The notes under the pieces are model-generated. The model did no database searches. It was not told where the DNA came from and saw only the letters and a list, made by a program, of their open reading frames with translations. Position numbers and translations under genes: made by a program. Positions 1-64,000 of a DNA stretch of 64,000 nt are shown in pieces; position 1 is the stretch's first letter, and each line of letters opens with the position of its first letter. Source of the DNA: Chryseobacterium arthrosphaerae. GTDB taxonomy: Bacteria > Bacteroidota > Bacteroidia > Flavobacteriales > Weeksellaceae. Location of the stretch: NCBI RefSeq assembly GCF_001684965.1, contig NZ_MAYG01000001.1, positions 806,001 through 870,000 on the forward strand, in the 5' to 3' direction.

Positions 1-90
1 ATTGAAGTTCCTGAAGTTCCGGTAGAAAAAAGAGCTGGATTTATCCTTGAGATCATTGAAGCTGATTATACTGAATTGAATATTTTATAA
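1..90 (+). CDS. C-terminal end of a gene cut by the window edge
   Basis: Frame 1 is open from the first base to a TAA at 88-90 and encodes the last 29 residues of a protein ending in ELNIL. The segment is acidic and has no motif I can name. It lies 30 bp before the next plus-strand gene and may share its transcript. Function unknown. Confidence 0.55.
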   Translation: MEVPEVPVEKRAGFILEIIEADYTELNIL

Positions 91-120
91 CTTGTATCAT
101 TAAAAGTACTGAAATGAAAA

Positions 121-681
121 ATGAATGACACACTGGCAAAAGAACTGACAGAACGGGCGGGTCATGATTTAGCCATAAGAGAAGAACTGTTGGCGGCGGG
201 AAAACTTTCTGAAGGCTATCATCCCGAAATGGAAAAAGTCCATCGGGAAAATGCAAAACGACTGCGTGAAATTATTGCAGACATAGGCTTTCCCACCATT
301 TCAAAAGTAGGTGAGAAGGGCAGTGATGCTGCATGGCTTATCATCCAGCATTCCATTGGTGAACCTGATTTTATGAAACAATGCTATCAGATGATGGAAG
401 AACATTCCGGTGATATCAATCCCAAAAACAAAGCCTTTCTATATGACAGAATAAAGGTTTTTGAAAGCAAACCTCAAAAATACGGTACCCAGTTGACAGC
501 CAATGGAGTCCCTTTCCCGGTAGAAAATAAAGAACAGCTGAATAAAGTACGCAAAAAAGTAAACCTTCATGAATTCTCACAGGAAGAAATCAACAGCATT
601 CCTGAACCGGACCGAATTCCTGAAATAGAAGCTGCTGACAGTGGATATACAGTCTGGAGAAAGAAAGTAGGCTGGCTTTGA
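121..681 (+). CDS. DUF6624-like conserved hypothetical protein
   Basis: A 186-residue soluble protein with no signal peptide or membrane segment. The layout resembles the DUF6624 family: a helical N-terminal half (RENAKRLREIIADIGFPT), a central GSDAAWLIIQH stretch, then LYDRIKVFESKPQKYGTQ, and a C-terminal tail with repeated acidic and proline residues. The family has no established biochemical role that I know of. The start at 121 is preferred because the ATG at 114 runs into a stop after four codons. It is followed by the Crp/Fnr gene after 50 bp. Family assignment is from memory of its sequence pattern. Confidence 0.75.
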   Translation: MNDTLAKELTERAGHDLAIREELLAAGKLSEGYHPEMEKVHRENAKRLREIIADIGFPTISKVGEKGSDAAWLIIQHSIGEPDFMKQCYQMMEEHSGDINPKNKAFLYDRIKVFESKPQKYGTQLTANGVPFPVENKEQLNKVRKKVNLHEFSQEEINSIPEPDRIPEIEAADSGYTVWRKKVGWL

Positions 682-733
682 AAGTAAACGAATAGCTGCT
701 TTAGCAATAAAATGGGATTTTTTTATATTTTTA

Positions 734-1360
734 ATGACAGTATCAATTTTTACTATGGAACAGGAATCCGAACATATCTATGCAGAGACTTTAATTTCTT
801 ACTTTAATCATATAATTCCGTTAAATAAAGAGGAAATTAATTTAGTCAATGACTATTTTAAACCAAGGCTTTATCGTAAGCGCCAGTATATTTTACAGGA
901 AGGAGATGTGTGTAAACAATTCAATTTTGTGGTGAAGGGCTGCTTGCGCACCTACAGGATTGATAAAAAAGGAAACATGCATATCCTGCAGTTTGCTACA
1001 GAAAATTGGTGGACTATGGATATCGCAAGTTTTCATGAAAAAAAACCTTCCGGTTTGAATATTGAGGCTGTTGAAGATACCGTTGTTCTGCAGATTAATT
1101 ATCAGGATCTTATTCAGTTATATCGGAAAGCCGGTAAATTTGACCGTATTTTTCGGGTCCTGATAGAAAATGCATATGTCACTTTACAAAATCGGCTGCT
1201 TGAAAATATCAGTTCTACTGCGGAAGAACGGTATACTACATTTCTGGAGGTTTATCCCCATTTACTTAACCGTTTACCGCAAATACAGATTGCGTCATTC
1301 ATAGGGGTAACACCGGAATTTCTAAGCAGGCTCAGAAATAAACGCGTTAAAAATAAATAA
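734..1360 (+). CDS. Crp/Fnr family transcriptional regulator
   Basis: 208 residues. An N-terminal cyclic-nucleotide-binding-like beta roll (about 35-130, with QYILQEGDVCKQFNFVVKG and a WW pair near residue 94) precedes a short C-terminal winged helix-turn-helix at 182-204 (PQIQIASFIGVTPEFLSRL). This form is common in Bacteroidota and usually lacks the residues needed for cAMP binding. A second in-frame ATG at 755 (MEQESEHIY) may be the true start. Directly behind the stop codon are two near-identical dyad sites placed in front of the next gene, so this regulator probably controls the 1470-2632 genes. Confidence 0.9.
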   Translation: MTVSIFTMEQESEHIYAETLISYFNHIIPLNKEEINLVNDYFKPRLYRKRQYILQEGDVCKQFNFVVKGCLRTYRIDKKGNMHILQFATENWWTMDIASFHEKKPSGLNIEAVEDTVVLQINYQDLIQLYRKAGKFDRIFRVLIENAYVTLQNRLLENISSTAEERYTTFLEVYPHLLNRLPQIQIASFIGVTPEFLSRLRNKRVKNK

Positions 1361-1403
1361 TCTTAAACCAGATCAATGGTATTTCTTAAACCAGGTCATT
1401 GGA
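1361..1403 (+). promoter_or_regulatory. Tandem 19-bp operator-like direct repeat
   Basis: TCTTAAACCAGATCAATGG (1361-1379) is repeated as TCTTAAACCAGGTCATTGG (1384-1402), with two mismatches and a period of 23 bp, close to two helical turns. Each copy contains a dyad ACCA-N6-TGG(T/A), centred at about 1373.5 and 1396.5. With a start site predicted near 1436, the dyads sit near -62 and -40, the usual positions for an activating Crp/Fnr dimer. Binding by the adjacent regulator is an inference. Confidence 0.55.
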
Positions 1404-1430
1404 TCAGGACATTCCGGTAAAATAAATTTG
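1399..1430 (+). promoter_or_regulatory. Bacteroidota-type promoter for the reductase gene
   Basis: A -33 TTG (1399-1401) and a -7 TAAATTTG (1423-1430) are separated by 21 bp, matching the Bacteroidota sigma-A pattern. The start site would be near 1436, about 34 nt before the ATG at 1470. The -33 element lies inside the second operator-like repeat. Confidence 0.5.
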
Positions 1431-1469
1431 TGGTGTTAAAACATAATTGTATAACTAAAAATAAATAAT

Positions 1470-2132
1470 ATGTCAACAACAACACCCAAAGTGGCTGTAA
1501 TCGGCCTTGGAAACATTGGAAAAACTATTGCAGGAAACCTGATCAAAGGAAACCGTGAAATTATTATCGCCGGTAGAAAGATAGAGGACGCCCGATCTCT
1601 GGCAAAACAGCTTGGTCCGCTGGCCACTGCCGAAGATACAGCCTCAGCAATTGTGGATGCTGATATCATCATCATGTCGGTTTGGTTTAATGTTGAGCAG
1701 GAATTGCTGTCACAATACCGGGATTTATTGAAAAATAAAATCATCATCGATCCTTCCAATCCTATTGCACCGGATGAAAAAGGTGGTTTCAGAAAAATCA
1801 TTGATGAATCGGAAAGTGCCGGTGAAATTATTTCTGCAAAAATACCTGAAGAAACAAGATTAGTAAAGGCATTTGGAACTTTAGGAGCAGCATCTTTACA
1901 AACAGCTGCTTTCCAGGGCCCGGAACAAGCAGTCTTATTCTATGCAAGCAATGACAGCAGCGTGGATAAAGACGTTGAACAGCTTATTGCCGATAGTGGT
2001 TTTGATCCGCTTAAGGTAGGAGGAATCGATCAGTCTGTCCGTATTGAAGTTTTTGGAGATCTGCACGAATTCGGGAAATTAGGAAAGCCGGTTGCATTGA
2101 AGGAAGCCAGGGATAAAGCTTTTAATTCTTAA
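1470..2132 (+). CDS. NADPH-dependent F420 reductase-like oxidoreductase
   Basis: 220 residues with an N-terminal Rossmann fold: a GLGNIG dinucleotide loop at 12-17 and an AGRK segment at 34-37, whose basic residues favour NADPH over NADH. The domain layout matches the NAD(P)-binding F420 reductase/ProC-like superfamily. The true substrate is unknown, since flavobacteria are not known to make F420. The gene follows the Crp/Fnr gene and its tandem operator, and precedes an NTF2-like lipoprotein by 11 bp, so the last two are probably cotranscribed. Confidence 0.8.
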   Translation: MSTTTPKVAVIGLGNIGKTIAGNLIKGNREIIIAGRKIEDARSLAKQLGPLATAEDTASAIVDADIIIMSVWFNVEQELLSQYRDLLKNKIIIDPSNPIAPDEKGGFRKIIDESESAGEIISAKIPEETRLVKAFGTLGAASLQTAAFQGPEQAVLFYASNDSSVDKDVEQLIADSGFDPLKVGGIDQSVRIEVFGDLHEFGKLGKPVALKEARDKAFNS

Positions 2133-2143
2133 TTTTTTAAATA

Positions 2144-2632
2144 ATGAAGAACTTAATCGTATGGGTACTGTTGTTATCAATTTTTACCTCTTGCCAAAAT
2201 AAAACCGAAAATAAAAATAATCTTCAAAATCACAGTAAAATGGATCAGAACACAGAAAATACAGCCATCGAAAAATCTCTGGGAATTTATTTTGATGCAC
2301 TGAATAAGTCAAGCGTAGAACAGGCAGTCGGACAATATACAAATGATGGGATCTTTATGCCGGCAGGTTTGCCCACAGCATCAGGTACAGAGCAACTGAA
2401 TAACGCTTACGGGAATGTTTTTAAAGCATTGCAATTAAATATAACCTTCAAAACTGAAGAAATTGTTTTCCTGGGGAGTGAGGTTGCCTTTGTAAGAACA
2501 CAGTCTCAGGGCACTCAGCTTATTCATGCTACCGGTAAGAAAACCGAAGAGCTGAATAGAGAGTTTTTCCTGATGAAAAAAGTAAACAGTGACTGGAAAA
2601 TTGAACGCTATATGTTTAATCAGCCAAAGTAA
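2144..2632 (+). CDS. SnoaL/DUF4440-like (SgcJ/EcaC type) lipoprotein
   Basis: 162 residues. A lipoprotein signal ends in FTSC with the acylated Cys17. The mature part after an Asn/Lys-rich linker is an NTF2-like cone fold of the SgcJ/EcaC kind (GIYFDALNKSSVEQAVGQYT, then DWKIERYMFN at the end). Such proteins bind small hydrophobic ligands or act as accessory enzymes, and this one would sit in an outer or periplasmic membrane leaflet. It lies 11 bp behind the reductase gene and ahead of a terminator. Confidence 0.8.
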   Translation: MKNLIVWVLLLSIFTSCQNKTENKNNLQNHSKMDQNTENTAIEKSLGIYFDALNKSSVEQAVGQYTNDGIFMPAGLPTASGTEQLNNAYGNVFKALQLNITFKTEEIVFLGSEVAFVRTQSQGTQLIHATGKKTEELNREFFLMKKVNSDWKIERYMFNQPK

Positions 2633-2658
2633 TTTGTAAAGTAAGATCTTTTACAAAG

Positions 2659-2690
2659 AGACTGTTAAAGTATTTTGACAGTCTTTTTTA
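2659..2690 (+). terminator. Intrinsic terminator after the reductase-lipoprotein pair
   Basis: AGACTGT (2659-2665) pairs with ACAGTCT (2678-2684), followed by a T run to 2689. It lies 27 bp after the stop of the lipoprotein gene. Confidence 0.7.
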
Positions 2691-2698
2691 TGATTTAT

Positions 2699-2720
2699 GA
2701 AGCTCCTTTGAAGGAGCTTC
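2699..2720. repeat. Short perfect inverted repeat
   Basis: GAAGCTCCTT (2699-2708) and AAGGAGCTTC (2711-2720) form a 10-bp perfect dyad with a 2-nt centre, 9 bp after the terminator. Read on the minus strand it may help stop transcription from the 2790-3119 gene, but no strong T run follows. Confidence 0.4.
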
Positions 2721-2789
2721 ATGAAAATTTTGTCAGAGGTCTGTAATGATCAATCAATTTCAGGAGTATCTCATAAACCTCCGAGAAAA

Positions 2790-3119
2790 TTAATCCAATA
2801 ATGGCCTTGGATCAAATAATACTCTGAATGTATGGATTTTACCGTCTGTGATATGATACCACCCGGACGCCTGCACGGTCTTTTTTCCCATATCAATATC
2901 ATACCAGATGCATACATCTTCCCCGGATCTGAACATCTTAATTATCCGGTATTTGAATTTCATTTTCTTCATGTCATTGATATAGACAGAAGCTCCTTCT
3001 CTGCTTCCCATTACCCCTATGAATTTAAAATCAGGATCAAGACAGCTTTCTGCCTTATCAAAATCTTCTTCATTCAGATAATGAATAAACTGTTCTGCTA
3101 CATTTTCGGTTGTGCTCAT
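2790..3119 (-). CDS. NTF2-like (SnoaL-type) small protein
   Basis: 109 residues, cytoplasmic, one domain. It begins with an alpha helix (VAEQFIHYLNEEDFDKAESCL) and continues with beta strands ending in ITDGKIHTFRVLFDPRPLL, the cone-shaped NTF2 fold. No catalytic residues can be assigned. It has its own promoter and a perfect TGTGA-N6-TCACA palindrome upstream, so it is probably controlled by a Crp/Fnr-type regulator. Confidence 0.75.
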   Translation of the reverse strand: MSTTENVAEQFIHYLNEEDFDKAESCLDPDFKFIGVMGSREGASVYINDMKKMKFKYRIIKMFRSGEDVCIWYDIDMGKKTVQASGWYHITDGKIHTFRVLFDPRPLLD

Positions 3120-3139
3120 AATCTTGTTTTTTATATAAG

Positions 3140-3147
3140 CAAAATTA
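3140..3147 (-). promoter_or_regulatory. -7 element of the NTF2-like gene
   Basis: On the minus strand the sequence reads TAATTTTG, an exact TAnnTTTG match, 21 bp before the start codon. The palindrome at 3169-3186 covers the expected -33 region. Confidence 0.45.
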
Positions 3148-3168
3148 GCTGATCAGTATCTTTTCTTC

Positions 3169-3186
3169 TTGTGACTATCGTCACAA
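3169..3186. promoter_or_regulatory. Perfect Crp/Fnr-like palindrome TGTGA-N6-TCACA
   Basis: TTGTGACTATCGTCACAA is an 18-bp sequence with 7-bp perfect arms and contains the classical CRP consensus. It lies between the methyltransferase stop and the NTF2-like gene, about 43 bp upstream of that gene's predicted start site. It has no T run, so it is unlikely to be a terminator. Confidence 0.55.
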
Positions 3187-3195
3187 AATAAAAGG

Positions 3196-3921
3196 TTAAT
3201 TTTTTTTACTATTTACGATCAGGATAGGAGGGCGGTGCATGTGCTGCTGAAAATCAGGGCGAAGTTTCTGAAGTTCCTGATCGGGACTTGGCTCTACCAG
3301 GTTTTTCAATGCCAATCCTGCAGATAAAACTGCATCGACTATGGTACTTAATGTATGATGGTATTTTTCCACTCCTTTCACCAGCCAGTCCTGTTTCCTA
3401 AGGCCTTCTTCAGAATAACGGTTTACCAGCCAGTACTTTTCACCATCCAGTTCTTTCCACGGTTTCAATGCTGCTGTACACACCGGATGCTCCATCGAAA
3501 ATAAAAACTGCCCACCAGGTTTTAAGCTGTCCGAAACTTTTCGGAACAGGGTGGCAAGATCATCAGTATAATGTAAGGTCATGGAGCTTATGACCAGATC
3601 AAACCTGCTTTTACCAAAATCAAAATCTTCGAGAGCAGAACACGCCCAGTTTACTTTTGGAGATGAAATTCTTTGTTGCGCTTCACTGAGCATTTTCTGA
3701 GAAATATCCAATCCTGTAATCTGCATGGGGTTTTGCTGTAATAATGACAAAATCTGATGCCCAAGGCCGCAGCCCATATCAAGAACGGTTTTGCCCTGAA
3801 CAGGCATCAAAAGGCTTCTCATAGCTGGCTGTTCCAACAATTCATTCAAACCTTTATCTCCATCACGGAGCGCTTTGTAACCGGCGAAAAAATCCGGATT
3901 GTCATAAATATTCTGCTTCAT
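3196..3921 (-). CDS. Class I SAM-dependent methyltransferase
   Basis: 241 residues with the Rossmann-like class I fold. Motif I is VLDMGCGLG at 46-54, an acidic LDIS follows, and the motif IV/post-IV segment FDLVISSMTLHYTDDLATLF and GGQFLFSMEHP resemble Methyltransf_11/25 enzymes. The substrate is not evident. It is a single-gene unit, with the NTF2-like gene downstream on the same strand but separated by its own promoter. Confidence 0.88.
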   Translation of the reverse strand: MKQNIYDNPDFFAGYKALRDGDKGLNELLEQPAMRSLLMPVQGKTVLDMGCGLGHQILSLLQQNPMQITGLDISQKMLSEAQQRISSPKVNWACSALEDFDFGKSRFDLVISSMTLHYTDDLATLFRKVSDSLKPGGQFLFSMEHPVCTAALKPWKELDGEKYWLVNRYSEEGLRKQDWLVKGVEKYHHTLSTIVDAVLSAGLALKNLVEPSPDQELQKLRPDFQQHMHRPPILIVNSKKN

Positions 3922-4163
3922 AATCTGCTTCTGTTTAAATATATAATACTGGGGGAGCGAAAAACTAATTTTTCAGATACCGGTTTTCAATACCGGCAGG
4001 AAATTTAAATTCGGTTTAAATTACAAAAAAATGAATGACAGCAACAGAAAAAATCGTATTTATGCCCAAAAAGCTTTTTAAATAATTAGATTTGGTCAAA
4101 ACAATTTTTTTAATCAGACATTATTTAATAGCCAATAACCAAAAAAATTCATGATAAAATAAT

Positions 4164-4925
4164 ATGAAAAATAAAAATTACAGCAGGCTGGCAGCACTGT
4201 CACTTATGGTAGTTTGCAGCTGTTCCAAAGCGGATAAAAAGGAAAAGTTACCACAGCATCAAAAAAACGAAACTGCGGTGGAAGCTCCTGTACAGGCAAA
4301 ACCATCTGTGGAAACACAAAAGGAAATCACTGATTTTATTCCGGAAGGATATGCCCTTTTCGAAAAATCATTCGGAGATCTCAATAAGGATGGCGTGAAA
4401 GACTGTATCCTTATTATCAAGAAAGTTGACCCCAAAAATATTGTTAACGACGAAAACCGGGGTAAGCTTGACCGTAACCGTCGCGGAATCATTGTTCTCT
4501 TCAAAACAGGTGAAGGTTATCAGCTGGCATCAGAAAACTACAGCTGCTTTTCTTCTGAAAACGAAGAAGGAGGCGTGTATTATGCTCCCGAACTGATGGT
4601 ATATGAAGAAAAAGGAAATCTGAATATTCACTATGCCCATGGAAGATATGGCTATTGGAAATACACTTTCAGATATCAGAATTCCGATTTTGAACTGATT
4701 GGTTATGATAACAGTTCAAATACAGGGCCCGTGGTGAACAGTACAACCAGCATCAATTTTTCTACGAAGAAAATGCTTACGCAGGAAAATACCAATGAAG
4801 CTGCAGACAGCGGAGAAGAAGTGTTCGAAAAAAAATGGACGAATATTAAAATAGATAAGCTGTATAAGCTCTCGGAAATTAAAGATTTTGACAAGTTGGA
4901 AATGTGGTCGATGTACCGGGAATAG
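4164..4925 (+). CDS. Hypothetical lipoprotein with an EF-hand-like calcium loop
   Basis: 253 residues. A lipoprotein signal ends in LMVVCSCS. The mature protein begins with a Lys/Gln-rich linker and then has DLNKDGVKDCILIIKK, a calcium-loop motif of the type found in FG-GAP and VCBS-like domains. The rest is beta-rich with many aromatic residues. No enzyme signature is seen. Probably exposed on a membrane surface. It converges with the TPR gene, whose end is only 16 bp away. Confidence 0.7.
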   Translation: MKNKNYSRLAALSLMVVCSCSKADKKEKLPQHQKNETAVEAPVQAKPSVETQKEITDFIPEGYALFEKSFGDLNKDGVKDCILIIKKVDPKNIVNDENRGKLDRNRRGIIVLFKTGEGYQLASENYSCFSSENEEGGVYYAPELMVYEEKGNLNIHYAHGRYGYWKYTFRYQNSDFELIGYDNSSNTGPVVNSTTSINFSTKKMLTQENTNEAADSGEEVFEKKWTNIKIDKLYKLSEIKDFDKLEMWSMYRE

Positions 4926-4940
4926 CATCCCGGGCTCTTT
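4916..4940 (+). terminator. Hairpin overlapping the stop codon
   Basis: CCGGG (4916-4920) pairs with CCCGG (4929-4933), and a short T-rich tract (ctcttttct) follows. The stem covers the stop codon of the 4164-4925 gene. The stem is short, so this is a modest call. Confidence 0.4.
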
Positions 4941-4941
4941 T

Positions 4942-6087
4942 CTATTTTGTTCCTGCTAACGCTGCTATTCTCCCTTTTGCATAATCAATCTGCTGCTTTT
5001 CTTTTGCCTGGTCAGGTTTGTTTTTGAGGTACAGCTGATAATAGGTGACGGCATTTTTAGGCTGTTTAAGGTTGAGGTCATAAAGAAGTCCCAGGCGATA
5101 ATAGATGATGTTGCTCTCACCAAAAGTAAGACCTCTTTTATAGGCATTTAATGCTTCATGATACTGATTTTTATCTTCATAGATACCTGCCAATGCAGCG
5201 TAATATAATGTTGTATGGTCTGAAATGGCTTCGTCAATGGTTTTTTGGGCATAGATTGCCGCTTTGTCATAATCTTTCAGTTCACGATAGCTCAGGGCCA
5301 TATAATATAACGTCCCTTCATTCTGCACACCAAGGTTTTCCAGTATTGTATATATGTTGGCACATTTCTGATAATCTTTCAGATAAAAATAGGCCTGCCC
5401 CAGGTCATTCATAACATTAGCATCAGCATTTATCTTCAGTAGTTTTTCACCTGTTGTAATGACTTCAGTATATTTCCCCAGCTGATTCGATACAGGGAGC
5501 TGGGCCTGCTGCAGGGTGAAATTTTCCGGATCAGCACTGATGGCTGTCTGTAAAACATCATAAGCCTGCTGATACTGCTTAAGCTCACGGTAGACCATAG
5601 AAAGATCATAAGCCACATCCGGATCGGCTGCTTTAAGCGCATTGGCTTTTTTTAGAAATCTGAGTTTGGCCTCTGAAGTATCTTCATAAGCTGCCAGCTG
5701 TTTATAGGCATTAAAATTCATACTGTCCAGCCTGATGATCTGCTGAAGATAAGATTTTGCTTTGGATGCATTTCCTCTTCTGGAATTGATGCTGACCAGG
5801 CTGAATAAAGTTGATGGATTGTCCGGCTGGATCCCGTTGATTTTCAGGTATGCTTTTTCCGCTTCCGGAAGCTTTCCTGCCATCATATTGCAGTAGGCGA
5901 TCTGGCTCAGCGCTTTGATATCCCGTGTGTCGTCTGTATAGATGCTTTGAAGATATTTTGCAGCATCTTCATAACGCTGATTTTCATAATATTCAAGTAG
6001 TTTTTCAGTATTGATCTTTGCCGACTGACCAGCCATATCTCCAAAACTCAACAGCAGCATCAACAGCGTTATCCAGGTTCTCATCAT
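4942..6087 (-). CDS. Exported tetratricopeptide repeat protein
   Basis: 381 residues. A signal peptide (hydrophobic core LLMLLLSFGDMAGQ) precedes about nine TPR-like helix pairs with typical A/G/Y positions, for example YEDAAKYLQSIY, LPEAEKAYLKINGIQPDNP, YQQAYDVLQTAISADPENF and YHEALNAYKRGLTFGES. TPR arrays are protein-binding scaffolds, here in the periplasm. The partner is not evident. Other starts in the repeated MM at the N-terminus are possible. Single-gene unit. Confidence 0.85.
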   Translation of the reverse strand: MMRTWITLLMLLLSFGDMAGQSAKINTEKLLEYYENQRYEDAAKYLQSIYTDDTRDIKALSQIAYCNMMAGKLPEAEKAYLKINGIQPDNPSTLFSLVSINSRRGNASKAKSYLQQIIRLDSMNFNAYKQLAAYEDTSEAKLRFLKKANALKAADPDVAYDLSMVYRELKQYQQAYDVLQTAISADPENFTLQQAQLPVSNQLGKYTEVITTGEKLLKINADANVMNDLGQAYFYLKDYQKCANIYTILENLGVQNEGTLYYMALSYRELKDYDKAAIYAQKTIDEAISDHTTLYYAALAGIYEDKNQYHEALNAYKRGLTFGESNIIYYRLGLLYDLNLKQPKNAVTYYQLYLKNKPDQAKEKQQIDYAKGRIAALAGTK

Positions 6088-6270
6088 GGTTATTTTTTAC
6101 TAAAATATCTGATATTTGATAAGCAGCCAAATTTTAAAAGCACTTATTAGGAATTTTTTACATTTAAATTATTTTTATAGGGGATTAAATCCCGTTTTAA
6201 GATTTCTTATATTCACAGAAAGAAATAAAAAGGGCAACTGAAGCTTAATGATTATTAAAAAACGAAGGAC

Positions 6271-6774
6271 ATGGAAATACAATCAGTAAAATCTTTTATC
6301 GGGTATTATGAGAAAATAAGGGAAAGAACGAACCGGATCATTGAAGTAGTTCCTCCCGGGCACATTGATTTTTCCTATAAACCCGGGAAATTTACCATTG
6401 GAGATCAGATCAGGCATATTGCAACTATTGAACGGTATATGTATGGCGAAACCATCTCAGGAAGAAAAAGTGCCTATCCGGGATGTGGAAAAGAGCTGGC
6501 AGACGGCTATGATGAAACCGTACAGTTTTTTAATGAAATGCACAGACAGACCCTGGAAATCATCAATGCCCTGTCTGATGAAGATCTTACCCGTAAATGC
6601 TTAACGCCTGCCGGCAATGAGATTTCAATCTGGAAATGGCTTCGGGCTATGATAGAACACGAAATTCACCACAGGGCTGAAATCTATATTTACCTGAACC
6701 TGCTGGATGTAAAAACACCTCAGATCTATGGCTTTTCTGCAGAAGAAGTACAGGATATGAGTATAAAACTATAG
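6271..6774 (+). CDS. DinB family protein
   Basis: 167 residues forming the DinB/YfiT four-helix bundle. The three histidines that bind the metal in this family are present: His49 (DQIRHIATIER) and the HxxxH-like pair around His130 and His134 (EHEIHHRAEIY). DinB-like proteins are often thiol-dependent transferases or damage-induced proteins of unknown activity. The start has a short upstream A-rich tract. Single gene between a divergent TPR gene and an S41 peptidase gene 70 bp downstream. Confidence 0.85.
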   Translation: MEIQSVKSFIGYYEKIRERTNRIIEVVPPGHIDFSYKPGKFTIGDQIRHIATIERYMYGETISGRKSAYPGCGKELADGYDETVQFFNEMHRQTLEIINALSDEDLTRKCLTPAGNEISIWKWLRAMIEHEIHHRAEIYIYLNLLDVKTPQIYGFSAEEVQDMSIKL

Positions 6775-6844
6775 GTGGAGAAAGTCAATTTCAGGGAAAG
6801 ATCGGTTGAGGTTAATTTGTATATTAGCCGACTAAAAATTGACA

Positions 6845-8611
6845 ATGACCAAATCCTTCCTCATTCCTCTTTTACTGCTGATGAATTCTGCTTATGCGCA
6901 GACCGGTTTAGAACTGAAACCTGGTGATACCCTGAAATATGCACCAAAATCGGACAGACCTGTATGGATATCTGTGCAGTCCGGTGATGCCAATCTTGGA
7001 GTATCATTATTCATGGATGGCAAAAAGATCAGGGAACAGGATGATTCCAGAGGAATTAAAAGTGTTGAACGCTTATATTTTTCTCCGGAGAAAGGCAGGA
7101 AATATGAGTTTAAAATCTGGGCTAAATCCTATCTTGAAAAAGCTAAATCCGCTAAAGTATCTGTTACCGAATCCAAAATGGTACCGGTTCTGAAAGACCG
7201 GATCACTTCAGAACAGTTTTTAGAAGACCTTCATACCTTCCGCACGATCAGGGAAAAGGTAAATTCCGGATTATACGTATACAGAAGCAAGAAGGAGATA
7301 GACAGTATGTATCAGCTCGCAGAAACAGAAGCTGCAAACTGCAAAAGTATTTTTGATTTTTATAAGGTAATCGCCAGACTTACCGGGTTTGAAGGGAGCT
7401 GCCATAATTATACGGATTTGCCAAACCATGCCTCCTATTATCTGACTCAGAAGCCGGAATATCTGCCTGTTACTTTAAAAAATGTTGACGGACGCCTGTT
7501 GCAGGATTCAAAAGACGTGGCTTTACCTCTTGGTGCTGAAATTCTGTCTGTTAACGGTGTTTCTGCCAAAGAAATGATCAGCCGCTTTTCACAGTATTAT
7601 TTTTCTGACGGATATTCAATGCCTTATAAAGAAATTACAGGCTTTGAAAGAGGTATGCTGGATAAGTTTTATATTGAATTCGGAACCCACAAAAATTATG
7701 TAATCCGGTATCAATGGAACGGAAAGGAGAATGAAGTTTCCCTGCCCGGAATATCTCTGGAAAAATTTAAAAAACTTCAGGAATCAAGACATTCACTCAC
7801 CTTTGACAAAAAACTGCTTTCTGAAAAATACAGCTTTACCAAAGAGGGAGAGGGGATTTACCGTCTGTCCTTAAGAGGTTTTGATTTTGCAACCGGAAAA
7901 GAAGATCCTGCCTATAAAAAATTCAGTATATTTCTTGATCAGATGATGGATACCCTGGAAAGGGAGAAGATCCAAAACCTGATTGTAGATCTGAGAGGCA
8001 ATACCGGAGGTACAGGAGCGCTCTATGAGAAAGTATTCTCTTATCTTACCCAGAGGCCTTTCAGGGACAGCCATTATGCTTATACGAAATTCAATGAAGT
8101 CCCTATGGAAGAAAAGCTGGTGATCACTCCACTTTTCCTTTCCAATGGGGTAACAGATAAAAACGGACTGAATGCCTATCTTAAATCATTATATCCCAAA
8201 GCGGTCCAGGAAAAGTATTACTGGGCAGATGATAAGAACCCTTCGGTCCTTCCTCATGAAAAAACTTTCAAAGGCCAGCTTTATTTGTTGGTAGACCACC
8301 GTGTGGCTTCAGCAGCTTCACATCTGGCTTCACTGATAAAATCGTATACCAATGCCGTTGTTATAGGAAAAGAAACCGTTGGAGGCTATTATGAGCACAA
8401 CGGGCATCTTCCTCTTGTCTATGAACTTCCCAATACAGGAATTCAGACCGGGTTTTCTATTGTTCACGTGATTCAGGATGCTCAGAATCTTCCGGATCAG
8501 AAAAAAGGGCAGGGGATTATTCCTCACATTGAAGTTCATCAGACCGGTCAGGAATTTTTAGACCAGACTGATGTTTATCTGAAGAAAGCCCTGGAACTTA
8601 AGAAAAAATAA
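6845..8611 (+). CDS. S41 family (C-terminal-processing-like) peptidase, exported
   Basis: 588 residues. A signal peptide (FLIPLLLLMNSAYAQ) precedes an N-terminal beta domain, a PDZ-like region near 230-260 (LPLGAEILSVNGVSAKEM) and a C-terminal S41 core. The core has DLRGNTGGTG (strand with oxyanion glycine), and VASAASH places a candidate nucleophile at Ser489, followed by IGKETVGGYY. These are the usual landmarks of tail-specific peptidases. A TTG six bases upstream is also in frame, but the ATG at 6845 gives a clean signal peptide. Substrates unknown; likely periplasmic. Confidence 0.88.
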   Translation: MTKSFLIPLLLLMNSAYAQTGLELKPGDTLKYAPKSDRPVWISVQSGDANLGVSLFMDGKKIREQDDSRGIKSVERLYFSPEKGRKYEFKIWAKSYLEKAKSAKVSVTESKMVPVLKDRITSEQFLEDLHTFRTIREKVNSGLYVYRSKKEIDSMYQLAETEAANCKSIFDFYKVIARLTGFEGSCHNYTDLPNHASYYLTQKPEYLPVTLKNVDGRLLQDSKDVALPLGAEILSVNGVSAKEMISRFSQYYFSDGYSMPYKEITGFERGMLDKFYIEFGTHKNYVIRYQWNGKENEVSLPGISLEKFKKLQESRHSLTFDKKLLSEKYSFTKEGEGIYRLSLRGFDFATGKEDPAYKKFSIFLDQMMDTLEREKIQNLIVDLRGNTGGTGALYEKVFSYLTQRPFRDSHYAYTKFNEVPMEEKLVITPLFLSNGVTDKNGLNAYLKSLYPKAVQEKYYWADDKNPSVLPHEKTFKGQLYLLVDHRVASAASHLASLIKSYTNAVVIGKETVGGYYEHNGHLPLVYELPNTGIQTGFSIVHVIQDAQNLPDQKKGQGIIPHIEVHQTGQEFLDQTDVYLKKALELKKK

Positions 8612-8624
8612 TAAAATCATGAAT

Positions 8625-8655
8625 AAAGGTTTCACCCACTGGCAGTGAAACCTTT
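8625..8655 (+). terminator. 11-bp inverted repeat after the S41 peptidase gene
   Basis: AAAGGTTTCAC (8625-8635) pairs perfectly with GTGAAACCTTT (8645-8655). The T run after it is weak (tgtcgt), so it may be a terminator or an mRNA 3' stabiliser. Confidence 0.5.
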
Positions 8656-8935
8656 GTCGTAAATAGTCTTTTACTTAATATTTTTTCTTACTTATAAAGT
8701 TCTTCGTTTATTATTTACTATAAATTTTACGGAAATAGTGATATTACGTTTTTGAAAATTCAGTATTTATTTCTCCGTATAGTGGGTAGAAATCCAGGTG
8801 GGTTTTATTTGAAGTAATTTTATAGAGATCTGATGAGTAGCTTTCTTCTGTTTGATTATCAGATTGATAAATGTGGAGTTATGGTGTAAAAGTCGTAGAA
8901 CTACTACAAATTTTCAGATTGATGTCGGAAAATTT
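8656..8935. other. AT-rich intergenic stretch
   Basis: No ORF, RNA or clear repeat was recognised here. It leads into the promoter of the gene at 9017. Confidence 0.5.
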
Positions 8936-8964
8936 TTTGAAAATCAATTCGCGTTTTATATTTG
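8936..8964 (+). promoter_or_regulatory. Promoter for the 9017 gene
   Basis: TTTG (8936-8939), a 17-bp spacer and TATATTTG (8957-8964) match the Bacteroidota promoter pattern exactly at the -7 element. The transcript would start near 8971 and have a ~46-nt leader. Confidence 0.6.
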
Positions 8965-9016
8965 TTAGACCATCACAGGATTATAAAAAATTAACCAAAT
9001 CCAATCTCAATATATT

Positions 9017-9511
9017 ATGAAGAAAATATTCTCAGAAATGAAAGGTTTTGTGATCTACAGTCCGGAACTTTTATCGAAATACCTGCAGGAATATAACCTG
9101 CCCGGTAATAATATCTTAAAATATTTTGTCGAAAACGAACATGGGGATGAAATAACCAAATCCGGAATTGCGATCCCGGTCATAGGAGTGGAAGACGACT
9201 ATTATTCTTTTCAGGTCTCCACAGGGGAAGAATATATTCTGGATCATAGTGAAGTGGAAGCACAATCTACAGGATGGATCTTCCAGACCAGCAATAATGA
9301 AGTGCGGGTAGTGGGGATCGGCTATCTGAAAGATATCACTTTGATCAGTGATGACAACAGCATTATCCTTCCTCTGGAAAACGGATGGTATTCTTTGAAA
9401 ATACGTGCCGGAAGAAAAAACGGTGAGCGTCTGTTTGAGCTGAATATGCAGAGACAGGACTTCAGACCGGATTTCAAAGGCGATGTTACCTCTGAATACT
9501 ATTACGGATAA
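9017..9511 (+). CDS. Conserved hypothetical protein
   Basis: 164 residues, cytoplasmic, beta-rich, acidic at the N-terminal half. The centre has alternating hydrophobic strands (YYSFQVSTGEEYILDHSEVEAQ, GIGYLKDITLIS) and a C-terminal WYSLKIRAGRKNGERLFELNM. The pattern of a short effector-like beta domain resembles immunity-type or competence-type small proteins, but I cannot assign a family. It has its own strong promoter and appears to be a single-gene unit. Confidence 0.7.
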   Translation: MKKIFSEMKGFVIYSPELLSKYLQEYNLPGNNILKYFVENEHGDEITKSGIAIPVIGVEDDYYSFQVSTGEEYILDHSEVEAQSTGWIFQTSNNEVRVVGIGYLKDITLISDDNSIILPLENGWYSLKIRAGRKNGERLFELNMQRQDFRPDFKGDVTSEYYYG

Positions 9512-9568
9512 CCTTTGAGGTGCTGGGGTTGTCTCCCTGCAGAATATTATTCCGGAAAAGTAAAAAAT

Positions 9569-9638
9569 GAAACCTGTCTCAAAGCTGATGATCAGGCAAT
9601 ATTATAGCCTGTTAATGCATTCTTGGGACAGCCTGTTT
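9569..9638. terminator. Imperfect hairpin between convergent genes
   Basis: GAAAC-TGTC-CAA on the left (from 9569) can pair with TTGGGACAGCCTGTTTC (9623-9639), and an inner stem CAGGC/GCCTG strengthens it. It lies between the ends of the 9017 and 9648 genes. The pairing has bulges, so this is tentative. Confidence 0.35.
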
Positions 9639-9647
9639 CTTATTCAA

Positions 9648-10946
9648 TTATTGTATAGTTTTCTTCAGCTTATAATTTCCGCTCGTCTGGTCTTTTTCTA
9701 CAGTGTAGCCATTGCTGAGTTCAAGAGTCCAGCCATCTCCCGATATTTTTTTATCTGTAATCTGGGTGGGATTTGATATTGAAATTTTATCCCAGTTCGG
9801 GCTCATCAATGCGCCGTTTTCAACAGTCAGAATGCCCCATTTATCTGTAACCCTGATGTTAGGATATACAGTACCTTTATCTTCAATCGGAACCATATTC
9901 CTTGGATCAAAAGAGACGTTCATTTTCTCAAACCTGATCTCGAAATGCGGCTGGTCAATGAATTTAAGCGTGTATTCAGCAATCAGTTTTTTCGTTTTTT
10001 CTTCTCTTGCTGTTTCTTCTTCAATGATCACTTTTCCGTTATAATCAGCAGTCCGGTTGCTTACAGCTTCTTTTAAGTCATCAGGAATTTGGGTCCGGAA
10101 TGCTTTTACAAAATAATCGGTAAGATTGGTGGTGTCAGAAATTTTTCGGTTCCAGCTTTTATCTTTGGCAGACAGCAGGTATCCATAAGCCGGAATTGTA
10201 TGATAAGCGAATGAACGCACAAAGGTGGGATTTTTAAAAAACTCATCGATTCCGTTCGTAAAAAATTGGGTCATCTGAGCTTTATTTCTCCCGCTGAACA
10301 TGGCTCCTGTAAATTCAGCAATTCCTTCATTAAGTTCCAGCAGATTTTCAGTGGTGTTTGAATTCCTGTAAAGCGAATGTCTGTATTTTCTGAACATCAG
10401 GGCATTAGTCAGATGCTTTTGCCTTTCTTTTTCTGATGATGACTGAACTGCTTTCTTCAGGGCTTCCAGTTCCAGGCGGAGGTACATTCTTCCGTCTTTC
10501 TGGTCCAGATGATTATTTTCAGCGTTGCTGAGTGTAAAACCTAATGAAGGCTGTATGCTGTGAAATGACTCATGAGCCAGTAAATTAAGTCTGTTTTGCT
10601 TATTCTGAGGAAGCGGAAGCATGATCATGGCCCATCTTTTCCCACTCCAGTTGATTGCTGTATTGGCAATATTGATCTTATCCGGTAAAATCCCTGAATA
10701 GACATTTCCGGTAAGCTTTAAAAGCCCCTCAGTATCCGCTTCATTGGCAAAAATTTCCCTTGTTTTAGGATCAACCAAAAGCATAGGGCCGTATAAATCT
10801 TTGTTCCAGAGACTGGTATTCTGTTTTGAAGCTGTTTTTATTTCATCAAAAAAAACAGGAATGCTGTTGTGGGATTGATGTTGTTCCTGAGCGATGGCGC
10901 TTTGGGTCAGTAAAAATAATGCGGTTATTAAAACAGTATGTCTCAT
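9648..10946 (-). CDS. Exported HExxH metallopeptidase-like protein
   Basis: 432 residues. A signal peptide (VLITALFLLTQSAIAQ) is followed by a helical domain holding HESFH at 125-129, a zinc-binding HExxH motif, and NEGIAEF at 206-212, which supplies a glutamate (Glu207 or Glu211) in the place of a gluzincin third ligand. The C-terminal ~120 residues form a beta domain (WGILTVENGALMSP, GDGWTLELSNGYTVE). I do not recognise a named family. It may act on periplasmic proteins or peptides, but no substrate can be inferred. It is followed by nothing in the same direction. Confidence 0.72.
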   Translation of the reverse strand: MRHTVLITALFLLTQSAIAQEQHQSHNSIPVFFDEIKTASKQNTSLWNKDLYGPMLLVDPKTREIFANEADTEGLLKLTGNVYSGILPDKINIANTAINWSGKRWAMIMLPLPQNKQNRLNLLAHESFHSIQPSLGFTLSNAENNHLDQKDGRMYLRLELEALKKAVQSSSEKERQKHLTNALMFRKYRHSLYRNSNTTENLLELNEGIAEFTGAMFSGRNKAQMTQFFTNGIDEFFKNPTFVRSFAYHTIPAYGYLLSAKDKSWNRKISDTTNLTDYFVKAFRTQIPDDLKEAVSNRTADYNGKVIIEEETAREEKTKKLIAEYTLKFIDQPHFEIRFEKMNVSFDPRNMVPIEDKGTVYPNIRVTDKWGILTVENGALMSPNWDKISISNPTQITDKKISGDGWTLELSNGYTVEKDQTSGNYKLKKTIQ

Positions 10947-11026
10947 CGTTAGATTTTCTTTAGAGTATAGCTTATGTATTAAAATTGTTGGCTTTCGGGT
11001 GATCCAAATATCTGAAAATTTTCTGT

Positions 11027-11446
11027 TTATCCCTTATAGATCTGTTGAATAAAACCTGCTGTCAGAATACATCCTATTGTTGTCATTACAATATCGTAAA
11101 AGTCCATCGGGCTCCCCATAAAGTATTGAATGATTTCCCAAATAATTAGCCCTGCAAAAGTAAATAAGGTGGAGAACATCAGTTTTTTATTGAATGAGTT
11201 ATCCGTCTGGAAAATCAATTTATAGTAAATAAAAAACACAGCACAAAACCCCGTTGCTGCAAAGAAATTGGGTAAAGTACCCTGGAGAAAATCAACGGTA
11301 GGAGAGAGCTGTAAATGTCTTGCTCTAAACCATTTCAATACGAAAACAGCCGATATGGAAATAATTCCCCAATACCAGATCAGTCTTAATTTTCTATCGG
11401 TTTTTATATCGGATCTTATCTCATTTTTAATTTCGTTAAAAGCCAT
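11027..11446 (-). CDS. Small four-helix membrane protein, VanZ-like
   Basis: 139 residues with four predicted membrane segments (WYWGIISISAVFVLKWF, FFAATGFCAVFFIYYKLIF, LMFSTLFTFAGLIIWEIIQY, DIVMTTIGCILTAGFI). The last two carry WEIIQYF followed by DFYDIV and a glycine, resembling the E-Q...D...G pattern of VanZ-like proteins. VanZ homologues are linked to glycopeptide tolerance, but most family members have no known role. A remnant GNAT fragment lies immediately upstream on the same strand. Confidence 0.65.
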   Translation of the reverse strand: MAFNEIKNEIRSDIKTDRKLRLIWYWGIISISAVFVLKWFRARHLQLSPTVDFLQGTLPNFFAATGFCAVFFIYYKLIFQTDNSFNKKLMFSTLFTFAGLIIWEIIQYFMGSPMDFYDIVMTTIGCILTAGFIQQIYKG

Positions 11447-11472
11447 ACCTGTTATTTTGAATAATTATCTGT

Positions 11473-11640
11473 TTAATTTTGAATAAATGATTGCACCGAT
11501 GAATTTTCCGTCATAAAATTCATGATTTGAGAATCAGAACGTAAGGCCAAGAGCTCATGAATGTAATTGGAATCAGCACGACGGGGTTTTAATCTCTCCG
11601 TTTTCAGTTCTCGAAATGCTGAGAAAATTATTGTAAGCAT
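11473..11640 (-). pseudogene. Truncated N-terminal fragment of a GNAT acetyltransferase
   Basis: This 55-codon minus-strand frame starts at an ATG at 11640 and stops at 11473. It reads MLTIIFSAFRELKTERLKPR followed by RADSNYIHELLALRSDSQIM. That is the opening of RimJ-type GNAT enzymes (L-x-T-E-R-L-x-L-R followed by LRSDpxVM), yet the acetyl-CoA-binding motif and the rest of the domain (about 110 residues) are missing. The ORF is too short to be a working enzyme, so I read it as a decayed gene. No matching continuation was found in the neighbouring sequence. Confidence 0.5.
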
Positions 11641-12097
11641 TATTAGTTTTGTATTTCGGTAAAGTTATAAAACTTTTTCACGGACTGCCTCACAATATGC
11701 GAGGATTAAAGAAAATATTTTAAATTATTTTAACAGAACAGATGTACATATTACATTTTCTGTATAATAATGATTGTTATTTTTACTCTTCCAGTGTTGA
11801 TTGTTTTTTTATCATTTATATTCGTGTTTGTATCATAAGTAAAATGCAGATTCATGTAATTTTGCCCCGAAAAATTAATAATCTGTGGCTTAAGATTTTA
11901 AAATTTTACCAAAGCCCGCCTTTGATATTCCTAAGTAATATACTTTAATTATTGGTAGTATGACCTGTGTCGCAAACGTTATTTGTTTTTCTGATTCTAT
12001 CTCTTACTTTACCTGCTTTCAGATCATAAGAAATCAGGACAATACCGGAAAAGACAGCTGCCTTACCAATAATGATGATAGAAAATATTCCTGAATT
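11641..12097. other. AT-rich intergenic stretch
   Basis: No supportable gene, RNA or repeat was seen here. Confidence 0.4.
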
Positions 12098-12523
12098 ATG
12101 ATTGCAGAACTGCACACAGCCAAGGATTTAATGGAGAATGAACAATATGAATCAGCCATTAATGTTTTAAGTTATTTGAATGGGTTGCCCCTAAAGTATG
12201 AGAATTTCAGATTGCTGTTATTGTCAAACTGTTTCTATAAAACAGAAGAATATGACTGGGCTATTGAAACAGCCAGCCAACTCCTGCAAAATGATCATAC
12301 CAATGAATATGCATCCCGGATAAAATATTTAGCCTATTATGAACTGGAGGATTATGATAGTGCATTGAATGAGATCATCAGCTTTTTATCTGACAACAAA
12401 GCTGATCTTTATAAGAGCATTCTGAAAGAATTTTTAATTGATGTCAGAATAGAGAATATTGCTGATACTGATATTGTTTACAAGATGAAAGAACTGGCAT
12501 TAAAAAATAATATTTACCTGTAA
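12098..12523 (+). CDS. Small TPR-like cytoplasmic protein
   Basis: 141 residues, no signal peptide. The helix pattern repeats with TPR-like spacing: AKDLMENEQYESAINVLSYL, FRLLLLSNCFYKTEEYDWAIET, YLAYYELEDYDSALNEIISF. About three repeats are present, which suggests a protein-protein adaptor. It is a single gene with a strong terminator behind it. Confidence 0.65.
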   Translation: MIAELHTAKDLMENEQYESAINVLSYLNGLPLKYENFRLLLLSNCFYKTEEYDWAIETASQLLQNDHTNEYASRIKYLAYYELEDYDSALNEIISFLSDNKADLYKSILKEFLIDVRIENIADTDIVYKMKELALKNNIYL

Positions 12524-12544
12524 AGTTAAGTACTGTAAACAAAG

Positions 12545-12576
12545 AAAGCCTATCGCAAAAGCGGTAGGCTTTTTTT
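12545..12576 (+). terminator. Strong intrinsic terminator
   Basis: AAAGCCTATCGC (12545-12556 region) pairs with GCGGTAGGCTTT around an AAAA loop, and a T run ends it. It lies just behind the small TPR gene. A matching A run on the 5' side makes it usable on both strands. Confidence 0.85.
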
Positions 12577-12942
12577 ATGATGTATATTGTGATGATGGAA
12601 AATGATGTTTTTTTATCATAATTCATTATGTGTTTGTATAATTGTACTATTTATTGTAAAATAAACAGTAATTTTTTAAAATTGTTTCTGTATTGTGCTA
12701 AGTTCATAATGCTGAAGCATAAGAGTTTGTAACGTAGCGTGATATCTTTAAAAACAGAGAAAACAGGAACCTTGCCCTGAACATTTCTTTTGTGTTTTAT
12801 GAAAGAAATGCTGTGGCTGTTTTTAAGTTGGTATACTTATTTCTGTTAGAGCATTAAGATATAATAAGGAATACAGGCTTTAATAGCCAAAGCTATGGCT
12901 TCTTATTGGCTTTAAATACAGAAAACACAGATCATTATTTTT
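12577..12942. other. Intergenic stretch before an AraC gene
   Basis: No ORF of note. AGCCA (12885-12889) and TGGCT (12896-12900) can form a small hairpin 43 bp before the AraC start. The 12577-12880 part holds nothing I can support. Confidence 0.4.
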
Positions 12943-13812
12943 ATGGAGAGTTTTAAAATTGAACCATTCCTGCACAGTGAGAACAGCTCACATTATATTA
13001 ATACAAAAATACTGTCAGACTTACTTATTGCAAGACCTGATCAGCTTTTTCAGCCGCATAGGATACTATTCAACTGTATCCATCTTTTCCTTGAAGGAGA
13101 AGGAGTATTTCATGTAGATTTTAAAGCAATCAATGTGAAGCCAAGGCATATCCTTTTTGTTTCTCCTTATCAGGTCAGTCAGTTTCAGCATGATCCCAAG
13201 TATAAAAGCAAAGTAATGATTTTTACTGAAGACTTTTTTTGTAAAAGTATGATCCAGTCACAGTTTTACAGTGAAACCAATCTGTTTAATGATCCTCTGA
13301 CTCTGCCTTATTTTGATCTGGGTGAAAGGTTTGAGGAAGTCTGTGTTTTATTTGAATATATCCAGAATGAGCTGGCCAGGCCACACAGTGAAATGCAGGG
13401 GATTATTCTGAATAATTATCTGTTTAATATACTTCTGATTACAGAGGAGATATCCGTAAGTTCCAAAATCAATTTTGATTTTTGTACCAACAGGCTTTTA
13501 GTGACCCGATTTAAATCTCTTGTTAATAAGAATCTGAATCAGCATTATGGTCTGGATTATTATAGCAGTGAATTGAATGTGAGCTTAAGAACACTTCAGA
13601 ATGCATTCCTAAAAGTGGAAAATCAGACCCCAAAACAATGGCTGATCAACAGAATGATCCTGGAAATTAAAAGAAACCTGATGTATGGCGGGATCAGTAT
13701 AAGCGAGATAGCTTACGGGCTGGGCTTCAAGGAAGTGACTAATTTTACCAAATTTTTTAAAATTAAAACAGGACTTACCCCAACACAGTTCAGAAATAAT
13801 TACGGGAAATAA
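12943..13812 (+). CDS. AraC family transcriptional regulator
   Basis: 289 residues. A cupin-like N-terminal sensor domain (LFEGEGVFHVDFKAINVKPRHILFVSPYQ-like segment at roughly 50-80) is followed by two helix-turn-helix units at about 205-289 (NVSLRTLQNAFLKVENQTP, then ISISEIAYGLGFKEVTNFTKFFK and GLTPTQFR). The arrangement and the P/Q-rich final motif are typical of AraC DNA-binding domains. The effector is unknown, and no operon partner is adjacent. Confidence 0.88.
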   Translation: MESFKIEPFLHSENSSHYINTKILSDLLIARPDQLFQPHRILFNCIHLFLEGEGVFHVDFKAINVKPRHILFVSPYQVSQFQHDPKYKSKVMIFTEDFFCKSMIQSQFYSETNLFNDPLTLPYFDLGERFEEVCVLFEYIQNELARPHSEMQGIILNNYLFNILLITEEISVSSKINFDFCTNRLLVTRFKSLVNKNLNQHYGLDYYSSELNVSLRTLQNAFLKVENQTPKQWLINRMILEIKRNLMYGGISISEIAYGLGFKEVTNFTKFFKIKTGLTPTQFRNNYGK

Positions 13813-13971
13813 TTTGTACCATTTTTTTACGCATTTCTATTACCGGGACTACCAATTAAAGGCTAATTTAGCTGCGTAATTGTGTCAGGGAGATTACTGC
13901 ATTATTATCATTTTGTGTAAACAGGTGAAGAATAATGTATGATGAATTTTTTTATCATTTGTGTTTTTAGG

Positions 13972-13998
13972 CCACATCTTCTACAGATGTGGTTTTTC
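13972..13998 (+). terminator. Intrinsic terminator
   Basis: CCACATCT (13972-13979) pairs with AGATGTGG (13985-13992), and TTTTT follows. It lies 160 bp after the AraC gene and 120 bp before the GNAT gene. Confidence 0.8.
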
Positions 13999-14070
13999 TT
14001 TTTACAGCATCATGGATCTGAAAAATTTTAAGTATAGAGTCAGTATTTCCGGGTAAATCCGTCATCAGAC

Positions 14071-14101
14071 TTTGAATTAAATTAAATTCAACATACATTT
14101 A
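14071..14101 (+). promoter_or_regulatory. Promoter for the GNAT gene
   Basis: TTTG (14071-14074), 19-bp spacer, TACATTTA (14094-14101). Only the last base departs from TAnnTTTG. A palindromic TTGAATT/AATTCAA lies between the two elements and may be a binding site for a repressor. Confidence 0.5.
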
Positions 14102-14117
14102 TGCCTTATTATTAAAC

Positions 14118-14648
14118 ATGAAAACGATAGAAATAAGCGAACTGAGATCAGAAAGGTTGATCCTTATTCCGTATACAGTAACCTTATGTGAAAATTTTTT
14201 GAACAATAACTTTAATGATCTTAATCTCCTGGGGCTGAAAAAAGGTAAGGGCTGGCCCGATGCAGATGTGCTTGAAACATTACCAAGGATCATCAGTAAT
14301 TTATCCAGGGTAGAAGGGCCAACGGGATTTGAATCCTGGATGATCATAAAAAAAGAGACCGGAGAGGTTATCGGTGATATTGGCTTTAAAGGTTTTGAAG
14401 AAGAAAGCAAAAGCTGTGATATAGGCTATGGAATCACTGGATCCGAACGCAGAAACGGTTATGCCGAAGAGGCTGCAGGAATACTTATCCGCTGGGCATT
14501 TTCAAATGAGACTTTATCCCATATCACAGCCCGATGCTTACCGGAAAATACAGGCTCTGTTAACCTGTTAATCAAACTGAATTTTGAAGAAGACAGGAGA
14601 GATGCCCAAATGATTCATTGGGTTCTGCACAGGCCGCTAGTAAAATAA
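14118..14648 (+). CDS. GNAT family N-acetyltransferase (RimJ/RimL type)
   Basis: 176 residues with the GNAT fold: RSERLILIPY at the N-terminus, strand IGDIGFKGF, motif A-like CDIGYGITGSERRNGYAEEA with the acetyl-CoA-binding R/Q-x-x-G-x-A/G variant, and motif B with CLPENTGSVNLLIKLNFEED. It would transfer an acetyl group from acetyl-CoA to an amine or protein N-terminus, with unknown substrate. The ATG lies only 17 bp behind the -7 element. Confidence 0.85.
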   Translation: MKTIEISELRSERLILIPYTVTLCENFLNNNFNDLNLLGLKKGKGWPDADVLETLPRIISNLSRVEGPTGFESWMIIKKETGEVIGDIGFKGFEEESKSCDIGYGITGSERRNGYAEEAAGILIRWAFSNETLSHITARCLPENTGSVNLLIKLNFEEDRRDAQMIHWVLHRPLVK

Positions 14649-14706
14649 ATGAGTAAGCTGCTTAGGATGTTTTTTTCCCTTTCATCCGGAATATACAGGC
14701 AGGGTT

Positions 14707-15315
14707 TTATTCACGTTTTGTATTAAGAACAAATTTTAGGTTCGCAAAATCTGTACTGGCTTCAACTAAAGTACAAATTCCGCTGGTGTAGGTATAAGTA
14801 GTAGTGTTTCCGTTGGGAAGACTGATTCTGTATCTTCTGGCATCAATCTTCTGAACAGGAACCATTTTCTGGAATTTTTCCGAAAAAACAGATTTTACAT
14901 TTTCTGGTTCATTAAAATACAGGCTTGCGGTAGAGTATAAAACAGACTGTTTTAGAAAGCCATTGGGACCATCCTTATCTGAAAGGTTATAAAAACTCCC
15001 GTTCCAGATGGCTGTATTGTTCACTTTGATTTTCCCGTTCATTGTCCGGTAAAGTTTTGCCTGTTGCAGAATATTTTGTTTAAAGCTAACGTTCATTTTA
15101 TCGTAAATCTCAATGCTGTACAGGATTTTTACCTGAGCCCGGGATTCAAAAAGATATTCGGTAATATGGTCTTTTAAAGAACGTTCTACACGGATAGTAC
15201 CAATGTTCTTATCATCTTTTATAATAGAATAATTCAGATATTCTTTGGCAGACATTGCCAGATTAGGCTGAAAATAACCGGGCAACAGTATTGAAAAAAT
15301 CAGGAGTGCTTTCAT
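14707..15315 (-). CDS. DUF6134-like exported protein
   Basis: 202 residues. A signal peptide (LLIFSILLPGYFQPNLAMS) precedes a beta-rich domain. Conserved-looking parts are SIIKDDKNIGTIRVERS, an aromatic centre (AIWNGSFYNLSDKDG) and TTTYTYTSGICTLVEA near the end. The pattern matches the DUF6134 family, of unknown function, probably periplasmic or outer-membrane associated. Single gene on the minus strand. Confidence 0.65.
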   Translation of the reverse strand: MKALLIFSILLPGYFQPNLAMSAKEYLNYSIIKDDKNIGTIRVERSLKDHITEYLFESRAQVKILYSIEIYDKMNVSFKQNILQQAKLYRTMNGKIKVNNTAIWNGSFYNLSDKDGPNGFLKQSVLYSTASLYFNEPENVKSVFSEKFQKMVPVQKIDARRYRISLPNGNTTTYTYTSGICTLVEASTDFANLKFVLNTKRE

Positions 15316-16196
15316 GATATGTATTCTTTAAAATAATTAACAATTTCTTTTATAAGATTTCTTATTGTTCGCAGGTTCGGAATGTTTATTCGGATAAATA
15401 CATTTTTCCTTCTGCATTCATATAGAATCTGTAATGCAAAATTAGGCATGGGAAAAGGCTGAAATGTTCCGCAAGATAAATGCGAACCTATTAAATTGGT
15501 GTATTTTAATTGACTGAAAATAAGGTATTTAAAGTGGTTGTGCGTTCTGATTTATAATCCTGAACCGTTTTTAGACTTTGAATGTAGTTTTTTTGAAGAA
15601 TTACTAATGATGAATACTCAAAATCATTGTGTCTGATTTCATAGTATCGATTAAAAAATCCTGCCTCTATTAAGAGACAGGATCCACCAAAAAGACAAAA
15701 CATTTTAAATGAAAAAAATCCAAAAAGTTACTGTATAGTACAATACCATAAAGTAAACATAATCATACCTGTCATTTTTCTTTCCGGCATATTTTGAAGA
15801 AATAACACTGTGTACTGGTAATAACTACCGGTATCATGTTGTATATGAAATATTAAAATCTCAATAATAGTATACTGATCATCATTACAAATTTTAAGCT
15901 TTTCCCAGAATCAATATTTTAATGGATAAATGATCCGGGAGAATCATTTACTTTTTTAATAAAACATGATAATTGATCAGGAAACTGTTGAGAGATTCAA
16001 TTTGTATTATAGTCCAAATATTCAATTTTCTTCAAATCGGTTTTTATTTTATTCTGGTCACTTACGTCTTTAGAATCTACGAATGAAATGGGCTAATGTT
16101 CTTGAACTGCGGTCAATATTGAGGGAAAACAATTAACTGCCTTCAAGTAAAATACATAATTTTCGATGCTTTTCTAAAGCTAAAAAGAATATATTC
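15316..16196. other. 881-bp intergenic stretch
   Basis: Apart from the minus-strand terminator at 15653-15683 and a palindrome AAGAATATATTCTT (16185-16198) at the end of the next gene, no coding or RNA signal was recognised. Short frames here lack family features. Confidence 0.4.
15653..15683 (-). terminator. Orphan intrinsic terminator on the minus strand
   Basis: Read on the minus strand, ATCCTGTCTCT, a taat loop and AGAGGCAGGAT form an 11-bp stem (one G-T wobble), followed by TTTTTT. The nearest minus-strand gene upstream ends 510 bp away at 16197, so either a long 3' tail or a small RNA is terminated here. Confidence 0.6.
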
Positions 16197-16829
16197 TTAA
16201 TAGGAGCTTGTTATATACCAGTAATTTCCTTTCGAATGAAATGTTAAACATTTATTAGTGTTAGGATTGACTATTGTGCTTGGAGTTGGTCCATGTAACG
16301 GTAAATATATTTGTGACCCGGAGGAAGATGATATTAACTTTCCTCCAGAATTTGCTGTACACAAAACCAGGATTCTATTAATATTTTTGCCGCCTGGCGG
16401 AGGTAAAGTTATATTTCCTTTAAGGATAATAGTATGATCATCATCCAGTACAGAACCACTTCCTTCCCTGATCTTAGCATATATGCCACTTCCTGAATAA
16501 GTTGTGGAATCTAAGGCAGAACTGAACCGCACCCAGATACTGCCATCAAAGTAATAATAGCCTTCTTCTTTAACGTTTTTAGTTTGTACTGTGGGGTTAT
16601 TAGCTGCTGAGGTAACATATACTATTGCACCTTTCTGACTTGAAGTATAAGTTTTATCAGAAAGCTGATTCCCTGTAATTCTTGGAGCAATAATACCATC
16701 ATAAAAAGCAGGATTTGCTGGTTTGCCTACGACATCTAAGCTTGCATGAGGTTTAGTAGTGTTTATCCCTACCTGACTAAAAGTACTGACTGATAAACAA
16801 AAACTTACCATAAAAGTAACCTTTTTCAT
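16197..16829 (-). CDS. Exported surface protein with a QVGINT N-terminal motif
   Basis: 210 residues. A signal peptide ends near SVSTFSQ, giving the mature start VGINTTKPHASLDVVGKP. The motif GIIAPRITGNQLSDKTY and the GAIVYVT strand follow, then a beta-rich tail with KEEGYYYFDGSIWVRF. This is a very common layout of flavobacterial secreted proteins that resemble cell-surface or adhesin-like repeats. A paralogue lies at 54221. Function unknown. The palindrome at its 3' end may terminate transcription. Confidence 0.75.
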   Translation of the reverse strand: MKKVTFMVSFCLSVSTFSQVGINTTKPHASLDVVGKPANPAFYDGIIAPRITGNQLSDKTYTSSQKGAIVYVTSAANNPTVQTKNVKEEGYYYFDGSIWVRFSSALDSTTYSGSGIYAKIREGSGSVLDDDHTIILKGNITLPPPGGKNINRILVLCTANSGGKLISSSSGSQIYLPLHGPTPSTIVNPNTNKCLTFHSKGNYWYITSSY

Positions 16830-17286
16830 GAGTAAATGTAATTTAATTATAAATTGAATTTAAAAATGTAATCTCTAAGACATACATACCCGGACTTTAT
16901 ACTTTGAAAGCTTCTGTCTGGTATGATACTCCGACTTTGTAAATTTTGACAAGCCATTCACTAAACTTGCCCCAATACCAATCGATTTATTTTGTATCGC
17001 AATAATCGAAAGAAAATTCTGTTTTGAAAAAAAATTACCTATCCACAAATACTCATTTATACTTACATTAATTCATTATCACTAATGAAACATTTATCGG
17101 AATTTTTTTTAGAAAAGTAAAGTAACTTATTAACCACCATAAAAACTCATATTTACCCTAAAATGTAAGTAGTTCAAAACATAGAAGTATCTTAGTGCAA
17201 TAAATCCACAATTTTTATGATCTTGTTAGGATTAATGTTTAATATTTGATAATCATTTGGAGTGTTTAATGTCTGTACATTTATTA
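16830..17286. other. Intergenic stretch between divergent genes
   Basis: No coding signal. The stretch is strongly AT-rich and contains no promoter match that I can defend for the minus-strand gene. Confidence 0.35.
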
Positions 17287-17316
17287 AAACAAGGGTTTAG
17301 ATTTGCTAGATCCTTG
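17287..17316 (+). terminator. Orphan intrinsic terminator upstream of the TPR-HTH gene
   Basis: AACAAGG (about 17287-17294) pairs with CCTTGTT (17312-17318 region) around a loop that itself has a short CTAGAT/ATTTGCTAG fold, and a long T run follows. No plus-strand gene lies upstream within 400 bp, so it may end a small RNA or act as a leader attenuator for the 17443 gene. Confidence 0.5.
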
Positions 17317-17374
17317 TTTTTTGTTTTGCGCTTATAAAGAAATATTATAGATTCATTTTTTAAAAAAATATATA

Positions 17375-17382
17375 TAATTTTG
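17375..17382 (+). promoter_or_regulatory. -7 element of the TPR-HTH regulator gene
   Basis: TAATTTTG is an exact -7 match, 60 bp before the ATG at 17443. A clear -33 element is not seen. Confidence 0.35.
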
Positions 17383-17442
17383 CACCTGCAATTCAGCAGT
17401 TCCATGCTATAAACACAAATAATTTATACAATAAATTAGATT

Positions 17443-18885
17443 ATGAAATTTTTTGCTTTAATGTTTTCATTCATGATAGTAATCGTGAATGCTAAAGATC
17501 CGTCCCGGCAGCAAATTGATAGCCTGATCAATATAGCAAACAATAAAAATGCATATTCAAATTTAGGAGATAAAGAAATGCTGAGATTAATTACCGAAGC
17601 TTATTATCTTTCAAAGGACCTGGGATATGACGGAGGACGTTTAGAATCGCTAATTAAGTTTCTGGAAATATATTATAACACGAACAATATCAATGGTATA
17701 TACGAAAAAGTAGATGAGGCCATCAGGCTGGCTACAGAGCTGGATAATAATTATATTCTAAGCAGAGCATTAAGATACAGAGCATGGATGTATATTAAAA
17801 TAGGCAAATATAATCTCGCAAAATATGAATTAAAAAAAGCAGCAGAAATTGCTTCAGATATTATTGACAATGATCAGAAATACAAGTCTTTAATGAATAT
17901 TAGTTCTACTATGGCCTCTTATTACGAAGCTTATAAATCAGATACTGATTCAATGCTGTCCTATGCCAACAAAGCGTATCACTATGCTTCCAATATTAAA
18001 AGTTCAAATCCAGATAAAAAAAAATACCTTTCAGCAACAGCCACTGTAATAGGCCATATTTTATTATATAAAGGAAATGTAAAAGATGCTAAAAAATATA
18101 TTCTTAATGCCGAAGAAAATCTTATTAATAGTCCAGATAAAGCGACTCTGGTAAAAATATACAAAGCATTAGGAATAATTTCGATGAAAGAGCATCAACA
18201 CGAGCTGGCACTAGATTATTTTAATAAGTCTGTTTTTCTTGCAAAAAAATACAATCAAAATGATGAGTTAAAAAATATCTATCCAATGGTATCAAAAGCT
18301 TATGAGGCATTAAAAGATTATCAAAAAGCTCTTCATCAACATGATAATTACAAGAAAATCAATGACAGTTTGAATTTCGAAACAAAAAAAGTAATAAATA
18401 AAATAAAAAATCTTCCAAATAAAGATTACCGAAGGTTTGATTCCTTTGACTACAGTATTTTTGGAGTATGTTTATTGCTGATCACACTTATGATTGTACC
18501 TAAGCAAGATATAGTAGAAGCATCCAAATCAGAGATAATGGTAATTACTGAAAAAGAAAATCAAAAACAAAATATTTTATCATATACAACTATAGAACAG
18601 CTGAATCAGCTTACAGATCTTGCTACAAAAAATGAACAAGCTTTTTATACAAAATTCCAGGAAATATACCCTCATTTTATAATAAATATAACCGAAAAGT
18701 TTCCAAAACTATCTACTGCTGACATTAGATTATGCGCATATTTAAAAATGAATTTTGACACGAAACAAATTGCAGTTTTTACTAATTCTACCATCCGATC
18801 TGTGGATGCAAAGAAATATCGTCTTAGAAAAAAGCTAAATCTTACTCCAGAAGAAGAATTATACGCTTATGTATCAAAATTCTGA
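17443..18885 (+). CDS. Exported TPR protein with membrane segment and C-terminal LuxR-like HTH
   Basis: 480 residues. A signal peptide (FFALMFSFMIVIVNA) leads into TPR-like helical repeats at 25-320 (YLSKDLGYDGGRLESLIKFL, YNLAKYELKKAAEIA, KDYQKALHQHDNYKKIN). One membrane helix follows near 345-365 (SIFGVCLLLITLMIV), then a linker and a helix-turn-helix of LuxR/GerE type at about 425-480 (LSTADIRLCAYLKMNFDTKQ, RKKLNLTPEEELYAYV). The likely topology is a periplasmic TPR sensor and a cytoplasmic DNA-binding end. This layout is common in flavobacteria, with targets unknown. Confidence 0.85.
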   Translation: MKFFALMFSFMIVIVNAKDPSRQQIDSLINIANNKNAYSNLGDKEMLRLITEAYYLSKDLGYDGGRLESLIKFLEIYYNTNNINGIYEKVDEAIRLATELDNNYILSRALRYRAWMYIKIGKYNLAKYELKKAAEIASDIIDNDQKYKSLMNISSTMASYYEAYKSDTDSMLSYANKAYHYASNIKSSNPDKKKYLSATATVIGHILLYKGNVKDAKKYILNAEENLINSPDKATLVKIYKALGIISMKEHQHELALDYFNKSVFLAKKYNQNDELKNIYPMVSKAYEALKDYQKALHQHDNYKKINDSLNFETKKVINKIKNLPNKDYRRFDSFDYSIFGVCLLLITLMIVPKQDIVEASKSEIMVITEKENQKQNILSYTTIEQLNQLTDLATKNEQAFYTKFQEIYPHFIINITEKFPKLSTADIRLCAYLKMNFDTKQIAVFTNSTIRSVDAKKYRLRKKLNLTPEEELYAYVSKF

Positions 18886-18946
18886 TTAGTATGAATTGGG
18901 CACAAACTTTTAGGGTATTTCTGATAATTTTAGCAATTACTATAAA

Positions 18947-18990
18947 CAAAAAAATCCTGCAAATCATTGATTTTGCAGGATTTATATATT
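18947..18990. terminator. Bidirectional terminator between regulator and tRNA-Ser
   Basis: AAATCCTGCAAA (18952-18963) and TTTTGCAGGATTT (18971-18983) form a strong stem. A runs lie on the left and T runs on the right, so it can end both the plus-strand regulator and the minus-strand tRNA transcript. Confidence 0.85.
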
Positions 18991-19028
18991 TTTTGTTGTT
19001 TTTTGAAAACTTCCGTTTTCACAACTTG

Positions 19029-19113
19029 CGGAGAGTGAGGGATTCGAACCCCCGGACCTGTTACAGTCAACAGTTTTCAAGACTGCCGCAATCGACCACT
19101 CTGCCAACTCTCC
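19029..19113 (-). tRNA. tRNA-Ser(UGA)
   Basis: The minus strand folds into an 85-nt type II tRNA: acceptor stem GGAGAGT/ACTCTCC with discriminator G, T-arm loop GGTTCGAATCC, anticodon loop CTTGAAA with anticodon TGA, and a long variable arm typical of serine tRNA. CCA is not encoded. The ORF spanning it on the plus strand is spurious. Confidence 0.95.
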
Positions 19114-19415
19114 TTAAACTCCGGTAGTACCGTTGTTTTCAGTGGTGCAAATATAGAAACATTTTTAATACTGACAAAATATTTTTTCAATAAAATTGAT
19201 TTTTTTTCAGTTGTCATCAGGGTTTACAGCAGTATAAGAAGAAAAAGCTTAATGCTAAAACCTAACTTTCAGTTACTTAAATACTATGTTTGCTAACTGT
19301 GAAAATTTAAATAAAGATGCTCAAAATAGTAGACTGAATTCAATTTCATGTGGGGTATCGCATACTATCTTGCGAAAGCTGCCAGTATATTTTCAGTAAT
19401 AACAGGCAGATAATG
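19114..19415. other. Intergenic stretch behind tRNA-Ser
   Basis: No gene seen. A hairpin TCGCA/TGCGA near 19355 is too small to interpret. Confidence 0.35.
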
Positions 19416-19445
19416 AAAGATGAGGCAAATTCTTGCCCCATCTTT
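19416..19445 (-). terminator. Hairpin after the phosphodiesterase gene
   Basis: AAAGATGAGGCAA (19416-19428) pairs with TTGCCCCATCTTT (19433-19445) with one mismatch. It is close to the 3' end of the minus-strand gene at 19455. The T run is weak. Confidence 0.5.
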
Positions 19446-19454
19446 TGATCTTTA

Positions 19455-20399
19455 TTAAGGTAAACTAATTTTTTTACCCTGTTCAGGGAAGATGTAATTA
19501 ACCTTTAATGGATTGTTTTCCAGGAGTTCTTTTTTTATAATCTCCGGATTATCCTTCGTCGGTTTTCTGTGGGTAACTACAATATTCAGCCCCTGTAGAT
19601 TTTTTTGTCCCGTTTTTTCTTTGAGTTTTTCCAGTTCTTCCAATAAGAGATTGGGCGTAAGGTGGCCAAACAAAAGATGTTCCGGCTGGCTGTTCGGGAA
19701 TGATACTTCTATCAGTATGGTGTTCAATTGCTTCTTCTTCACCAAAGGAGCAATGCGTTCCCAGAGTTTATTGAGCTGTTCAGACTTCTCAATCCTGTCA
19801 GCTCCTGTATCGCCCAGGTAAAGAAGGTAATGGTCATCCCTTCTGACAAGGGCAGCACTGCTTTTATAGGGATTTACGTGGCTCAGTTCATAGCCGGTTA
19901 TAAAAAACGGGGTTTGGGGCGCCGGGATCTCTGTTCCTTCTTTAAGCTCATTATAATGATATTTTCCCAGCATCGGTTTTTGACCCTGGTCAGCAAAATT
20001 GATCCAGATATCTGTAATGAAATAATGATTTTGTAAAATTTGAATCACCGGTGAGATGGCAAAAATGTCCTTTTTAGAATCAGCAGGAGAATTGATAATA
20101 AGGCCTGACAAATGATCCAGATGGCCATGTGAGATAAAATAACCTTTGATCTGATCTTTCAAAACCGTTTCTTCCGGCCCGCTGAGGCTGTTCATCTGAA
20201 TGGCTTTTCTTATGCCGGTATTCACTGTACCTGCATCAAGGCAGATAAATGTATTGTCTTTGGGGGCTCCTACTAAATACGCAGATAGGTTATCTTCCTG
20301 TTCTCCGCCATAAATACCTAATGGAATAAGATCGAAATTTTGTGCCTGGCAGGTCATGTGTATGATGAAGGCCAATAAAGAAAGTGCTGTTTTTTTCAT
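19455..20399 (-). CDS. Class II cyclic-nucleotide phosphodiesterase-like MBL-fold enzyme
   Basis: 314 residues. A signal peptide (LSLLAFIIHMTCQAQ) is followed by a metallo-beta-lactamase fold with HGHLDH at 91-96 and surrounding SHGHLDHLSGL, the signature of class II cAMP/cGMP phosphodiesterases. The N-terminal LGIYGGEQEDNLSAYLVGAP and FICLDAGTVNTGIRKA also match that family. The enzyme would hydrolyse 3',5'-cyclic nucleotides, here outside the cytoplasm, so it may scavenge them or quench an external signal. The -7-like TAAATTTG at 20441-20448 (minus) probably belongs to its promoter. Confidence 0.88.
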   Translation of the reverse strand: MKKTALSLLAFIIHMTCQAQNFDLIPLGIYGGEQEDNLSAYLVGAPKDNTFICLDAGTVNTGIRKAIQMNSLSGPEETVLKDQIKGYFISHGHLDHLSGLIINSPADSKKDIFAISPVIQILQNHYFITDIWINFADQGQKPMLGKYHYNELKEGTEIPAPQTPFFITGYELSHVNPYKSSAALVRRDDHYLLYLGDTGADRIEKSEQLNKLWERIAPLVKKKQLNTILIEVSFPNSQPEHLLFGHLTPNLLLEELEKLKEKTGQKNLQGLNIVVTHRKPTKDNPEIIKKELLENNPLKVNYIFPEQGKKISLP

Positions 20400-20538
20400 T
20401 TTTTTAAGCTAAAAAAACTATCCTTTGTGGATAGGATAAGCAAATTTACATTATTTTTTCCCGATAAGAGGCCTTGCAAAAAGGGAATCCTTTGCCGTAG
20501 TCGTTAAAAATAAGCATGAATTGATCTGCTTTTCTGTC

Positions 20539-21168
20539 TTATGGATAATCAGGAATGTTTTTACCCAGAATGATATCTCTTCTGATGGTCATAAGCCCAT
20601 CTTGCATATAAGGCTTTACGATTCCTGAGCCTCCTCTTCCGGGTTGTTTTTTTCTCATGGCTTTTTTCAGGGAAGGATCATCATCAAACAGGTATTCATC
20701 CAGATAGTATTCATTTTTATCCGGTTCTTTGATGGTGATATGGATGTGCTCAGGTTCACTGCCGTCAGGATAAGCAGCAGGCCTGAAGGTATAAAATGTA
20801 TATTGCCCGTTTTTTCCGGTCTTTACCCAACCCCGGAAAAATCCATGCCGTTTTGCCCAGCCTGTTTCATTGCCTCTGGTTTCATAAATTCCTTGTCTAT
20901 TGGTGTGATAAATGTATACAATGACATTTTCTGCCGGTGTTTTTCCGTCTTTTTTGAAAACAGTTCCGGTTACCTTTAGCTGGGGTTTGTTTTGCATGAA
21001 TTTTGGAAGTGTATCTACGGGAGTCAATGTTTTATTTTGGTACTCATAGATCGCTTCACAGCCTTCACAAGGTCCTCCTATATTTTTTTTGGTCTGACCT
21101 TGGCAGGATGTTAAACCTGATATCGTCAGTAGAATCCAGAAAGAAATACTTTGTTTTTTTAAGTCCAT
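20539..21168 (-). CDS. Intradiol ring-cleavage dioxygenase-like lipoprotein
   Basis: 209 residues. The lipobox GLTSC gives acylated Cys22, so it is exported and lipid-anchored. The core has the intradiol dioxygenase fold, with candidate iron ligands Tyr95 (RQGIY), Tyr133 (RPAAYP), His141 and His143 (EPEHIHIT). The family usually cleaves catechols or protocatechuate, but exported, anchored members such as this have no proven substrate. A CEGCEA cysteine cluster near residues 34-37 is not part of the classical enzyme. Confidence 0.82.
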   Translation of the reverse strand: MDLKKQSISFWILLTISGLTSCQGQTKKNIGGPCEGCEAIYEYQNKTLTPVDTLPKFMQNKPQLKVTGTVFKKDGKTPAENVIVYIYHTNRQGIYETRGNETGWAKRHGFFRGWVKTGKNGQYTFYTFRPAAYPDGSEPEHIHITIKEPDKNEYYLDEYLFDDDPSLKKAMRKKQPGRGGSGIVKPYMQDGLMTIRRDIILGKNIPDYP

Positions 21169-21241
21169 AGCTTGTCATGTTTTTTATGTGAATGTATTTG
21201 CGAAATTATGGACTGAAAAAAGGTTGTAAAAATAAAATGTT

Positions 21242-22096
21242 TTATCCTGATGAATTGGTAAGCTGACCTGAGGTCCCTGTCGTAAAGCGTTTTTTGAATT
21301 CAGAAGTATAGGTCCTGCTCAATCTTACCAGAGTACCATCTGTCATCTGCAGATCATAATCGCCATTCAGACGGGATTTGAATGAGCGTATTTTGGAAAA
21401 ATTAACTACAGCGGATTTGTGTACACGGATAAAGATCTGATCATCCAATTGTTCAAGCATTGATTTCAACGTTTCAGAATGCAGATACCTTTTGTTTTCA
21501 AGGTGAATAGAAACATAAGGAGTGGCAGAAGTGATCTGTATAATGTCTTCCGTATGGATGATCACATTATCTTTTCCATTATGGATAACGAATGTAGGAG
21601 AGACTGTGGCTTTTTCTGTATACACAGCATTAGGTTTCCGGACCGGGAGATATTGATAACCTAGAACAAATCCTGCATAGATAAGAACGGCTATAGAAAA
21701 GTCGTGGGTGAGGGTGTAAGAAAAGAATTTAAAAAGATCATATCTGCCCTGATAAAAAAAGAGAGACAAAATAGTTGCAATAAAAGGAAGCATTATAAGA
21801 TGCACCGTAATCGGTAATATGATGAATAGTGCTGTTTTTGTATAGCTTATATGCGTTTCAGATTTCAACTTTTGATATAGAACCATTATTATGGGAATGT
21901 AGAGGATCCAAACGATCTTAAACAACAATGATTCGCTGAAATGAAAACTATAGCCGCTTCTCTTGGCCTCCCAGAAATCCTGAAACATATTTATAGTTGT
22001 AATGACAATAATGATTCCGGAAAGTATCATGAATAACTTTCCTGTATTCAAAGGAAAACGAAAGGGGGTTATCTTATTTGAAATCGGGGATGTCAT
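21242..22096 (-). CDS. Membrane-anchored LytTR DNA-binding regulator
   Basis: 284 residues. Four membrane segments fill the N-terminal half (LFMILSGIIIVITTINMF, IVWILYIPIIMVLYQ, ALFIILPITVHLIMLPF, SIAVLIYAGFVLGYQYL). The C-terminal LytTR domain (about 175-270) has DIIQITSATPYVSIHLENKR, FIRVHKSAVVNFSKI and the LVRLSRTY end typical of AlgR/LytR DNA-binding domains. No sensor kinase is next to it. It probably responds to a membrane or external cue. Confidence 0.85.
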   Translation of the reverse strand: MTSPISNKITPFRFPLNTGKLFMILSGIIIVITTINMFQDFWEAKRSGYSFHFSESLLFKIVWILYIPIIMVLYQKLKSETHISYTKTALFIILPITVHLIMLPFIATILSLFFYQGRYDLFKFFSYTLTHDFSIAVLIYAGFVLGYQYLPVRKPNAVYTEKATVSPTFVIHNGKDNVIIHTEDIIQITSATPYVSIHLENKRYLHSETLKSMLEQLDDQIFIRVHKSAVVNFSKIRSFKSRLNGDYDLQMTDGTLVRLSRTYTSEFKKRFTTGTSGQLTNSSG

Positions 22097-22266
22097 CTCT
22101 TATAGTTTTTGTAGACTTTCGTTTTTTATCAAATATACTAAAATCATTGTGATGATGTTGAGTTACAAAATCTCTGTTGTTAAATCCGAAGCAATACCGC
22201 TACCTTCCGGAAATAGATTGAAGAATAAAGCTAAAACAGGGTGTTTAAAAAATATAATCAGAGATT

Positions 22267-22728
22267 TTATATGGTCAGCCCATGGTTGTTTTTGACTTCG
22301 GCCATGACAAATGTACTGTGTGTACTCCCGATGGAATCTACTGATCCCAGTTTATTGAACACAAAATCCTGATAATGTTTCATATCCCGGACCTGAACTT
22401 TAAGCAGAAAATCAAAATCCCCGGAAATATTATAGCATTCAGCAACCTCTTCGATTTCCAGGATTTCTTTTACAAAATCATATCCCACAGAACGGTCATG
22501 GATCTTTAATTTGATCTGGCAGAAAACGGTGAATCCACGGTTAAGCTTCTCAGCATCTAAAACAGCAGCATATCTTTTTACATAGCCTTCCTGTTCGAGT
22601 CTTTTTACCCTTTCAAAAACAGGAGATGGGGAAAGGCTTACCTCTCTGGCGAGTTCTTTCACGGTAAGTTTTGCATTTTTTTGAAGCAGTCTGAGCAGCT
22701 GCAGGTCTTTATCATCGAGTTGTTCCAC
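22267..22728 (-). CDS. Lrp/AsnC family transcriptional regulator
   Basis: 153 residues. An N-terminal winged helix-turn-helix (LLRLLQKNAKLTVKELAREV, LSPSPVFERVKRLEQEGYV) precedes a RAM effector domain (VFCQIKLKIHDRS, DFDFLLKVQVRDMKHYQDF). Such proteins sense amino acids and often control their metabolism. The gene is divergent from the metE transcription unit, so it may control methionine genes, though no binding data support this. Confidence 0.9.
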   Translation of the reverse strand: MEQLDDKDLQLLRLLQKNAKLTVKELAREVSLSPSPVFERVKRLEQEGYVKRYAAVLDAEKLNRGFTVFCQIKLKIHDRSVGYDFVKEILEIEEVAECYNISGDFDFLLKVQVRDMKHYQDFVFNKLGSVDSIGSTHSTFVMAEVKNNHGLTI

Positions 22729-22830
22729 AGAATATTATTCTTTTACATTATAAAATCAATCAAATGTACAGAATTATATTCTTTTTAAATTATTATTTTA
22801 AGTTTTATTTGCTTAATTTACTGTATTTTA

Positions 22831-22860
22831 TTGTTTGTTTATTCTGTATAGTTAATTTTA
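22831..22860 (+). promoter_or_regulatory. Promoter of the metE transcript
   Basis: TTG (22831-22833), 19-bp spacer, TAATTTTA (22853-22860). The last base differs from the -7 consensus. The start would be near 22867, giving a ~413-nt leader containing the cobalamin riboswitch. Confidence 0.55.
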
Positions 22861-22940
22861 CACAAAATTAAAATCTTTTATTAATGCTGCTGAGTGTTCG
22901 TAAAAGAAACCGTTCTTTATCTACTTCATCAAACAGGAGA

Positions 22941-23100
22941 GGTTTTACTTAAGGTAAATTAATAGGGAATCATGTGAAAATCATGAGCTGTCGCGCAACT
23001 GTAAGCAGCATGCCAAAGGTTTCCGTCCAAAGATATCCACTGCGAAAAGCGGGAAGGATGACGGAAAACCGCTGCAAGCCAGGAGACCTGCCTTTACTGA
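22941..23100 (+). ncRNA. Cobalamin (AdoCbl-class) riboswitch
   Basis: The leader has the hallmarks of a cobalamin riboswitch in the right order: AATAGGGAA, the segment CTGTCGCGCAACTGTAA near 22988-23004, CCACTGCGAAAAGCGGGAAGG-like P4/P6 sequence near 23037-23056, and the B12 box GCAAGCCAGGAGACCTGCC at 23074-23092. It sits in front of a B12-independent methionine synthase, so bound cobalamin is expected to shut the gene off. No clear terminator separates it from metE, so translational control or a subtle attenuator is possible. Confidence 0.92.
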
Positions 23101-23279
23101 ATTGACAGTGCTTTCGCGGTCTGAAGCTTTGGGTCATACAGATGATATATCGGATGCATTTTCTTTTTGTAAGAATCTGCAGCATTCAGTATATTATTGT
23201 TTTCCATAGATTTCCGCAGAAGTACTACGAAGCATTTCAAAGAACTTTATCGTTAAGTTTAATTAAAAAGTTTAAAAAA

Positions 23280-25586
23280 ATGCAAACTCACATTCTGGGC
23301 TATCCGCGTATTGGTAGCAAAAGAGAACTTAAAAAAGCCTGCGAACAGTATTGGTCCGGCAAAATTGTTTTGGAAGAACTTCTTGCTGCAGGAAGAACGA
23401 TCTGTAACCACAACTGGAATATCCAAAAGGAGGCCGGGATAGATCTTATCCCATGTAATGACTTTTCATATTATGATCAGGTACTGGACATGAGCCTCAT
23501 TGTAGGGGCCGTGCCATCCCGTTACCATGAAGTAGTGCTTAAGAAAAACAATACAGAGCTGGATCTTTACTTTGCCATGGCAAGAGGGTATCAAAAAGAC
23601 GGATTGGATATCACAGCAATGGAAATGACCAAATGGTTTGACACTAATTACCATTATATTGTTCCTGAGTTTTACAAAAACCAAAAGTTTAAACTGAGTT
23701 CGGATAAAATATTCAATGAATTTGCCGGGGCCAGACAGGCTGGAATCAATGCAAAACCTGTGATCATAGGACCTGTTTCCTATCTTCTTTTGGGAAAAGA
23801 AAAAGAGGAGGGGTTTGATAAGCTGGATCTGGCAGAAAACCTTCTTCCTGTGTATATTGAAATCCTTACAAGACTTCAGGAACAGGGCGCTGAGTGGATT
23901 CAGCTGGATGAACCGTTTTTAGCACTGGATCTGACGGAGAAAGCAAAACAAACCTATCAGCTGGTGTATGCGGAGATAAGAAAAAAATTCCCTAAGCTAA
24001 AGCTTATTATTGCTACTTATTTTGACGGATTAAAAGACAACCGGTCTCTTGCCGTTTCACTTCCGGTAGAGGTATTGCATATAGATCTGGTAAGAAATCC
24101 TGAGCAACTGGAAGAAATATTGAAGATCATTCCTGAAAATCTAAGCCTTTCACTAGGTCTTGTGGACGGAAGAAATATCTGGAAGAATGATTATGAAAAG
24201 TCTTTGCGCTTCATTACAAAAGCCATTGAGAAACTTGGCTCTGAAAGAGTTTTCATTGCTCCATCCTGTTCTCTGCTTCATTCACCCTGTGATCTGGATG
24301 CAGAGACAGCCCTTAATCCTGAAATTAAAAACTGGCTGGCTTTTGCAAAACAGAAAGTAAAAGAAGTTGTTACCCTTAAAGCACTAGCTGCGGGTACAGA
24401 TAATGAAAACAGTCTTACAGATTTTGAAGACAATAAAAAGGCAGTTGAAGGAAGAAAAACATCTTCCCTTATTCATAATGATCAGGTAAAACAAAGAGCT
24501 CAGGCTGTCACCAAGGAAGATACCCAAAGGAAAAATACTTTTAAAATCCGTAAGGAAGAGCAGCAAAAAACATTACAGCTTCCTTTGTTTCCTACCACCA
24601 CCATCGGATCATTTCCGCAGACTGCAGAAGTAAGAAGCTGGAGGGCTCAATTTAAAAAAGGAGACCTTACGGCAGTACAATATGATGCATTACTGAAAGA
24701 AGAAACCCAAAGAACCATCCGCTGGCAGGAAGATATAGGAATTGATGTGCTGGTTCACGGAGAGTTTGAACGCAATGATATGGTGGAATATTTTGGGGAA
24801 CAACTGGAAGGGTTTACATTTACTAAAAACGGCTGGGTACAGAGCTACGGAAGCCGTTGTGTAAAACCTCCTGTGATTTTTGGGGATGTATCACGGCCGG
24901 TACCTATGACAGTGTACTGGTCACAATATGCACAGTCTCAGACTGAAAAATGGGTGAAAGGAATGCTCACAGGGCCCGTTACCATCTTACAATGGTCTTT
25001 TGTTCGTGACGACCAGCCCCGCTCTGAAACCTGTAAGCAGATTGCATTAGCGATACGTGATGAAGTAGTGGATCTGGAGAAAGCAGGAATCAGAATTATC
25101 CAGATTGATGAGCCGGCAATCAGGGAAGGTCTTCCTTTGAGAAGAACCGACTGGCAGAACTATCTGAAATGGGCTGTGGAAGCTTTCAGAATTTCTGCAA
25201 GCGGAGTAGAAGATGCCACACAGATCCATACACATATGTGCTATTCTGAATTCAATGATATTATTGAAAATATTGCCGCTATGGATGCAGACGTGATTAC
25301 CATAGAATGTTCCCGCTCTCAGATGGAACTTCTGAATGCCTTTGCCGACTTCCGCTATCCGAATGAAATAGGCCCCGGTGTTTATGATATTCATTCGCCA
25401 AGAGTGCCGTCCAAAGAAGAGATGGTTGAGCTGTTGAGAAAAGCGCAGCATGTAATCTCTGCCAGTCAGCTTTGGGTAAACCCGGATTGTGGGCTGAAAA
25501 CCAGACATTGGGAAGAGACTGAAAAAGCTTTAATAGCAATGGTTGCTGCTGCTAAGGAAGCATCTGTTGAATATGCGGATTGTTAA
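23280..25586 (+). CDS. metE: Cobalamin-independent methionine synthase MetE
   Basis: 768 residues, close to the usual ~750. MQTHILGYPRIGSKRELKKA is the typical MetE N-terminus, so the start is 23280 and not the long upstream frame, which runs through the riboswitch expression platform. The C-terminal catalytic half begins at FPTTTIGSFPQT and has the zinc-ligand segment IHTHMCYSEF (His652, Cys654) and NPDCGLKTR (Cys737). It transfers a methyl group from 5-methyltetrahydropteroyl-triglutamate to homocysteine. Repression by cobalamin fits the presence of a B12-dependent MetH elsewhere. Confidence 0.97.
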   Translation: MQTHILGYPRIGSKRELKKACEQYWSGKIVLEELLAAGRTICNHNWNIQKEAGIDLIPCNDFSYYDQVLDMSLIVGAVPSRYHEVVLKKNNTELDLYFAMARGYQKDGLDITAMEMTKWFDTNYHYIVPEFYKNQKFKLSSDKIFNEFAGARQAGINAKPVIIGPVSYLLLGKEKEEGFDKLDLAENLLPVYIEILTRLQEQGAEWIQLDEPFLALDLTEKAKQTYQLVYAEIRKKFPKLKLIIATYFDGLKDNRSLAVSLPVEVLHIDLVRNPEQLEEILKIIPENLSLSLGLVDGRNIWKNDYEKSLRFITKAIEKLGSERVFIAPSCSLLHSPCDLDAETALNPEIKNWLAFAKQKVKEVVTLKALAAGTDNENSLTDFEDNKKAVEGRKTSSLIHNDQVKQRAQAVTKEDTQRKNTFKIRKEEQQKTLQLPLFPTTTIGSFPQTAEVRSWRAQFKKGDLTAVQYDALLKEETQRTIRWQEDIGIDVLVHGEFERNDMVEYFGEQLEGFTFTKNGWVQSYGSRCVKPPVIFGDVSRPVPMTVYWSQYAQSQTEKWVKGMLTGPVTILQWSFVRDDQPRSETCKQIALAIRDEVVDLEKAGIRIIQIDEPAIREGLPLRRTDWQNYLKWAVEAFRISASGVEDATQIHTHMCYSEFNDIIENIAAMDADVITIECSRSQMELLNAFADFRYPNEIGPGVYDIHSPRVPSKEEMVELLRKAQHVISASQLWVNPDCGLKTRHWEETEKALIAMVAAAKEASVEYADC

Positions 25587-25678
25587 AAGCTGGAAGTAGG
25601 GAAGTATGAATCCGGAAGCAACTATCCGGTAAATTATTTTCTGGCGGTTAAATGATTCAGTCGACTGACTATAGATAG

Positions 25679-25712
25679 GAGAGGTAATTCTTTTGGATTG
25701 CCTCTTTTTTTA
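25679..25712 (+). terminator. Terminator after metE
   Basis: GAGAGGTAAT and ATTGCCTCT (with a G-T pair) form a stem around TTCTTTTGG, and TTTTTTT follows. It is 93 bp after the metE stop. Confidence 0.75.
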
Positions 25713-25759
25713 TTTCTGTGATGAAGTTTTTTATGGTATCAAAATAATTATTCCTCCAA

Positions 25760-25922
25760 GCTGGTGCGAGCATCTTGCTCGTACCAAAATAATAATTTTA
25801 AAATTATACTTATTTTCCGTGTTTCAAAAAATCATACTAGCAGCTCTTACAGTAAAAAATACTTTACAAAATAGTAAAGTGTTGTTATTTCATACAGATA
25901 CGAGCGAGACGCTCGCACCAGC
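25760..25922. repeat. REPIN/MITE-like pair of 26-bp inverted elements
   Basis: The element at 25760-25785 contains a hairpin (GGTGCGAGC/GCTCGTACC). A near-identical copy in inverted orientation lies at 25897-25922 (three or four differences). The 111-bp spacer has its own hairpin ACTTTAC/GTAAAGT (25861-25880). Paired inverted REP-like sequences of this form are called REPINs in other bacteria and are moved by RAYT transposases. No such gene is in the window. Confidence 0.6.
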
Positions 25923-26042
25923 GAGGGGATCTTTCTTTGCATTTTTTTAATTGTTTACTGTACTCAACAAAAATAGTGTACGTTCTGTAATGCTCCCTGT
26001 TTTTGAATTTAATCCATCATTTCTTCGATAGCTCTTCGATAC

Positions 26043-26096
26043 TTCTTCGGATGAGCTTCGGAAAAAGAATCATTTTATCGAAGCTCATCCGAAGAA
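26043..26096. repeat. 18-bp perfect inverted repeat with TTCGA-rich flanks
   Basis: TTCTTCGGATGAGCTTCG (26043-26060) and CGAAGCTCATCCGAAGAA (26079-26096) pair perfectly across an 18-nt loop. Short TTCGATA/TTCGAT and CGAAGG motifs continue on both sides (26030-26125), extending the dyad imperfectly. Confidence 0.65.
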
Positions 26097-26125
26097 CACT
26101 CGAAGGAAACCCGAAGGAAACTTAA

Positions 26126-26546
26126 GATATGGTGATCTGAATAAAAAAGCCTAGAAGGTGCCAACTATAATCAAAAAAAATGGACTGATCTCTGAAAATT
26201 ACTGTTGTAAGGAAAAAATCACTACTTTTATCACAACCAAGTAAACAGCTCGTTTTGAGAAAAACTCTTAAACTTATTACAGCTTAGTATCAGTCTCAGT
26301 AACCACAGGCTGATCATTCTTTCGTTCGGATAATCCTATCTGAACAGGTTTTCATTTCACCCTATTATTGTCCACATTGCTTGTAGGAGCATAACTATTT
26401 TGCTATTCCGATATGGCCGGTTTTACCGATCAGTACCCGGAGCAGGAAACAGTCTGTATCTTTTGTCTGAGTATCTTTCTCAGAACCTTGTAATGCGTGA
26501 ATAATAGGCAAAACTTACCAAAGAATATTAAGCACGATTATAAGTA
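26126..26546. other. Intergenic stretch
   Basis: No coding, RNA or repeat signal that I can support. It lies between the dyad repeat and the DUF1062 gene. Confidence 0.35.
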
Positions 26547-27176
26547 ATGAGTATCCAGCATATATGGGAGATCAGAGTGAAAAATACTCCCTTGTTAAAA
26601 AAGAAATGCAGCCATTGTGACAGTGACAGATTTGCCTGCAGCGATAAATTCAGATTAAATGCCCAAAAAAAGAATATTGATATCTGGCTGATTTACAGGT
26701 GTGTAAAATGCAGCAGTACGTACAATATGACGTTGTTTTCAAGGATCAGAACAGAATCCGTCAGTAAAGAAATATTCAATAAAATGTCTGAAAATAATAA
26801 AGAAATGGCCTGGGAATATGCTTTTTCCCATGATATAAGACGTAAAAATAATGTTGAAGCCGATCCGGATAGCGTAGAATATGAAATACGGCACAATGAA
26901 ATACAGGAAGAAGAAATGCTGAATCCGGACAGTGAAATGCTTACATTCAAAATAAAATGTCCTTTTGATTGTAATCTCAGAATGTCAGCTGTAATCAGAG
27001 AAGGCCTGAATCTTTCATCAGCTCAACTGAAACGGCTTATTGAAACTGATGCCATATGGTTGGATGGAAAACCTCTCCAAAAGAAACATAAAATTAAAAA
27101 TGATGATACTGTTCAGGTTCATAAGGCAAAGCTGAAAAGCGTATTGAATAAAGATGAAGCCATTGATGCCGAATAA
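26547..27176 (+). CDS. DUF1062 protein with zinc-ribbon and S4-like end
   Basis: 209 residues. The N-terminal WEIRVKNTPLLKKKC and the pattern SDRFACSDKFRLNAQKKNID are characteristic of DUF1062. Cysteines at 21, 24, 31, 52 and 55 form a likely zinc-ribbon. The C-terminal 60 residues (LSSAQLKRLIETDAIWLDGK, KHKIKNDDTVQV) have the alpha-L shape of an S4 RNA-binding domain. An RNA- or ribosome-related role is possible but unproven. A strong terminator follows. Confidence 0.85.
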   Translation: MSIQHIWEIRVKNTPLLKKKCSHCDSDRFACSDKFRLNAQKKNIDIWLIYRCVKCSSTYNMTLFSRIRTESVSKEIFNKMSENNKEMAWEYAFSHDIRRKNNVEADPDSVEYEIRHNEIQEEEMLNPDSEMLTFKIKCPFDCNLRMSAVIREGLNLSSAQLKRLIETDAIWLDGKPLQKKHKIKNDDTVQVHKAKLKSVLNKDEAIDAE

Positions 27177-27182
27177 AAGTAA

Positions 27183-27211
27183 GGACCATTGCACCCGAAA
27201 TGGTCCTTTTT
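27183..27211 (+). terminator. Terminator after the DUF1062 gene
   Basis: GGACCATT (27183-27190) pairs with AATGGTCC (27199-27206), and TTTTT follows. Confidence 0.85.
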
Positions 27212-27242
27212 GTATTGATAAAACAGTTTTCTATTTAAAAAA

Positions 27243-28196
27243 TTAAGACGAAAAATCATCCAGCATATCTGCTGAAGGAACAAAAAATAAAGTGCCGGTT
27301 TGAGCAGTGCTGAAGTCCAAAATACGGTCGTAATTTCCTGCCGGATCTCCGATGAACATATTCGTAAGCATTTTCTCTACCGTACTGAAGGTGCTTGCAT
27401 AGCAGATAAAGTACGTTCCCATTTCATTGGTAGAAACATTCCCGAAAGGCATATTATCCCGGACAACCTTAAAATCATCACCTACATTGGCCAGGGCGAT
27501 ATGGGAGTTTTTAGGCTTCACCTCATCGTCCATTTCGATATCGTGTTCCTTCGACCGGCCGATGACCTTTTCCTGATCTTCTACAGAAAGAGATTTCCAG
27601 GCATTCATATTATGGAGGTATTTCTGTACAAACAGGTAGCTTCCGCCTTCATATTGTGGGTCTGCATCTCCGATGATGGCGAAATAATCACGGTCTTTGC
27701 CATGTGGGTTTTCAGTACCGTCCACAAAACCTAAGATCGATCTGCTGTCCCAGTAACGGAATCCCTGCACCTCAACCACACAGTCTGCAATATCTTTCAT
27801 AAAATCTGAAATGGTGGAAGCCATATCATAGGCAAAGCTTTTTTCATCGGCACGGATGTGGAAGTGAAGATCACCTCTGGTACTTACCGCCGTATGTCTG
27901 CTACCCTGTATAGCTTCGAATTTTTTGAATTCTTTTGGCAGCGGAGCAGGCAATTCGAGCTGCAGCCATGCCTCATAGCCGATCCCCATTACACAGCTTG
28001 CTTTGGAATCCGGGAAACGGTCAAGGGCAGAGTTATTCAGATTAATGATAAGAGCACACATTCTCTGGAAAACAGATTTTATTTTGGAAGGGTCTGCATC
28101 CTGCCTGAAATTCCAAACCAGAAAATACGTATTGTTGTTGGGATAATCGGTGACATTTTGAGCATTCATGTTTTTTTGTGTTTCGTTTGCTGGCAT
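27243..28196 (-). CDS. Dye-decolourising (DyP-type) peroxidase
   Basis: 317 residues, no signal peptide. The family signature GFVDGTENP has its catalytic Asp159. The proximal haem ligand is likely His232 (NSHIALAN), and the distal Arg is likely Arg246 (FKVVRD). The enzyme would use H2O2 to oxidise bulky phenols or dyes, or remove haem peroxide. No encapsulin gene is adjacent and the C-terminus (LDDFSS) does not look like a cargo peptide. A -7-like TAAATTTG lies upstream at 28217-28224 (minus). Confidence 0.92.
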   Translation of the reverse strand: MPANETQKNMNAQNVTDYPNNNTYFLVWNFRQDADPSKIKSVFQRMCALIINLNNSALDRFPDSKASCVMGIGYEAWLQLELPAPLPKEFKKFEAIQGSRHTAVSTRGDLHFHIRADEKSFAYDMASTISDFMKDIADCVVEVQGFRYWDSRSILGFVDGTENPHGKDRDYFAIIGDADPQYEGGSYLFVQKYLHNMNAWKSLSVEDQEKVIGRSKEHDIEMDDEVKPKNSHIALANVGDDFKVVRDNMPFGNVSTNEMGTYFICYASTFSTVEKMLTNMFIGDPAGNYDRILDFSTAQTGTLFFVPSADMLDDFSS

Positions 28197-28378
28197 TTTT
28201 ATTTTTTCTAATGAATCAAATTTAGTAAATGATAACGGTACCCCATTACTTTATGAATGAGATAAACAATTTATGACATTTTTTTCACAAATCAATGTAT
28301 AGACTTTTATATATTCTCTCGCAAAACAAGCCGTAAAATGAGTAATATTGTATTAAAATTAACCTTCAATAAAATAAT

Positions 28379-29128
28379 ATGGGGCATTGGGAGATCTTTC
28401 TCTTCTTTTTGATGATTGCCTTTGTGTATTCATCGGTAGGATTTGGGGGTGGCTCCAGCTACCTGGCGGTATTGGCGATGTATAATCTCCCTTATCAGGA
28501 AATACGTCTCACAGCATTGATATGCAATGTCATTGTGGTGATCGGGGGCGTTTATATTTATATTAAAAATAACCAGATCGAATGGAAAAAAGTACTGCCG
28601 ATAACCTTAGTGAGTGTTCCGATGGCGTATCTGGGAGCGGTGCTGAAAATAAGCCAGGAAACCTTTTTCCTGATTTTAGGGATCACCCTGATCATTGCTG
28701 CGGTATTATTGTGGGTAAAAACAGAAGCAGGAAATGATGAAAAAGCAGCCCTGGATTCAGGCTCTTCATTGTTGGGAAATAGCTTTTTAGGGGGAGGAAC
28801 AGGTTTTTTGTCCGGACTGGTAGGAATCGGTGGCGGAATTTTCCTTTCTCCTTTGCTTAATCTCATGAAATGGGATACTGCAAGGAAAATTGCGGCTACG
28901 TCCAGTGTTTTCATATTGGTGAATTCAGTATCCGGTATTTTGGGTCAACTGTCAAAATTATCTGTGGGTATGGATGTTTTCAGGATTGCCAGCCTGTGTC
29001 TGGCTGTTTTTGTGGGCGGACAGATCGGCTCCAGAATGTCACTGAACTGGAATCCCCTGATCATAAAAAGAATGACGGCTATACTTGTCCTTGTGGCCGG
29101 GATAAATGTCTTAATTAAATATTGGTAA
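28379..29128 (+). CDS. Sulfite exporter TauE/SafE family permease
   Basis: 249 residues, about eight membrane segments, with the repeated family motif GFGGGSSYLAVLAM near 22 and LVGIGGGIFLSPLLNLM near 145. The family moves small oxo- or sulfur-anions across the inner membrane. It is the first gene of the plus-strand Moco block and its stop is 7 bp before moaD, so it is likely cotranscribed. Its substrate here could be a sulfur anion linked to sulfur transfer or molybdate. That is a guess, since no modABC genes are in the window. Confidence 0.88.
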   Translation: MGHWEIFLFFLMIAFVYSSVGFGGGSSYLAVLAMYNLPYQEIRLTALICNVIVVIGGVYIYIKNNQIEWKKVLPITLVSVPMAYLGAVLKISQETFFLILGITLIIAAVLLWVKTEAGNDEKAALDSGSSLLGNSFLGGGTGFLSGLVGIGGGIFLSPLLNLMKWDTARKIAATSSVFILVNSVSGILGQLSKLSVGMDVFRIASLCLAVFVGGQIGSRMSLNWNPLIIKRMTAILVLVAGINVLIKYW

Positions 29129-29135
29129 TATAAAA

Positions 29136-29378
29136 ATGAAACTTAAAATATTGGCTTTTGGAATAACAAAAGATATTCTTGGAACATCAGAAAAAGAACT
29201 GGAAGTACAGGAAGGTTTGAATGTAAAACAGCTGAAAGATAAACTGGAAAATGATTTCCCCCAACTCATAAAACTGAAATCTTATTTCATCGCAGTAAAT
29301 GAGGAATATGCCGGGGATGATCAGGTGATTACAGGTACAGATGAAGTGGCAATCATTCCCCCGGTAAGCGGAGGATAA
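29136..29378 (+). CDS. moaD: MoaD/ThiS family molybdopterin synthase sulfur carrier
   Basis: 80 residues with the ubiquitin-like fold and the terminal SGG expected for a thiocarboxylated sulfur carrier (ends VSGG). It is the small subunit of molybdopterin synthase, loaded with sulfur by a MoeB-type enzyme and delivered to MoaE. It sits between the TauE permease and moaE. The spacing supports one operon. Confidence 0.92.
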   Translation: MKLKILAFGITKDILGTSEKELEVQEGLNVKQLKDKLENDFPQLIKLKSYFIAVNEEYAGDDQVITGTDEVAIIPPVSGG

Positions 29379-29444
29379 GAATTTTATAGTAACAATATCA
29401 GCTACAGCCACCTGAATACAGAGGAGTGCGTAAAATAAAAAGAA

Positions 29445-29861
29445 ATGATTGATATCCAAATAACAGAAAACCCATTAAGTATTACCGGATGTCTTGGCAT
29501 AGCCCAGGATCTGAGTAGTGGAGGAGTTGCTACCTTTATCGGCACCGTTCGTAATATCACCAAAAATAAACCGGTAGTCCGCCTAGAATATGAGTGCTAT
29601 AAGTCTATGGCTGAAAAAGAGATCAGAAAAATTGCAGATCAGGCTTTATCACTCTTTTCTGTAAGAAATATCGTTGTTCATCATCGTACCGGAATTTTAT
29701 TTCCTGGTGATGCTGCCGTAATAATTGTGGTGAGTGACGGCCACCGGGACGCTGTTTTCGATGCATGCCGCTACATCATTGATACCATAAAGCAAACCGT
29801 TCCCATATGGAAAAAAGAGATTTTTGAAAATGGTGAAGAATGGGTTTCAGCCCATCCGTAA
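29445..29861 (+). CDS. moaE: Molybdopterin synthase catalytic subunit MoaE
   Basis: 138 residues. It has the family landmarks SSGGVATFIGTVRN, LEYECYKSMAEKEIRKI, HHRTG.. and PIWKKEIFENGEEWV with the C-terminal lysines used in sulfur transfer to cPMP. With MoaD it makes molybdopterin from cyclic pyranopterin monophosphate. Its stop is 46 bp before the fdhD start. Confidence 0.94.
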   Translation: MIDIQITENPLSITGCLGIAQDLSSGGVATFIGTVRNITKNKPVVRLEYECYKSMAEKEIRKIADQALSLFSVRNIVVHHRTGILFPGDAAVIIVVSDGHRDAVFDACRYIIDTIKQTVPIWKKEIFENGEEWVSAHP

Positions 29862-29907
29862 TCGAAGAGCTAAATTTCGTATATTTACTATACCAGATTA
29901 TTCAGAT

Positions 29908-30783
29908 ATGAAAACCAATCTATTAGAAAACCAATCTGTACAGAAGATAGATATTGTCAAAGTAAAAGAGGGCGCCTGTTTCTCTTATACCGATGATATT
30001 TCTGTGGAAGAACCGCTCGAAATCCGTATTTCCTATGGCCCGAAAGAGCAGAGGATCAGTAAAAATATATCTGTAACGATGAGAACTCCCGGTCATGATG
30101 CAGAACTGGCAGCAGGCTTCCTTTTTACGGAAGGAATTATTTCAGGAGATCATCAGATCAGAAATATAGCGCATCCACAGGCAGAATGTTCCAGAAACAG
30201 GGAGAATATAATAGAGGTGGAGCTGGCAGAAGATTATATTCCTCAGCTCAAAAGTGCAGACAGAAATTTTTATACCACCTCCAGCTGTGGAGTATGCGGA
30301 AAAGGATCTATTGAATCTATAAAAACGGTAAGTACCTTTCAGAATATTGAACGGGAACAGTACACGCTGTTATTTGACGTCCTGTATCAGCTATCCGGAA
30401 ACTTACAGTCTTTTCAGAATAATTTCAGCGCTACGGGAGGCATCCATGCTTCAGGTATTTTTGACTTTGAAGGGCGTTTGCTTGCCTTACGGGAAGATGT
30501 AGGAAGACATAACGCTTTGGATAAACTTATCGGACATGCATTAGCTACAGGACAGCTTCCCCTGAAGGATAAAATTTTAGTCCTTAGCGGAAGAGCAAGC
30601 TTTGAGCTTATTCAGAAAGCAGCCATGGCAGGTATTTCTGCTGTTGCAGCAATAGGAGCGCCATCCAGTCTGGCGGTAGATCTGGCAAAAGAATTTGATA
30701 TGACATTACTGGGATTTCTTCGTGAAAACCGCTTTAATATTTATAATGAAAGCAGTTTCCATAAAATAATGAATAAAGAATAA
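29908..30783 (+). CDS. fdhD: Formate dehydrogenase sulfurtransferase FdhD
   Basis: 291 residues from the ATG at 29908 (MKTNLLENQS). An upstream TTG frame overlapping moaE is unlikely. FdhD carries sulfur from a cysteine desulfurase to the bis-MGD cofactor of formate dehydrogenase-like enzymes. The CxxC motif SSCGVCGKGS gives Cys127 and Cys130, and GFLFTEGII and LREDVGRHNALDKLIG are typical. Its client is expected to be the YdeP-like enzyme four genes on. Confidence 0.95.
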   Translation: MKTNLLENQSVQKIDIVKVKEGACFSYTDDISVEEPLEIRISYGPKEQRISKNISVTMRTPGHDAELAAGFLFTEGIISGDHQIRNIAHPQAECSRNRENIIEVELAEDYIPQLKSADRNFYTTSSCGVCGKGSIESIKTVSTFQNIEREQYTLLFDVLYQLSGNLQSFQNNFSATGGIHASGIFDFEGRLLALREDVGRHNALDKLIGHALATGQLPLKDKILVLSGRASFELIQKAAMAGISAVAAIGAPSSLAVDLAKEFDMTLLGFLRENRFNIYNESSFHKIMNKE

Positions 30784-30792
30784 TATTTTACC

Positions 30793-30835
30793 CCTCGCTG
30801 ATTTACAGATTAAGCAGATATTTGTGGAAAGCCCG
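30793..30835. repeat. Remnant of the dispersed CGCAGAT/GCAGAT repeat family
   Basis: The stretch cgctgatttacagattaagc is a degenerate copy of the motif that occurs more clearly at 38262-38330, 38513-38580 and 44341-44389. It lies between fdhD and the small companion gene. Confidence 0.4.
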
Positions 30836-30933
30836 ATCTGCACATAGAAAAGATATGATACCTGAATTTTTACAGGTCTCTTTAAAAATTAAAAGTCCTG
30901 TATTTTTGAGAATTGATAAAACAGACATTAGCA

Positions 30934-31284
30934 ATGAAAATAAGAATAAAAGATAACTCCATCAGATTCCGTTTAACCCAATCGGAAGTTTCGGAATTAG
31001 GAAGAAACGGTATCGTATCAAGCTTTACCGAATTTGTTGACAGACCCTTCATTTATACGATAGAAAAATCAGAGGATGCGGTATTATCTGCATCATTCAT
31101 TGAGAATAGGATTGTGATGAAAATGCCGGAAGCAATGATTGAAGAACTCGTATCTACAGATACGGTAGGCTTTGACGGGCAGGCAGGACTGGTAAAGCTT
31201 TTGGTTGAAAAAGACTTCGTATGTATAGATAATACAATGGAAGACCAGAGCGATAACTACCCGAATCCCAATCTTACCTGTTGA
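30934..31284 (+). CDS. Small DUF7009-like companion of the Moco enzyme
   Basis: 116 residues from the ATG at 30934 (MKIRIKDNSIRFRL). A TTG start upstream is possible but would add only seven residues. The protein is soluble and acidic at the end (DNTMEDQSDNYPNP). It resembles a small family found beside FdhF/YdeP-type genes (DUF7009), with no known activity. It lies 22 bp before the oxidoreductase and may act as its chaperone or partner. Assignment by pattern and context. Confidence 0.55.
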   Translation: MKIRIKDNSIRFRLTQSEVSELGRNGIVSSFTEFVDRPFIYTIEKSEDAVLSASFIENRIVMKMPEAMIEELVSTDTVGFDGQAGLVKLLVEKDFVCIDNTMEDQSDNYPNPNLTC

Positions 31285-31306
31285 TCACTTTACAAAATAA
31301 AAGGCT

Positions 31307-33700
31307 ATGGAAGAAAATAACAAGAAGAAAGTAGAAGAGGAAATCAGTAAAGAGCCTAATGCTGAAAATCCGTTTACTTTACTCGATCTTAAACTGACCC
31401 ATGTTGAAAAAGCAGCAGCGGGTATTCCTGCGGTAATGGCTGCCTTTGGCGATTTGTTTGAAGAAAAAACTCCCGTTCGCGGAATGAGAGCCCTGTTCAG
31501 AATGAATCAGATGGGCGGTTTCGATTGTCCCAGCTGTGCATGGCCCGATCCTGATGATGAGCGGTCTGTACTTGGTGAATATTGTGAAAACGGAGCAAAA
31601 GCCCTTGCAGAAGAAGCTACTACCAAAAGAGTAACACCTGAATTCTTTAAACAGAATTCGGTATTTGATCTGGCTAAACTGGATGATTATCAGATCGGAA
31701 AGATGGGAAGGCTTACAGATCCTATGTACCTGGCTCCGGGAGCTTCTCATTATGAACCCATCAGCTGGGATAATGCTTTCAAAAAGATAGCAGAACATTT
31801 GAATGCTTTGGAATCTCCTGATGAAGCCGCTTTTTACACTTCCGGCCGTACAAGCAATGAAGCATCATTTGTTTATCAGCTGTTTGCGAAAGAATTCGGG
31901 ACCAATAATATGCCTGACTGTTCCAATATGTGCCATGAAACCTCAGGTTCTGCCCTGCGTCCAACCATAGGAATCGGTAAAGGTACCGTAACACTGGAAG
32001 ACTTTTATGATGCTGAAGTGATTGTGATCATAGGACAAAACCCGGGAACCAATGCTCCGAGAATGATGAGCGCTTTGGCAAAAGGGAAAAAGAACGGAGC
32101 CAAAATTATTGCCGTTAATCCGTTACCGGAAGCAGGACTGATGGGATTTATCAACCCCCAGAATGTAAAAGCTATTCTGACGGGAGGAGTGCAACTGGCA
32201 GATCTGTATTTACCGGTGAAGATCAATGGAGATATGGCATTGCTGAAAGCGCTTGAGCTTTTACTGATAGAGTTTGAAAAGAAAAACCCGGGCAAAGTAT
32301 TTGATGAAGATTTTATCAGAGATAAAACAGTGGGTTATGAAGACTTTATGAAGCAGTTTGATCATTATAAATTAGAGGAGCTGGCTCAATTGGCGGGAGT
32401 TTCTGAAGAAGACCTTTATAAAGCAGCTGAAATGATTGCCTTTAAAAAACGGATCATCATCAGCTGGGGAATGGGATTGACCCAGCAGCCGAATGGAGTG
32501 GATATGATCAGGGAGATTCTTAATATCCTTCTGCTTAAAGGAAGTATTGGTAAACCCGGAGCAGGAGTATGTCCCGTACGTGGCCACAGTAACGTGCAGG
32601 GAAACAGAACCATGATGATTGACGAAAAGCCTACGGATGAACAGCTTGACCGTCTTGAAAACTTCTACGGCTTCAAAGTACCCCGCAAACATGGATATGA
32701 TGTGGTACGTGCGATAAAGGCAATTCATGAAGAAAAAATCAAAGTAATGTTCTGCATGGGAGGGAATTTCATTTCCGCAACACCGGATACAACCTATACA
32801 GCCCATGCTTTAAGAAAGCTTAACCTGTTGGTGTCCGTTTCTACAAAGCTGAACAGAGGACATCTTGTTCATGGGAAAGAAGCTCTGATTCTGCCTACTT
32901 ACGGACGGAGTGATAAAGACATCGTGAATGGAGAAGTGCAGATCGTAACGACGGAAAATTCAATGGGAGTTGTTCAGACCTCTAAAGGAATGCTGGATGC
33001 CGTATCAGATAACCTCATCAATGAAACCCAGATCGTATGCCGTATGGCAATGGCAACTTTAGGAAGCCGTTCTGTAGTCAACTGGCAACGGTATCATGAC
33101 AGCTATGATGCGGTAAGAGATGATATAGAGCAGTGTATTCCGGGATTTACAGACTATAACGTTCGGGTCAGACAAAAAGGAGGATTTTATCTTCCCAATG
33201 CAGCAAGAGACGAGCAAAAATTTTCAAAAGAACTTGGCGGAAGGGCTCCGTTTACACTGACTGAAATACCGGATAACAGCCTTGCCCATGATGAGTATAT
33301 GATGGCAACTACCCGTACCCATGATCAGTTCAATACCACCATTTACGGGCTAGACGACCGCTATCGGGGGATTAAGAATGAACGCCGTGTCATCTTTATG
33401 AATCAGAAAGATATAGACAGGGCAGGATTTAAAGCAGGAGATAAAGTGGATCTTTACAACTATGATGACGGAATAGAAAGGGTAGCCCCTCTGTTTATCA
33501 TTGTTTCCTATCAGATCCCGGAAAAAAATACAGTCACCTATTTCCCGGAAACCAATGTTTTGGTATCGGTAAATAATGTAGTGAAAGAAAGCAATATGCC
33601 GGCCTCCAAATATGTGAAGATCAAAATCAGAAAACACGACCCTGAAGTCTACAAAAAAGTAGATGAAATGCTTTATAAAGGGGCTGTTCAAAGACCATAA
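31307..33700 (+). CDS. FdhF/YdeP-family molybdopterin oxidoreductase
   Basis: 797 residues, cytoplasmic. The protein aligns with the bis-MGD enzyme family: an N-terminal cysteine cluster that is incomplete (Cys74-x2-Cys77, then Cys93), and DCSNMCHETSGSALRP, where Cys209-His210 takes the place of selenocysteine-histidine in E. coli formate dehydrogenase H. YdeP relatives are linked to acid resistance, with no proven reaction. The short cluster suggests it may lack a normal [4Fe-4S]. Its maturation is served by fdhD in the same operon. Confidence 0.9.
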   Translation: MEENNKKKVEEEISKEPNAENPFTLLDLKLTHVEKAAAGIPAVMAAFGDLFEEKTPVRGMRALFRMNQMGGFDCPSCAWPDPDDERSVLGEYCENGAKALAEEATTKRVTPEFFKQNSVFDLAKLDDYQIGKMGRLTDPMYLAPGASHYEPISWDNAFKKIAEHLNALESPDEAAFYTSGRTSNEASFVYQLFAKEFGTNNMPDCSNMCHETSGSALRPTIGIGKGTVTLEDFYDAEVIVIIGQNPGTNAPRMMSALAKGKKNGAKIIAVNPLPEAGLMGFINPQNVKAILTGGVQLADLYLPVKINGDMALLKALELLLIEFEKKNPGKVFDEDFIRDKTVGYEDFMKQFDHYKLEELAQLAGVSEEDLYKAAEMIAFKKRIIISWGMGLTQQPNGVDMIREILNILLLKGSIGKPGAGVCPVRGHSNVQGNRTMMIDEKPTDEQLDRLENFYGFKVPRKHGYDVVRAIKAIHEEKIKVMFCMGGNFISATPDTTYTAHALRKLNLLVSVSTKLNRGHLVHGKEALILPTYGRSDKDIVNGEVQIVTTENSMGVVQTSKGMLDAVSDNLINETQIVCRMAMATLGSRSVVNWQRYHDSYDAVRDDIEQCIPGFTDYNVRVRQKGGFYLPNAARDEQKFSKELGGRAPFTLTEIPDNSLAHDEYMMATTRTHDQFNTTIYGLDDRYRGIKNERRVIFMNQKDIDRAGFKAGDKVDLYNYDDGIERVAPLFIIVSYQIPEKNTVTYFPETNVLVSVNNVVKESNMPASKYVKIKIRKHDPEVYKKVDEMLYKGAVQRP

Positions 33701-33717
33701 AATTCTTATACTGTTAT

Positions 33718-34203
33718 ATGAAAAAAATAGTGCCTGTAGTACTGCTTTTGCTTTCCGGCTACGCCTTCTGCCAGTCAGGATTCAGACTTAAAGTGAGCGG
33801 GGAAGTTCCTGATCCTTTAGAATTGAGTCTGACCGATCTGTCAGAGATGCCCAGAAAAGAAGCTTCACTAAAAGATAAAGACGGAAGTATTCACAAATAT
33901 ACCGGTGTTTCCGTTCAGGATATCCTTGCAAAGGCAGGAGCTCCTTCAGGTAAAGCACTGCATGGGGAAAATATCTCAAAATATCTGCTGGCCAAATGTA
34001 CAGACGGATATCAGGTATTATTTTCACTGGCAGAGCTGGATGCTTCCATTGCAGACAAAAATGTAATTGTAGCAGATACCGTTGACGGAAAACCTTTACC
34101 GGAGTCAAAAGGGCCGCTTCGCCTCATTGCCGAGGGAGAGAAAAAAACTGCACGCAGTTCTTATCAACTGGAAGCTTTAGTAGTAGGACAGATAAAAAAA
34201 TAA
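33718..34203 (+). CDS. Exported small molybdopterin-fold (sulfite oxidase-like) protein
   Basis: 161 residues. A signal peptide (VVLLLLSGYAFCQ) precedes a single sulfite oxidase-like Moco-binding domain, much shorter than the 300-plus residues of a complete enzyme. One conserved-looking cysteine, Cys94 (KCTDGYQVLFSLAELD), matches the position of the Mo-coordinating Cys. The C-terminal GPLRLIAEGEKKTARSSYQ is typical of the domain. It could bind Moco outside the cytoplasm or be an empty scaffold. It directly follows the YdeP-like gene (17 bp). Confidence 0.78.
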   Translation: MKKIVPVVLLLLSGYAFCQSGFRLKVSGEVPDPLELSLTDLSEMPRKEASLKDKDGSIHKYTGVSVQDILAKAGAPSGKALHGENISKYLLAKCTDGYQVLFSLAELDASIADKNVIVADTVDGKPLPESKGPLRLIAEGEKKTARSSYQLEALVVGQIKK

Positions 34204-34232
34204 ATTTCAAATAAAGGCTTTACAAAAACAAT

Positions 34233-35150
34233 ATGATTATAAGGAAGAAGGAACATTGGTTCAAAATGCTTTTTGTCTGGCATGGCTCTGTACTTCCGGG
34301 ATTGCTGCCACGCCTTTTTTTACTTCTTATTCTATCGTTGGGAGTCGTATACCTGCGTGGTGTTATTTTTTCTTTTAAGATTCCGCTCAATCCGGCACCT
34401 TTAACGCTATTTGGATTTGTGCTGGCTTTGTTTCTGGGATTTAGGAATAATGTCAGCTATGAAAGATTCTGGGAAGGACGTAAACTGTGGGGCGCTTTAT
34501 TGAATACTGCACGGTCACTGACCAGGCAAGCTTTAACCTTAAAGGATATAAAAGGAAGCAATGTTTCAGTGCCTGAATTTATACAATTGTTAGGAGCTTT
34601 TGTTTTTGCATTGAAACATCAGCTGAGAGGAACAGATGCTTATGAAGATTTACAGCACAGGCTTAATGAAGACCAGTTGAAAACCGTTGCTGCATCAAAA
34701 TATAAACCGGCTGTCATTATGAAGCTATTGGGTGAATGGGTACAGAAGGTAAAAGCTGAGGGCAGCATAGATTCTATCCGGCAGGCCCGTTTCGATGAAA
34801 ATTTTGATAAACTTTCCGATATTGTAGGCGGATGCGAAAGAATTGTTTCTACCCCCATTCCTTACAGTTATCGTGTGTTACTGCATCGTACTGTATATAT
34901 TTACTGTTTTCTTCTGCCATTCGGGTTGGTAGACTCTCTGAGATGGTTTACACCGCTTATTGTAGTATTTGTTGCCTATACATTTGTAGCTTTTGAAGCA
35001 ATAGCAGATGAAATTGAAGAACCATTCGGCACCGAAGCCAATGACTTAGCCTTAAACAGTATGTGTATCATGATTGATGAAACCATTCATGAAATGGCAG
35101 GGGAGGAGATTGCGGTTTCTCAGAAAGTGAAACAGACCATTATAGACTGA
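34233..35150 (+). CDS. Bestrophin-like anion channel
   Basis: 305 residues with paired membrane helices (LPRLFLLLILSLGVVYLRGVI, GFVLALFLGFRNNVSYERFWEGRK) and the signature LFLGFRNNVSYERFWE of bacterial bestrophins. A second membrane pair near 220-255 and the terminal YIYCFLLPFGLVD also fit. Bestrophins are ligand-gated chloride or anion channels. It lies between the Moco-fold protein and DUF488 gene with short gaps, so it may be cotranscribed. Confidence 0.9.
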   Translation: MIIRKKEHWFKMLFVWHGSVLPGLLPRLFLLLILSLGVVYLRGVIFSFKIPLNPAPLTLFGFVLALFLGFRNNVSYERFWEGRKLWGALLNTARSLTRQALTLKDIKGSNVSVPEFIQLLGAFVFALKHQLRGTDAYEDLQHRLNEDQLKTVAASKYKPAVIMKLLGEWVQKVKAEGSIDSIRQARFDENFDKLSDIVGGCERIVSTPIPYSYRVLLHRTVYIYCFLLPFGLVDSLRWFTPLIVVFVAYTFVAFEAIADEIEEPFGTEANDLALNSMCIMIDETIHEMAGEEIAVSQKVKQTIID

Positions 35151-35172
35151 TTCATCAGAAGATTATAAGCGT

Positions 35173-35718
35173 ATGGAGCCTCAGAAAAAACCGGTAATTT
35201 ATACCATTGGACATTCCAATCGTTCTTTGGAAGAATTTTTAAAAATGCTGACGTCGTTTCATATTGAAATCCTTGCAGATGTAAGGAGGTTTGCAGGCTC
35301 AAAACGATACCCCTGGTTCAGTAAAGAAAACCTTGAAAAAGTACTGCCGGAAAATAATATTGAATATATTCATCTTGAAGAGCTGGGCGGGCGGAGAAAA
35401 GTACAGCCCGATTCTGTCAACAGCCGTTGGAAAAATGAATCCTTTCGCGGATATGCGGATTATATGCAAACCCCTGAATTTATCAAAGCCGTTGAAAAAC
35501 TCGAGGGTATCGCCATGAAAAAAACAACAGCTTTTATGTGTTCAGAAGCAGTGTGGTGGAGCTGCCACAGATCTATGATCTCCGATGATCTGAAAGCAAA
35601 AGGATGGAAGGTAGAACATATCATGAACATCAATAAAGCGGAAGAACATCCTTATACAGCACCTGCAAGAATACGGGACGGAAATGTCTTTTACTCCGAT
35701 GAAAGTTTATTTGACTGA
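35173..35718 (+). CDS. DUF488 domain protein
   Basis: 181 residues, cytoplasmic. TIGHSNRSLEEFLKML and DVRRFAGSKRYPWFSKE at the N-terminus, plus CSEAVWWSCHRSMISDDL further on, are the DUF488 pattern. The conserved cysteines and the Cys-His pair suggest a metal or thiol role, but no activity is known. A hairpin ATGAAAATC/GATTTTCAT (35753-35773) behind it may be a terminator. Confidence 0.88.
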   Translation: MEPQKKPVIYTIGHSNRSLEEFLKMLTSFHIEILADVRRFAGSKRYPWFSKENLEKVLPENNIEYIHLEELGGRRKVQPDSVNSRWKNESFRGYADYMQTPEFIKAVEKLEGIAMKKTTAFMCSEAVWWSCHRSMISDDLKAKGWKVEHIMNINKAEEHPYTAPARIRDGNVFYSDESLFD

Positions 35719-35916
35719 TGTATTCTTTTAACTAACCAAGCCCGTTTAAACAATGAAAATCTTTGATTTTCATCTTATGTGTTCTACTCAACAGCATTAT
35801 ATTAAACTTCTAAAGTAAATTCAGGTGTCCAAAACAAAAACTTTTGTGCCTTTTGTGGTTCACTTAGCGTATCATCATAGAAATCATTAGAGTCAGTAGC
35901 TTAAAATCTAGAAATT

Positions 35917-36126
35917 ATGAAACCAAAATTCAAAAGAGGGGACAAGGTAAGCTGGAATTCCGAAGCAGGAAGGGTTTCCGGAACCATTATTAAAATCCAT
36001 ACCAGAGATTTTGATTATAAAGGCTATACTCATCATGCGAGTGAAGACAGTCCGCAATATGAAATCAAAAGTGATAAATCAGCTCATATCGCTGTCCATA
36101 AAGAATCTGCCCTTACGAAGATTTAA
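35917..36126 (+). CDS. Hypervirulence-associated (DUF2945) TUDOR-like protein
   Basis: 69 residues. FKRGDKVSWNSEAGRVSGTI and IHTRDFDYKGYTHHASEDSP match DUF2945, a small TUDOR-like beta-barrel domain found in bacteria and fungi, once named hypervirulence-associated. The last ~20 codons (IKSDKSAHIAVHKESALTKI) recur in the tandem repeats downstream with different residues. Single gene at the end of the plus-strand block. Confidence 0.85.
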   Translation: MKPKFKRGDKVSWNSEAGRVSGTIIKIHTRDFDYKGYTHHASEDSPQYEIKSDKSAHIAVHKESALTKI

Positions 36127-37099
36127 AAGAAAGATGTTTGCAGTATCTTTTTTAACGGAGTGTTCGCAAAGATTTTAAAAAAAAGATTTTATTCGTTCGC
36201 AAAGGCGTTCTACTCAGCAAACGTGTAGTAAGTACTTAGCTGAATGAAATGCCCTTGCGAACGAAAAATATTCCGTCTGTTTTGTTCGGTCCTTTGCGAT
36301 TCCTGGCGTTAAAAATTAAAAAAATCAAAAGTGATAAATCAGATTATATTGTTGCCCCTAAAGAATCTGTTCTTACGAAGATTTAAAATAAAGATGTTTG
36401 CAGTATCTTTTTTAACGGAGTGTTCGCAAAGATTTTAAAAAAAAAAGATTTTATTCGTTCGCAAAGGCGTTCTACTCAGCAAACGTGTAGTAAGTACTTA
36501 GCTGAATGAAATGCCCTTGCGAACGAACAATATTCAGTCTGTTTTGTTCGGTCCTTTGCGATTCGTGGCGTTAAAAATTTTAAATCAGTTCATATCGCTG
36601 CCCATAAAGAATCTGCCCTTACGAAGATTTAAATGTAAGATGTTTGCAATATCTTTTTTAACGGAGTGTTCACAACGATTTTAAAAAAAAAGATTTTATT
36701 CGTTCGCAAAGGCGTTCTACTCAGCAAACGTGTAGTACGTACTTAGCTGAATGAAATGCCCTTGCGAACGAAAAATATTCCGTCTGTTTTGTTCGGCCCT
36801 TTGCGATTCCTGGCGTTAAAAATTAAAAAAATCAAAAGTGATAAATCAGATTATATTGTTGCCCATAAAAAATCTGCCTTTATGAAGATTTAAAATAAAG
36901 ATGTTTGCAATATCTCTTTTAACGGGGCGTTCGCAAAGATTTTAAAAAAAAAGATTTTATTCGTTCGCAAAGGCGTTCTACTCAGCAAATGTGTAGTAAG
37001 TACTTAGCTGAATGAAATGCCCTTGCGAACGAAAAATATTCCGTTTGTTCTGTAGGACCTTTGCGATTCCTGGCGTTAAAAATTAAAAAAATCAAAAAC
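36064..37099. repeat. Four tandem ~260-bp repeats holding a gene's 3' end and a large hairpin
   Basis: The unit starts at the last codons of the DUF2945 gene. Copies begin near 36064, 36324, about 36575 (shortened by ~14 bp) and 36831, and a partial start follows at 37091. Each full unit carries about 20 codons of the gene tail ending in TAA, then a noncoding element with A-rich tracts and an imperfect hairpin. The hairpin arms are TTCGTTCGCAAAGGC and GCCCTTGCGAACGAA, at 36192/36251, 36454/36513, 36699/36758 and 36960/37019. Identity between copies is high, so the array is young or homogenised. Confidence 0.92.
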
Positions 37100-37108
37100 T
37101 GACTTATT

Positions 37109-38164
37109 TCAAGTACCGGGAGTTCTTTCCTGTATTCCACTGATTCCATTTTTTAAAGAAAACAGCTCCTTTTCAGGGAAAACCTTTTTTATTGTTCTGG
37201 CAGCTTCCATGCTTCGTCTTCCGGACTGACAATAAAAGACTACAGGCTTTGAAGCAGAAGAGATCAGAGGAATGTGATCCTGCAACCTGTTCAATGGAAT
37301 ATTTTTTCCTCCGATATTGAATTTCTGATGTTCTTCTTCAGTGCGTACATCTATGATTTCAAAATTGCTCTTTTCCTGTAAAAACTGCTCAAGACCAATT
37401 ACCTGAATTGTCTGGGGAAGCTCTGTAACCTGAACAGAAGTTTTCTTGAGCTTAATGATCTGTGTTTTGCCACTCATGACATTCATCATCCATAATTTTC
37501 CGGCTAAAGTATCCTCTGAACGGGTGATGTATTTTATCGCTTCATTGGCCTGCATACAGCCTGTTATTCCGGCGAGTGTAGGAATTACACCCCCTTCTCT
37601 GCAATTAGGAACCTGGGATTCTTCTGCATTAGGGAAAACATCACGATAATGAGGAGAGTAGCTGCCGTCTTTCTGTAAAACATTCCAGATGCTTACCTGA
37701 CCTTCATGCTGATAAATGGCTCCGTACACCAAAGGCTTTCCAGCCAGAACACAGGCATCATTCAGCAGGCATTTGGTTTCAAAATTATCAGTTCCTTCAA
37801 TGATCAGATCAAACTCTGATATCAGATCCATAACATTGGATGAGGTAATCCGTAATCTGTAAGGAATAACGGAAACAGAAGGATTCTGCTGTTGTAGTTT
37901 TTGGGCTGCAATATCCACTTTGTAGCTTCCGATATCATCAGGTGTGTATAAAATCTGACGGTGCAGATTGCTGAGAGAAACAATATCATCATCTGCAATA
38001 CCAATAGTTCCCACACCGGAAGAAGCAAGATATTGTGCTGATGGACAGCCGAGACCTCCCATGCCGACGATGAGGATCCTTGCACTCTGAAGTAATTCCT
38101 GGGAAGCAATACCAAATCCGGGTAAAGCCATCTGACACTGATAGCGTTCAAATGAAGCACTCAT
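37109..38164 (-). CDS. moeB: MoeB/ThiF family adenylyltransferase with C-terminal rhodanese
   Basis: 351 residues. The N-terminal E1-like domain has GMGGLGCPSAQYL as its ATP loop and EGTDNFETKCLLNDAC near the middle, with VPNCREGG and CMQANEAIK supplying zinc-type cysteines. The last ~100 residues form a rhodanese domain (IIDVRTEEEHQKFNIGG, YCQSGRRSMEAA with the active Cys). It would activate the MoaD carboxyl terminus and load sulfur. The fusion lets one protein do both steps. It is at the convergent end of the minus-strand Moco block. Confidence 0.92.
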   Translation of the reverse strand: MSASFERYQCQMALPGFGIASQELLQSARILIVGMGGLGCPSAQYLASSGVGTIGIADDDIVSLSNLHRQILYTPDDIGSYKVDIAAQKLQQQNPSVSVIPYRLRITSSNVMDLISEFDLIIEGTDNFETKCLLNDACVLAGKPLVYGAIYQHEGQVSIWNVLQKDGSYSPHYRDVFPNAEESQVPNCREGGVIPTLAGITGCMQANEAIKYITRSEDTLAGKLWMMNVMSGKTQIIKLKKTSVQVTELPQTIQVIGLEQFLQEKSNFEIIDVRTEEEHQKFNIGGKNIPLNRLQDHIPLISSASKPVVFYCQSGRRSMEAARTIKKVFPEKELFSLKNGISGIQERTPGT

Positions 38165-38247
38165 AATTGTTCCTGTTTTTAGTAATACGTTGTAAGTGTA
38201 TATTCTTTCTGATTTTCAAATATCACTTTTAATTTCGTTATCTCAAT

Positions 38248-38727
38248 GATTATATATCTTTCCCGCAGATTCCAAGGATCACACAGATTTTCCACAAACA
38301 TCTGCATGATCAGCAAAATCAGCGAGCAAAAAAACTATCAATATACAGCATTCAGTTTTATCGCAGATAAAATCCTTGCGCCTTAAAAATACGACAAACT
38401 TACTCACTTAGCGCCTTTGTGTTTACCAATACGATCTACAGAATAGTATTTTTTGGAGATTGTTTCGTCATTTGTTCACAGTATTTATGATTTGTGAAGA
38501 TTAATATTTTCTCGCAGATCACACGGATTACGCAGATTTTCTAGAACTATCCACGTGATCAGCAAAATCAGCGAGCAAGAAAACCATCAATATACAGCAT
38601 TCAATTTTATCACAGATAAAATCCTTGCGCTTTAAAATACGACAAACTCACTCACTAACGCCTTTACATTTACCAATACGATCTACAGAATAGTATTTTT
38701 TGGAGACTGTTTCGTCATTTCGTTCCT
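38248..38727. repeat. Two tandem ~247-bp degenerate repeats
   Basis: Two diverged copies of a ~247-bp unit lie between moeB and mobA. Each contains a CGCAGAT-rich head (38262-38330 and 38513-38580), ATCAGCAAAATCAGCGAGCA, CAATACGATCTACAGAATAG (starting near 38433 and 38680) and a TTTTGGAGA(t/c)TGTTTCGTCATTT tail. They do not look coding. Confidence 0.85.
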
Positions 38728-38748
38728 CACAGTGATTTATTGGTAAGG

Positions 38749-39354
38749 TCACTTTTTCATGATTTGTTTTGCTTTTTCCGCATCCTCAGGTGTATTCACA
38801 TTCATTAAAGCATCCGGATTTTCCGGTTTTAAAATAAGCGTATCACTATTGATCAATACTTTCCTGGGACATGTATTTCCCATTCCCAGAAAATGGAGTA
38901 ACAAAGGATAGCTTTTAGGCTCCCAGATCGTAATCAAAGGCTCCGGCAGCCCATCAAAAGGACTTTCATATGTTGTCGCTGCCTTTTCAGGATCCCGGGA
39001 CCGGAGTAAAAACTCCAAAGATTTCGGATCCAGCAGAGGAAGATCACAGGCCACAACAAGCCATGCTGTATCTCTCCGGGAGCGCAACGCAGAAAGAATC
39101 CCGCCGAATGGGCCCATATTCAGAAATGTATCCGTAAGGGCTTTGTAGCCGGGATCAAAATTTTCCAGCTGATCCTGTCTGCAGGAGATAAAAACCTCCT
39201 CACAAAACGGAGCGATAAGATCGGCGGCAAAATAGCGCTGCTCCTTTCCATGCCAGTGAAGAAGATCTTTAGCCTTTCCCATTCTCACACTTTTTCCACC
39301 GGCGAGAACAAGACCGTTAACGGGAGGAATTGTATTATGTTCTTTTGAAATCAT
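38749..39354 (-). CDS. mobA: Molybdenum cofactor guanylyltransferase MobA
   Basis: 201 residues. LAGGKSVRMGKAKDLL at 17-32 is the LAGGxSxRMGxxK nucleotide-binding motif, followed by a GT-A-like fold. MobA attaches GMP from GTP to Mo-molybdopterin to form MGD, which the YdeP/FdhF-like enzyme needs. Its 5' end overlaps moaC by 20 bp, showing translational coupling. Confidence 0.94.
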   Translation of the reverse strand: MISKEHNTIPPVNGLVLAGGKSVRMGKAKDLLHWHGKEQRYFAADLIAPFCEEVFISCRQDQLENFDPGYKALTDTFLNMGPFGGILSALRSRRDTAWLVVACDLPLLDPKSLEFLLRSRDPEKAATTYESPFDGLPEPLITIWEPKSYPLLLHFLGMGNTCPRKVLINSDTLILKPENPDALMNVNTPEDAEKAKQIMKK

Positions 39355-39811
39355 TTTTTCCGCCTGATTTTTCTATTAATTTAATTTCTTTGATGACAAT
39401 ATCATGGCTCAATGCTTTGCACATATCATAAATGGTGAGCGCTGCAACGGAGGCTCCGGTGAGGGCTTCCATTTCCACTCCGGTTTTGGCCTCTATGCTT
39501 GCGGTGCATTCAATTACAATTTCATTGTTGTCATTCAGTTTTATGTGGAGGTTACAATTGTCAAGGCCGATCGGATGGCAAAGAGGAATAAGTTCACTCG
39601 TCTTTTTGGCGCCCATTATTCCGGCAATGATGGCAATCTGAAATACTGAGCCTTTTTTTGTTTGAAAATCATCCTGCTGTAAGGCATGTAAAACAGCCTC
39701 TGGCAACGAAATGACAGCCTGGGCAACAGCTTTTCTGCTGGTGATTTTCTTGCCGCCAACATCTACAATTGCAGGTTGGCCGTCTTTATCGAGGTGAGTA
39801 AATTCTGACAT
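39335..39811 (-). CDS. moaC: Cyclic pyranopterin monophosphate synthase MoaC
   Basis: 158 residues. CHPIGLDNCNLHIKLNDNNEI and TGVEMEALTGASVAALTIYDMCKALS are the active-site regions of MoaC. It converts the MoaA product into cPMP. It lies between moeA and mobA on the minus strand, overlapping mobA by 20 bp. Confidence 0.95.
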   Translation of the reverse strand: MSEFTHLDKDGQPAIVDVGGKKITSRKAVAQAVISLPEAVLHALQQDDFQTKKGSVFQIAIIAGIMGAKKTSELIPLCHPIGLDNCNLHIKLNDNNEIVIECTASIEAKTGVEMEALTGASVAALTIYDMCKALSHDIVIKEIKLIEKSGGKNDFKRT

Positions 39812-39907
39812 GTTTTATTTTATCTATCTTGCTGTGAAGCTCATTGTAAGCTGCATATTGATATGTTTTTTATCTGTAATAATAAATTGTTTTGAAATCT
39901 CCGGTTT

Positions 39908-41113
39908 TTACTGGTCATTATATTTCCATATTTTATAAACTTCCCCTTTCCTGAAAATCTCCTTTTCCAGCGGAAGTTCCATAAAAGCATCCGTATCGGC
40001 AAGATGGGAAAAGTCTCCGGATCCGTTGGTTTCAACCGATTCAGCCGTAAGCTGTCCCGCCTGATTGACAGAAAGCTTTACCTGTACAAAATACTGCAGG
40101 GGAAAACTTACCTGCATATCATTCTGCAAAACTGCATACTGAGGTGAGCTTCCGGATAGTCCCAAAGATCTTTCCAGCCAGGGAATAAAATACCTGTGCA
40201 GACACATAAAGACGGATACAGGATTGCCCGGAAATGCAAAAACAAGCTTTTGGTCTTTATTTTTTCCAAACCAGAAAGGCTTGCCCGGTCTTTGTTTGAT
40301 TTTATGAAAGAGCTTTTCTATTCCGAGTTCTTCACAAACCTCCGGCAGATAATCGAATTTTCCCATAGATACACCGCCACTCATCAGGAGTATATCATAG
40401 GTTCGGATACAGCGGGAGAGCTCATTTCTGATCTCCTCATAATCATCCTGAAGGTGAAGGATATCCGCTTCAATATTGTATTTCTTTATCACCGACTGTA
40501 TGGTAATTCCGTTGGAACGTCTCAATTGATAATGATTGGGAACAGATTCTGCGCTTACCATTTCATCTCCGGTAGAGATGATGATGATCTTAGGCAGCTT
40601 TTTTACAGAAACAGAAGTTTTTCCAATAGAAGAAAGGATTCCCATGATGACAGGAGTGATCACCTGATCAGCTTTTACCAGTACTTCACCTGCTTTTTTA
40701 TCCCTGCCTTTCAGATGGATATTCTGACCTTTCTTGATATCAGCGTTTATTGCAGCGCTTCCGTTATGTATTGTTATATCCTCATACCGGATGACAGTGT
40801 CCATCGAATGGTCTAAGGCTGCGCCTGTCATGATTTCTATGCATTCAGTTTCTGAATCTACAGAGAGGGGTGGCTCTCCGGCAGACTGTATGGCTTTAAT
40901 GCCAAATGAACGGACTCCTTTTTCATAAGCTTCATAGCGGATGGCAATTCCGTCTACGGTAGGTCTGTCAAAAGGAGGTAAATCCCGGTCTGCTGTGAGA
41001 TCCTCTGCCAGAATTCTTCCTGATGCATGGAGATAAGAAATAGTCTCTGTTCCAAAGTCCTGACTCTGGGAAAGTATAATATCTTCTGCCTGTTGTACGG
41101 TGATCATTTCCAT
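39908..41113 (-). CDS. moeA: Molybdopterin molybdotransferase MoeA
   Basis: 401 residues, full length. It shows PPFDRPTVDG at the N-terminus, STGDEMVSAESV, MSGGVSMGKFDYL, KPFWFGKNKDQKLVFAFPGNPVS, the usual conserved blocks. It inserts molybdate into adenylated molybdopterin. The gene begins 2 bp after the moaA stop. A mog-type MogA gene is not in the window. Confidence 0.95.
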   Translation of the reverse strand: MEMITVQQAEDIILSQSQDFGTETISYLHASGRILAEDLTADRDLPPFDRPTVDGIAIRYEAYEKGVRSFGIKAIQSAGEPPLSVDSETECIEIMTGAALDHSMDTVIRYEDITIHNGSAAINADIKKGQNIHLKGRDKKAGEVLVKADQVITPVIMGILSSIGKTSVSVKKLPKIIIISTGDEMVSAESVPNHYQLRRSNGITIQSVIKKYNIEADILHLQDDYEEIRNELSRCIRTYDILLMSGGVSMGKFDYLPEVCEELGIEKLFHKIKQRPGKPFWFGKNKDQKLVFAFPGNPVSVFMCLHRYFIPWLERSLGLSGSSPQYAVLQNDMQVSFPLQYFVQVKLSVNQAGQLTAESVETNGSGDFSHLADTDAFMELPLEKEIFRKGEVYKIWKYNDQ

Positions 41114-41115
41114 AG

Positions 41116-42105
41116 TTATCCTCCTATTGTAGCCATCGACTGGTGAATGGATCGGGCAGTGGTGTCCTGCTTCTCAGCTTCCCATCCGTCTTTGGGTTTA
41201 TGGTGTATACTGTTGATAATTATATTTTTAAGGTCTTCGTCAGTAGCTCCGGAGCGGATTTTTTCTTTTAAATTTATGCCGCCGCCTTCATACAGGCAGG
41301 TTCTCAATATACCGGCGGGAGTGATGCGTATCCTGTTGCAGTCTCCGCAGAATGACCGGGTATAGGCCGCAATGATGCCGATATCTCCTGCAAAACCTGG
41401 TATTTTATAGTTGTATGATGTAGAACTTTTCGGATCTTCCGCCTTCTCTATATCGGGAAAATAGGTTTTGATATAACGATAGATCTGTGGATAATTCCAT
41501 TTCGGGACCATATCAGCGGTGTTATTTCCGTTGAAAGGCATTTCCTCAATGAAGCGTACATCCACCGGAAGATCTTTTGCGAGCTGAACCAGAGGAATGA
41601 TATCTTCTGTGTTCTGATTTTCCATCACTACGGTGTTGATCTTTACCCTGATATCATGCTCCAGCAGGCTTTCCAGTGTTTTCATCACTTTATCAAAGCT
41701 TCTCCGGCGGGTGATTCTGAAGAAGCGTTCTTCATCCAGTGTATCAAGGCTCAGATTAACGGATCTGATGCCAAATTCTTTAAGCTGAGGAATATACTGT
41801 TCCGTAAGGAGCCCGTTTGTCGTTATACTGAGATCAGACAGCCCCTTAAGATGGGATATCTTTTCAATAAGCCGGATGCAGTTTTTTCTTACAAAAGGTT
41901 CACCTCCTGTAATTCTGATTTTATCTACACCAAGTTCTGTAAATACGGAGCATATTCTGAGCATTTCCTCATCCGTCATCAGCTCATTCTGTTTGATCCA
42001 GGAAAGTCCGTTTTCCGGCATACAGTAGGTACATCGGAGATTGCACCGGTCTACAACAGCGAGTCTTAAATAATTGATATGTCTTCCGAATTTGTCTGTT
42101 AACAT
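41116..42105 (-). CDS. moaA: GTP 3',8-cyclase MoaA
   Basis: 329 residues. The radical-SAM motif CNLRCTYC gives Cys21, Cys25 and Cys28, and the C-terminal cluster is CGDCNRIRITPAGILRTC. The protein ends in the catalytic di-glycine, MATIGG. It makes 3',8-cyclo-7,8-dihydro-GTP from GTP, the first Moco step. It is the first gene of the minus-strand Moco operon behind a good promoter. Confidence 0.97.
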   Translation of the reverse strand: MLTDKFGRHINYLRLAVVDRCNLRCTYCMPENGLSWIKQNELMTDEEMLRICSVFTELGVDKIRITGGEPFVRKNCIRLIEKISHLKGLSDLSITTNGLLTEQYIPQLKEFGIRSVNLSLDTLDEERFFRITRRRSFDKVMKTLESLLEHDIRVKINTVVMENQNTEDIIPLVQLAKDLPVDVRFIEEMPFNGNNTADMVPKWNYPQIYRYIKTYFPDIEKAEDPKSSTSYNYKIPGFAGDIGIIAAYTRSFCGDCNRIRITPAGILRTCLYEGGGINLKEKIRSGATDEDLKNIIINSIHHKPKDGWEAEKQDTTARSIHQSMATIGG

Positions 42106-42128
42106 GTTTTTACGGGAAAAGCCTTATA

Positions 42129-42161
42129 CAAATATACGTATTGTTTACATGGTAAAGCAAA
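42129..42161 (-). promoter_or_regulatory. Promoter of the moaA-moeA-moaC-mobA operon
   Basis: On the minus strand TTTG lies at 42161-42158 and TATATTTG at 42136-42129, 21 bp apart, an exact -7 match. The transcript would begin near 42122, about 17 nt before moaA. Confidence 0.6.
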
Positions 42162-42337
42162 AATCCCGGTACTGAAAGTAATGAGTAAAAAGAGGTTTTT
42201 GTGTTTTATAAGTATCTTATTTTTAAATATATACAGGTTTTGTTTTTGTTTCCGTATACAGCTGTTCATTATTAATGGTATGAAAAGGTGACATTCTTCT
42301 CACGGTTTCTGATAGTTTCAAACAGATAAGAAGGATG
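42162..42337. other. Intergenic stretch between divergent moaA and AraC genes
   Basis: AT-rich, no gene or repeat recognised. Confidence 0.3.
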
Positions 42338-42345
42338 TATCTTTG
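42338..42345 (+). promoter_or_regulatory. -7 element for the AraC gene
   Basis: TATCTTTG matches TAnnTTTG exactly, with a weak TTTC near -33 at 42316. The ATG at 42448 would be preceded by a ~95-nt leader. Confidence 0.4.
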
Positions 42346-42447
42346 TACGCTTTAATGGGCATGATAATTTTGAGTAAGGAAAATAATGTATGGGTATTTT
42401 CATAAATTAGTAAGTGCATTTCAGTATTGTATTGAAAAAGAGAAGGT

Positions 42448-43308
42448 ATGATAATAGAAAAAGAATTGATCAATAAAGACTCGGTAGAGGAGGTATTTAA
42501 CAAAGGTATAGATGTTGTTTTTCAGGATGAGATCAGTGGGGAATCATTAAACTTTTTTCCTGAGAATTGCTTTACCATTATTTTACTGGATGAATGTGAC
42601 GGTGGAAAATGCATAACCGGTCTTAATAAATATGATCTGAAAGCGCAGCAGTTATTCATACACCTTCCCAAAAGAGAATACAGATGGGATCTTTCGCCGG
42701 CTACCAAAGGCCGCAGGCTTATCGTCAACGATGCTATTCTTAAAACATTTTCACCGACTCTTAAATTTACTTTCTCTTCCTACAGCAAATATGAAATGAT
42801 ACAGCCTGATGACGAAACGTATCACAGGTTCAGTCTTGAATTTAATGCGATCAGAAAGGAAATTGCTGCAGATGTCGTTTTTCCGGAACTGATCAATGCA
42901 AGGGTAAGGCTTCTGGCACTCATTATCAACCTGTGGGTAGAGCATGCTTATGGTAATAAAGCCCTGAGCACTCCGGATAATCTTGCTTTCCGCTTTCATA
43001 TGCTGGTAGACAAATACTACAAAACCCAGAAAAATGTAGCTTTCTATGCTGAAGAACTATGTATTACGCCTAATTATCTGGGAGTAATATGCAGAAAACA
43101 ATACAATATATCTCCACTCGAGTTCATAAAAGAAAGAATCATTCTTGAAGCCAAAAACTTACTTCACAGTTCAGATAAATCAATTAAAGAAATAGCTTTT
43201 GAGCTGGGCTTTCAGAACTTTTCCCACTTCTCATATCTATTCAGGATTAAAACAGGTTCCACACCGAAAAACTATCGCAAAAAGCTGGAAGAGACCCATA
43301 CCGATTAA
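42448..43308 (+). CDS. AraC family transcriptional regulator
   Basis: 286 residues. An N-terminal sensor-like region is followed by two HTH units at about 190-280 (VAFYAEELCITPNYLGVICR, then KSIKEIAFELGFQNFSHFSYLFR and GSTPKNYRK). It converges with the phzF-like gene, and the two stop codons overlap by 4 bp, so no terminator separates them. Confidence 0.88.
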   Translation: MIIEKELINKDSVEEVFNKGIDVVFQDEISGESLNFFPENCFTIILLDECDGGKCITGLNKYDLKAQQLFIHLPKREYRWDLSPATKGRRLIVNDAILKTFSPTLKFTFSSYSKYEMIQPDDETYHRFSLEFNAIRKEIAADVVFPELINARVRLLALIINLWVEHAYGNKALSTPDNLAFRFHMLVDKYYKTQKNVAFYAEELCITPNYLGVICRKQYNISPLEFIKERIILEAKNLLHSSDKSIKEIAFELGFQNFSHFSYLFRIKTGSTPKNYRKKLEETHTD

Positions 43309-44210
43309 ACAGATATAATCGTCCGGAATACACTTACCGCATTTCCTGTAATTCTTACTCTTTGGGGGATGCTGTTGGCAACGGTAACTTCTACCTTCAT
43401 TTCTCCCATCCGGTTGATGGTTTCACCCTGTCTTCCCGTAAATGTAAAAACACCATCAGATATATTGATGATTTGATTCTGAATGAGATAGCCGCCCAAT
43501 GGTCCGTTGGCATTTCCGGTAACAGGATCTTCCTGAATTCCGATCGCAGGGGCAAACATTCTGCCATAAGTAAGAATTTCTCTGTCGTCAGAATCAAAAG
43601 TAAATACGAAATAACCGTTACATTTGATTTCCCTGCTAAGATCTGCGAGTGCTGTAAAATCCGGAGACAGATTATTGAGCAGGTCCCTGCCTGTGATCCC
43701 GATCATTACTTTTGAATGGCCTGTAGAAGCAATCTGTACCGGGCATCTTTCGTCAAGTTCTTCCATTCCTAAGCCTAAAGCATGAACAATTTTTTGAGTT
43801 GTTGAAGAGTCAAAAACAGGATTCATACTAAAATCTCCCTGGGTCATGGTGATCTGATAATCATCGTCCTGGCGTATAATATCGATCGGTAAAATTCCTA
43901 CCTGGGTATGTATTCTTACGGTACAGGAATCCATCCGGTCTTCTATGGCTTTCGCATATAAAGCTCCAATGGTGGCATGTCCGCAGATCGGGACTTCTGT
44001 TGTTGGAGTAAAATACCGTATGGAATATTCATAATTATCACTGTCAGAGCCTTTTATAAAGGCTGTTTCTGAATTATTCAGTTCTCTGGCGATCAGCTGC
44101 ATTTCTTCATCAGTCAGATGTTCAGCATTCAGTACCACTCCGGCAGGATTTCCTTTAAATTTTTCTTTTGTAAAAGAATCAATCTGATGTACAATGATTT
44201 CCTTCATCAT
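43305..44210 (-). CDS. PhzF family isomerase-like protein
   Basis: 301 residues from the ATG at 44210 (a TTG three bases upstream is also in frame, and MKEIIV at 44207 is the third choice). It has the two-fold PhzF barrel: HQIDSFTKEKFKGNPAGVV near the N-terminus, RELNNSETAFI, RYFTPTTEVPICGHATIGA, and QEDPVTGNANGPLGGYL. Family members carry out isomerisations, as in phenazine synthesis, but most are of unknown substrate. Phenazine genes are absent here. Confidence 0.88.
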   Translation of the reverse strand: MMKEIIVHQIDSFTKEKFKGNPAGVVLNAEHLTDEEMQLIARELNNSETAFIKGSDSDNYEYSIRYFTPTTEVPICGHATIGALYAKAIEDRMDSCTVRIHTQVGILPIDIIRQDDDYQITMTQGDFSMNPVFDSSTTQKIVHALGLGMEELDERCPVQIASTGHSKVMIGITGRDLLNNLSPDFTALADLSREIKCNGYFVFTFDSDDREILTYGRMFAPAIGIQEDPVTGNANGPLGGYLIQNQIINISDGVFTFTGRQGETINRMGEMKVEVTVANSIPQRVRITGNAVSVFRTIISV

Positions 44211-44340
44211 CAATTATTAAACGTAAAGTAAATATAGTAATAAAAGGGAAACGGAAGATACTTGTCAATAGATTAGCTTCCGGAAATCAGAGTCAGGATG
44301 ACGTTGAGATTTGTATTTTATATTCACAGCTATTAAATCT

Positions 44341-44389
44341 TCCCGCAGATTTTGCAGATTTTTTACGAGGATCTGAAAAATCTGCGGGA
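44341..44389. repeat. Hairpin of the CGCAGAT repeat family
   Basis: TCCCGCAGATTTT (44341-44353) and AAAATCTGCGGGA (44377-44389) form a perfect 13-bp dyad with an internal GCAGATTTT copy. The same CGCAGAT wording recurs at 30793, 38262 and 38513. Confidence 0.7.
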
Positions 44390-44476
44390 GGTTATACTGT
44401 TTAAAATCTACAGCTTACAATTTTATTGCAGATAAAAGATCGGGAATAGATTGCTTTTATTCTCAGGAAGCATTCA

Positions 44477-44878
44477 TCAATCCCATTTATTACCGGCAGA
44501 AACGGCATATTTTCCTGCTCCGGTAAAGAAAAAACTTAAACCGATTAACATATAGATTGCTAAAAGTTCCAGAGCCCAGCCTCCAAAATCATTAAGCTTA
44601 AAAATATTGGCTGTCTGTGCAAGAATGATGGCCGTAAAACAGTTTGCTGCAAAAACCACACCTGCCAGCCTTGCCCTGAACCCTATGATCAGCATCACCG
44701 GTGCAATAATCTCACCCGCAAATACACCATAGGCAAAAAAAGAAGGTAAACCATGCATGGTCATCATATCTTCAATAAATCCGATACCGTGGATCAGTTT
44801 ATTAATTCCGTATACCGACATTGGAAAGCCAATGGCTATTCTGCTGATTAAAATTCCTAGATCAATGTTTTTTTTCAT
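44477..44878 (-). CDS. DoxX family membrane protein
   Basis: 133 residues, four membrane segments (LGILISRIAIGFPMSVYGINK, FAYGVFAGEIIAPVMLIIGF, AGVVFAANCFTAIILAQ, LELLAIYMLIGLSFFFTGAG). DoxX-like proteins are linked to quinone or thiosulfate metabolism in some organisms, but most have no known role. Its start lies 12 bp after the stop of the outer-membrane-protein gene, so both share one transcript. Confidence 0.85.
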   Translation of the reverse strand: MKKNIDLGILISRIAIGFPMSVYGINKLIHGIGFIEDMMTMHGLPSFFAYGVFAGEIIAPVMLIIGFRARLAGVVFAANCFTAIILAQTANIFKLNDFGGWALELLAIYMLIGLSFFFTGAGKYAVSAGNKWD

Positions 44879-44890
44879 TTCTTAAATTAT

Positions 44891-45511
44891 TTAAAAGTTA
44901 TATTTTACAAATGCCCCGATATTTTCCAGGGTCTTTTTTCCGTTGTTGAACTGGTCAAAATTAGTAGCCACACCGTACATCATTTTATTCTGTTTTATTC
45001 CTAATCTGATCAACTGTAATCCTCTCGGATAACCGCTGTTGTCAATGTTTCCGATAGCCAGTATACTGAAATATCCCTGCAGGTTTTCTTTCAGGTATGG
45101 CATATATTCCAATGAGACAGACTGTTCCAGTGAAAAGCCTTTCTGGTAAGTTGTTCCTATAGCGTAGGAAAGCGAATAAGTGGGTCGGGTAATTTTGTAT
45201 TGTACATAAGCACTGAAGAAGGCACCCGGATTTTTCATTCCGAAAGCAGCATTCACGCTCAGTTTTTTGCTAAGATTATATGCGAAGGTGTTTCGGATAA
45301 AGAATATATTCTCCCTGTCCTGAGTATATTCCGTGTCGAATAGAGTAAGGTTGCTCAATTTCAGTCTGTCATTCAGCTGATAATTGATAGTGTGCATATA
45401 GGTATAGGAACGGTTCCCTAAGACAAGATCGGGAGTATAGGAAAGTTTCTGTGCATTCAGCCCTAAAGCAGCCGAAGCAAGTGTTGTTACGGCGATTAAT
45501 TTAGCCTTCAT
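44891..45511 (-). CDS. Outer-membrane beta-barrel-like protein
   Basis: 206 residues. A signal peptide (ATLASAALGLNAQ) precedes about ten short amphipathic strands with aromatic ends, and the last residue is Phe (FVKYNF), typical of barrel insertion. Its function is unknown. The promoter in front carries a perfect dyad and the Crp/Fnr gene lies next to it, so this gene and DoxX are likely its targets. Confidence 0.75.
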   Translation of the reverse strand: MKAKLIAVTTLASAALGLNAQKLSYTPDLVLGNRSYTYMHTINYQLNDRLKLSNLTLFDTEYTQDRENIFFIRNTFAYNLSKKLSVNAAFGMKNPGAFFSAYVQYKITRPTYSLSYAIGTTYQKGFSLEQSVSLEYMPYLKENLQGYFSILAIGNIDNSGYPRGLQLIRLGIKQNKMMYGVATNFDQFNNGKKTLENIGAFVKYNF

Positions 45512-45536
45512 AATTCACTCATTAAAAATCTGTGAG

Positions 45537-45544
45537 CAAAATTA
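45537..45544 (-). promoter_or_regulatory. -7 element of the outer-membrane protein/DoxX operon
   Basis: The minus strand reads TAATTTTG, an exact -7 match, 25 bp before the start codon at 45511. Confidence 0.45.
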
Positions 45545-45565
45545 TTCAGGCCGGAACGGAATAAA

Positions 45566-45581
45566 CTTAAGATATCTTAAG
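45566..45581. promoter_or_regulatory. Perfect 16-bp palindrome, likely Crp/Fnr operator
   Basis: CTTAAGATATCTTAAG is a perfect palindrome. Its centre lies about 42 bp upstream of the start site predicted for the 44891-45511 gene, the classic Crp/Fnr activation position. It overlaps the end of the Crp/Fnr gene itself (stop at 45577). Confidence 0.6.
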
Positions 45582-46176
45582 AAACGTCTGAGAGGTGTTT
45601 TTTTCTGAGATAGCTCAGATATTCTACGGTGATTCCCAGAAAAGAAGCAATCATATATTGGGGAAACCGCTGTTCGATATTACGGTAAGCGGTAACGAAG
45701 TTTCTGTATTTGGTATAGGCATCTGCCCTGGAATGTTCAAACGTCCTTTCCTGCAGGGTAACATAGGCCGACTGCATTTTCAGCCGCCAGAATTCAGAAA
45801 TGGCAGGAACTTCCCTGTAAAGCAATTCCAGGTTACTTTTGCTGATCTGTACGATCGTAGTATCTTCATTGGCCTGGATAAACATTCTGGAAGGCAGCTC
45901 ACTCAGATAACTGTACAGATCATTCACCCACCAGTTCTCAATACCCAGCTGAGTAATATTTTCTTTACCTTTTTCATCAATATGATAGGCATACAGGCTT
46001 CCCGTAGCAATGAAACGCATATGTCTTGAAATCTGCCCTTCACGGAGCAGGTAATCCTTCTTTTTAAGCCTGATAAACTCCAACTTTTGAGTGATCAGGT
46101 CAATTTCGTTCTTTCTTAAAGCAATGATTTCCTGAAAATGCTGAATCAGTTGAGAAATAATGATATCTGTGTCCAT
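45577..46176 (-). CDS. Crp/Fnr family transcriptional regulator
   Basis: 199 residues. Beta-roll sensor at about 30-125 (KKDYLLREGQISRHMRFIATG, WWVNDLYSYLSEL) and a C-terminal HTH at about 174-195 (PQYMIASFLGITVEYLSYLR). It resembles the regulator at 734, including the short DNA-binding end. It precedes the palindrome and the outer-membrane protein/DoxX operon on the same strand. Confidence 0.9.
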   Translation of the reverse strand: MDTDIIISQLIQHFQEIIALRKNEIDLITQKLEFIRLKKKDYLLREGQISRHMRFIATGSLYAYHIDEKGKENITQLGIENWWVNDLYSYLSELPSRMFIQANEDTTIVQISKSNLELLYREVPAISEFWRLKMQSAYVTLQERTFEHSRADAYTKYRNFVTAYRNIEQRFPQYMIASFLGITVEYLSYLRKKHLSDVS

Positions 46177-46427
46177 AGTGAAGAATTGAAAACTGCAGTT
46201 TCAGTGAATATTGCAGCGTTACAAATGTATGCAAATATTACGGGACTTCCTGAGCTGTTAATTAAGTTAAAATAACGACGCATCCGGTATTTGGAGGCAG
46301 ATAGATGCTGAAATTTTATTATATTTAACTGCGTGAATTGAAGGCAGTCAGATTCCGGACAATTTCCCTGATAAAGAGTTTGGACCATCTTTAGGAAAAG
46401 GCTCATTTATCATATTGAAAATAAACT

Positions 46428-47465
46428 ATGGCATTAATAAACGATTTAGGTAAAATTATTGTATTTCTGTTTTTACTGTTGAGTGTTTTCCTGATAACAG
46501 CAAAAGCAGAGCGCAAACTTCCCAATTATTTGTTTGCTGCCTTTCTTTTAATTTCGATAGTTGATCTTTCCGGCTTTTTCCTGCCACCTTCAGATTACAG
46601 CATCATTAAAGGATTCAAACTGTCCAGTATCTTATTACAGCTTCCTTTGTATTTTCTATACGTTAACGCAGCCTGCTATTATAATTTTAAACTTAAGGGA
46701 AAGCACCTTGTACATGCTTTGCCTTTTATATTCTTTTGGGTATGGTTTGGGATAACAGGAATTACCGGGCAAAATGACCGCATACTTGATATTGTTTCTA
46801 CCGTTCAGTATTATGGCTATATCATTGCTGTCTTTATCACCCTCAGAACATTCAGAAGACTGTACAGGGAAAATTACTCCGGTAATTATCATCTTACTTA
46901 TAAATGGCTCATGCAGACCACGATTATTTTTCTGATCGGAAACTGTTTTGTTATGCTGAGAGGTTTTGTAAAAGATAATGAAGAGGTTTTTATGTATTTG
47001 TATACGTTGTCATCCCTGTTTGTATTATTTGTCATCAGCTGGTTTGTATTGAATGCACTATACCGTCCCAATCTTCTGGCAGGAATCAACAAAGATCTGG
47101 AGCCTGTAAAATCTGTAGAAAAACCCAAAGAAGAACCTGAACAGCTGAAAGTACTCCTGAATTTTATGCAGGCTGAAAAACCTTACCTGGATGATAAGCT
47201 TACCCTTCAGAAACTTTCAGAGCAGATTCAGCTTCCGGAAAAACAACTGTCGGTACTGATCAATCAGTATACAGGTAAACACTTCTTCGATTTTATTAAT
47301 GAATTTAGAATTAATGATGCTAAAAGATTGCTCAAAGATCAACCCCAACTTACTGTACTGGAAATATTGTATGAAGTGGGATTTAATTCCAGATCTTCTT
47401 TTTATACAGCATTCAAAAAAGAAACAGGAGTGACTCCTACAGATTACAGGAAATCAGATGTTTAA
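46428..47465 (+). CDS. Membrane-bound AraC family regulator
   Basis: 345 residues. Seven membrane segments fill the first ~215 residues (IIVFLFLLLSVFLITAKAE, FAAFLLISIVDLSGFFLPPS and so on). The C-terminal AraC domain (about 240-345) has DDKLTLQKLSEQIQLPEKQL, LTVLEILYEVGFNSRSSFYT and GVTPTDYR. The layout suggests direct membrane-to-DNA signalling. The input is unknown. Confidence 0.85.
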   Translation: MALINDLGKIIVFLFLLLSVFLITAKAERKLPNYLFAAFLLISIVDLSGFFLPPSDYSIIKGFKLSSILLQLPLYFLYVNAACYYNFKLKGKHLVHALPFIFFWVWFGITGITGQNDRILDIVSTVQYYGYIIAVFITLRTFRRLYRENYSGNYHLTYKWLMQTTIIFLIGNCFVMLRGFVKDNEEVFMYLYTLSSLFVLFVISWFVLNALYRPNLLAGINKDLEPVKSVEKPKEEPEQLKVLLNFMQAEKPYLDDKLTLQKLSEQIQLPEKQLSVLINQYTGKHFFDFINEFRINDAKRLLKDQPQLTVLEILYEVGFNSRSSFYTAFKKETGVTPTDYRKSDV

Positions 47466-47584
47466 TAGATGTCCGATTTAAAGTCGGACTGATTTTCTTC
47501 TAAAAAAGTGTCCGCTTTCCGGTACCCGGATGTTTAAATCATCACAAAGTTTCAGCTTTGCTTCATCATTAAATACTACAACAA

Positions 47585-49225
47585 ATGAAGCCAACAATTA
47601 AACTTACATTATTTCTTTTTTATGCCCTGAATTTCGGAATCCTTTCTGCACAATCCGGAACAAGAGACGAAATCCGGAAAGCTGATTCTCTTATCAGCAA
47701 TTATTCTGATCCCAACGCTCCCGGAATGGCAGTAGGGATTATAAGAGACGGAAAGATTATTTACAAAAAAACATACGGACTTGCTAATCTTGAAGATAAA
47801 ATTCCGGTAACAGACTCTACGGCGTTTGATATTGCATCGGTTTCTAAACAATTTACTGCATTTATTATGCTTTTAGCCGAGCGTGAAGGCAGACTGTTTT
47901 TGGAAGATGATATCAGAAAATATCTGCCGGAATTGAAAAGTCTGCCTTATAAAATAACGGTCAGGCAGCTGGCTAACCATACCCACGGATTGCCGGACTT
48001 TACAAGCATTAAAAGACTTCAGGGATTTGGAGATGAATTCCGGGTAACGAATGATCAGGCGATAAAGACGGTTTTAGCTATTAAAAGTATCAACTTTAAA
48101 CCGGGAGAACGATACGCTTACAACAATACAGGTTTTATGCTTCTTGCTGAAATTCTGCGCAGGGTCTACAAAAAAGAATTCAGAGAACTTCTTAAGGAAT
48201 ATATTTTCCAACCGCTGAAGATGAACAGTTCCACAGCTGTTGATGATCCATTGAAAATAACTCCTAACAGGGCAGAATCTTATCAGGAAAGCAATGCTAC
48301 ATTTTTTAAATATCCTCTGGGACAGATGGAAAACGGGTCTTCCAATATTTTCACCACGCTGAATGACTTGTGTATATGGGCTTTGAACTATCAGAAACCT
48401 GTGATCGGAAGCCGGGAGATCTATGATAAAATGCAGCAAAATACTTTTCTGAATTCAGGAAACAGAGTAGAGTACGGCCTTGGTCTGCAGACCGGAAAGT
48501 ATAAAGGATTGAATATTGTCTTCCATGGTGGTGGTACAGCGGGGTACAGGTCTTATATACTGCACATACCTGCCTACCGGTTATCTGTTGTGCTGGCTGG
48601 AAATAAGGGGAATTTTGACGGTCTTTTTATCGCCTATAAACTTGTTGACCTGTTTCTTGGAAATCATCAGGTACTATCTGCGCAACCACAGAAGATGAGC
48701 TACACCTCTGCCGAACTGAAAAAATTTGAAGGGATGTATGAAATTAACCCTGGAAATTATCTTGAGATATTATCGGACGGGAAAAATCTTTATCAGGGAA
48801 AAAGCAAAATGCTCTTAACAATCATGGGAGATGATCAGTTTGGTATTCCTGCCATACCCACAGCGAGTGTAACATTTCATAAAGAGACCCTTACTTTTAA
48901 CGTAGGAGATTTTGCATTTGTCTGTAAAAAAGTAAAGCTGGAACCAATAAAAGTGAATAAAGCAGATCTTAATAAGCTGACAGGTTTTTATAGAAATGAA
49001 GAATTCAATACTATCTATCAATTACTAGTAGAAGATAACACATTGATCGCAAGGCATTATATTAACCCTGATGTTCTGTTGTATCCTTTAAGTCCAACCA
49101 ATTTTTATTCCCATAAATCATTTCTTGGGCAATTGGATTTCAGAAAAGATAAAAAAGGAAATGTTACAGGATTTATACTTGCTGGAGCCAATATAGCCAA
49201 TGTAGAGTTTAAAAAAATAAAATAA
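47585..49225 (+). CDS. Exported serine hydrolase of the beta-lactamase/DD-peptidase family
   Basis: 546 residues. A signal peptide ends at SAQ. The catalytic SxxK is Ser85-Val-Ser-Lys88 (ASVSKQFTAF), the YxN-like motif is YAYNNTG, and HGGGTAGYRS takes the place of KTG. The last ~150 residues form a beta domain (TSAELKKFEGMYEINPG, LTGFYRNEEFNTIYQLL) like the lipocalin-type extra domains of class C-like enzymes. It may act on peptidoglycan-derived or ester substrates; true beta-lactam hydrolysis is unproven. Confidence 0.9.
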   Translation: MKPTIKLTLFLFYALNFGILSAQSGTRDEIRKADSLISNYSDPNAPGMAVGIIRDGKIIYKKTYGLANLEDKIPVTDSTAFDIASVSKQFTAFIMLLAEREGRLFLEDDIRKYLPELKSLPYKITVRQLANHTHGLPDFTSIKRLQGFGDEFRVTNDQAIKTVLAIKSINFKPGERYAYNNTGFMLLAEILRRVYKKEFRELLKEYIFQPLKMNSSTAVDDPLKITPNRAESYQESNATFFKYPLGQMENGSSNIFTTLNDLCIWALNYQKPVIGSREIYDKMQQNTFLNSGNRVEYGLGLQTGKYKGLNIVFHGGGTAGYRSYILHIPAYRLSVVLAGNKGNFDGLFIAYKLVDLFLGNHQVLSAQPQKMSYTSAELKKFEGMYEINPGNYLEILSDGKNLYQGKSKMLLTIMGDDQFGIPAIPTASVTFHKETLTFNVGDFAFVCKKVKLEPIKVNKADLNKLTGFYRNEEFNTIYQLLVEDNTLIARHYINPDVLLYPLSPTNFYSHKSFLGQLDFRKDKKGNVTGFILAGANIANVEFKKIK

Positions 49226-49415
49226 ATTACCTGTTTTTTTTAATTGATCTATAATACATGAATAATTGCGAAATCGCATAACTGTAAAAAGGTTGTTTCA
49301 AATCCTGAAATAACTTTTTTCTTATGTTATGTTCAATAAAACTTTATTCGGCATTCATTTTGAAAGAAGAAAATAAAATGATAAATTATAATAAAATTCG
49401 ATAAATTAAAAACAT

Positions 49416-49829
49416 ATGAAAAACGTAAAAATTTTTATTACAGCAATGACTGTTCTCATGTTTGCTTCAGGAGTTTCAGCACAGCTTAGTCCAAAAGGGG
49501 CAGGTTCCGATAAAGACAAACACGGATGCAAAGGCTCGGCAGGGTATACCTTTTCAGTTTTAAAAAATGACTGTGTAAGGCTTTTTGAGCAAAAAATACA
49601 GCTTAAAGAAGTGGATAATAAGAAAAGTTATACTTCCAATGCTGCCATCATCATGAGTGAAGACGGCAAGCAGGCGGAATTGTTCCTGCCTGAATCCGAA
49701 GGAAGCCTTGTACTGGATAAGAAAGCATCTAAAAAAGCGGTTATCTATACAAAAGGAAAGTATACACTGACCAAAGTAAAAAATACTTACACCCTGAAAC
49801 TTGCCAATAAATTGGTTTTCAAAAGCTAA
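49416..49829 (+). CDS. Hypothetical exported protein
   Basis: 137 residues. A signal peptide (ITAMTVLMFASGVSAQ) and a Lys/Gly-rich segment (LSPKGAGSDKDKHGCKGS) lead into a beta-rich domain (CVRLFEQKIQLKEVDN, YTLTKVKNTYTLKLANKLV). Two cysteines (about residues 37 and 52) may form a disulfide. Function unknown. Confidence 0.7.
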   Translation: MKNVKIFITAMTVLMFASGVSAQLSPKGAGSDKDKHGCKGSAGYTFSVLKNDCVRLFEQKIQLKEVDNKKSYTSNAAIIMSEDGKQAELFLPESEGSLVLDKKASKKAVIYTKGKYTLTKVKNTYTLKLANKLVFKS

Positions 49830-49888
49830 AAAAGCAATCGGAAAAGAATATTTATTAGCCATTAGCGTATAAGCTACTTAAGCATAGG

Positions 49889-49916
49889 ATCCGGTTCAGA
49901 TGAACCGGATTTTTTG
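49889..49916 (+). terminator. Terminator after the 49416 gene
   Basis: ATCCGGTTCA (49889-49898) pairs perfectly with TGAACCGGAT (49901-49910), followed by TTTTT. Confidence 0.85.
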
Positions 49917-50010
49917 TTTCATAAATTCACTGTATGATCAGGTAAAATAATACTTTATAAGTTGCTGATATATTTCTGCTATATCATCAATCAATATTGG
50001 ATACGGCAAG

Positions 50011-50454
50011 TTATCTGGCCTGTCCAATATCTAATCTGTCAAATTTTCCTTCAGGATTTTTGTGGAACTTAAAAAACACCGGGAATGTGCCCCATTTTCC
50101 GGCATTAAATTTTCCGTAAAGAGCCTGTCCGTTATTTTCAACCCTATCTATGCTGAGAAAAGACTCTTTTCCCAGAGCATTGGAAAAGAAAGATTCGAAG
50201 TCTACGGTATTGCCGTCATCTGTCATGACAGGATTTTCTGTGAAAAAGCCATACCATCTTTTATCGCCTGCCTGTAATGCTTCTATCGCCTGTTTTACGG
50301 CAGGATCTGTTATTTTTGATACATCCATTGTCTGTTGTTTTTTTTGAAGTTGTGTTTTGGATTGTAATTGTTGATGATCTGTTTTCTGCCCGCAGGCTAT
50401 GCATGAGAAGCTTATCGCCAGCATGCTCATGAGTTTGTATTTTTTTATCATCAC
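50011..50454 (-). CDS. Small exported lipoprotein
   Basis: 147 residues. Lipobox SCIAC places the acylated Cys near residue 21. A Gln/Lys-rich linker follows, then a compact domain (VKQAIEALQAGDKRWYGFFTE, TVDFESFFSNALGKESF) that resembles SnoaL-like folds. It starts 1 bp after the stop of the DoxX-like gene upstream, so the two are cotranscribed. Confidence 0.72.
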   Translation of the reverse strand: MMIKKYKLMSMLAISFSCIACGQKTDHQQLQSKTQLQKKQQTMDVSKITDPAVKQAIEALQAGDKRWYGFFTENPVMTDDGNTVDFESFFSNALGKESFLSIDRVENNGQALYGKFNAGKWGTFPVFFKFHKNPEGKFDRLDIGQAR

Positions 50455-50455
50455 T

Positions 50456-50803
50456 TTAGTTTTTGAATGGGTGCTGAAGGTAAATGATAAGCAGATTCAG
50501 ACAGAGAAACGGAAGTTCGATGGCAACCCCCTTTAAGTCTCTGCTCAGAAAGTGAAAACAGATGATCAGCAATATACCTGCTGCCATCAGAAAATTTCCC
50601 CAGACAAATGTTTTAGGGAACAGGATCAGTACGGAAGCGAGTACCGTAACGGCACCATTGATCATAAGGCCGGTTTTGTCAAAGCCCCATTTGCCGAACA
50701 TTTCAGCCATCTCCGGTTTTCCTGAAATCATGGCCCATCCTTGCTTGAAACCCATAAAGACAGCTGCAAGGATCAGTATGGAATTAATAATCTTTATAAT
50801 CAT
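50456..50803 (-). CDS. DoxX-like membrane protein
   Basis: 115 residues from the ATG at 50803 (MIIKIINSILILAAVFMGFK). An upstream GTG would add 12 residues but lies in a poor context. Four membrane segments (ILILAAVFMGFKQGW, LMINGAVTVLASVLILFP, WGNFLMAAGILLIICFHFL, LPFLCLNLLIIYLQHP) resemble DoxX-like proteins. Cotranscribed with the lipoprotein at 50011. Confidence 0.78.
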   Translation of the reverse strand: MIIKIINSILILAAVFMGFKQGWAMISGKPEMAEMFGKWGFDKTGLMINGAVTVLASVLILFPKTFVWGNFLMAAGILLIICFHFLSRDLKGVAIELPFLCLNLLIIYLQHPFKN

Positions 50804-51017
50804 TGACGTGTTTTTTATATTCTTTATACAAATTTGCACGAAATGAATGATTGATCAATGGTGAATTTTTCGGTTTTTTATTTTTTAATGAATTTTTATT
50901 GGCCCAGGTTCGATAACTGGGATCAGCAGTTTCAAAATAAAATCTTTGCGTTAATTCCATTCCATCAATACAAACAATTTTAACTTTTGTGCCTGGTATC
51001 TGTCTGCTCCTTAACGA

Positions 51018-51053
51018 AGAAAACCACAGTGTGGCTATTCACTGTGGTTTTCT
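51018..51053. terminator. Terminator-like perfect hairpin
   Basis: AGAAAACCACAGT (51018-51030) and ACTGTGGTTTTCT (51041-51053) form a 13-bp perfect dyad, about 20 bp after the end of the minus-strand gene at 51073. Confidence 0.7.
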
Positions 51054-51072
51054 ACAACTAAGAACTATTAAA

Positions 51073-51486
51073 CTATGATTCTGTCTTCAGGTAGCCAAAA
51101 TGTAAAGCAGGTTCTTTCCCGAAAAGGCACGAGAAAATATTCTGAAACTCATGAATATACCTGCATTTTATGGCATTACCATATATCTTAAGCCCTTCCA
51201 GTATTTTTCTGGAACTCAGATCGATATCATATTTGATGAATGTTTCCGGTCGCTCATACCGTATCCGCTGTTCCGATGAGTAGGTTCTTGAAAAACCGAA
51301 TTTTTCAAGCCATTCCTCTGTAATCTTAATAGGTTTGATAGAATCAGCAGGAACTGAAACACTGTGGATATCATTTTCAATTTTAACAAAATATGTCTGC
51401 CCGACACGCTGGAAAATCTCAGTGATCGTATAAATCTGGTTTTTGTACTCGACTAAGTTTCTGATTTTTAGATCTGCTACATTCAT
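51073..51486 (-). CDS. Conserved hypothetical protein
   Basis: 137 residues, cytoplasmic. The pattern DLKIRNLVEYKNQIYTIT, ITEEWLEKFGFSRTYSSEQR and YIHEFQNIFSCLFGKEPAL is common in flavobacterial genomes, sometimes in phage-like contexts. No function known. Nothing else in this region is phage-like. Confidence 0.7.
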   Translation of the reverse strand: MNVADLKIRNLVEYKNQIYTITEIFQRVGQTYFVKIENDIHSVSVPADSIKPIKITEEWLEKFGFSRTYSSEQRIRYERPETFIKYDIDLSSRKILEGLKIYGNAIKCRYIHEFQNIFSCLFGKEPALHFGYLKTES

Positions 51487-51672
51487 AATATTTTGAATTT
51501 TTAATGGTGAAAAGGTTTAGATGAAACTGCAAATACTATGCCCGGCATTGTATTGTTAAGCCCTGTTTCAGGAAACATTAGGTTAAATTTTTATTATAAA
51601 AAATTAATAAAGTGTTAAAACAACCGCACCACAGCCTTTATGAGGATTATTCCATGAAAATAAATGTGGTAT

Positions 51673-52881
51673 CTATGTGGTACTAGTCTTCTGGCCTCTT
51701 TGGGCAGAATTGGCTGTAGCCAGCAAAAGAGCAGTGGTAATGGCAATCATAAGAATACCAATGAAAACATTCCATGAGTAGGCATGGAGAAGATAGCCGG
51801 TGCCGCTTCCCAAAATACTTGAACCAAAATAATAAAACAGCCAGTAGATAGAGGTTGCTGAGGATTTTCCCCGTTTGGCGTAAAGGGCCGTCATCTGGCT
51901 GGCCATAGTATGCGCGGCAAAAAACGAGAGGGTAAAAAGCCCAAGACCGGAAATAAGGATGAATATATTCTCTGAAAGCAGCAACAGGCATCCCAAAAGC
52001 ATGGAAAGTACAGATACTTTCAGGATATCATTCATTCGGAATCTTTTGGAAAGCCGGCCTGTGATCATAGTCCCGAAAACACCGAAGATATACATTAAAA
52101 AAATAAACGCAATGATGAAATGGCTTAAAGAGAAGGGAGCAGCCTCTAGTCTGAAGGTCAGATAATTGTAGACACTTACAAAAACTCCCATCAGCAATGC
52201 TGCAGTGAAATACAACCGAAGCATATAGGGATTCGTAAGGAAAAATTTCATCTGCTTTACCTTCAGATGATAATCTGTCTTCTGAGGATTGAAAAATTGA
52301 GATTTGGGAAATAATCTCCAGAATACGATTCCAAGGATTAAACTTTCTATTCCTATGATCAGAATAGCATGACGCCAACCGAATTCTCCTGCAAGAAGGG
52401 TTGCAAATATTCTTCCGCTCATCCCGCCGATCGTATTACCGCTGAGGTACATGCTGATTGCCATAGGAACAGCTAAAACACTTACTTCTTCTGTAAGATA
52501 GGCGAGGGCTACTGCTGAAACTCCTGAAACAACAAAACCTTTGAGGAGCCCAATGACAATCAGAAGACTGAGGCTGGGAATCCATGTTGATATAATGGTC
52601 AGTAAAGCAGATGAGATCAGAGAAAATACCATCAGCCCTTTCCTGGAATAGCTGTCAGCTTTAAAGGCAAAAAACAGAAGTCCCAGGGCCATGCCAATCG
52701 TAGAAGAAGATACAAGAAGTGAAGTATTGCCAACTGATACCTTAAAATGTTCCGCAGCCATAGGAAGCAGCGGCTGAAAAAGATAAAGCTGCGCAAATAC
52801 CGAAAGTCCGGAAAAAAAGATACAAAGTTTTATATACCGGAAACGCTGGCTTCCCTGGTCTGCTTTTTCAGGTGAATTCAT
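51673..52881 (-). CDS. MFS transporter
   Basis: 402 residues from the ATG at 52881 (MNSPEKADQ). A TTG start 12 bases upstream is less likely. It has 12 membrane segments and typical MFS features: the loop between helices 2 and 3 (FFAFKADSYSRKGLMVF) and the central loop near residue 205. The resemblance is to the drug-efflux DHA1-type or sugar-efflux families. The substrate is unknown. Confidence 0.88.
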   Translation of the reverse strand: MNSPEKADQGSQRFRYIKLCIFFSGLSVFAQLYLFQPLLPMAAEHFKVSVGNTSLLVSSSTIGMALGLLFFAFKADSYSRKGLMVFSLISSALLTIISTWIPSLSLLIVIGLLKGFVVSGVSAVALAYLTEEVSVLAVPMAISMYLSGNTIGGMSGRIFATLLAGEFGWRHAILIIGIESLILGIVFWRLFPKSQFFNPQKTDYHLKVKQMKFFLTNPYMLRLYFTAALLMGVFVSVYNYLTFRLEAAPFSLSHFIIAFIFLMYIFGVFGTMITGRLSKRFRMNDILKVSVLSMLLGCLLLLSENIFILISGLGLFTLSFFAAHTMASQMTALYAKRGKSSATSIYWLFYYFGSSILGSGTGYLLHAYSWNVFIGILMIAITTALLLATANSAQRGQKTSTT

Positions 52882-52996
52882 TATTGTTTGCAATTACAAT
52901 GCAGGGGGTTAAACAGAAAATTAAGTCCCGTAAATTTCCTGATTTTTTTCCTGACTTAAAAATTATTGTCTCAATGACTTTTATTGGTGAAACAAA

Positions 52997-53986
52997 TCAT
53001 TGTACCTGCAAATTGCTGATATATTCAGATGGAGTAATGTTTTCCATCTGTTTGAATACCCTGTTGAAAGTAGATTGGTTGGAGAAGCCTGCCTCGGTGT
53101 AAATGTACATCAGAGTAACCCTTTCTATATCGTTTTCCTGAAGAAGTCTTTTTACACATTCAATCCTGTGCCTATTCAGATAATTGTTGAAATTAGGGTA
53201 CCCCTTTGCCCGTATTGATTTTGATATATAGCTGCTGTTGATATGCATTACTGTAGAAAGCTTTGAAATATTGAAATTTACATCTTTATACAGTTGTTTT
53301 TCCTGCATTACAGATTCGATTTTTTCAAACAGCTCATCTGCAAAAGGATTTTTTTCCGGCACCGGAGCGGATTGAGTTTCCGGAGCATGAGCCTTGCTTT
53401 CAATTTCGTGGTAAATTTCAACCCGTTTAATTTTATCCTTAAAATAGAGCAGGAGTGATATAACTGCGACATTGGAAACCATGAGGATTGTATCTGTAAT
53501 TCTTACGTCATCCTGGCTGTGCACAGGGAAGTTAAAGCTGAAATTTTTCGATATAAGATATCCTGCTGCAATATTCAGTACAACAAAGAGACTGTAAATG
53601 AAAACATATTTCCTTGAAAAGAAAACATAGGCTGCCAGCGGAATAGGGATAAGCCAGACAAAACTTGCTATGGAATTATTCCAGAACACCAGCATGATAT
53701 AAAAATTATAAAGTGTGGCAATAATAATATAGGAATGAACCATCACATTTACAGAGTAAGTCTTACGTATAATAAGGTAAGTATATACCAGCAAAAAAAG
53801 TCCTCCGTAAAGATACCAGGCCATTATCCGATCCGGAATGATAAAGGTAAATATCAATGCAAAGACAGCAAGAATAACAGACATCAGAATGTTATAATAA
53901 TAGATCAGCTGTCTTTGGTACTGTTCAATTTGTATGTCTTTTGTGGCGGTCATTTGTGGCAGGAGATAATTTTTTATATCATTCAA
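52997..53986 (-). CDS. Membrane-bound AraC family regulator
   Basis: 329 residues. Six to seven membrane segments (YYYNILMSVILAVFALIFTF, FLLVYTYLIIRKTYS, IIIATLYNFYIMLVFW, VWLIPIPLAAYVFF, YSLFVVLNIAAGYL, ILMVSNVAVISLLLYF) are followed by an AraC domain at about 230-325 (VNFNISKLSTVMHINSSYIS, LMYIYTEAGFSNQSTFNRVF, ITPSEYIS). A separate paralogue with the same layout is at 46428. It is divergent from the QVGINT gene at 54221. Confidence 0.85.
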   Translation of the reverse strand: MNDIKNYLLPQMTATKDIQIEQYQRQLIYYYNILMSVILAVFALIFTFIIPDRIMAWYLYGGLFLLVYTYLIIRKTYSVNVMVHSYIIIATLYNFYIMLVFWNNSIASFVWLIPIPLAAYVFFSRKYVFIYSLFVVLNIAAGYLISKNFSFNFPVHSQDDVRITDTILMVSNVAVISLLLYFKDKIKRVEIYHEIESKAHAPETQSAPVPEKNPFADELFEKIESVMQEKQLYKDVNFNISKLSTVMHINSSYISKSIRAKGYPNFNNYLNRHRIECVKRLLQENDIERVTLMYIYTEAGFSNQSTFNRVFKQMENITPSEYISNLQVQ

Positions 53987-54112
53987 TATAATTTATGCAG
54001 TCAGTTTTCAGAAAATAACTGGTTTAAATTTTTGATTTCTAGTGTATTGTGTTTTATTGAGCCGTTTCCGGTTTTTCATTGATTATTCATAAAATTGATT
54101 GATCTATGCGGA

Positions 54113-54120
54113 TAACTTTG
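54113..54120 (+). promoter_or_regulatory. -7 element for the 54221 gene
   Basis: TAACTTTG matches TAnnTTTG exactly. The nearest TTG (54095-54097) gives a short 15-bp spacing. The leader would be about 100 nt. Confidence 0.35.
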
Positions 54121-54220
54121 CACCGGCTAGCTCCTTAAAGGCTGATTGATGATATGTCAGTTGGCCTGCACGGTTTATTCCTTTTTAATAAATCAATAAT
54201 TTTTAAACAAATATACTAAA

Positions 54221-55066
54221 ATGAAGAAAATAAAATTCACTATTTCCGGCATTATGATGTGTTTTTCACTGTCTATCTATTCCCAGGTTGGTATTAATAC
54301 AAATTCTCCTAAAGTAACTTTGCAGGTAGAAGGTAAACCCGATGCTGCAACAGCTCCCGACGGAGTAATGGCTCCAAGGTTAACCGGGGATCAGCTGAGA
54401 GCTAAAGATAATGTCTATCTGGCTGCACAAACCGGAGCATTGGTTTATGTGACTCAGCCTGTTACGGTACCGTCTGCAAAAACTGCAAAAGTAGATAAAG
54501 CCGGTTATTATATGTTTAATGGGACCACCTGGAAATTTGCGTTTGGAGGACAGGATGATGATATTACCATTGGAGATTTAATTTATTATCATGGAAGTAT
54601 TCCTGCAGGCACTTCCGGAGCCAATACATTAGCCAGTACTTATCTTACCGATCTTCCGGTTTTAGGTGGTTTCCTGAGACTTGACGCTCAATTTAACAGC
54701 AGTTCAGCAGGTACAGGAGCCGCTACGACTTTTAATCCAAGACTTTATAATGTAGGGACATCAGATGTAAAAATCTGGGTTTCAGAAATGTCTACTCATA
54801 CCGGTGATTCTGATAATGGAAATATTAAATTATCACCAGGAGCTTACCGGCAGTTTGATGATGGTGTTTATCTTACTCAAACCCATAACGAAACTGTAAC
54901 ATTCGATATTACAGTACAGGAACCAGAACCAAGATGGTACAGGGTGTATTATGCATTTCGCGTAGATAATAAATCTACAACAGGAAGCAGTGATGCTACA
55001 ACTACAGATTCTAATACTTCTGATAATACAAGAGAACTGTTTCTTTCTGTACAAAGATTGTACTAA
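54221..55066 (+). CDS. Exported surface protein with QVGINT motif
   Basis: 281 residues. Signal peptide ending at YSQ, then VGINTNSPKVTLQVEGKP and GVMAPRLTGDQLRAKDNVYL, the same opening as the protein at 16197, followed by GALVYVT. The C-terminal ~150 residues are beta-rich and end in LFLSVQRLY. These proteins are frequent in flavobacteria, secreted or surface bound, with unknown role. It lies beside a two-component system in the opposite orientation. Confidence 0.78.
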   Translation: MKKIKFTISGIMMCFSLSIYSQVGINTNSPKVTLQVEGKPDAATAPDGVMAPRLTGDQLRAKDNVYLAAQTGALVYVTQPVTVPSAKTAKVDKAGYYMFNGTTWKFAFGGQDDDITIGDLIYYHGSIPAGTSGANTLASTYLTDLPVLGGFLRLDAQFNSSSAGTGAATTFNPRLYNVGTSDVKIWVSEMSTHTGDSDNGNIKLSPGAYRQFDDGVYLTQTHNETVTFDITVQEPEPRWYRVYYAFRVDNKSTTGSSDATTTDSNTSDNTRELFLSVQRLY

Positions 55067-55157
55067 TAAACCGTCTGATGATTCTAAAAATACAATGATG
55101 TATAAAAATCAACAAATCAGCAGATTATCTGCTTTTTAATGAGATTTATATTTTTTC

Positions 55158-55194
55158 GGGGCTGGAATATAATAAGGATTCCGGCCCCTTTTTT
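55158..55194 (+). terminator. Terminator after the 54221 gene
   Basis: GGGGCTGGAAT (55158-55168) pairs with ATTCCGGCCCC (55178-55188, one mismatch), and TTTTTT follows. A smaller hairpin AGCAGAT/ATCTGCT lies at 55119-55133. Confidence 0.85.
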
Positions 55195-55804
55195 AATGCA
55201 TCATATCATATACTTTGATCAGCTCAGCAATATTACTGACATCCAGTTTCTGGAAGATCCTTTTCTTATAAGTACTTACCGTAGACATCTGGATATTAAG
55301 TTTGTTGGCGATTTCGAGATTGCCGTTTCCGTCAGCCAGAAGCTTAAAAATTTCGTATTCACGGGTCGAAAGTTTTTCTGCAGGGTTATCCCTTTTGTTC
55401 TGAATAATAAGCCCGATCAGCTCGGCCGGATAAAAATAGCCTTTTTCAATTACGGTTTTTACAGCAGTCCTGATCTCTTCTTCACTGCTCTGTTTGTTCA
55501 GATAACCTTCGGCACCTTCTCTGATGTACTGTATAGCTACATCTTTATCATATCCTGAAAAAACAAGAATTTTTATATCTTTCCTTATCCCTTTCAGTTC
55601 GGTAATCATTTTTTTGTATTGGGTACCGGGCATGTCAATATCCAGAATAAGAAGGCCGTATTGCTGGGTTGTCAGCTTTTTTTTGACCTGTTCATAGTTT
55701 TCCGCAAAATCTATTTCAAGACCGGGAAAGGCCGTTTCCAGTACCAGTGCCGTTCCTGCTCTTACTACATAATGATCATCAGCGATTAAAATTCTTTCTT
55801 TCAT
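55193..55804 (-). CDS. NarL/FixJ-type response regulator
   Basis: 203 residues. Receiver domain with Asp9, Asp10, phospho-acceptor Asp55 (LLILDIDMPG) and Lys near 104 (YLNKQSSEEE), and a C-terminal LuxR HTH at about 140-200 (LSTREYEIFKLLADGNGNLE, IQMSTVSTYKKRIFQKL). It starts 5 bp after the kinase stop, so both are cotranscribed and probably a pair. Confidence 0.94.
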   Translation of the reverse strand: MKERILIADDHYVVRAGTALVLETAFPGLEIDFAENYEQVKKKLTTQQYGLLILDIDMPGTQYKKMITELKGIRKDIKILVFSGYDKDVAIQYIREGAEGYLNKQSSEEEIRTAVKTVIEKGYFYPAELIGLIIQNKRDNPAEKLSTREYEIFKLLADGNGNLEIANKLNIQMSTVSTYKKRIFQKLDVSNIAELIKVYDMMH

Positions 55805-55809
55805 ATAAA

Positions 55810-58803
55810 CTAGTTTTTAGTGAGTATAATTTCCACAACAGTTCCCCTGGGATGGTTCTGTCTGAAACTGATTTCAGCATTTATCTTTTTGACCAGATGA
55901 ATCACCATATGAAGCCCCAGTCCTTTCCCTTTAAAGCTGGGAGTTTCCAGTTTGGGATTTCTGAAGAGGTTCATATAGATACTGATCTGATCTGCAGACA
56001 TACCTGCTCCCGTATCAGCAATCGTTATCGTGGATTTTTGGTTGTTTTCTACAATATTCAGGGTAATTTCCCCATCAAAGGTATTTTTGACTGCATTATC
56101 CAGAAGGTTGTGAATGATAGCGGTAAGAATACTCTCATTCACCCTCGAATAAACGGTATGTTCCGTGATATTGGTAATGGAAGTACCTTTCTCTTTTGCA
56201 ATTTCATGAAATAATCTTTTCTTGGTATCCAGGATTTTATGAACAGGATATTCCTGCTCTTCAAAAATATTTTCGGCTTTATAAAGTTCCGTATATTCCT
56301 TCAGATTCAGGGTAAACTGGTAAAGCTGCTCAGAGGATTTGTAAATACTGTCAAAATACTTTTTCTGAAGCTCCACATCATCAGACTCGTGAAGCTTTTG
56401 AGAAAGCATGGCAATGAATCTGATCGGTGTAGTAATATCATGACTGATGGTTTCTACCAGTTTTTTCTGATATTCTGTTTCTTTCCGCAGATCACTTTTT
56501 ACCCCTTCAAGGGTAAGGGAAGTCTCTTTAAGCTCTGAATTTTTATTATGGACAATCTGCTTAAGTACTTTATTTTTGATCCGTAAAAAATTGGTCGTCA
56601 GCTGAACAATCACAATAATAATGATCAGAATAACGATGGAAAGCGATACCCGGAACAACAGCGTCTGATAAAAAAATGGCTGGATCTTAAAACGGATTGT
56701 TTTTGCTTCTTGCTTCCCGTCCGGAGAAATAAGCATTCTTACGCTGAGCGTATATTCTCCGGGGGCGAGATTGCTGATGCTGTATTTCAATTCCTTACCT
56801 ATGGCGATCGGTTCCCAGTCTGTATTTTCTTTACCGGATATTTTGGCTTCTAAATAAAGATTTTCCAGGTTGGAATAATATGGGATATCGATAAAGATAT
56901 CTGCTGTTTTATAATCGTTCTTTAAATCAAGGCTCTTATGAAAATACCGGGTCTCAGAATTTCCGGTCTTTATTCTTTCAATATAGAATCTGTTTTTATC
57001 GGGATAAAAAGTTTTGATACTGTCCGGATTGAAAAATACAAACCCGTCCATGGAAGGAAATACAAATTCTCCGTTCTCCAGTGCGTAGGCATTAGGTTGA
57101 GAAATTCCGTTGAATTCATTGGTCAGAAAACCGTCCCGCTTGGTAAAACGGTAATAATAAACAGGCGTTTTACCGTCTGATGCATACTGCAGCAATTGCT
57201 TTTTAGGAACCTTAAACAATCCGTTATTGGAAGATATCCAGTAAGATCCCCTGCGGTCTTCAAGGATGTAATGGGCAGACTGAAGGTAATTGTTCCTGTC
57301 ATTCGGCATCTTGATCAGTTTCTGATTCCGGAAAAGATAAAAACCATCTTTATCGGTAGTCACCCAGATCAGGTTATCCTTTGTTCTTATAATGTTTTTG
57401 ATATGGATATTTCTCTGGATGGGTTTGATGGTATGGCTCTCAGGATGTACAGAGTAAAGACCATCACTACAGCCCGCCAGGATTTCATTTTTATTATATT
57501 GAATAAAAGTATTCACAGGATTTTTAAAATGAAAGGTAAAATCCGGCTGCGAGAATATATCTTTTCTGGAAAGTCTCAGCTGATAGCCGGAAGCATCTGA
57601 AATTGTAGAAGCATAAAGGTCCCCGCTTCGGAAAAACGCTTCAAATCCCTGCTTCATAAAAACAGAATCCTTCTTTTTGTACCCCGAATTTTTATCAAAC
57701 CTGATGATACTGCCTCTTTTTCTGATCAGGATATTTCCGGACCGGTCATACATCATGAGATTGCTGTCGTTATTTCCAAACGGATACCGTTTGACAACAC
57801 CATTTTTGTCAAATACAGTCCCATCTTCCGTAATGATTGTATTCTTACTGAGTGGCAGAGAAGCATAATAAATATTGTTGGAAAAGGGTGTTTCCTTTTT
57901 TGCTACACGGAAATCCGAAAGTTTGAGCACATTAAGCCCGTTGTTCAGGGTGCCCAGGTAAAGCTTGTTAAAATCTTTGCCATAATACATGGAACAGTAG
58001 GAATGGCTGCCTATTTCATCATATTTTACAAGAAACTTTAAAGCCAGATCCGTTCTGTTACATTTCACAATATAAATATTGCTGCGGTTGATGATGAACG
58101 TCTGTTTAGTGACTTGCTGCCAGTAGATTTTGGTCTCAGGATCATTAAACAGGGTAGGCTTTGAAGATACAGAAAGCTTTCCCCGGTCTATAGAATAGGT
58201 CTTCCGTGCTTTCATATCATTGATGAAAAGAACCTCATTGAATACAAAGATATTGTTCAGGTCCCTGTTGGAGAAGGGAAGTGCTATTTTGGTTTCTTTC
58301 CCTTTTGCATCCCTGTAGGTGATGGCATTCTTCTCCTTAAAAAGATAGGCTGAGTTCTTTAGCCGGATATAATACTGAACATCATTATAAAAACTGGAAT
58401 TGATGATATTGTTGGCGATCCGTTGCAGAGAGCTGTTGTTTTCAGAAAAAGCAGCTTTATCATTGCTGTAAAGCCTGGTCAGCCTTGGAAATCTGTTCTT
58501 GATAATGATCTTATTTTGCTGAAAATTATTGTGAACCGTAATGCTGTCTTGCAGCGGATCTCCGATAAATTCTCCGAAATGAAGATTATTGACCCTGAAA
58601 TTATTGAACGTGATGAATGAACTTCCGTCATACCGTACTATTCCGTTTTCTGTAGAGATCCAGATAAAGCCGTACTTATCCTTGACAATGGCCTTGGCGC
58701 TGCTTTGCGGAAGTCCGTTGTCTATATTATACCATGTAGAAGTATAGCGCTGTCCGTAGAAATTTATATATAAGCAAGCAAAAAACAATGCCCAAACTCT
58801 CAT
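55810..58803 (-). CDS. Sensor histidine kinase with two-component propeller sensor
   Basis: 997 residues. Signal peptide ending at NFYGQ, then beta-propeller-like repeats of the two-component regulator propeller type (YGFIWISTENGIVRYDGSSF, NLIWVTTDKDGFYLF, RGSYWISSNNGLFKVPK) and a Y_Y_Y-type beta domain at about 640-705 (ISNLAPGEYTLSVRMLISPD). A membrane helix follows near 715-740 (SLSIVILIIIIVIVQL). The HisKA site is His788 (TISHDITTP), and the HATPase has NLLDNAVKNT, DTGAGM and GKGLGLHMV. No receiver is fused, unlike many hybrid relatives. The sensor ligand is unknown, often a polysaccharide-derived signal in related systems. Confidence 0.93.
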   Translation of the reverse strand: MRVWALFFACLYINFYGQRYTSTWYNIDNGLPQSSAKAIVKDKYGFIWISTENGIVRYDGSSFITFNNFRVNNLHFGEFIGDPLQDSITVHNNFQQNKIIIKNRFPRLTRLYSNDKAAFSENNSSLQRIANNIINSSFYNDVQYYIRLKNSAYLFKEKNAITYRDAKGKETKIALPFSNRDLNNIFVFNEVLFINDMKARKTYSIDRGKLSVSSKPTLFNDPETKIYWQQVTKQTFIINRSNIYIVKCNRTDLALKFLVKYDEIGSHSYCSMYYGKDFNKLYLGTLNNGLNVLKLSDFRVAKKETPFSNNIYYASLPLSKNTIITEDGTVFDKNGVVKRYPFGNNDSNLMMYDRSGNILIRKRGSIIRFDKNSGYKKKDSVFMKQGFEAFFRSGDLYASTISDASGYQLRLSRKDIFSQPDFTFHFKNPVNTFIQYNKNEILAGCSDGLYSVHPESHTIKPIQRNIHIKNIIRTKDNLIWVTTDKDGFYLFRNQKLIKMPNDRNNYLQSAHYILEDRRGSYWISSNNGLFKVPKKQLLQYASDGKTPVYYYRFTKRDGFLTNEFNGISQPNAYALENGEFVFPSMDGFVFFNPDSIKTFYPDKNRFYIERIKTGNSETRYFHKSLDLKNDYKTADIFIDIPYYSNLENLYLEAKISGKENTDWEPIAIGKELKYSISNLAPGEYTLSVRMLISPDGKQEAKTIRFKIQPFFYQTLLFRVSLSIVILIIIIVIVQLTTNFLRIKNKVLKQIVHNKNSELKETSLTLEGVKSDLRKETEYQKKLVETISHDITTPIRFIAMLSQKLHESDDVELQKKYFDSIYKSSEQLYQFTLNLKEYTELYKAENIFEEQEYPVHKILDTKKRLFHEIAKEKGTSITNITEHTVYSRVNESILTAIIHNLLDNAVKNTFDGEITLNIVENNQKSTITIADTGAGMSADQISIYMNLFRNPKLETPSFKGKGLGLHMVIHLVKKINAEISFRQNHPRGTVVEIILTKN

Positions 58804-59355
58804 ATGTGCAAAACTGATCTATGCTTTCTGCATCAGGGCAAAAAACGGTTAATAATAGTTTTTGTACAAGTCCAAGTTTTTTTAGTAGGTGGGAACGATT
58901 GAGAATAAATTTTTATCATTAAGTTTTCGTGGTCTTCTGTGTTTTATTTTTTAAAGTTGTAAAAGTAATGAAATTATAGACATAAACAGATATGTTCCAA
59001 ACGGTTTTCATATGAGTTTTGTCTTTATTGGTAATGGATAGGCAGAATTACGGGATGCTTTTTGTAGAAATATTTCTACAGGTTGTGAAAATTTATTCTA
59101 CAGAATATAGCTGTTCTGATAACAGGAAGTTTTCTTTTCAGTATTTTTTAAGAACAGGTTGGTATTTGTTATTTATAGATTAAACGTAATGATTTATAAT
59201 ATATTACATTGGTTTTTAATATTTTAATTTTTAGGAATGATCTTCAGAAAATACAAAAAAGGTGTATTCTGGGTTTTGATTAAATATTTTATATGTATTG
59301 ATGTTTTTGTAGTAAAAATTTTACAAAGGCTTTGTGAAAATTCTACACAGTATTT
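58804..59355. other. Intergenic stretch upstream of the histidine kinase
   Basis: Very AT-rich, no supportable gene or repeat. A minus-strand frame at 59224-59445 has no recognisable features. Confidence 0.4.
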
Positions 59356-59387
59356 TTTGACTTGGAAAAAAGGTATTCCTACTTTTG
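59356..59387 (+). promoter_or_regulatory. Strong Bacteroidota-type promoter without a gene
   Basis: TTTG (59356-59359), 20-bp spacer, TACTTTTG (59380-59387), an exact -7 match. The start would be near 59394. Confidence 0.6.
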
Positions 59388-59393
59388 CAAAAT

Positions 59394-59487
59394 AGTTTTC
59401 ATGGCCATTACAATTGGTTTTTACATTAAATGATTCTGAAAACACAAACGGTTATCTCATCAAGATCTCTTCAAAGGGATCTTTTTA
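59394..59487 (+). ncRNA. Candidate small RNA or leader transcript (~93 nt)
   Basis: Between the promoter above and the terminator below there is a ~93-nt unit with no ORF beyond a 10-codon frame (ATG at 59411, MAITIGFYIK). It could be a small RNA, or an attenuated leader for the AraC-like gene at 59583 that starts 96 bp on. Transcription has not been shown. Confidence 0.35.
59462..59486 (+). terminator. Intrinsic terminator in front of the AraC-like gene
   Basis: AAGATCTCTT (59462-59471) and AAGGGATCTT (59474-59483) pair (one G-T wobble), and T bases follow to 59486. No sizeable plus-strand gene lies upstream. Confidence 0.75.
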
Positions 59488-59582
59488 TATTTTGTATACT
59501 GTCTTTAAAGACTTTCGCTGAACATAGGCGTAAATATCCGAAAAGTTCACCATGAAGTTTTATTTCTTATGATTAAATTTAT

Positions 59583-59966
59583 ATGTTTAAATTGATTGCA
59601 AGAACAGACAAGATGAAAAGAAGTGAAGAAATTACCCGCCGCTATTTTGCCTTTTTGGAAAAACACATTCAGGAGGTTATTGCCGGTACCGTTCCCGAAT
59701 TTTTGGAACTGAATGAGATCGCAGGAGAGCTTGCCGTTTCCCATAAGCATCTTACCGATACCATTAAAAAAGAAACGGGGCAGCATCCCTGTTATTTTTA
59801 TGATGAAAAAATTATTGAAGAAGCCAAAAAAATGCTTGTTATTTCCGATCATTCAGTAGCAGAAATCGCTCGTATTTTCACTTATGATCCATCCAATTTT
59901 TCCAAGTTTTTTAAAAAAATGACAGGACTCACTCCCGGTCAGTTCAGAATTTCCTCCAAAGCTTGA
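59583..59966 (+). CDS. Stand-alone AraC-type DNA-binding protein
   Basis: 127 residues. It is nearly all HTH: FLELNEIAGELAVSHKHLTD, then SVAEIARIFTYDPSNFSKFF and GLTPGQFR. No sensor domain is attached. A second in-frame ATG at 59613 (MKRSEEITRR) may be the true start. Its activity could depend on dimer partners or on expression level alone. The upstream terminator suggests attenuation. Confidence 0.82.
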   Translation: MFKLIARTDKMKRSEEITRRYFAFLEKHIQEVIAGTVPEFLELNEIAGELAVSHKHLTDTIKKETGQHPCYFYDEKIIEEAKKMLVISDHSVAEIARIFTYDPSNFSKFFKKMTGLTPGQFRISSKA

Positions 59967-60355
59967 TTTTTTTCTGTAAAATATTCCTGATACTCCCGCT
60001 AACAGGGTGATTTGTGCATCTGTCTTCTCGGATAGGAGACTTAATCTTCTCCTGATTTTGCAGGAATGAATAGTTTTCATCAATAAAACAAAGACAGTGT
60101 AAAAAAAATAATCTTTTATAAATGAGAGGGTTGTAAAGAATAATGATGTTTTTTTATTATTAATTTAGTTATATAGCTTTATTATTTTACTTTTTTTGTT
60201 AAATTTAGATAATAAAAAACTGATTTATATAAAAAAAACGGCTGGAGTTGCAGATATAAAATGAAGGAGTTTGGTTTACAGGGTAAAAGAATAAAATTAT
60301 TGTGCCTTTAATAATATTTAATCTTTTATGCGTATCAAAGCCCTTTAAATAGTCA
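59967..60355. other. Intergenic stretch
   Basis: AT-rich, no gene. A weak AGGAGA/TCTCCT hairpin near 60033-60051 could act as a terminator. Confidence 0.35.
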
Positions 60356-60363
60356 TATATTTG
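60356..60363 (+). promoter_or_regulatory. -7 element of the PLP-enzyme/TetR operon
   Basis: TATATTTG, an exact -7 match, 31 bp before the ATG at 60395. No clear -33 is seen. Confidence 0.4.
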
Positions 60364-60394
60364 TTTCTTCGAACCACAACAAACAAGATTAAGG

Positions 60395-61651
60395 ATGAGC
60401 ATCAATTTCACAACAGCAACCATTAAAGACTTTGAGAATATACCAGACAATGATATGGCTCAAAGGGCTGAAATATTTTATGAATATTTAGACTTTGTAA
60501 AGTCTAACGGGCATATGAATTACAGACTGAAGAACACTTCAGGGACCAATGCCGTATTGAACGTAAATATTGCGGATCAGAACAGGGAGTTCGTTAGCTT
60601 TGTATCAAGTGATTACCTTGGATTTACCCAGCACCCGAAAGTAAAACAGGCCGCAATTGAGGGAATAGAGAAATATGGAACAGGTACGGGAGCTACACCT
60701 CTTATCGGCGGCTACTTTGATTATCATAATGCACTAGAGAAAAAAATAACAAGTTTCTTTAACCGTAATGAGGATGAGGCCGTTGTATTTACCACTGGCT
60801 ATACAGCCAATAGTGCTACTTTACAATGCTTAATGCTGAAAGAAGACCTGGCCATTTTAGATATGGCGGTACATGCCAGTGTGCACGAAGGATGTGCTTT
60901 TACAAATAAAAAAACATTTCCGCACAATAATTTGGAATCTTTGGAACACATTTTGAAGGTATCTGAAAATCTGTACCGTACGAAACTCGTTATTGTAGAT
61001 GGAGTTTATTCCCAGGATGGGGATACTTCACGTATTAATGAGATCTATGACCTTGTGAAAAAGTACAATGCCTTTCTGATGGTAGACGACGTACATGGCG
61101 TTGGAATCCTTGGAGAAACAGGAAGAGGTACACTGGAAGAAGCAGGATTGCTGGATAAAGTAGATATCATCACCGGAACATTCAGCAAAACATTCGGAAA
61201 CCTTGGAGGATACGTAATTGCCAATAACAAACTGGCTTCTTTCATCAAATTCCAGTCCCGTCAGCAGATCTTCTCTGCAACAGCACCCCCATCATCCGCA
61301 GGAATCGTTAAAGCTATTGATCTTATTGATGAAGAACCTATCTGGAGACAAAAGCTCTGGGATAATATCAATTATTTCAAAAAAGGACTTGACGACCTGG
61401 GATTAGATACAGGAATTACCCGCTCAGCCATCGTTCCGGTAAAAATCGGAGATCCGTTTGTAACGGGAGAAGCCGGAAAATTACTAATAGAAAAAGGAAT
61501 TTATACGAATCCTATTCTCTATCCGGCAGTACCAAGAAAAGATGCGCGTATCAGAATGAGTGTAACGGCAAGACATGAAAAGGAACATCTTGACAAAACA
61601 CTGAACGCGTTTGAAGATATTAATAAAAAATTGCATATTGCAAAAAAATAA
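60395..61651 (+). CDS. PLP-dependent alpha-oxoamine synthase (serine palmitoyl/cysteate acyltransferase-like)
   Basis: 418 residues of the alpha-oxoamine synthase family. VSFVSSDYLGFTQHPKV, GTGTGATPLIGGYFDYHNAL and VDDVHGVGILGETGRG are its conserved parts, and the PLP lysine is Lys265 (GTFSKTFGNLGGYV). Such enzymes condense an acyl-CoA with an amino acid and release CO2. In Bacteroidota the usual members make sphingoid bases (serine) or capnine-type sulfonolipids (cysteate). The substrate cannot be told from the sequence here; biotin synthesis (BioF) and Kbl are other options. A TetR gene follows after 6 bp. Confidence 0.85.
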   Translation: MSINFTTATIKDFENIPDNDMAQRAEIFYEYLDFVKSNGHMNYRLKNTSGTNAVLNVNIADQNREFVSFVSSDYLGFTQHPKVKQAAIEGIEKYGTGTGATPLIGGYFDYHNALEKKITSFFNRNEDEAVVFTTGYTANSATLQCLMLKEDLAILDMAVHASVHEGCAFTNKKTFPHNNLESLEHILKVSENLYRTKLVIVDGVYSQDGDTSRINEIYDLVKKYNAFLMVDDVHGVGILGETGRGTLEEAGLLDKVDIITGTFSKTFGNLGGYVIANNKLASFIKFQSRQQIFSATAPPSSAGIVKAIDLIDEEPIWRQKLWDNINYFKKGLDDLGLDTGITRSAIVPVKIGDPFVTGEAGKLLIEKGIYTNPILYPAVPRKDARIRMSVTARHEKEHLDKTLNAFEDINKKLHIAKK

Positions 61652-61657
61652 TAAATT

Positions 61658-62290
61658 ATGCCTAGAAAAGTAGTGCAGGGCCCCATTAGGGACAAAGAAA
61701 AAACCAAACAGAAACTGCTTGCTGCAGTTGGTAAAATTTTAAGAGTAAAAGGATACTCAGGATTAAAAGTAAGTAAGATCGCAGCGGTAGCAGGCTTCGA
61801 TAAAAAACTGATCTATGAGTATTTTGGAAGTACAGATAAGCTGATCGACGAATACATCAAATCTCAGGATTACTGGAGCCAGGTTAATCAGGATGTAGAT
61901 ATGGATTTCTCTGACGGTGGACACGAGCTTACCAAAATGGTAGTCCTGAATCAGTTTGAGAACCTGAAGAAAAACAAAGAACTTCAGAAGATCATCCTTT
62001 GGGAGCTTTCAGAAAGTAAACCTATCCTTAAGAAACTGGTAGAACAACGTGAAGAAGTAGGTGAAGTATTATTCGGGAATATTTCAGATCCTTATTTCGG
62101 GGGCGATGTGGCTAAGAGACACAGGGCAATTATGGCACTGATCGTTTCCGGAGCCTATTACCTGAATCTTTACACGGGATACAATGCCAATAAGTTCTGT
62201 GGGATTGATCTGAAAACAGAAGACGGAAGAAAAGAGATTGAAGGCGCTATCGTAGAGCTGATCGATTTTGCATACAGTAAAAAGAAATAA
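61658..62290 (+). CDS. TetR/AcrR family regulator cotranscribed with the PLP enzyme
   Basis: 210 residues. An N-terminal HTH (LLAAVGKILRVKGYSGLKVS, KIAAVAGFDKKLIYEYFGS) and a helical ligand domain (ILWELSESKPILKKLVEQRE, IMALIVSGAYYLNLY). It begins 6 bp after the enzyme stop, so it is in one operon and may control the lipid pathway by sensing an acyl or related ligand. Confidence 0.9.
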   Translation: MPRKVVQGPIRDKEKTKQKLLAAVGKILRVKGYSGLKVSKIAAVAGFDKKLIYEYFGSTDKLIDEYIKSQDYWSQVNQDVDMDFSDGGHELTKMVVLNQFENLKKNKELQKIILWELSESKPILKKLVEQREEVGEVLFGNISDPYFGGDVAKRHRAIMALIVSGAYYLNLYTGYNANKFCGIDLKTEDGRKEIEGAIVELIDFAYSKKK

Positions 62291-62291
62291 A

Positions 62292-62358
62292 AATTAAAAG
62301 TTTTCCAATTTGAGCAGAAATAAGTTTTTTGTTGACAATTTGAAAACTTTTAATTTTC
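62292..62358 (+). terminator. AT-rich 19-bp inverted repeat after tetR
   Basis: AATTAAAAGTTTTCCAATT (62292-62310) pairs with AATTTGAAAACTTTTAATT (62337-62355) with one mismatch, and TTTT follows. It separates tetR and dnaX. Confidence 0.7.
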
Positions 62359-62377
62359 AAATTAAAACTATATTTCT

Positions 62378-62385
62378 TATTTTTG
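62378..62385 (+). promoter_or_regulatory. Possible -7 element just before dnaX
   Basis: TATTTTTG matches TAnnTTTG but ends only 4 bp before the ATG, which would give an almost leaderless mRNA. This may be chance in AT-rich DNA. Confidence 0.25.
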
Positions 62386-62389
62386 GCCA

Positions 62390-63475
62390 ATGGAAAATTT
62401 TATAGTATCTGCAAGAAAATATCGTCCTCAGGAGTTTGATACGGTTGTAGGACAATCCCATATTACGGATACTTTAGAACATGCAATTGAAGAAAGCCAG
62501 TTAGCTCAGGCATTGCTTTTTTGCGGACCTCGTGGTGTGGGTAAAACTACTTGTGCCAGAATCCTGGCAAGAAAGATCAATGAAAAAGATGGCTCGGTTT
62601 CAGAAGACGGCTTTGCTTACAATATCTATGAGCTGGATGCTGCATCCAATAACTCTGTAGATGATATCAGGGAACTGATAGACCAGGTACGCTTTGCCCC
62701 TCAGGTTGGTAAATACAAGGTATATATCATAGACGAGGTGCATATGTTGTCTTCTGCCGCTTTCAATGCATTCCTTAAGACGCTTGAGGAACCGCCGGCT
62801 CATGCCATCTTCATTCTGGCAACTACGGAAAAGCATAAAATCATTCCTACGATTTTATCCCGATGCCAGATCTACGATTTTAAAAGAATCGTCATTGAAG
62901 ACATCCAGGCACATCTTAGAAATATTGCCCAGAAAGAAAACATCCAGTACGAAGATGATGCATTGTACCTGATCGCCCAAAAGGCAGACGGGGCATTAAG
63001 AGATGCACTTTCCATTTTCGACAGGCTTTCTACATTTTCCCAAAAAAATATCACCCTGGCAAAAGCTGCCGAAGTTCTGAATATTCTGGATTATGACCAA
63101 TATCTGAATATTGTGGACCTTGCCAAGGAAAATAAAATTCCTGAAGTGCTTTCCGCTTTTAATGATATTGTCAAGAAAGGATTTGATCCTCATATATTCA
63201 TTGCCGGATTGGGAAATCATTTCAGAGATCTGATGATGGCACAGAATACCTCTACCATTGATCTGATCGAAGTGGGGGAGAAGACCAAATCCAGATTTGT
63301 GGAGCAGGGGCAGAAATGGGCCGCCCAACAGCTGATCGATGGTATTGAGATCTGCAACCATGCAGACATTAATTATAAAAACTCAAAAAATCCAAGACTT
63401 ACGGTTGAAATTGCACTGATGCAGCTGGCTTCCCTGACAGCTAATTCAGGTGATACTAAAAAAAAAAGTTCCTGA
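62390..63475 (+). CDS. dnaX: DNA polymerase III gamma/tau subunit, gamma-like product
   Basis: 361 residues to a TGA at 63473. The clamp-loader ATPase has Walker A GPRGVGKTT at 46-54, YELDAASNNSVDDIRELID, Walker B VYIIDEVHML and the sensor LSRCQIYDF. Between Walker A and DAASNN there are no zinc-finger cysteines (only CAR), unlike E. coli. The frame ends just after a run of ten A bases, and the -1 frame stays open through the tau C-terminal part. So this frame would make gamma, and tau would need a slip. Confidence 0.95.
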   Translation: MENFIVSARKYRPQEFDTVVGQSHITDTLEHAIEESQLAQALLFCGPRGVGKTTCARILARKINEKDGSVSEDGFAYNIYELDAASNNSVDDIRELIDQVRFAPQVGKYKVYIIDEVHMLSSAAFNAFLKTLEEPPAHAIFILATTEKHKIIPTILSRCQIYDFKRIVIEDIQAHLRNIAQKENIQYEDDALYLIAQKADGALRDALSIFDRLSTFSQKNITLAKAAEVLNILDYDQYLNIVDLAKENKIPEVLSAFNDIVKKGFDPHIFIAGLGNHFRDLMMAQNTSTIDLIEVGEKTKSRFVEQGQKWAAQQLIDGIEICNHADINYKNSKNPRLTVEIALMQLASLTANSGDTKKKSS

Positions 63476-63509
63476 TACTGGCTCCGTTTCTCAGTGAGAA
63501 GCAGGAACT
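63458..63509 (+). promoter_or_regulatory. Slippery A10 tract and downstream hairpin of dnaX
   Basis: A 10-base A run (63458-63467) ends the gamma frame. AGTTCCTG (63467-63474) pairs with CAGGAACT (63502-63509), with an inner TTCTC/GAGAA stem (63488-63500). The in-frame TGA at 63473 lies inside the stem. This is the layout of known dnaX recoding sites: A AAA AAG plus hairpin in E. coli, A9 transcriptional slippage in Thermus. Confidence 0.75.
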
Positions 63510-64000
63510 GAAAATGCCTGAAAAAGTTCAGGAGAAAAAAGAAGAGGTTAAGGCAGAACAGCCTGCTGCCCTTGAAAAAGTGCAGGAAACTTCAGTAACG
63601 AAAACAAACAAGCCATTATCAAGACCGGGAATTTCTTCCGGTTTCAGCATCAATTCTTTTCTGACGAAGGAAGAAAAGGTAGAAACAGCAGAAAATATCG
63701 CTGTGAAAGCCGAAAACCTGCCCCAGAACCATTTTACAGATACAGATCTGCAGATGGAATGGAAAATCATGCTCAAACAGCTGCAGGTAAAAAACAATTT
63801 TGTTTTCAATGCGGTAAAAACCTTCAAACTGGTAAAAGCAGACGAACATAAGATCAGGGTTTTATTCCCTTCCGACTCTGCAAAAGTGGAATTTGACAAA
63901 ATAAGCGGAGAATTTTTCAATCATTTCAGAACAAAAGTTCAGAACCACAGTATTGAGATAGAATACGAGAGAGACGTTGAAAATCTGAAGATTGAGGTTG
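63466..64000 (+). CDS. dnaX: tau-specific C-terminal part of dnaX in the -1 frame (cut by window end)
   Basis: From AAG at 63466 the -1 frame is open to the end of the window and reads KFLILAPFLSEKQELK, then a Glu/Lys-rich linker and a C-terminal domain (TDTDLQMEWKIMLKQLQVKN, FNAVKTFKLVKADEHKIRVL). The second half fits the polymerase-binding part of tau. It has no good own start codon before the linker, so it is probably reached by -1 recoding from the gamma frame. Confidence 0.75.

Follow-up and report, generated by a model that had tools for sequence, protein, structure and literature searches.

A conserved run of A in dnaX of Chryseobacterium arthrosphaerae and other Bacteroidota as a candidate slippage site for gamma and tau

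The window analysed here, a stretch of 64,000 nucleotides of the Chryseobacterium arthrosphaerae genome (contig NZ_MAYG01000001.1, positions 806,001 to 870,000 of the forward strand), ends inside a dnaX gene, which is cut by the window end and has a tau part that extends beyond it. The features referred to below are the following:

62390..63475, + strand: gamma frame of dnaX, 361 aa, starting at ATG 62390 (AAA+ ATPase, lid, domain III)
63448..63454, + strand: AGGTGAT, 3 nt upstream of the run
63457..63459, + strand: TAA in the -1 frame, adjoining the run on its 5' side (sequence)
63458..63467, + strand: A10 tract, proposed slippage site (read from the sequence; conservation in the genus and in the groups)
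63460..64000, continuing to 64089 outside the window, + strand: tau tail in the -1 frame, 209 codons (profile match, codon-position differences)
63467..63509, + strand: nested hairpin, not conserved as drawn (folds, pair counts)
63473..63475, + strand: TGA, stop of the gamma frame (sequence)
63495..63497, + strand: TGA closing the +1 frame, 12 codons past the start of the run (sequence)
19029..19113, - strand: tRNA (Rfam RF00005)
22923..23109, + strand: cobalamin riboswitch (Rfam RF00174, 96.6 bits)

The last two are the only families returned by an Rfam search of the window, and neither lies at the A10 site. The gamma frame carries the Pfam domains PF13177, PF22608 and PF12169, scores 391 bits against NCBIfam TIGR02397 (cut-off 250) and matches E. 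coli gamma/tau in the PDB (E 1.1e-59). Across the run it reads ACT AAA AAA AAA AGT TCC TGA, as the first-pass annotation had stated in describing a TGA right after ten A as the end of this frame. The TAA at 63457 adjoins the run, and the -1 frame can therefore be entered only inside it. From 63460 that frame is open to the window end (540 nt), closing at window-numbered position 64089 (G000:C1:870089); the annotation had described more than 530 bp of open, tau-like sequence there, and was also right that eight or eleven A would join the two frames. The tail matches positions 421-613 of the NCBIfam profile NF011531 (E 1.3e-11) and aligns with the tails of both fused and split relatives. In comparison with 24 near relatives of equal tail length, differences in the -1 frame number 471 at first, 500 at second and 1610 at third codon positions; judged by this pattern, the tail is coding from the run onward and evolves as coding sequence. 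A Pfam search of the tail gave no match of note, and a PDB sequence search with the tail of a relative gave no match. For the tail of C. lathyri, an AlphaFold model (mean pLDDT 79.5, pTM 0.52) yielded weak matches in a fold search, the best in the PDB at E 8.3e-3, and we therefore claim no domain for the tail. By the sequence of both its parts, an N-terminal clamp-loader ATPase with lid and domain III and a tau-specific C-terminal part, the gene is identified as dnaX; the dnaX stretch gives a single match within its own genome.

Runs of at least ten A are found at 22 distinct places in this genome (both strands, 5.05 Mb; 25 pattern matches, including three overlapping pairs). Among the 20 outside the window, four fall within an open stretch of at least 190 codons, on its sense strand (L330, L331, L337, L349; 10-11 A), and are possible slippage sites themselves. 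The second A10 of the window, at 36437, falls where no frame of 60 aa is listed. Positions 36062-37097 of the window hold about four tandem copies of a unit of roughly 260 nt, with several runs of A8-A10 and mostly without a listed frame.

All 173 genomes of the genus that were searched, the own genome included, have a dnaX match, and the open frame measures 350-376 codons in the listed rows, with the exception of G051, in which the gene is broken further upstream. We read 113 of these genomes (own included) at sequence level and about 60 as open-frame lengths only. The same arrangement, with the tail in the -1 frame behind an unbroken run of 10-12 A, is present in 108 of the 113. The run has 10 A in 79 genomes, 11 in 28 and 12 in one, and is interrupted in none; the runs of 11 and 12 arise where flanking bases have been substituted, which leaves the frame unchanged. 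The first-pass annotation had proposed comparing related Chryseobacterium for a conserved A10 and hairpin: the ten A columns are invariant in all 108 in-register sequences, while the five preceding codons vary, whereas the full outer stem of the hairpin is confined to one. TGA or TAA occupies the gamma-stop site in 103 of the 108, though its variable base is the third codon position of the tau frame. The five deviating genomes may be assembly errors: in G112 (A9) and G034 (A10, one A short of its neighbours) the tail reads in +1, G118 has A9 plus a further break, and in G051 and G128 A9 is combined with a gamma frame broken earlier. G112, G034 and G118, each with one A fewer, are on contigs of 4.6-5.1 Mb. 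The -1 frame is thus the tau frame in 108 of 110 usable genomes, and being near-fixed it is not wholly free in this genus; one direction may be favoured. A metagenome-assembled genome labelled Chryseobacterium gleum (L068, CAMAXI010000020.1) has a dnaX just 60% identical to that of the window, and its species name is therefore probably wrong.

For the phylum, loci were picked by similarity to the gamma part of the window's gene: 80 named records, 127 loci from or following a sample of 392 genomes, and 59 loci from 60 further families (G566 gave no match at 1e-60). Once the genus loci were included and duplicates (L203-L206, L033) and poor or partial matches (L377, L378) removed, the set comprises 371 loci in 207 groups, a group being a genus by code, a single named record or one genome per family (L350-L408), and so not strictly a genus. 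L190, L191 and G051 (L135, L136), which have a further break or a tail below 100 codons, were kept out of the frame counts; L137-L142 are other genes, and six sampled families were not taken into the set. The longest A run at the gamma-tau junction is 9 in 29 groups, 10 in 135, 11 in 11 and 12 in one. A run of 9-12 is thus present in 176 of the 207 groups, no group has 8, and 31 have 7 or fewer; the longest A run in a control stretch of 90 codons within gamma ranges from 2 to 8 across the same groups. In other classes of the phylum the run is found in 15 of 22 loci. By commonest state, tau is fused to gamma in 120 groups, in the -1 frame in 48 and in the +1 frame in 6; 31 groups have no run and two are unclear (L351, L371). 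In all five named Flavobacterium loci of the set the gene is split. The first-pass annotation had reasoned that a single uninterrupted frame in all relatives would speak against recoding. This is not what the genus displays, and outside it many relatives do have a single fused frame, with the run still kept.

The tau frame also changes between lineages. Genus g5 contains both +1 genes (two genomes, L230 and L231) and fused ones, and genus g35 contains four fused genes and one in -1, which may be an error. A quick tree of 173 gamma domains, built before L350-L408 were added and read without weighing branch support, requires at least 20 changes of state among 151 run-bearing tips, or at least 17 among 147 when four doubtful tips are removed. 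Shuffling the labels on this tree gave 43 changes on average and 37 at least.

Among the loci without a run, three lysine codons in AAG form are not kept at the junction (60 codons examined); the four exceptions listed are the window itself and the broken G051, and a lysine peptide was set aside as the selected feature. Eight run-less loci (L062, L077, L084, L104, L273, L277, L278, L280) have a junction motif of about GGGC-NNN-GCCC, recognised by eye, with the protein pattern G-[RHL]-[SGC]-[PS]. Two Bacteroidales metagenome-assembled genomes (L099 near position 2787, L106 near 4098) also lack a junction A run; an in-frame TAG terminates their gamma, the tau tail continues behind it without a change of frame, and the sequence past the TAG is closely similar between the two. 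Readthrough is a possibility for these two. The 32-base pattern of their TAG site occurs in none of 395 genomes of the class, and two folds at the TAG were no better than shuffles.

Stops behind the run close the frames that do not lead into tau. Both non-tau frames close within 10 codons in 160 of 174 groups; in the window they do so at 63473 and 63495. For a -1 ribosomal shift, a stop in just one other frame would suffice. The frame never entered by such a shift also closes within 10 codons in 155 of 168 groups. Among the first 124 groups, and with shared ancestry ignored, this closure amounts to 91%, versus 54% at more downstream positions of these tails (0 of 5000 draws) and 48% under synonymous resampling (sd 4, maximum 62%, 0 of 500). 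Entry thus seems to occur in every frame, including the one that a -1 shift leaves unused, as would be the case with mRNAs of differing run length.

The case for recoding of dnaX at the A run is strongly supported. The first-pass annotation had considered two routes, ribosomal -1 frameshifting with a hairpin as in E. coli and transcriptional slippage as in Thermus. Homopolymer slippage is to be favoured of the two, because it is an unbroken run of 9-12 A rather than a heptamer that is conserved, in all codon phases and tau frames, and because the frame unused by -1 is also closed. We consider it probable that dnaX of the window yields both gamma and tau by slippage on A10, RNA polymerase being the most likely slipping machine. 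The polymerase would slip on the template at A10 and produce mRNAs with runs of differing length. Ribosomes would continue into the tail of tau on mRNAs with 8, 11 or 14 A; with 9, 12, 13 or the templated 10 they would meet the nearby stops and give proteins of gamma length. One added A would be expected to give a tau of 566 aa, with poly-lysine leading into FLILAPF. How widely the run lengths spread would then fix the ratio of gamma to tau, and evolution could change the tail's genomic frame with both products retained. For the phylum, we lean slightly towards a broader reading, in which, across most of the phylum, slippage on an A run of controlled length makes the products of dnaX independent of its genomic frame. 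The frame would have moved among all three states (at least 17 to 20 changes on the quick tree) without loss of the run, of the stops in the other frames or of either protein, and fused and split genes would be one genetic device. Some observations weigh against slippage: the 31 groups without a run still have dnaX, and in 20 loci the third frame closes only after more than 10 codons. The near-fixed -1 frame of the genus would also be expected of a one-directional ribosomal shift, and the window copy has a foldable hairpin and a sequence like a Shine-Dalgarno (SD) element.

These last points belong to the first alternative, programmed -1 ribosomal frameshifting on A_AAA_AAA, aided by the 3' hairpin and perhaps by AGGTGAT, with gamma as the normal product and tau made by the shift. 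The annotation had drawn a nested hairpin at the end of the A run, and its arms are indeed there: the outer ones are AGTTCCTG (63467-63474) and CAGGAACT (63502-63509), the inner ones TTCTC (63488-63492) and GAGAA (63496-63500). The stem begins at the last A and so abuts the run. Folding 58 or 52 nt gives the outer stem (-15.6 kcal/mol; z -3.16 and -2.56, respectively) without pairing between the two inner arms; over 101 nt the inner stem forms and the outer one is replaced. Conservation does not bear the structure out as drawn. Among the 108 genus loci, all eight outer pairs are found in the window's own copy only, and seven or more form in 22. The inner stem is complete, with five pairs, in 48 of these loci. 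Pairing in the 108 in-register sequences reaches 68% in the outer stem versus at most 61% in registers slid by 1-3, and 84% versus at most 74% in the inner stem; some members of the genus may therefore have a weak inner stem. It declines from near loci (30; 84% outer, 99% inner) to intermediate (31; 64% and 83%) and distant ones (47; 61% and 76%). Two-sided changes that keep a pair show no excess in these 108 sequences, with 11 cells in the outer stem versus 2-30 in slid registers and 7 versus 5-38 in the inner one. The hairpin was thus rejected as a conserved stimulator; it appears to be at most a local addition, and weak in that role. AGGTGAT, which we take to resemble an extended SD sequence, was rejected likewise, being present in just 12 of 108 genus sequences, with any of four SD-like words in 17.

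A shift of this kind has a precedent in E. coli dnaX, where the sources cited describe -1 frameshifting at A_AAA_AAG with an SD sequence and a hairpin (PMC3711429; Atkins et al., 2016), and a rule given by Antonov et al. 2013 (PMC3711429) takes a single direction of shift as pointing to ribosomal frameshifting, as would fit the uniform -1 frame of the genus. A heptamer, however, leaves the run of 9-12 and the absence of any group at 8 unexplained, and +1 genes exist, in one case in two genomes (L230, L231). With the closure of the frame that it does not use also against it, we regard this explanation as improbable. An equally improbable one is that the ribosome rather than the polymerase slides over the poly(A) and exits in any frame. 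Such sliding, reported in several frames on iterated AAA codons (PMC4363877), would likewise favour stops in every non-tau frame and disfavour AAG. The minimum given there for an E. coli cell-free system is 11 A, versus 9 or 10 in 164 of the 176 run-bearing groups, a minimum that is that of E. coli and not of this phylum.

That the tail is a separate protein with an internal start, at ATG 63514 or elsewhere, is very unlikely. A frame of 162 codons is open from this ATG, but the codon is at the same place in only 18 of 108 genus sequences, for which it was discarded as a start; the residues between the run and the ATG show conservation in the -1 frame, and in many relatives this same domain is fused to gamma. 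Finally, sequencing error, which the first-pass annotation had named as the plain alternative, can be excluded as the source of the arrangement, and a pseudogene is highly improbable: homopolymers are error-prone, and the one A missing in G112, G034 and G118 and the further gamma breaks of G051 and G128 may be of that kind, but 108 of 113 genus genomes share the arrangement, and the tail evolves as coding sequence.

Two-ORF dnaX genes were set out as a new type by Antonov et al. 2013 (PMC3711429), who, in the passages concerned, list 17 genes from 12 genera, all in -1 and nine with ten A, and suggest slippage; those passages contain no experiment on these dnaX genes. The relevant part of the review by Atkins et al. 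2016 repeats the two-ORF dnaX and mentions a possible ribosomal case in Chlorobium. Beyond these two, our literature search, which left most subscription journals outside, recognised nothing on dnaX slippage in this phylum, nor did it find in print a run with double stops common to fused and split genes and repeated frame switches.

If slippage at the run is real, most of the dnaX genes examined in the phylum, genes of replication, would contain a slippage site of tuned length, and gene finders limited to the frame of 361 aa would overlook tau in these species. Fused, -1 and +1 genes that share the run would form a natural series, a ready test of how the ratio of gamma to tau is controlled and of polymerase versus ribosome slippage.

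In Thermus thermophilus, dnaX reportedly has an A9 run with transcriptional slippage, a case said to go back to Larsen and colleagues in 2000. Slippage on nine A in Thermus dnaX is likewise given in PMC1088944 where that gene is treated. The gene of the window shares with it an unbroken, conserved run of about nine or more A, nearby stops in both non-tau frames and, as proposed here, the use of one gene for both proteins. It differs in that tau is the templated frame in T. thermophilus and gamma in the window, yet the fused layout of Thermus is also the commonest state in the 120 groups counted above. With E. coli dnaX it has in common an A-rich site, two proteins (again as proposed here) and, in the window copy, the hairpin and the SD-like sequence. 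A slippery heptamer, A_AAA_AAA, does lie within the run, although its presence does not discriminate between the two systems. In E. coli, however, tau is in frame 0 and the signal consists of heptamer, SD and hairpin, whereas here the long run is conserved and neither an upstream SD nor a 3' hairpin is. Ribosome sliding on poly(A) resembles our case in the homopolymeric A and the exit in several frames; it differs in its minimum length, and in the sections of PMC4363877 concerned no defined product is described. The closest likeness is to the two-ORF poly-A dnaX of Antonov et al. 2013, to which kind the window gene belongs: the gamma stop lies just past the run, tau is in -1 and poly-A is at the switch. 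Unlike that set, in which all genes are in -1, the run has here been traced through fused, -1 and +1 genes of the phylum, and what is new is a phylum-wide run with double stops, common to fused and split genes, together with repeated switching of the frame.
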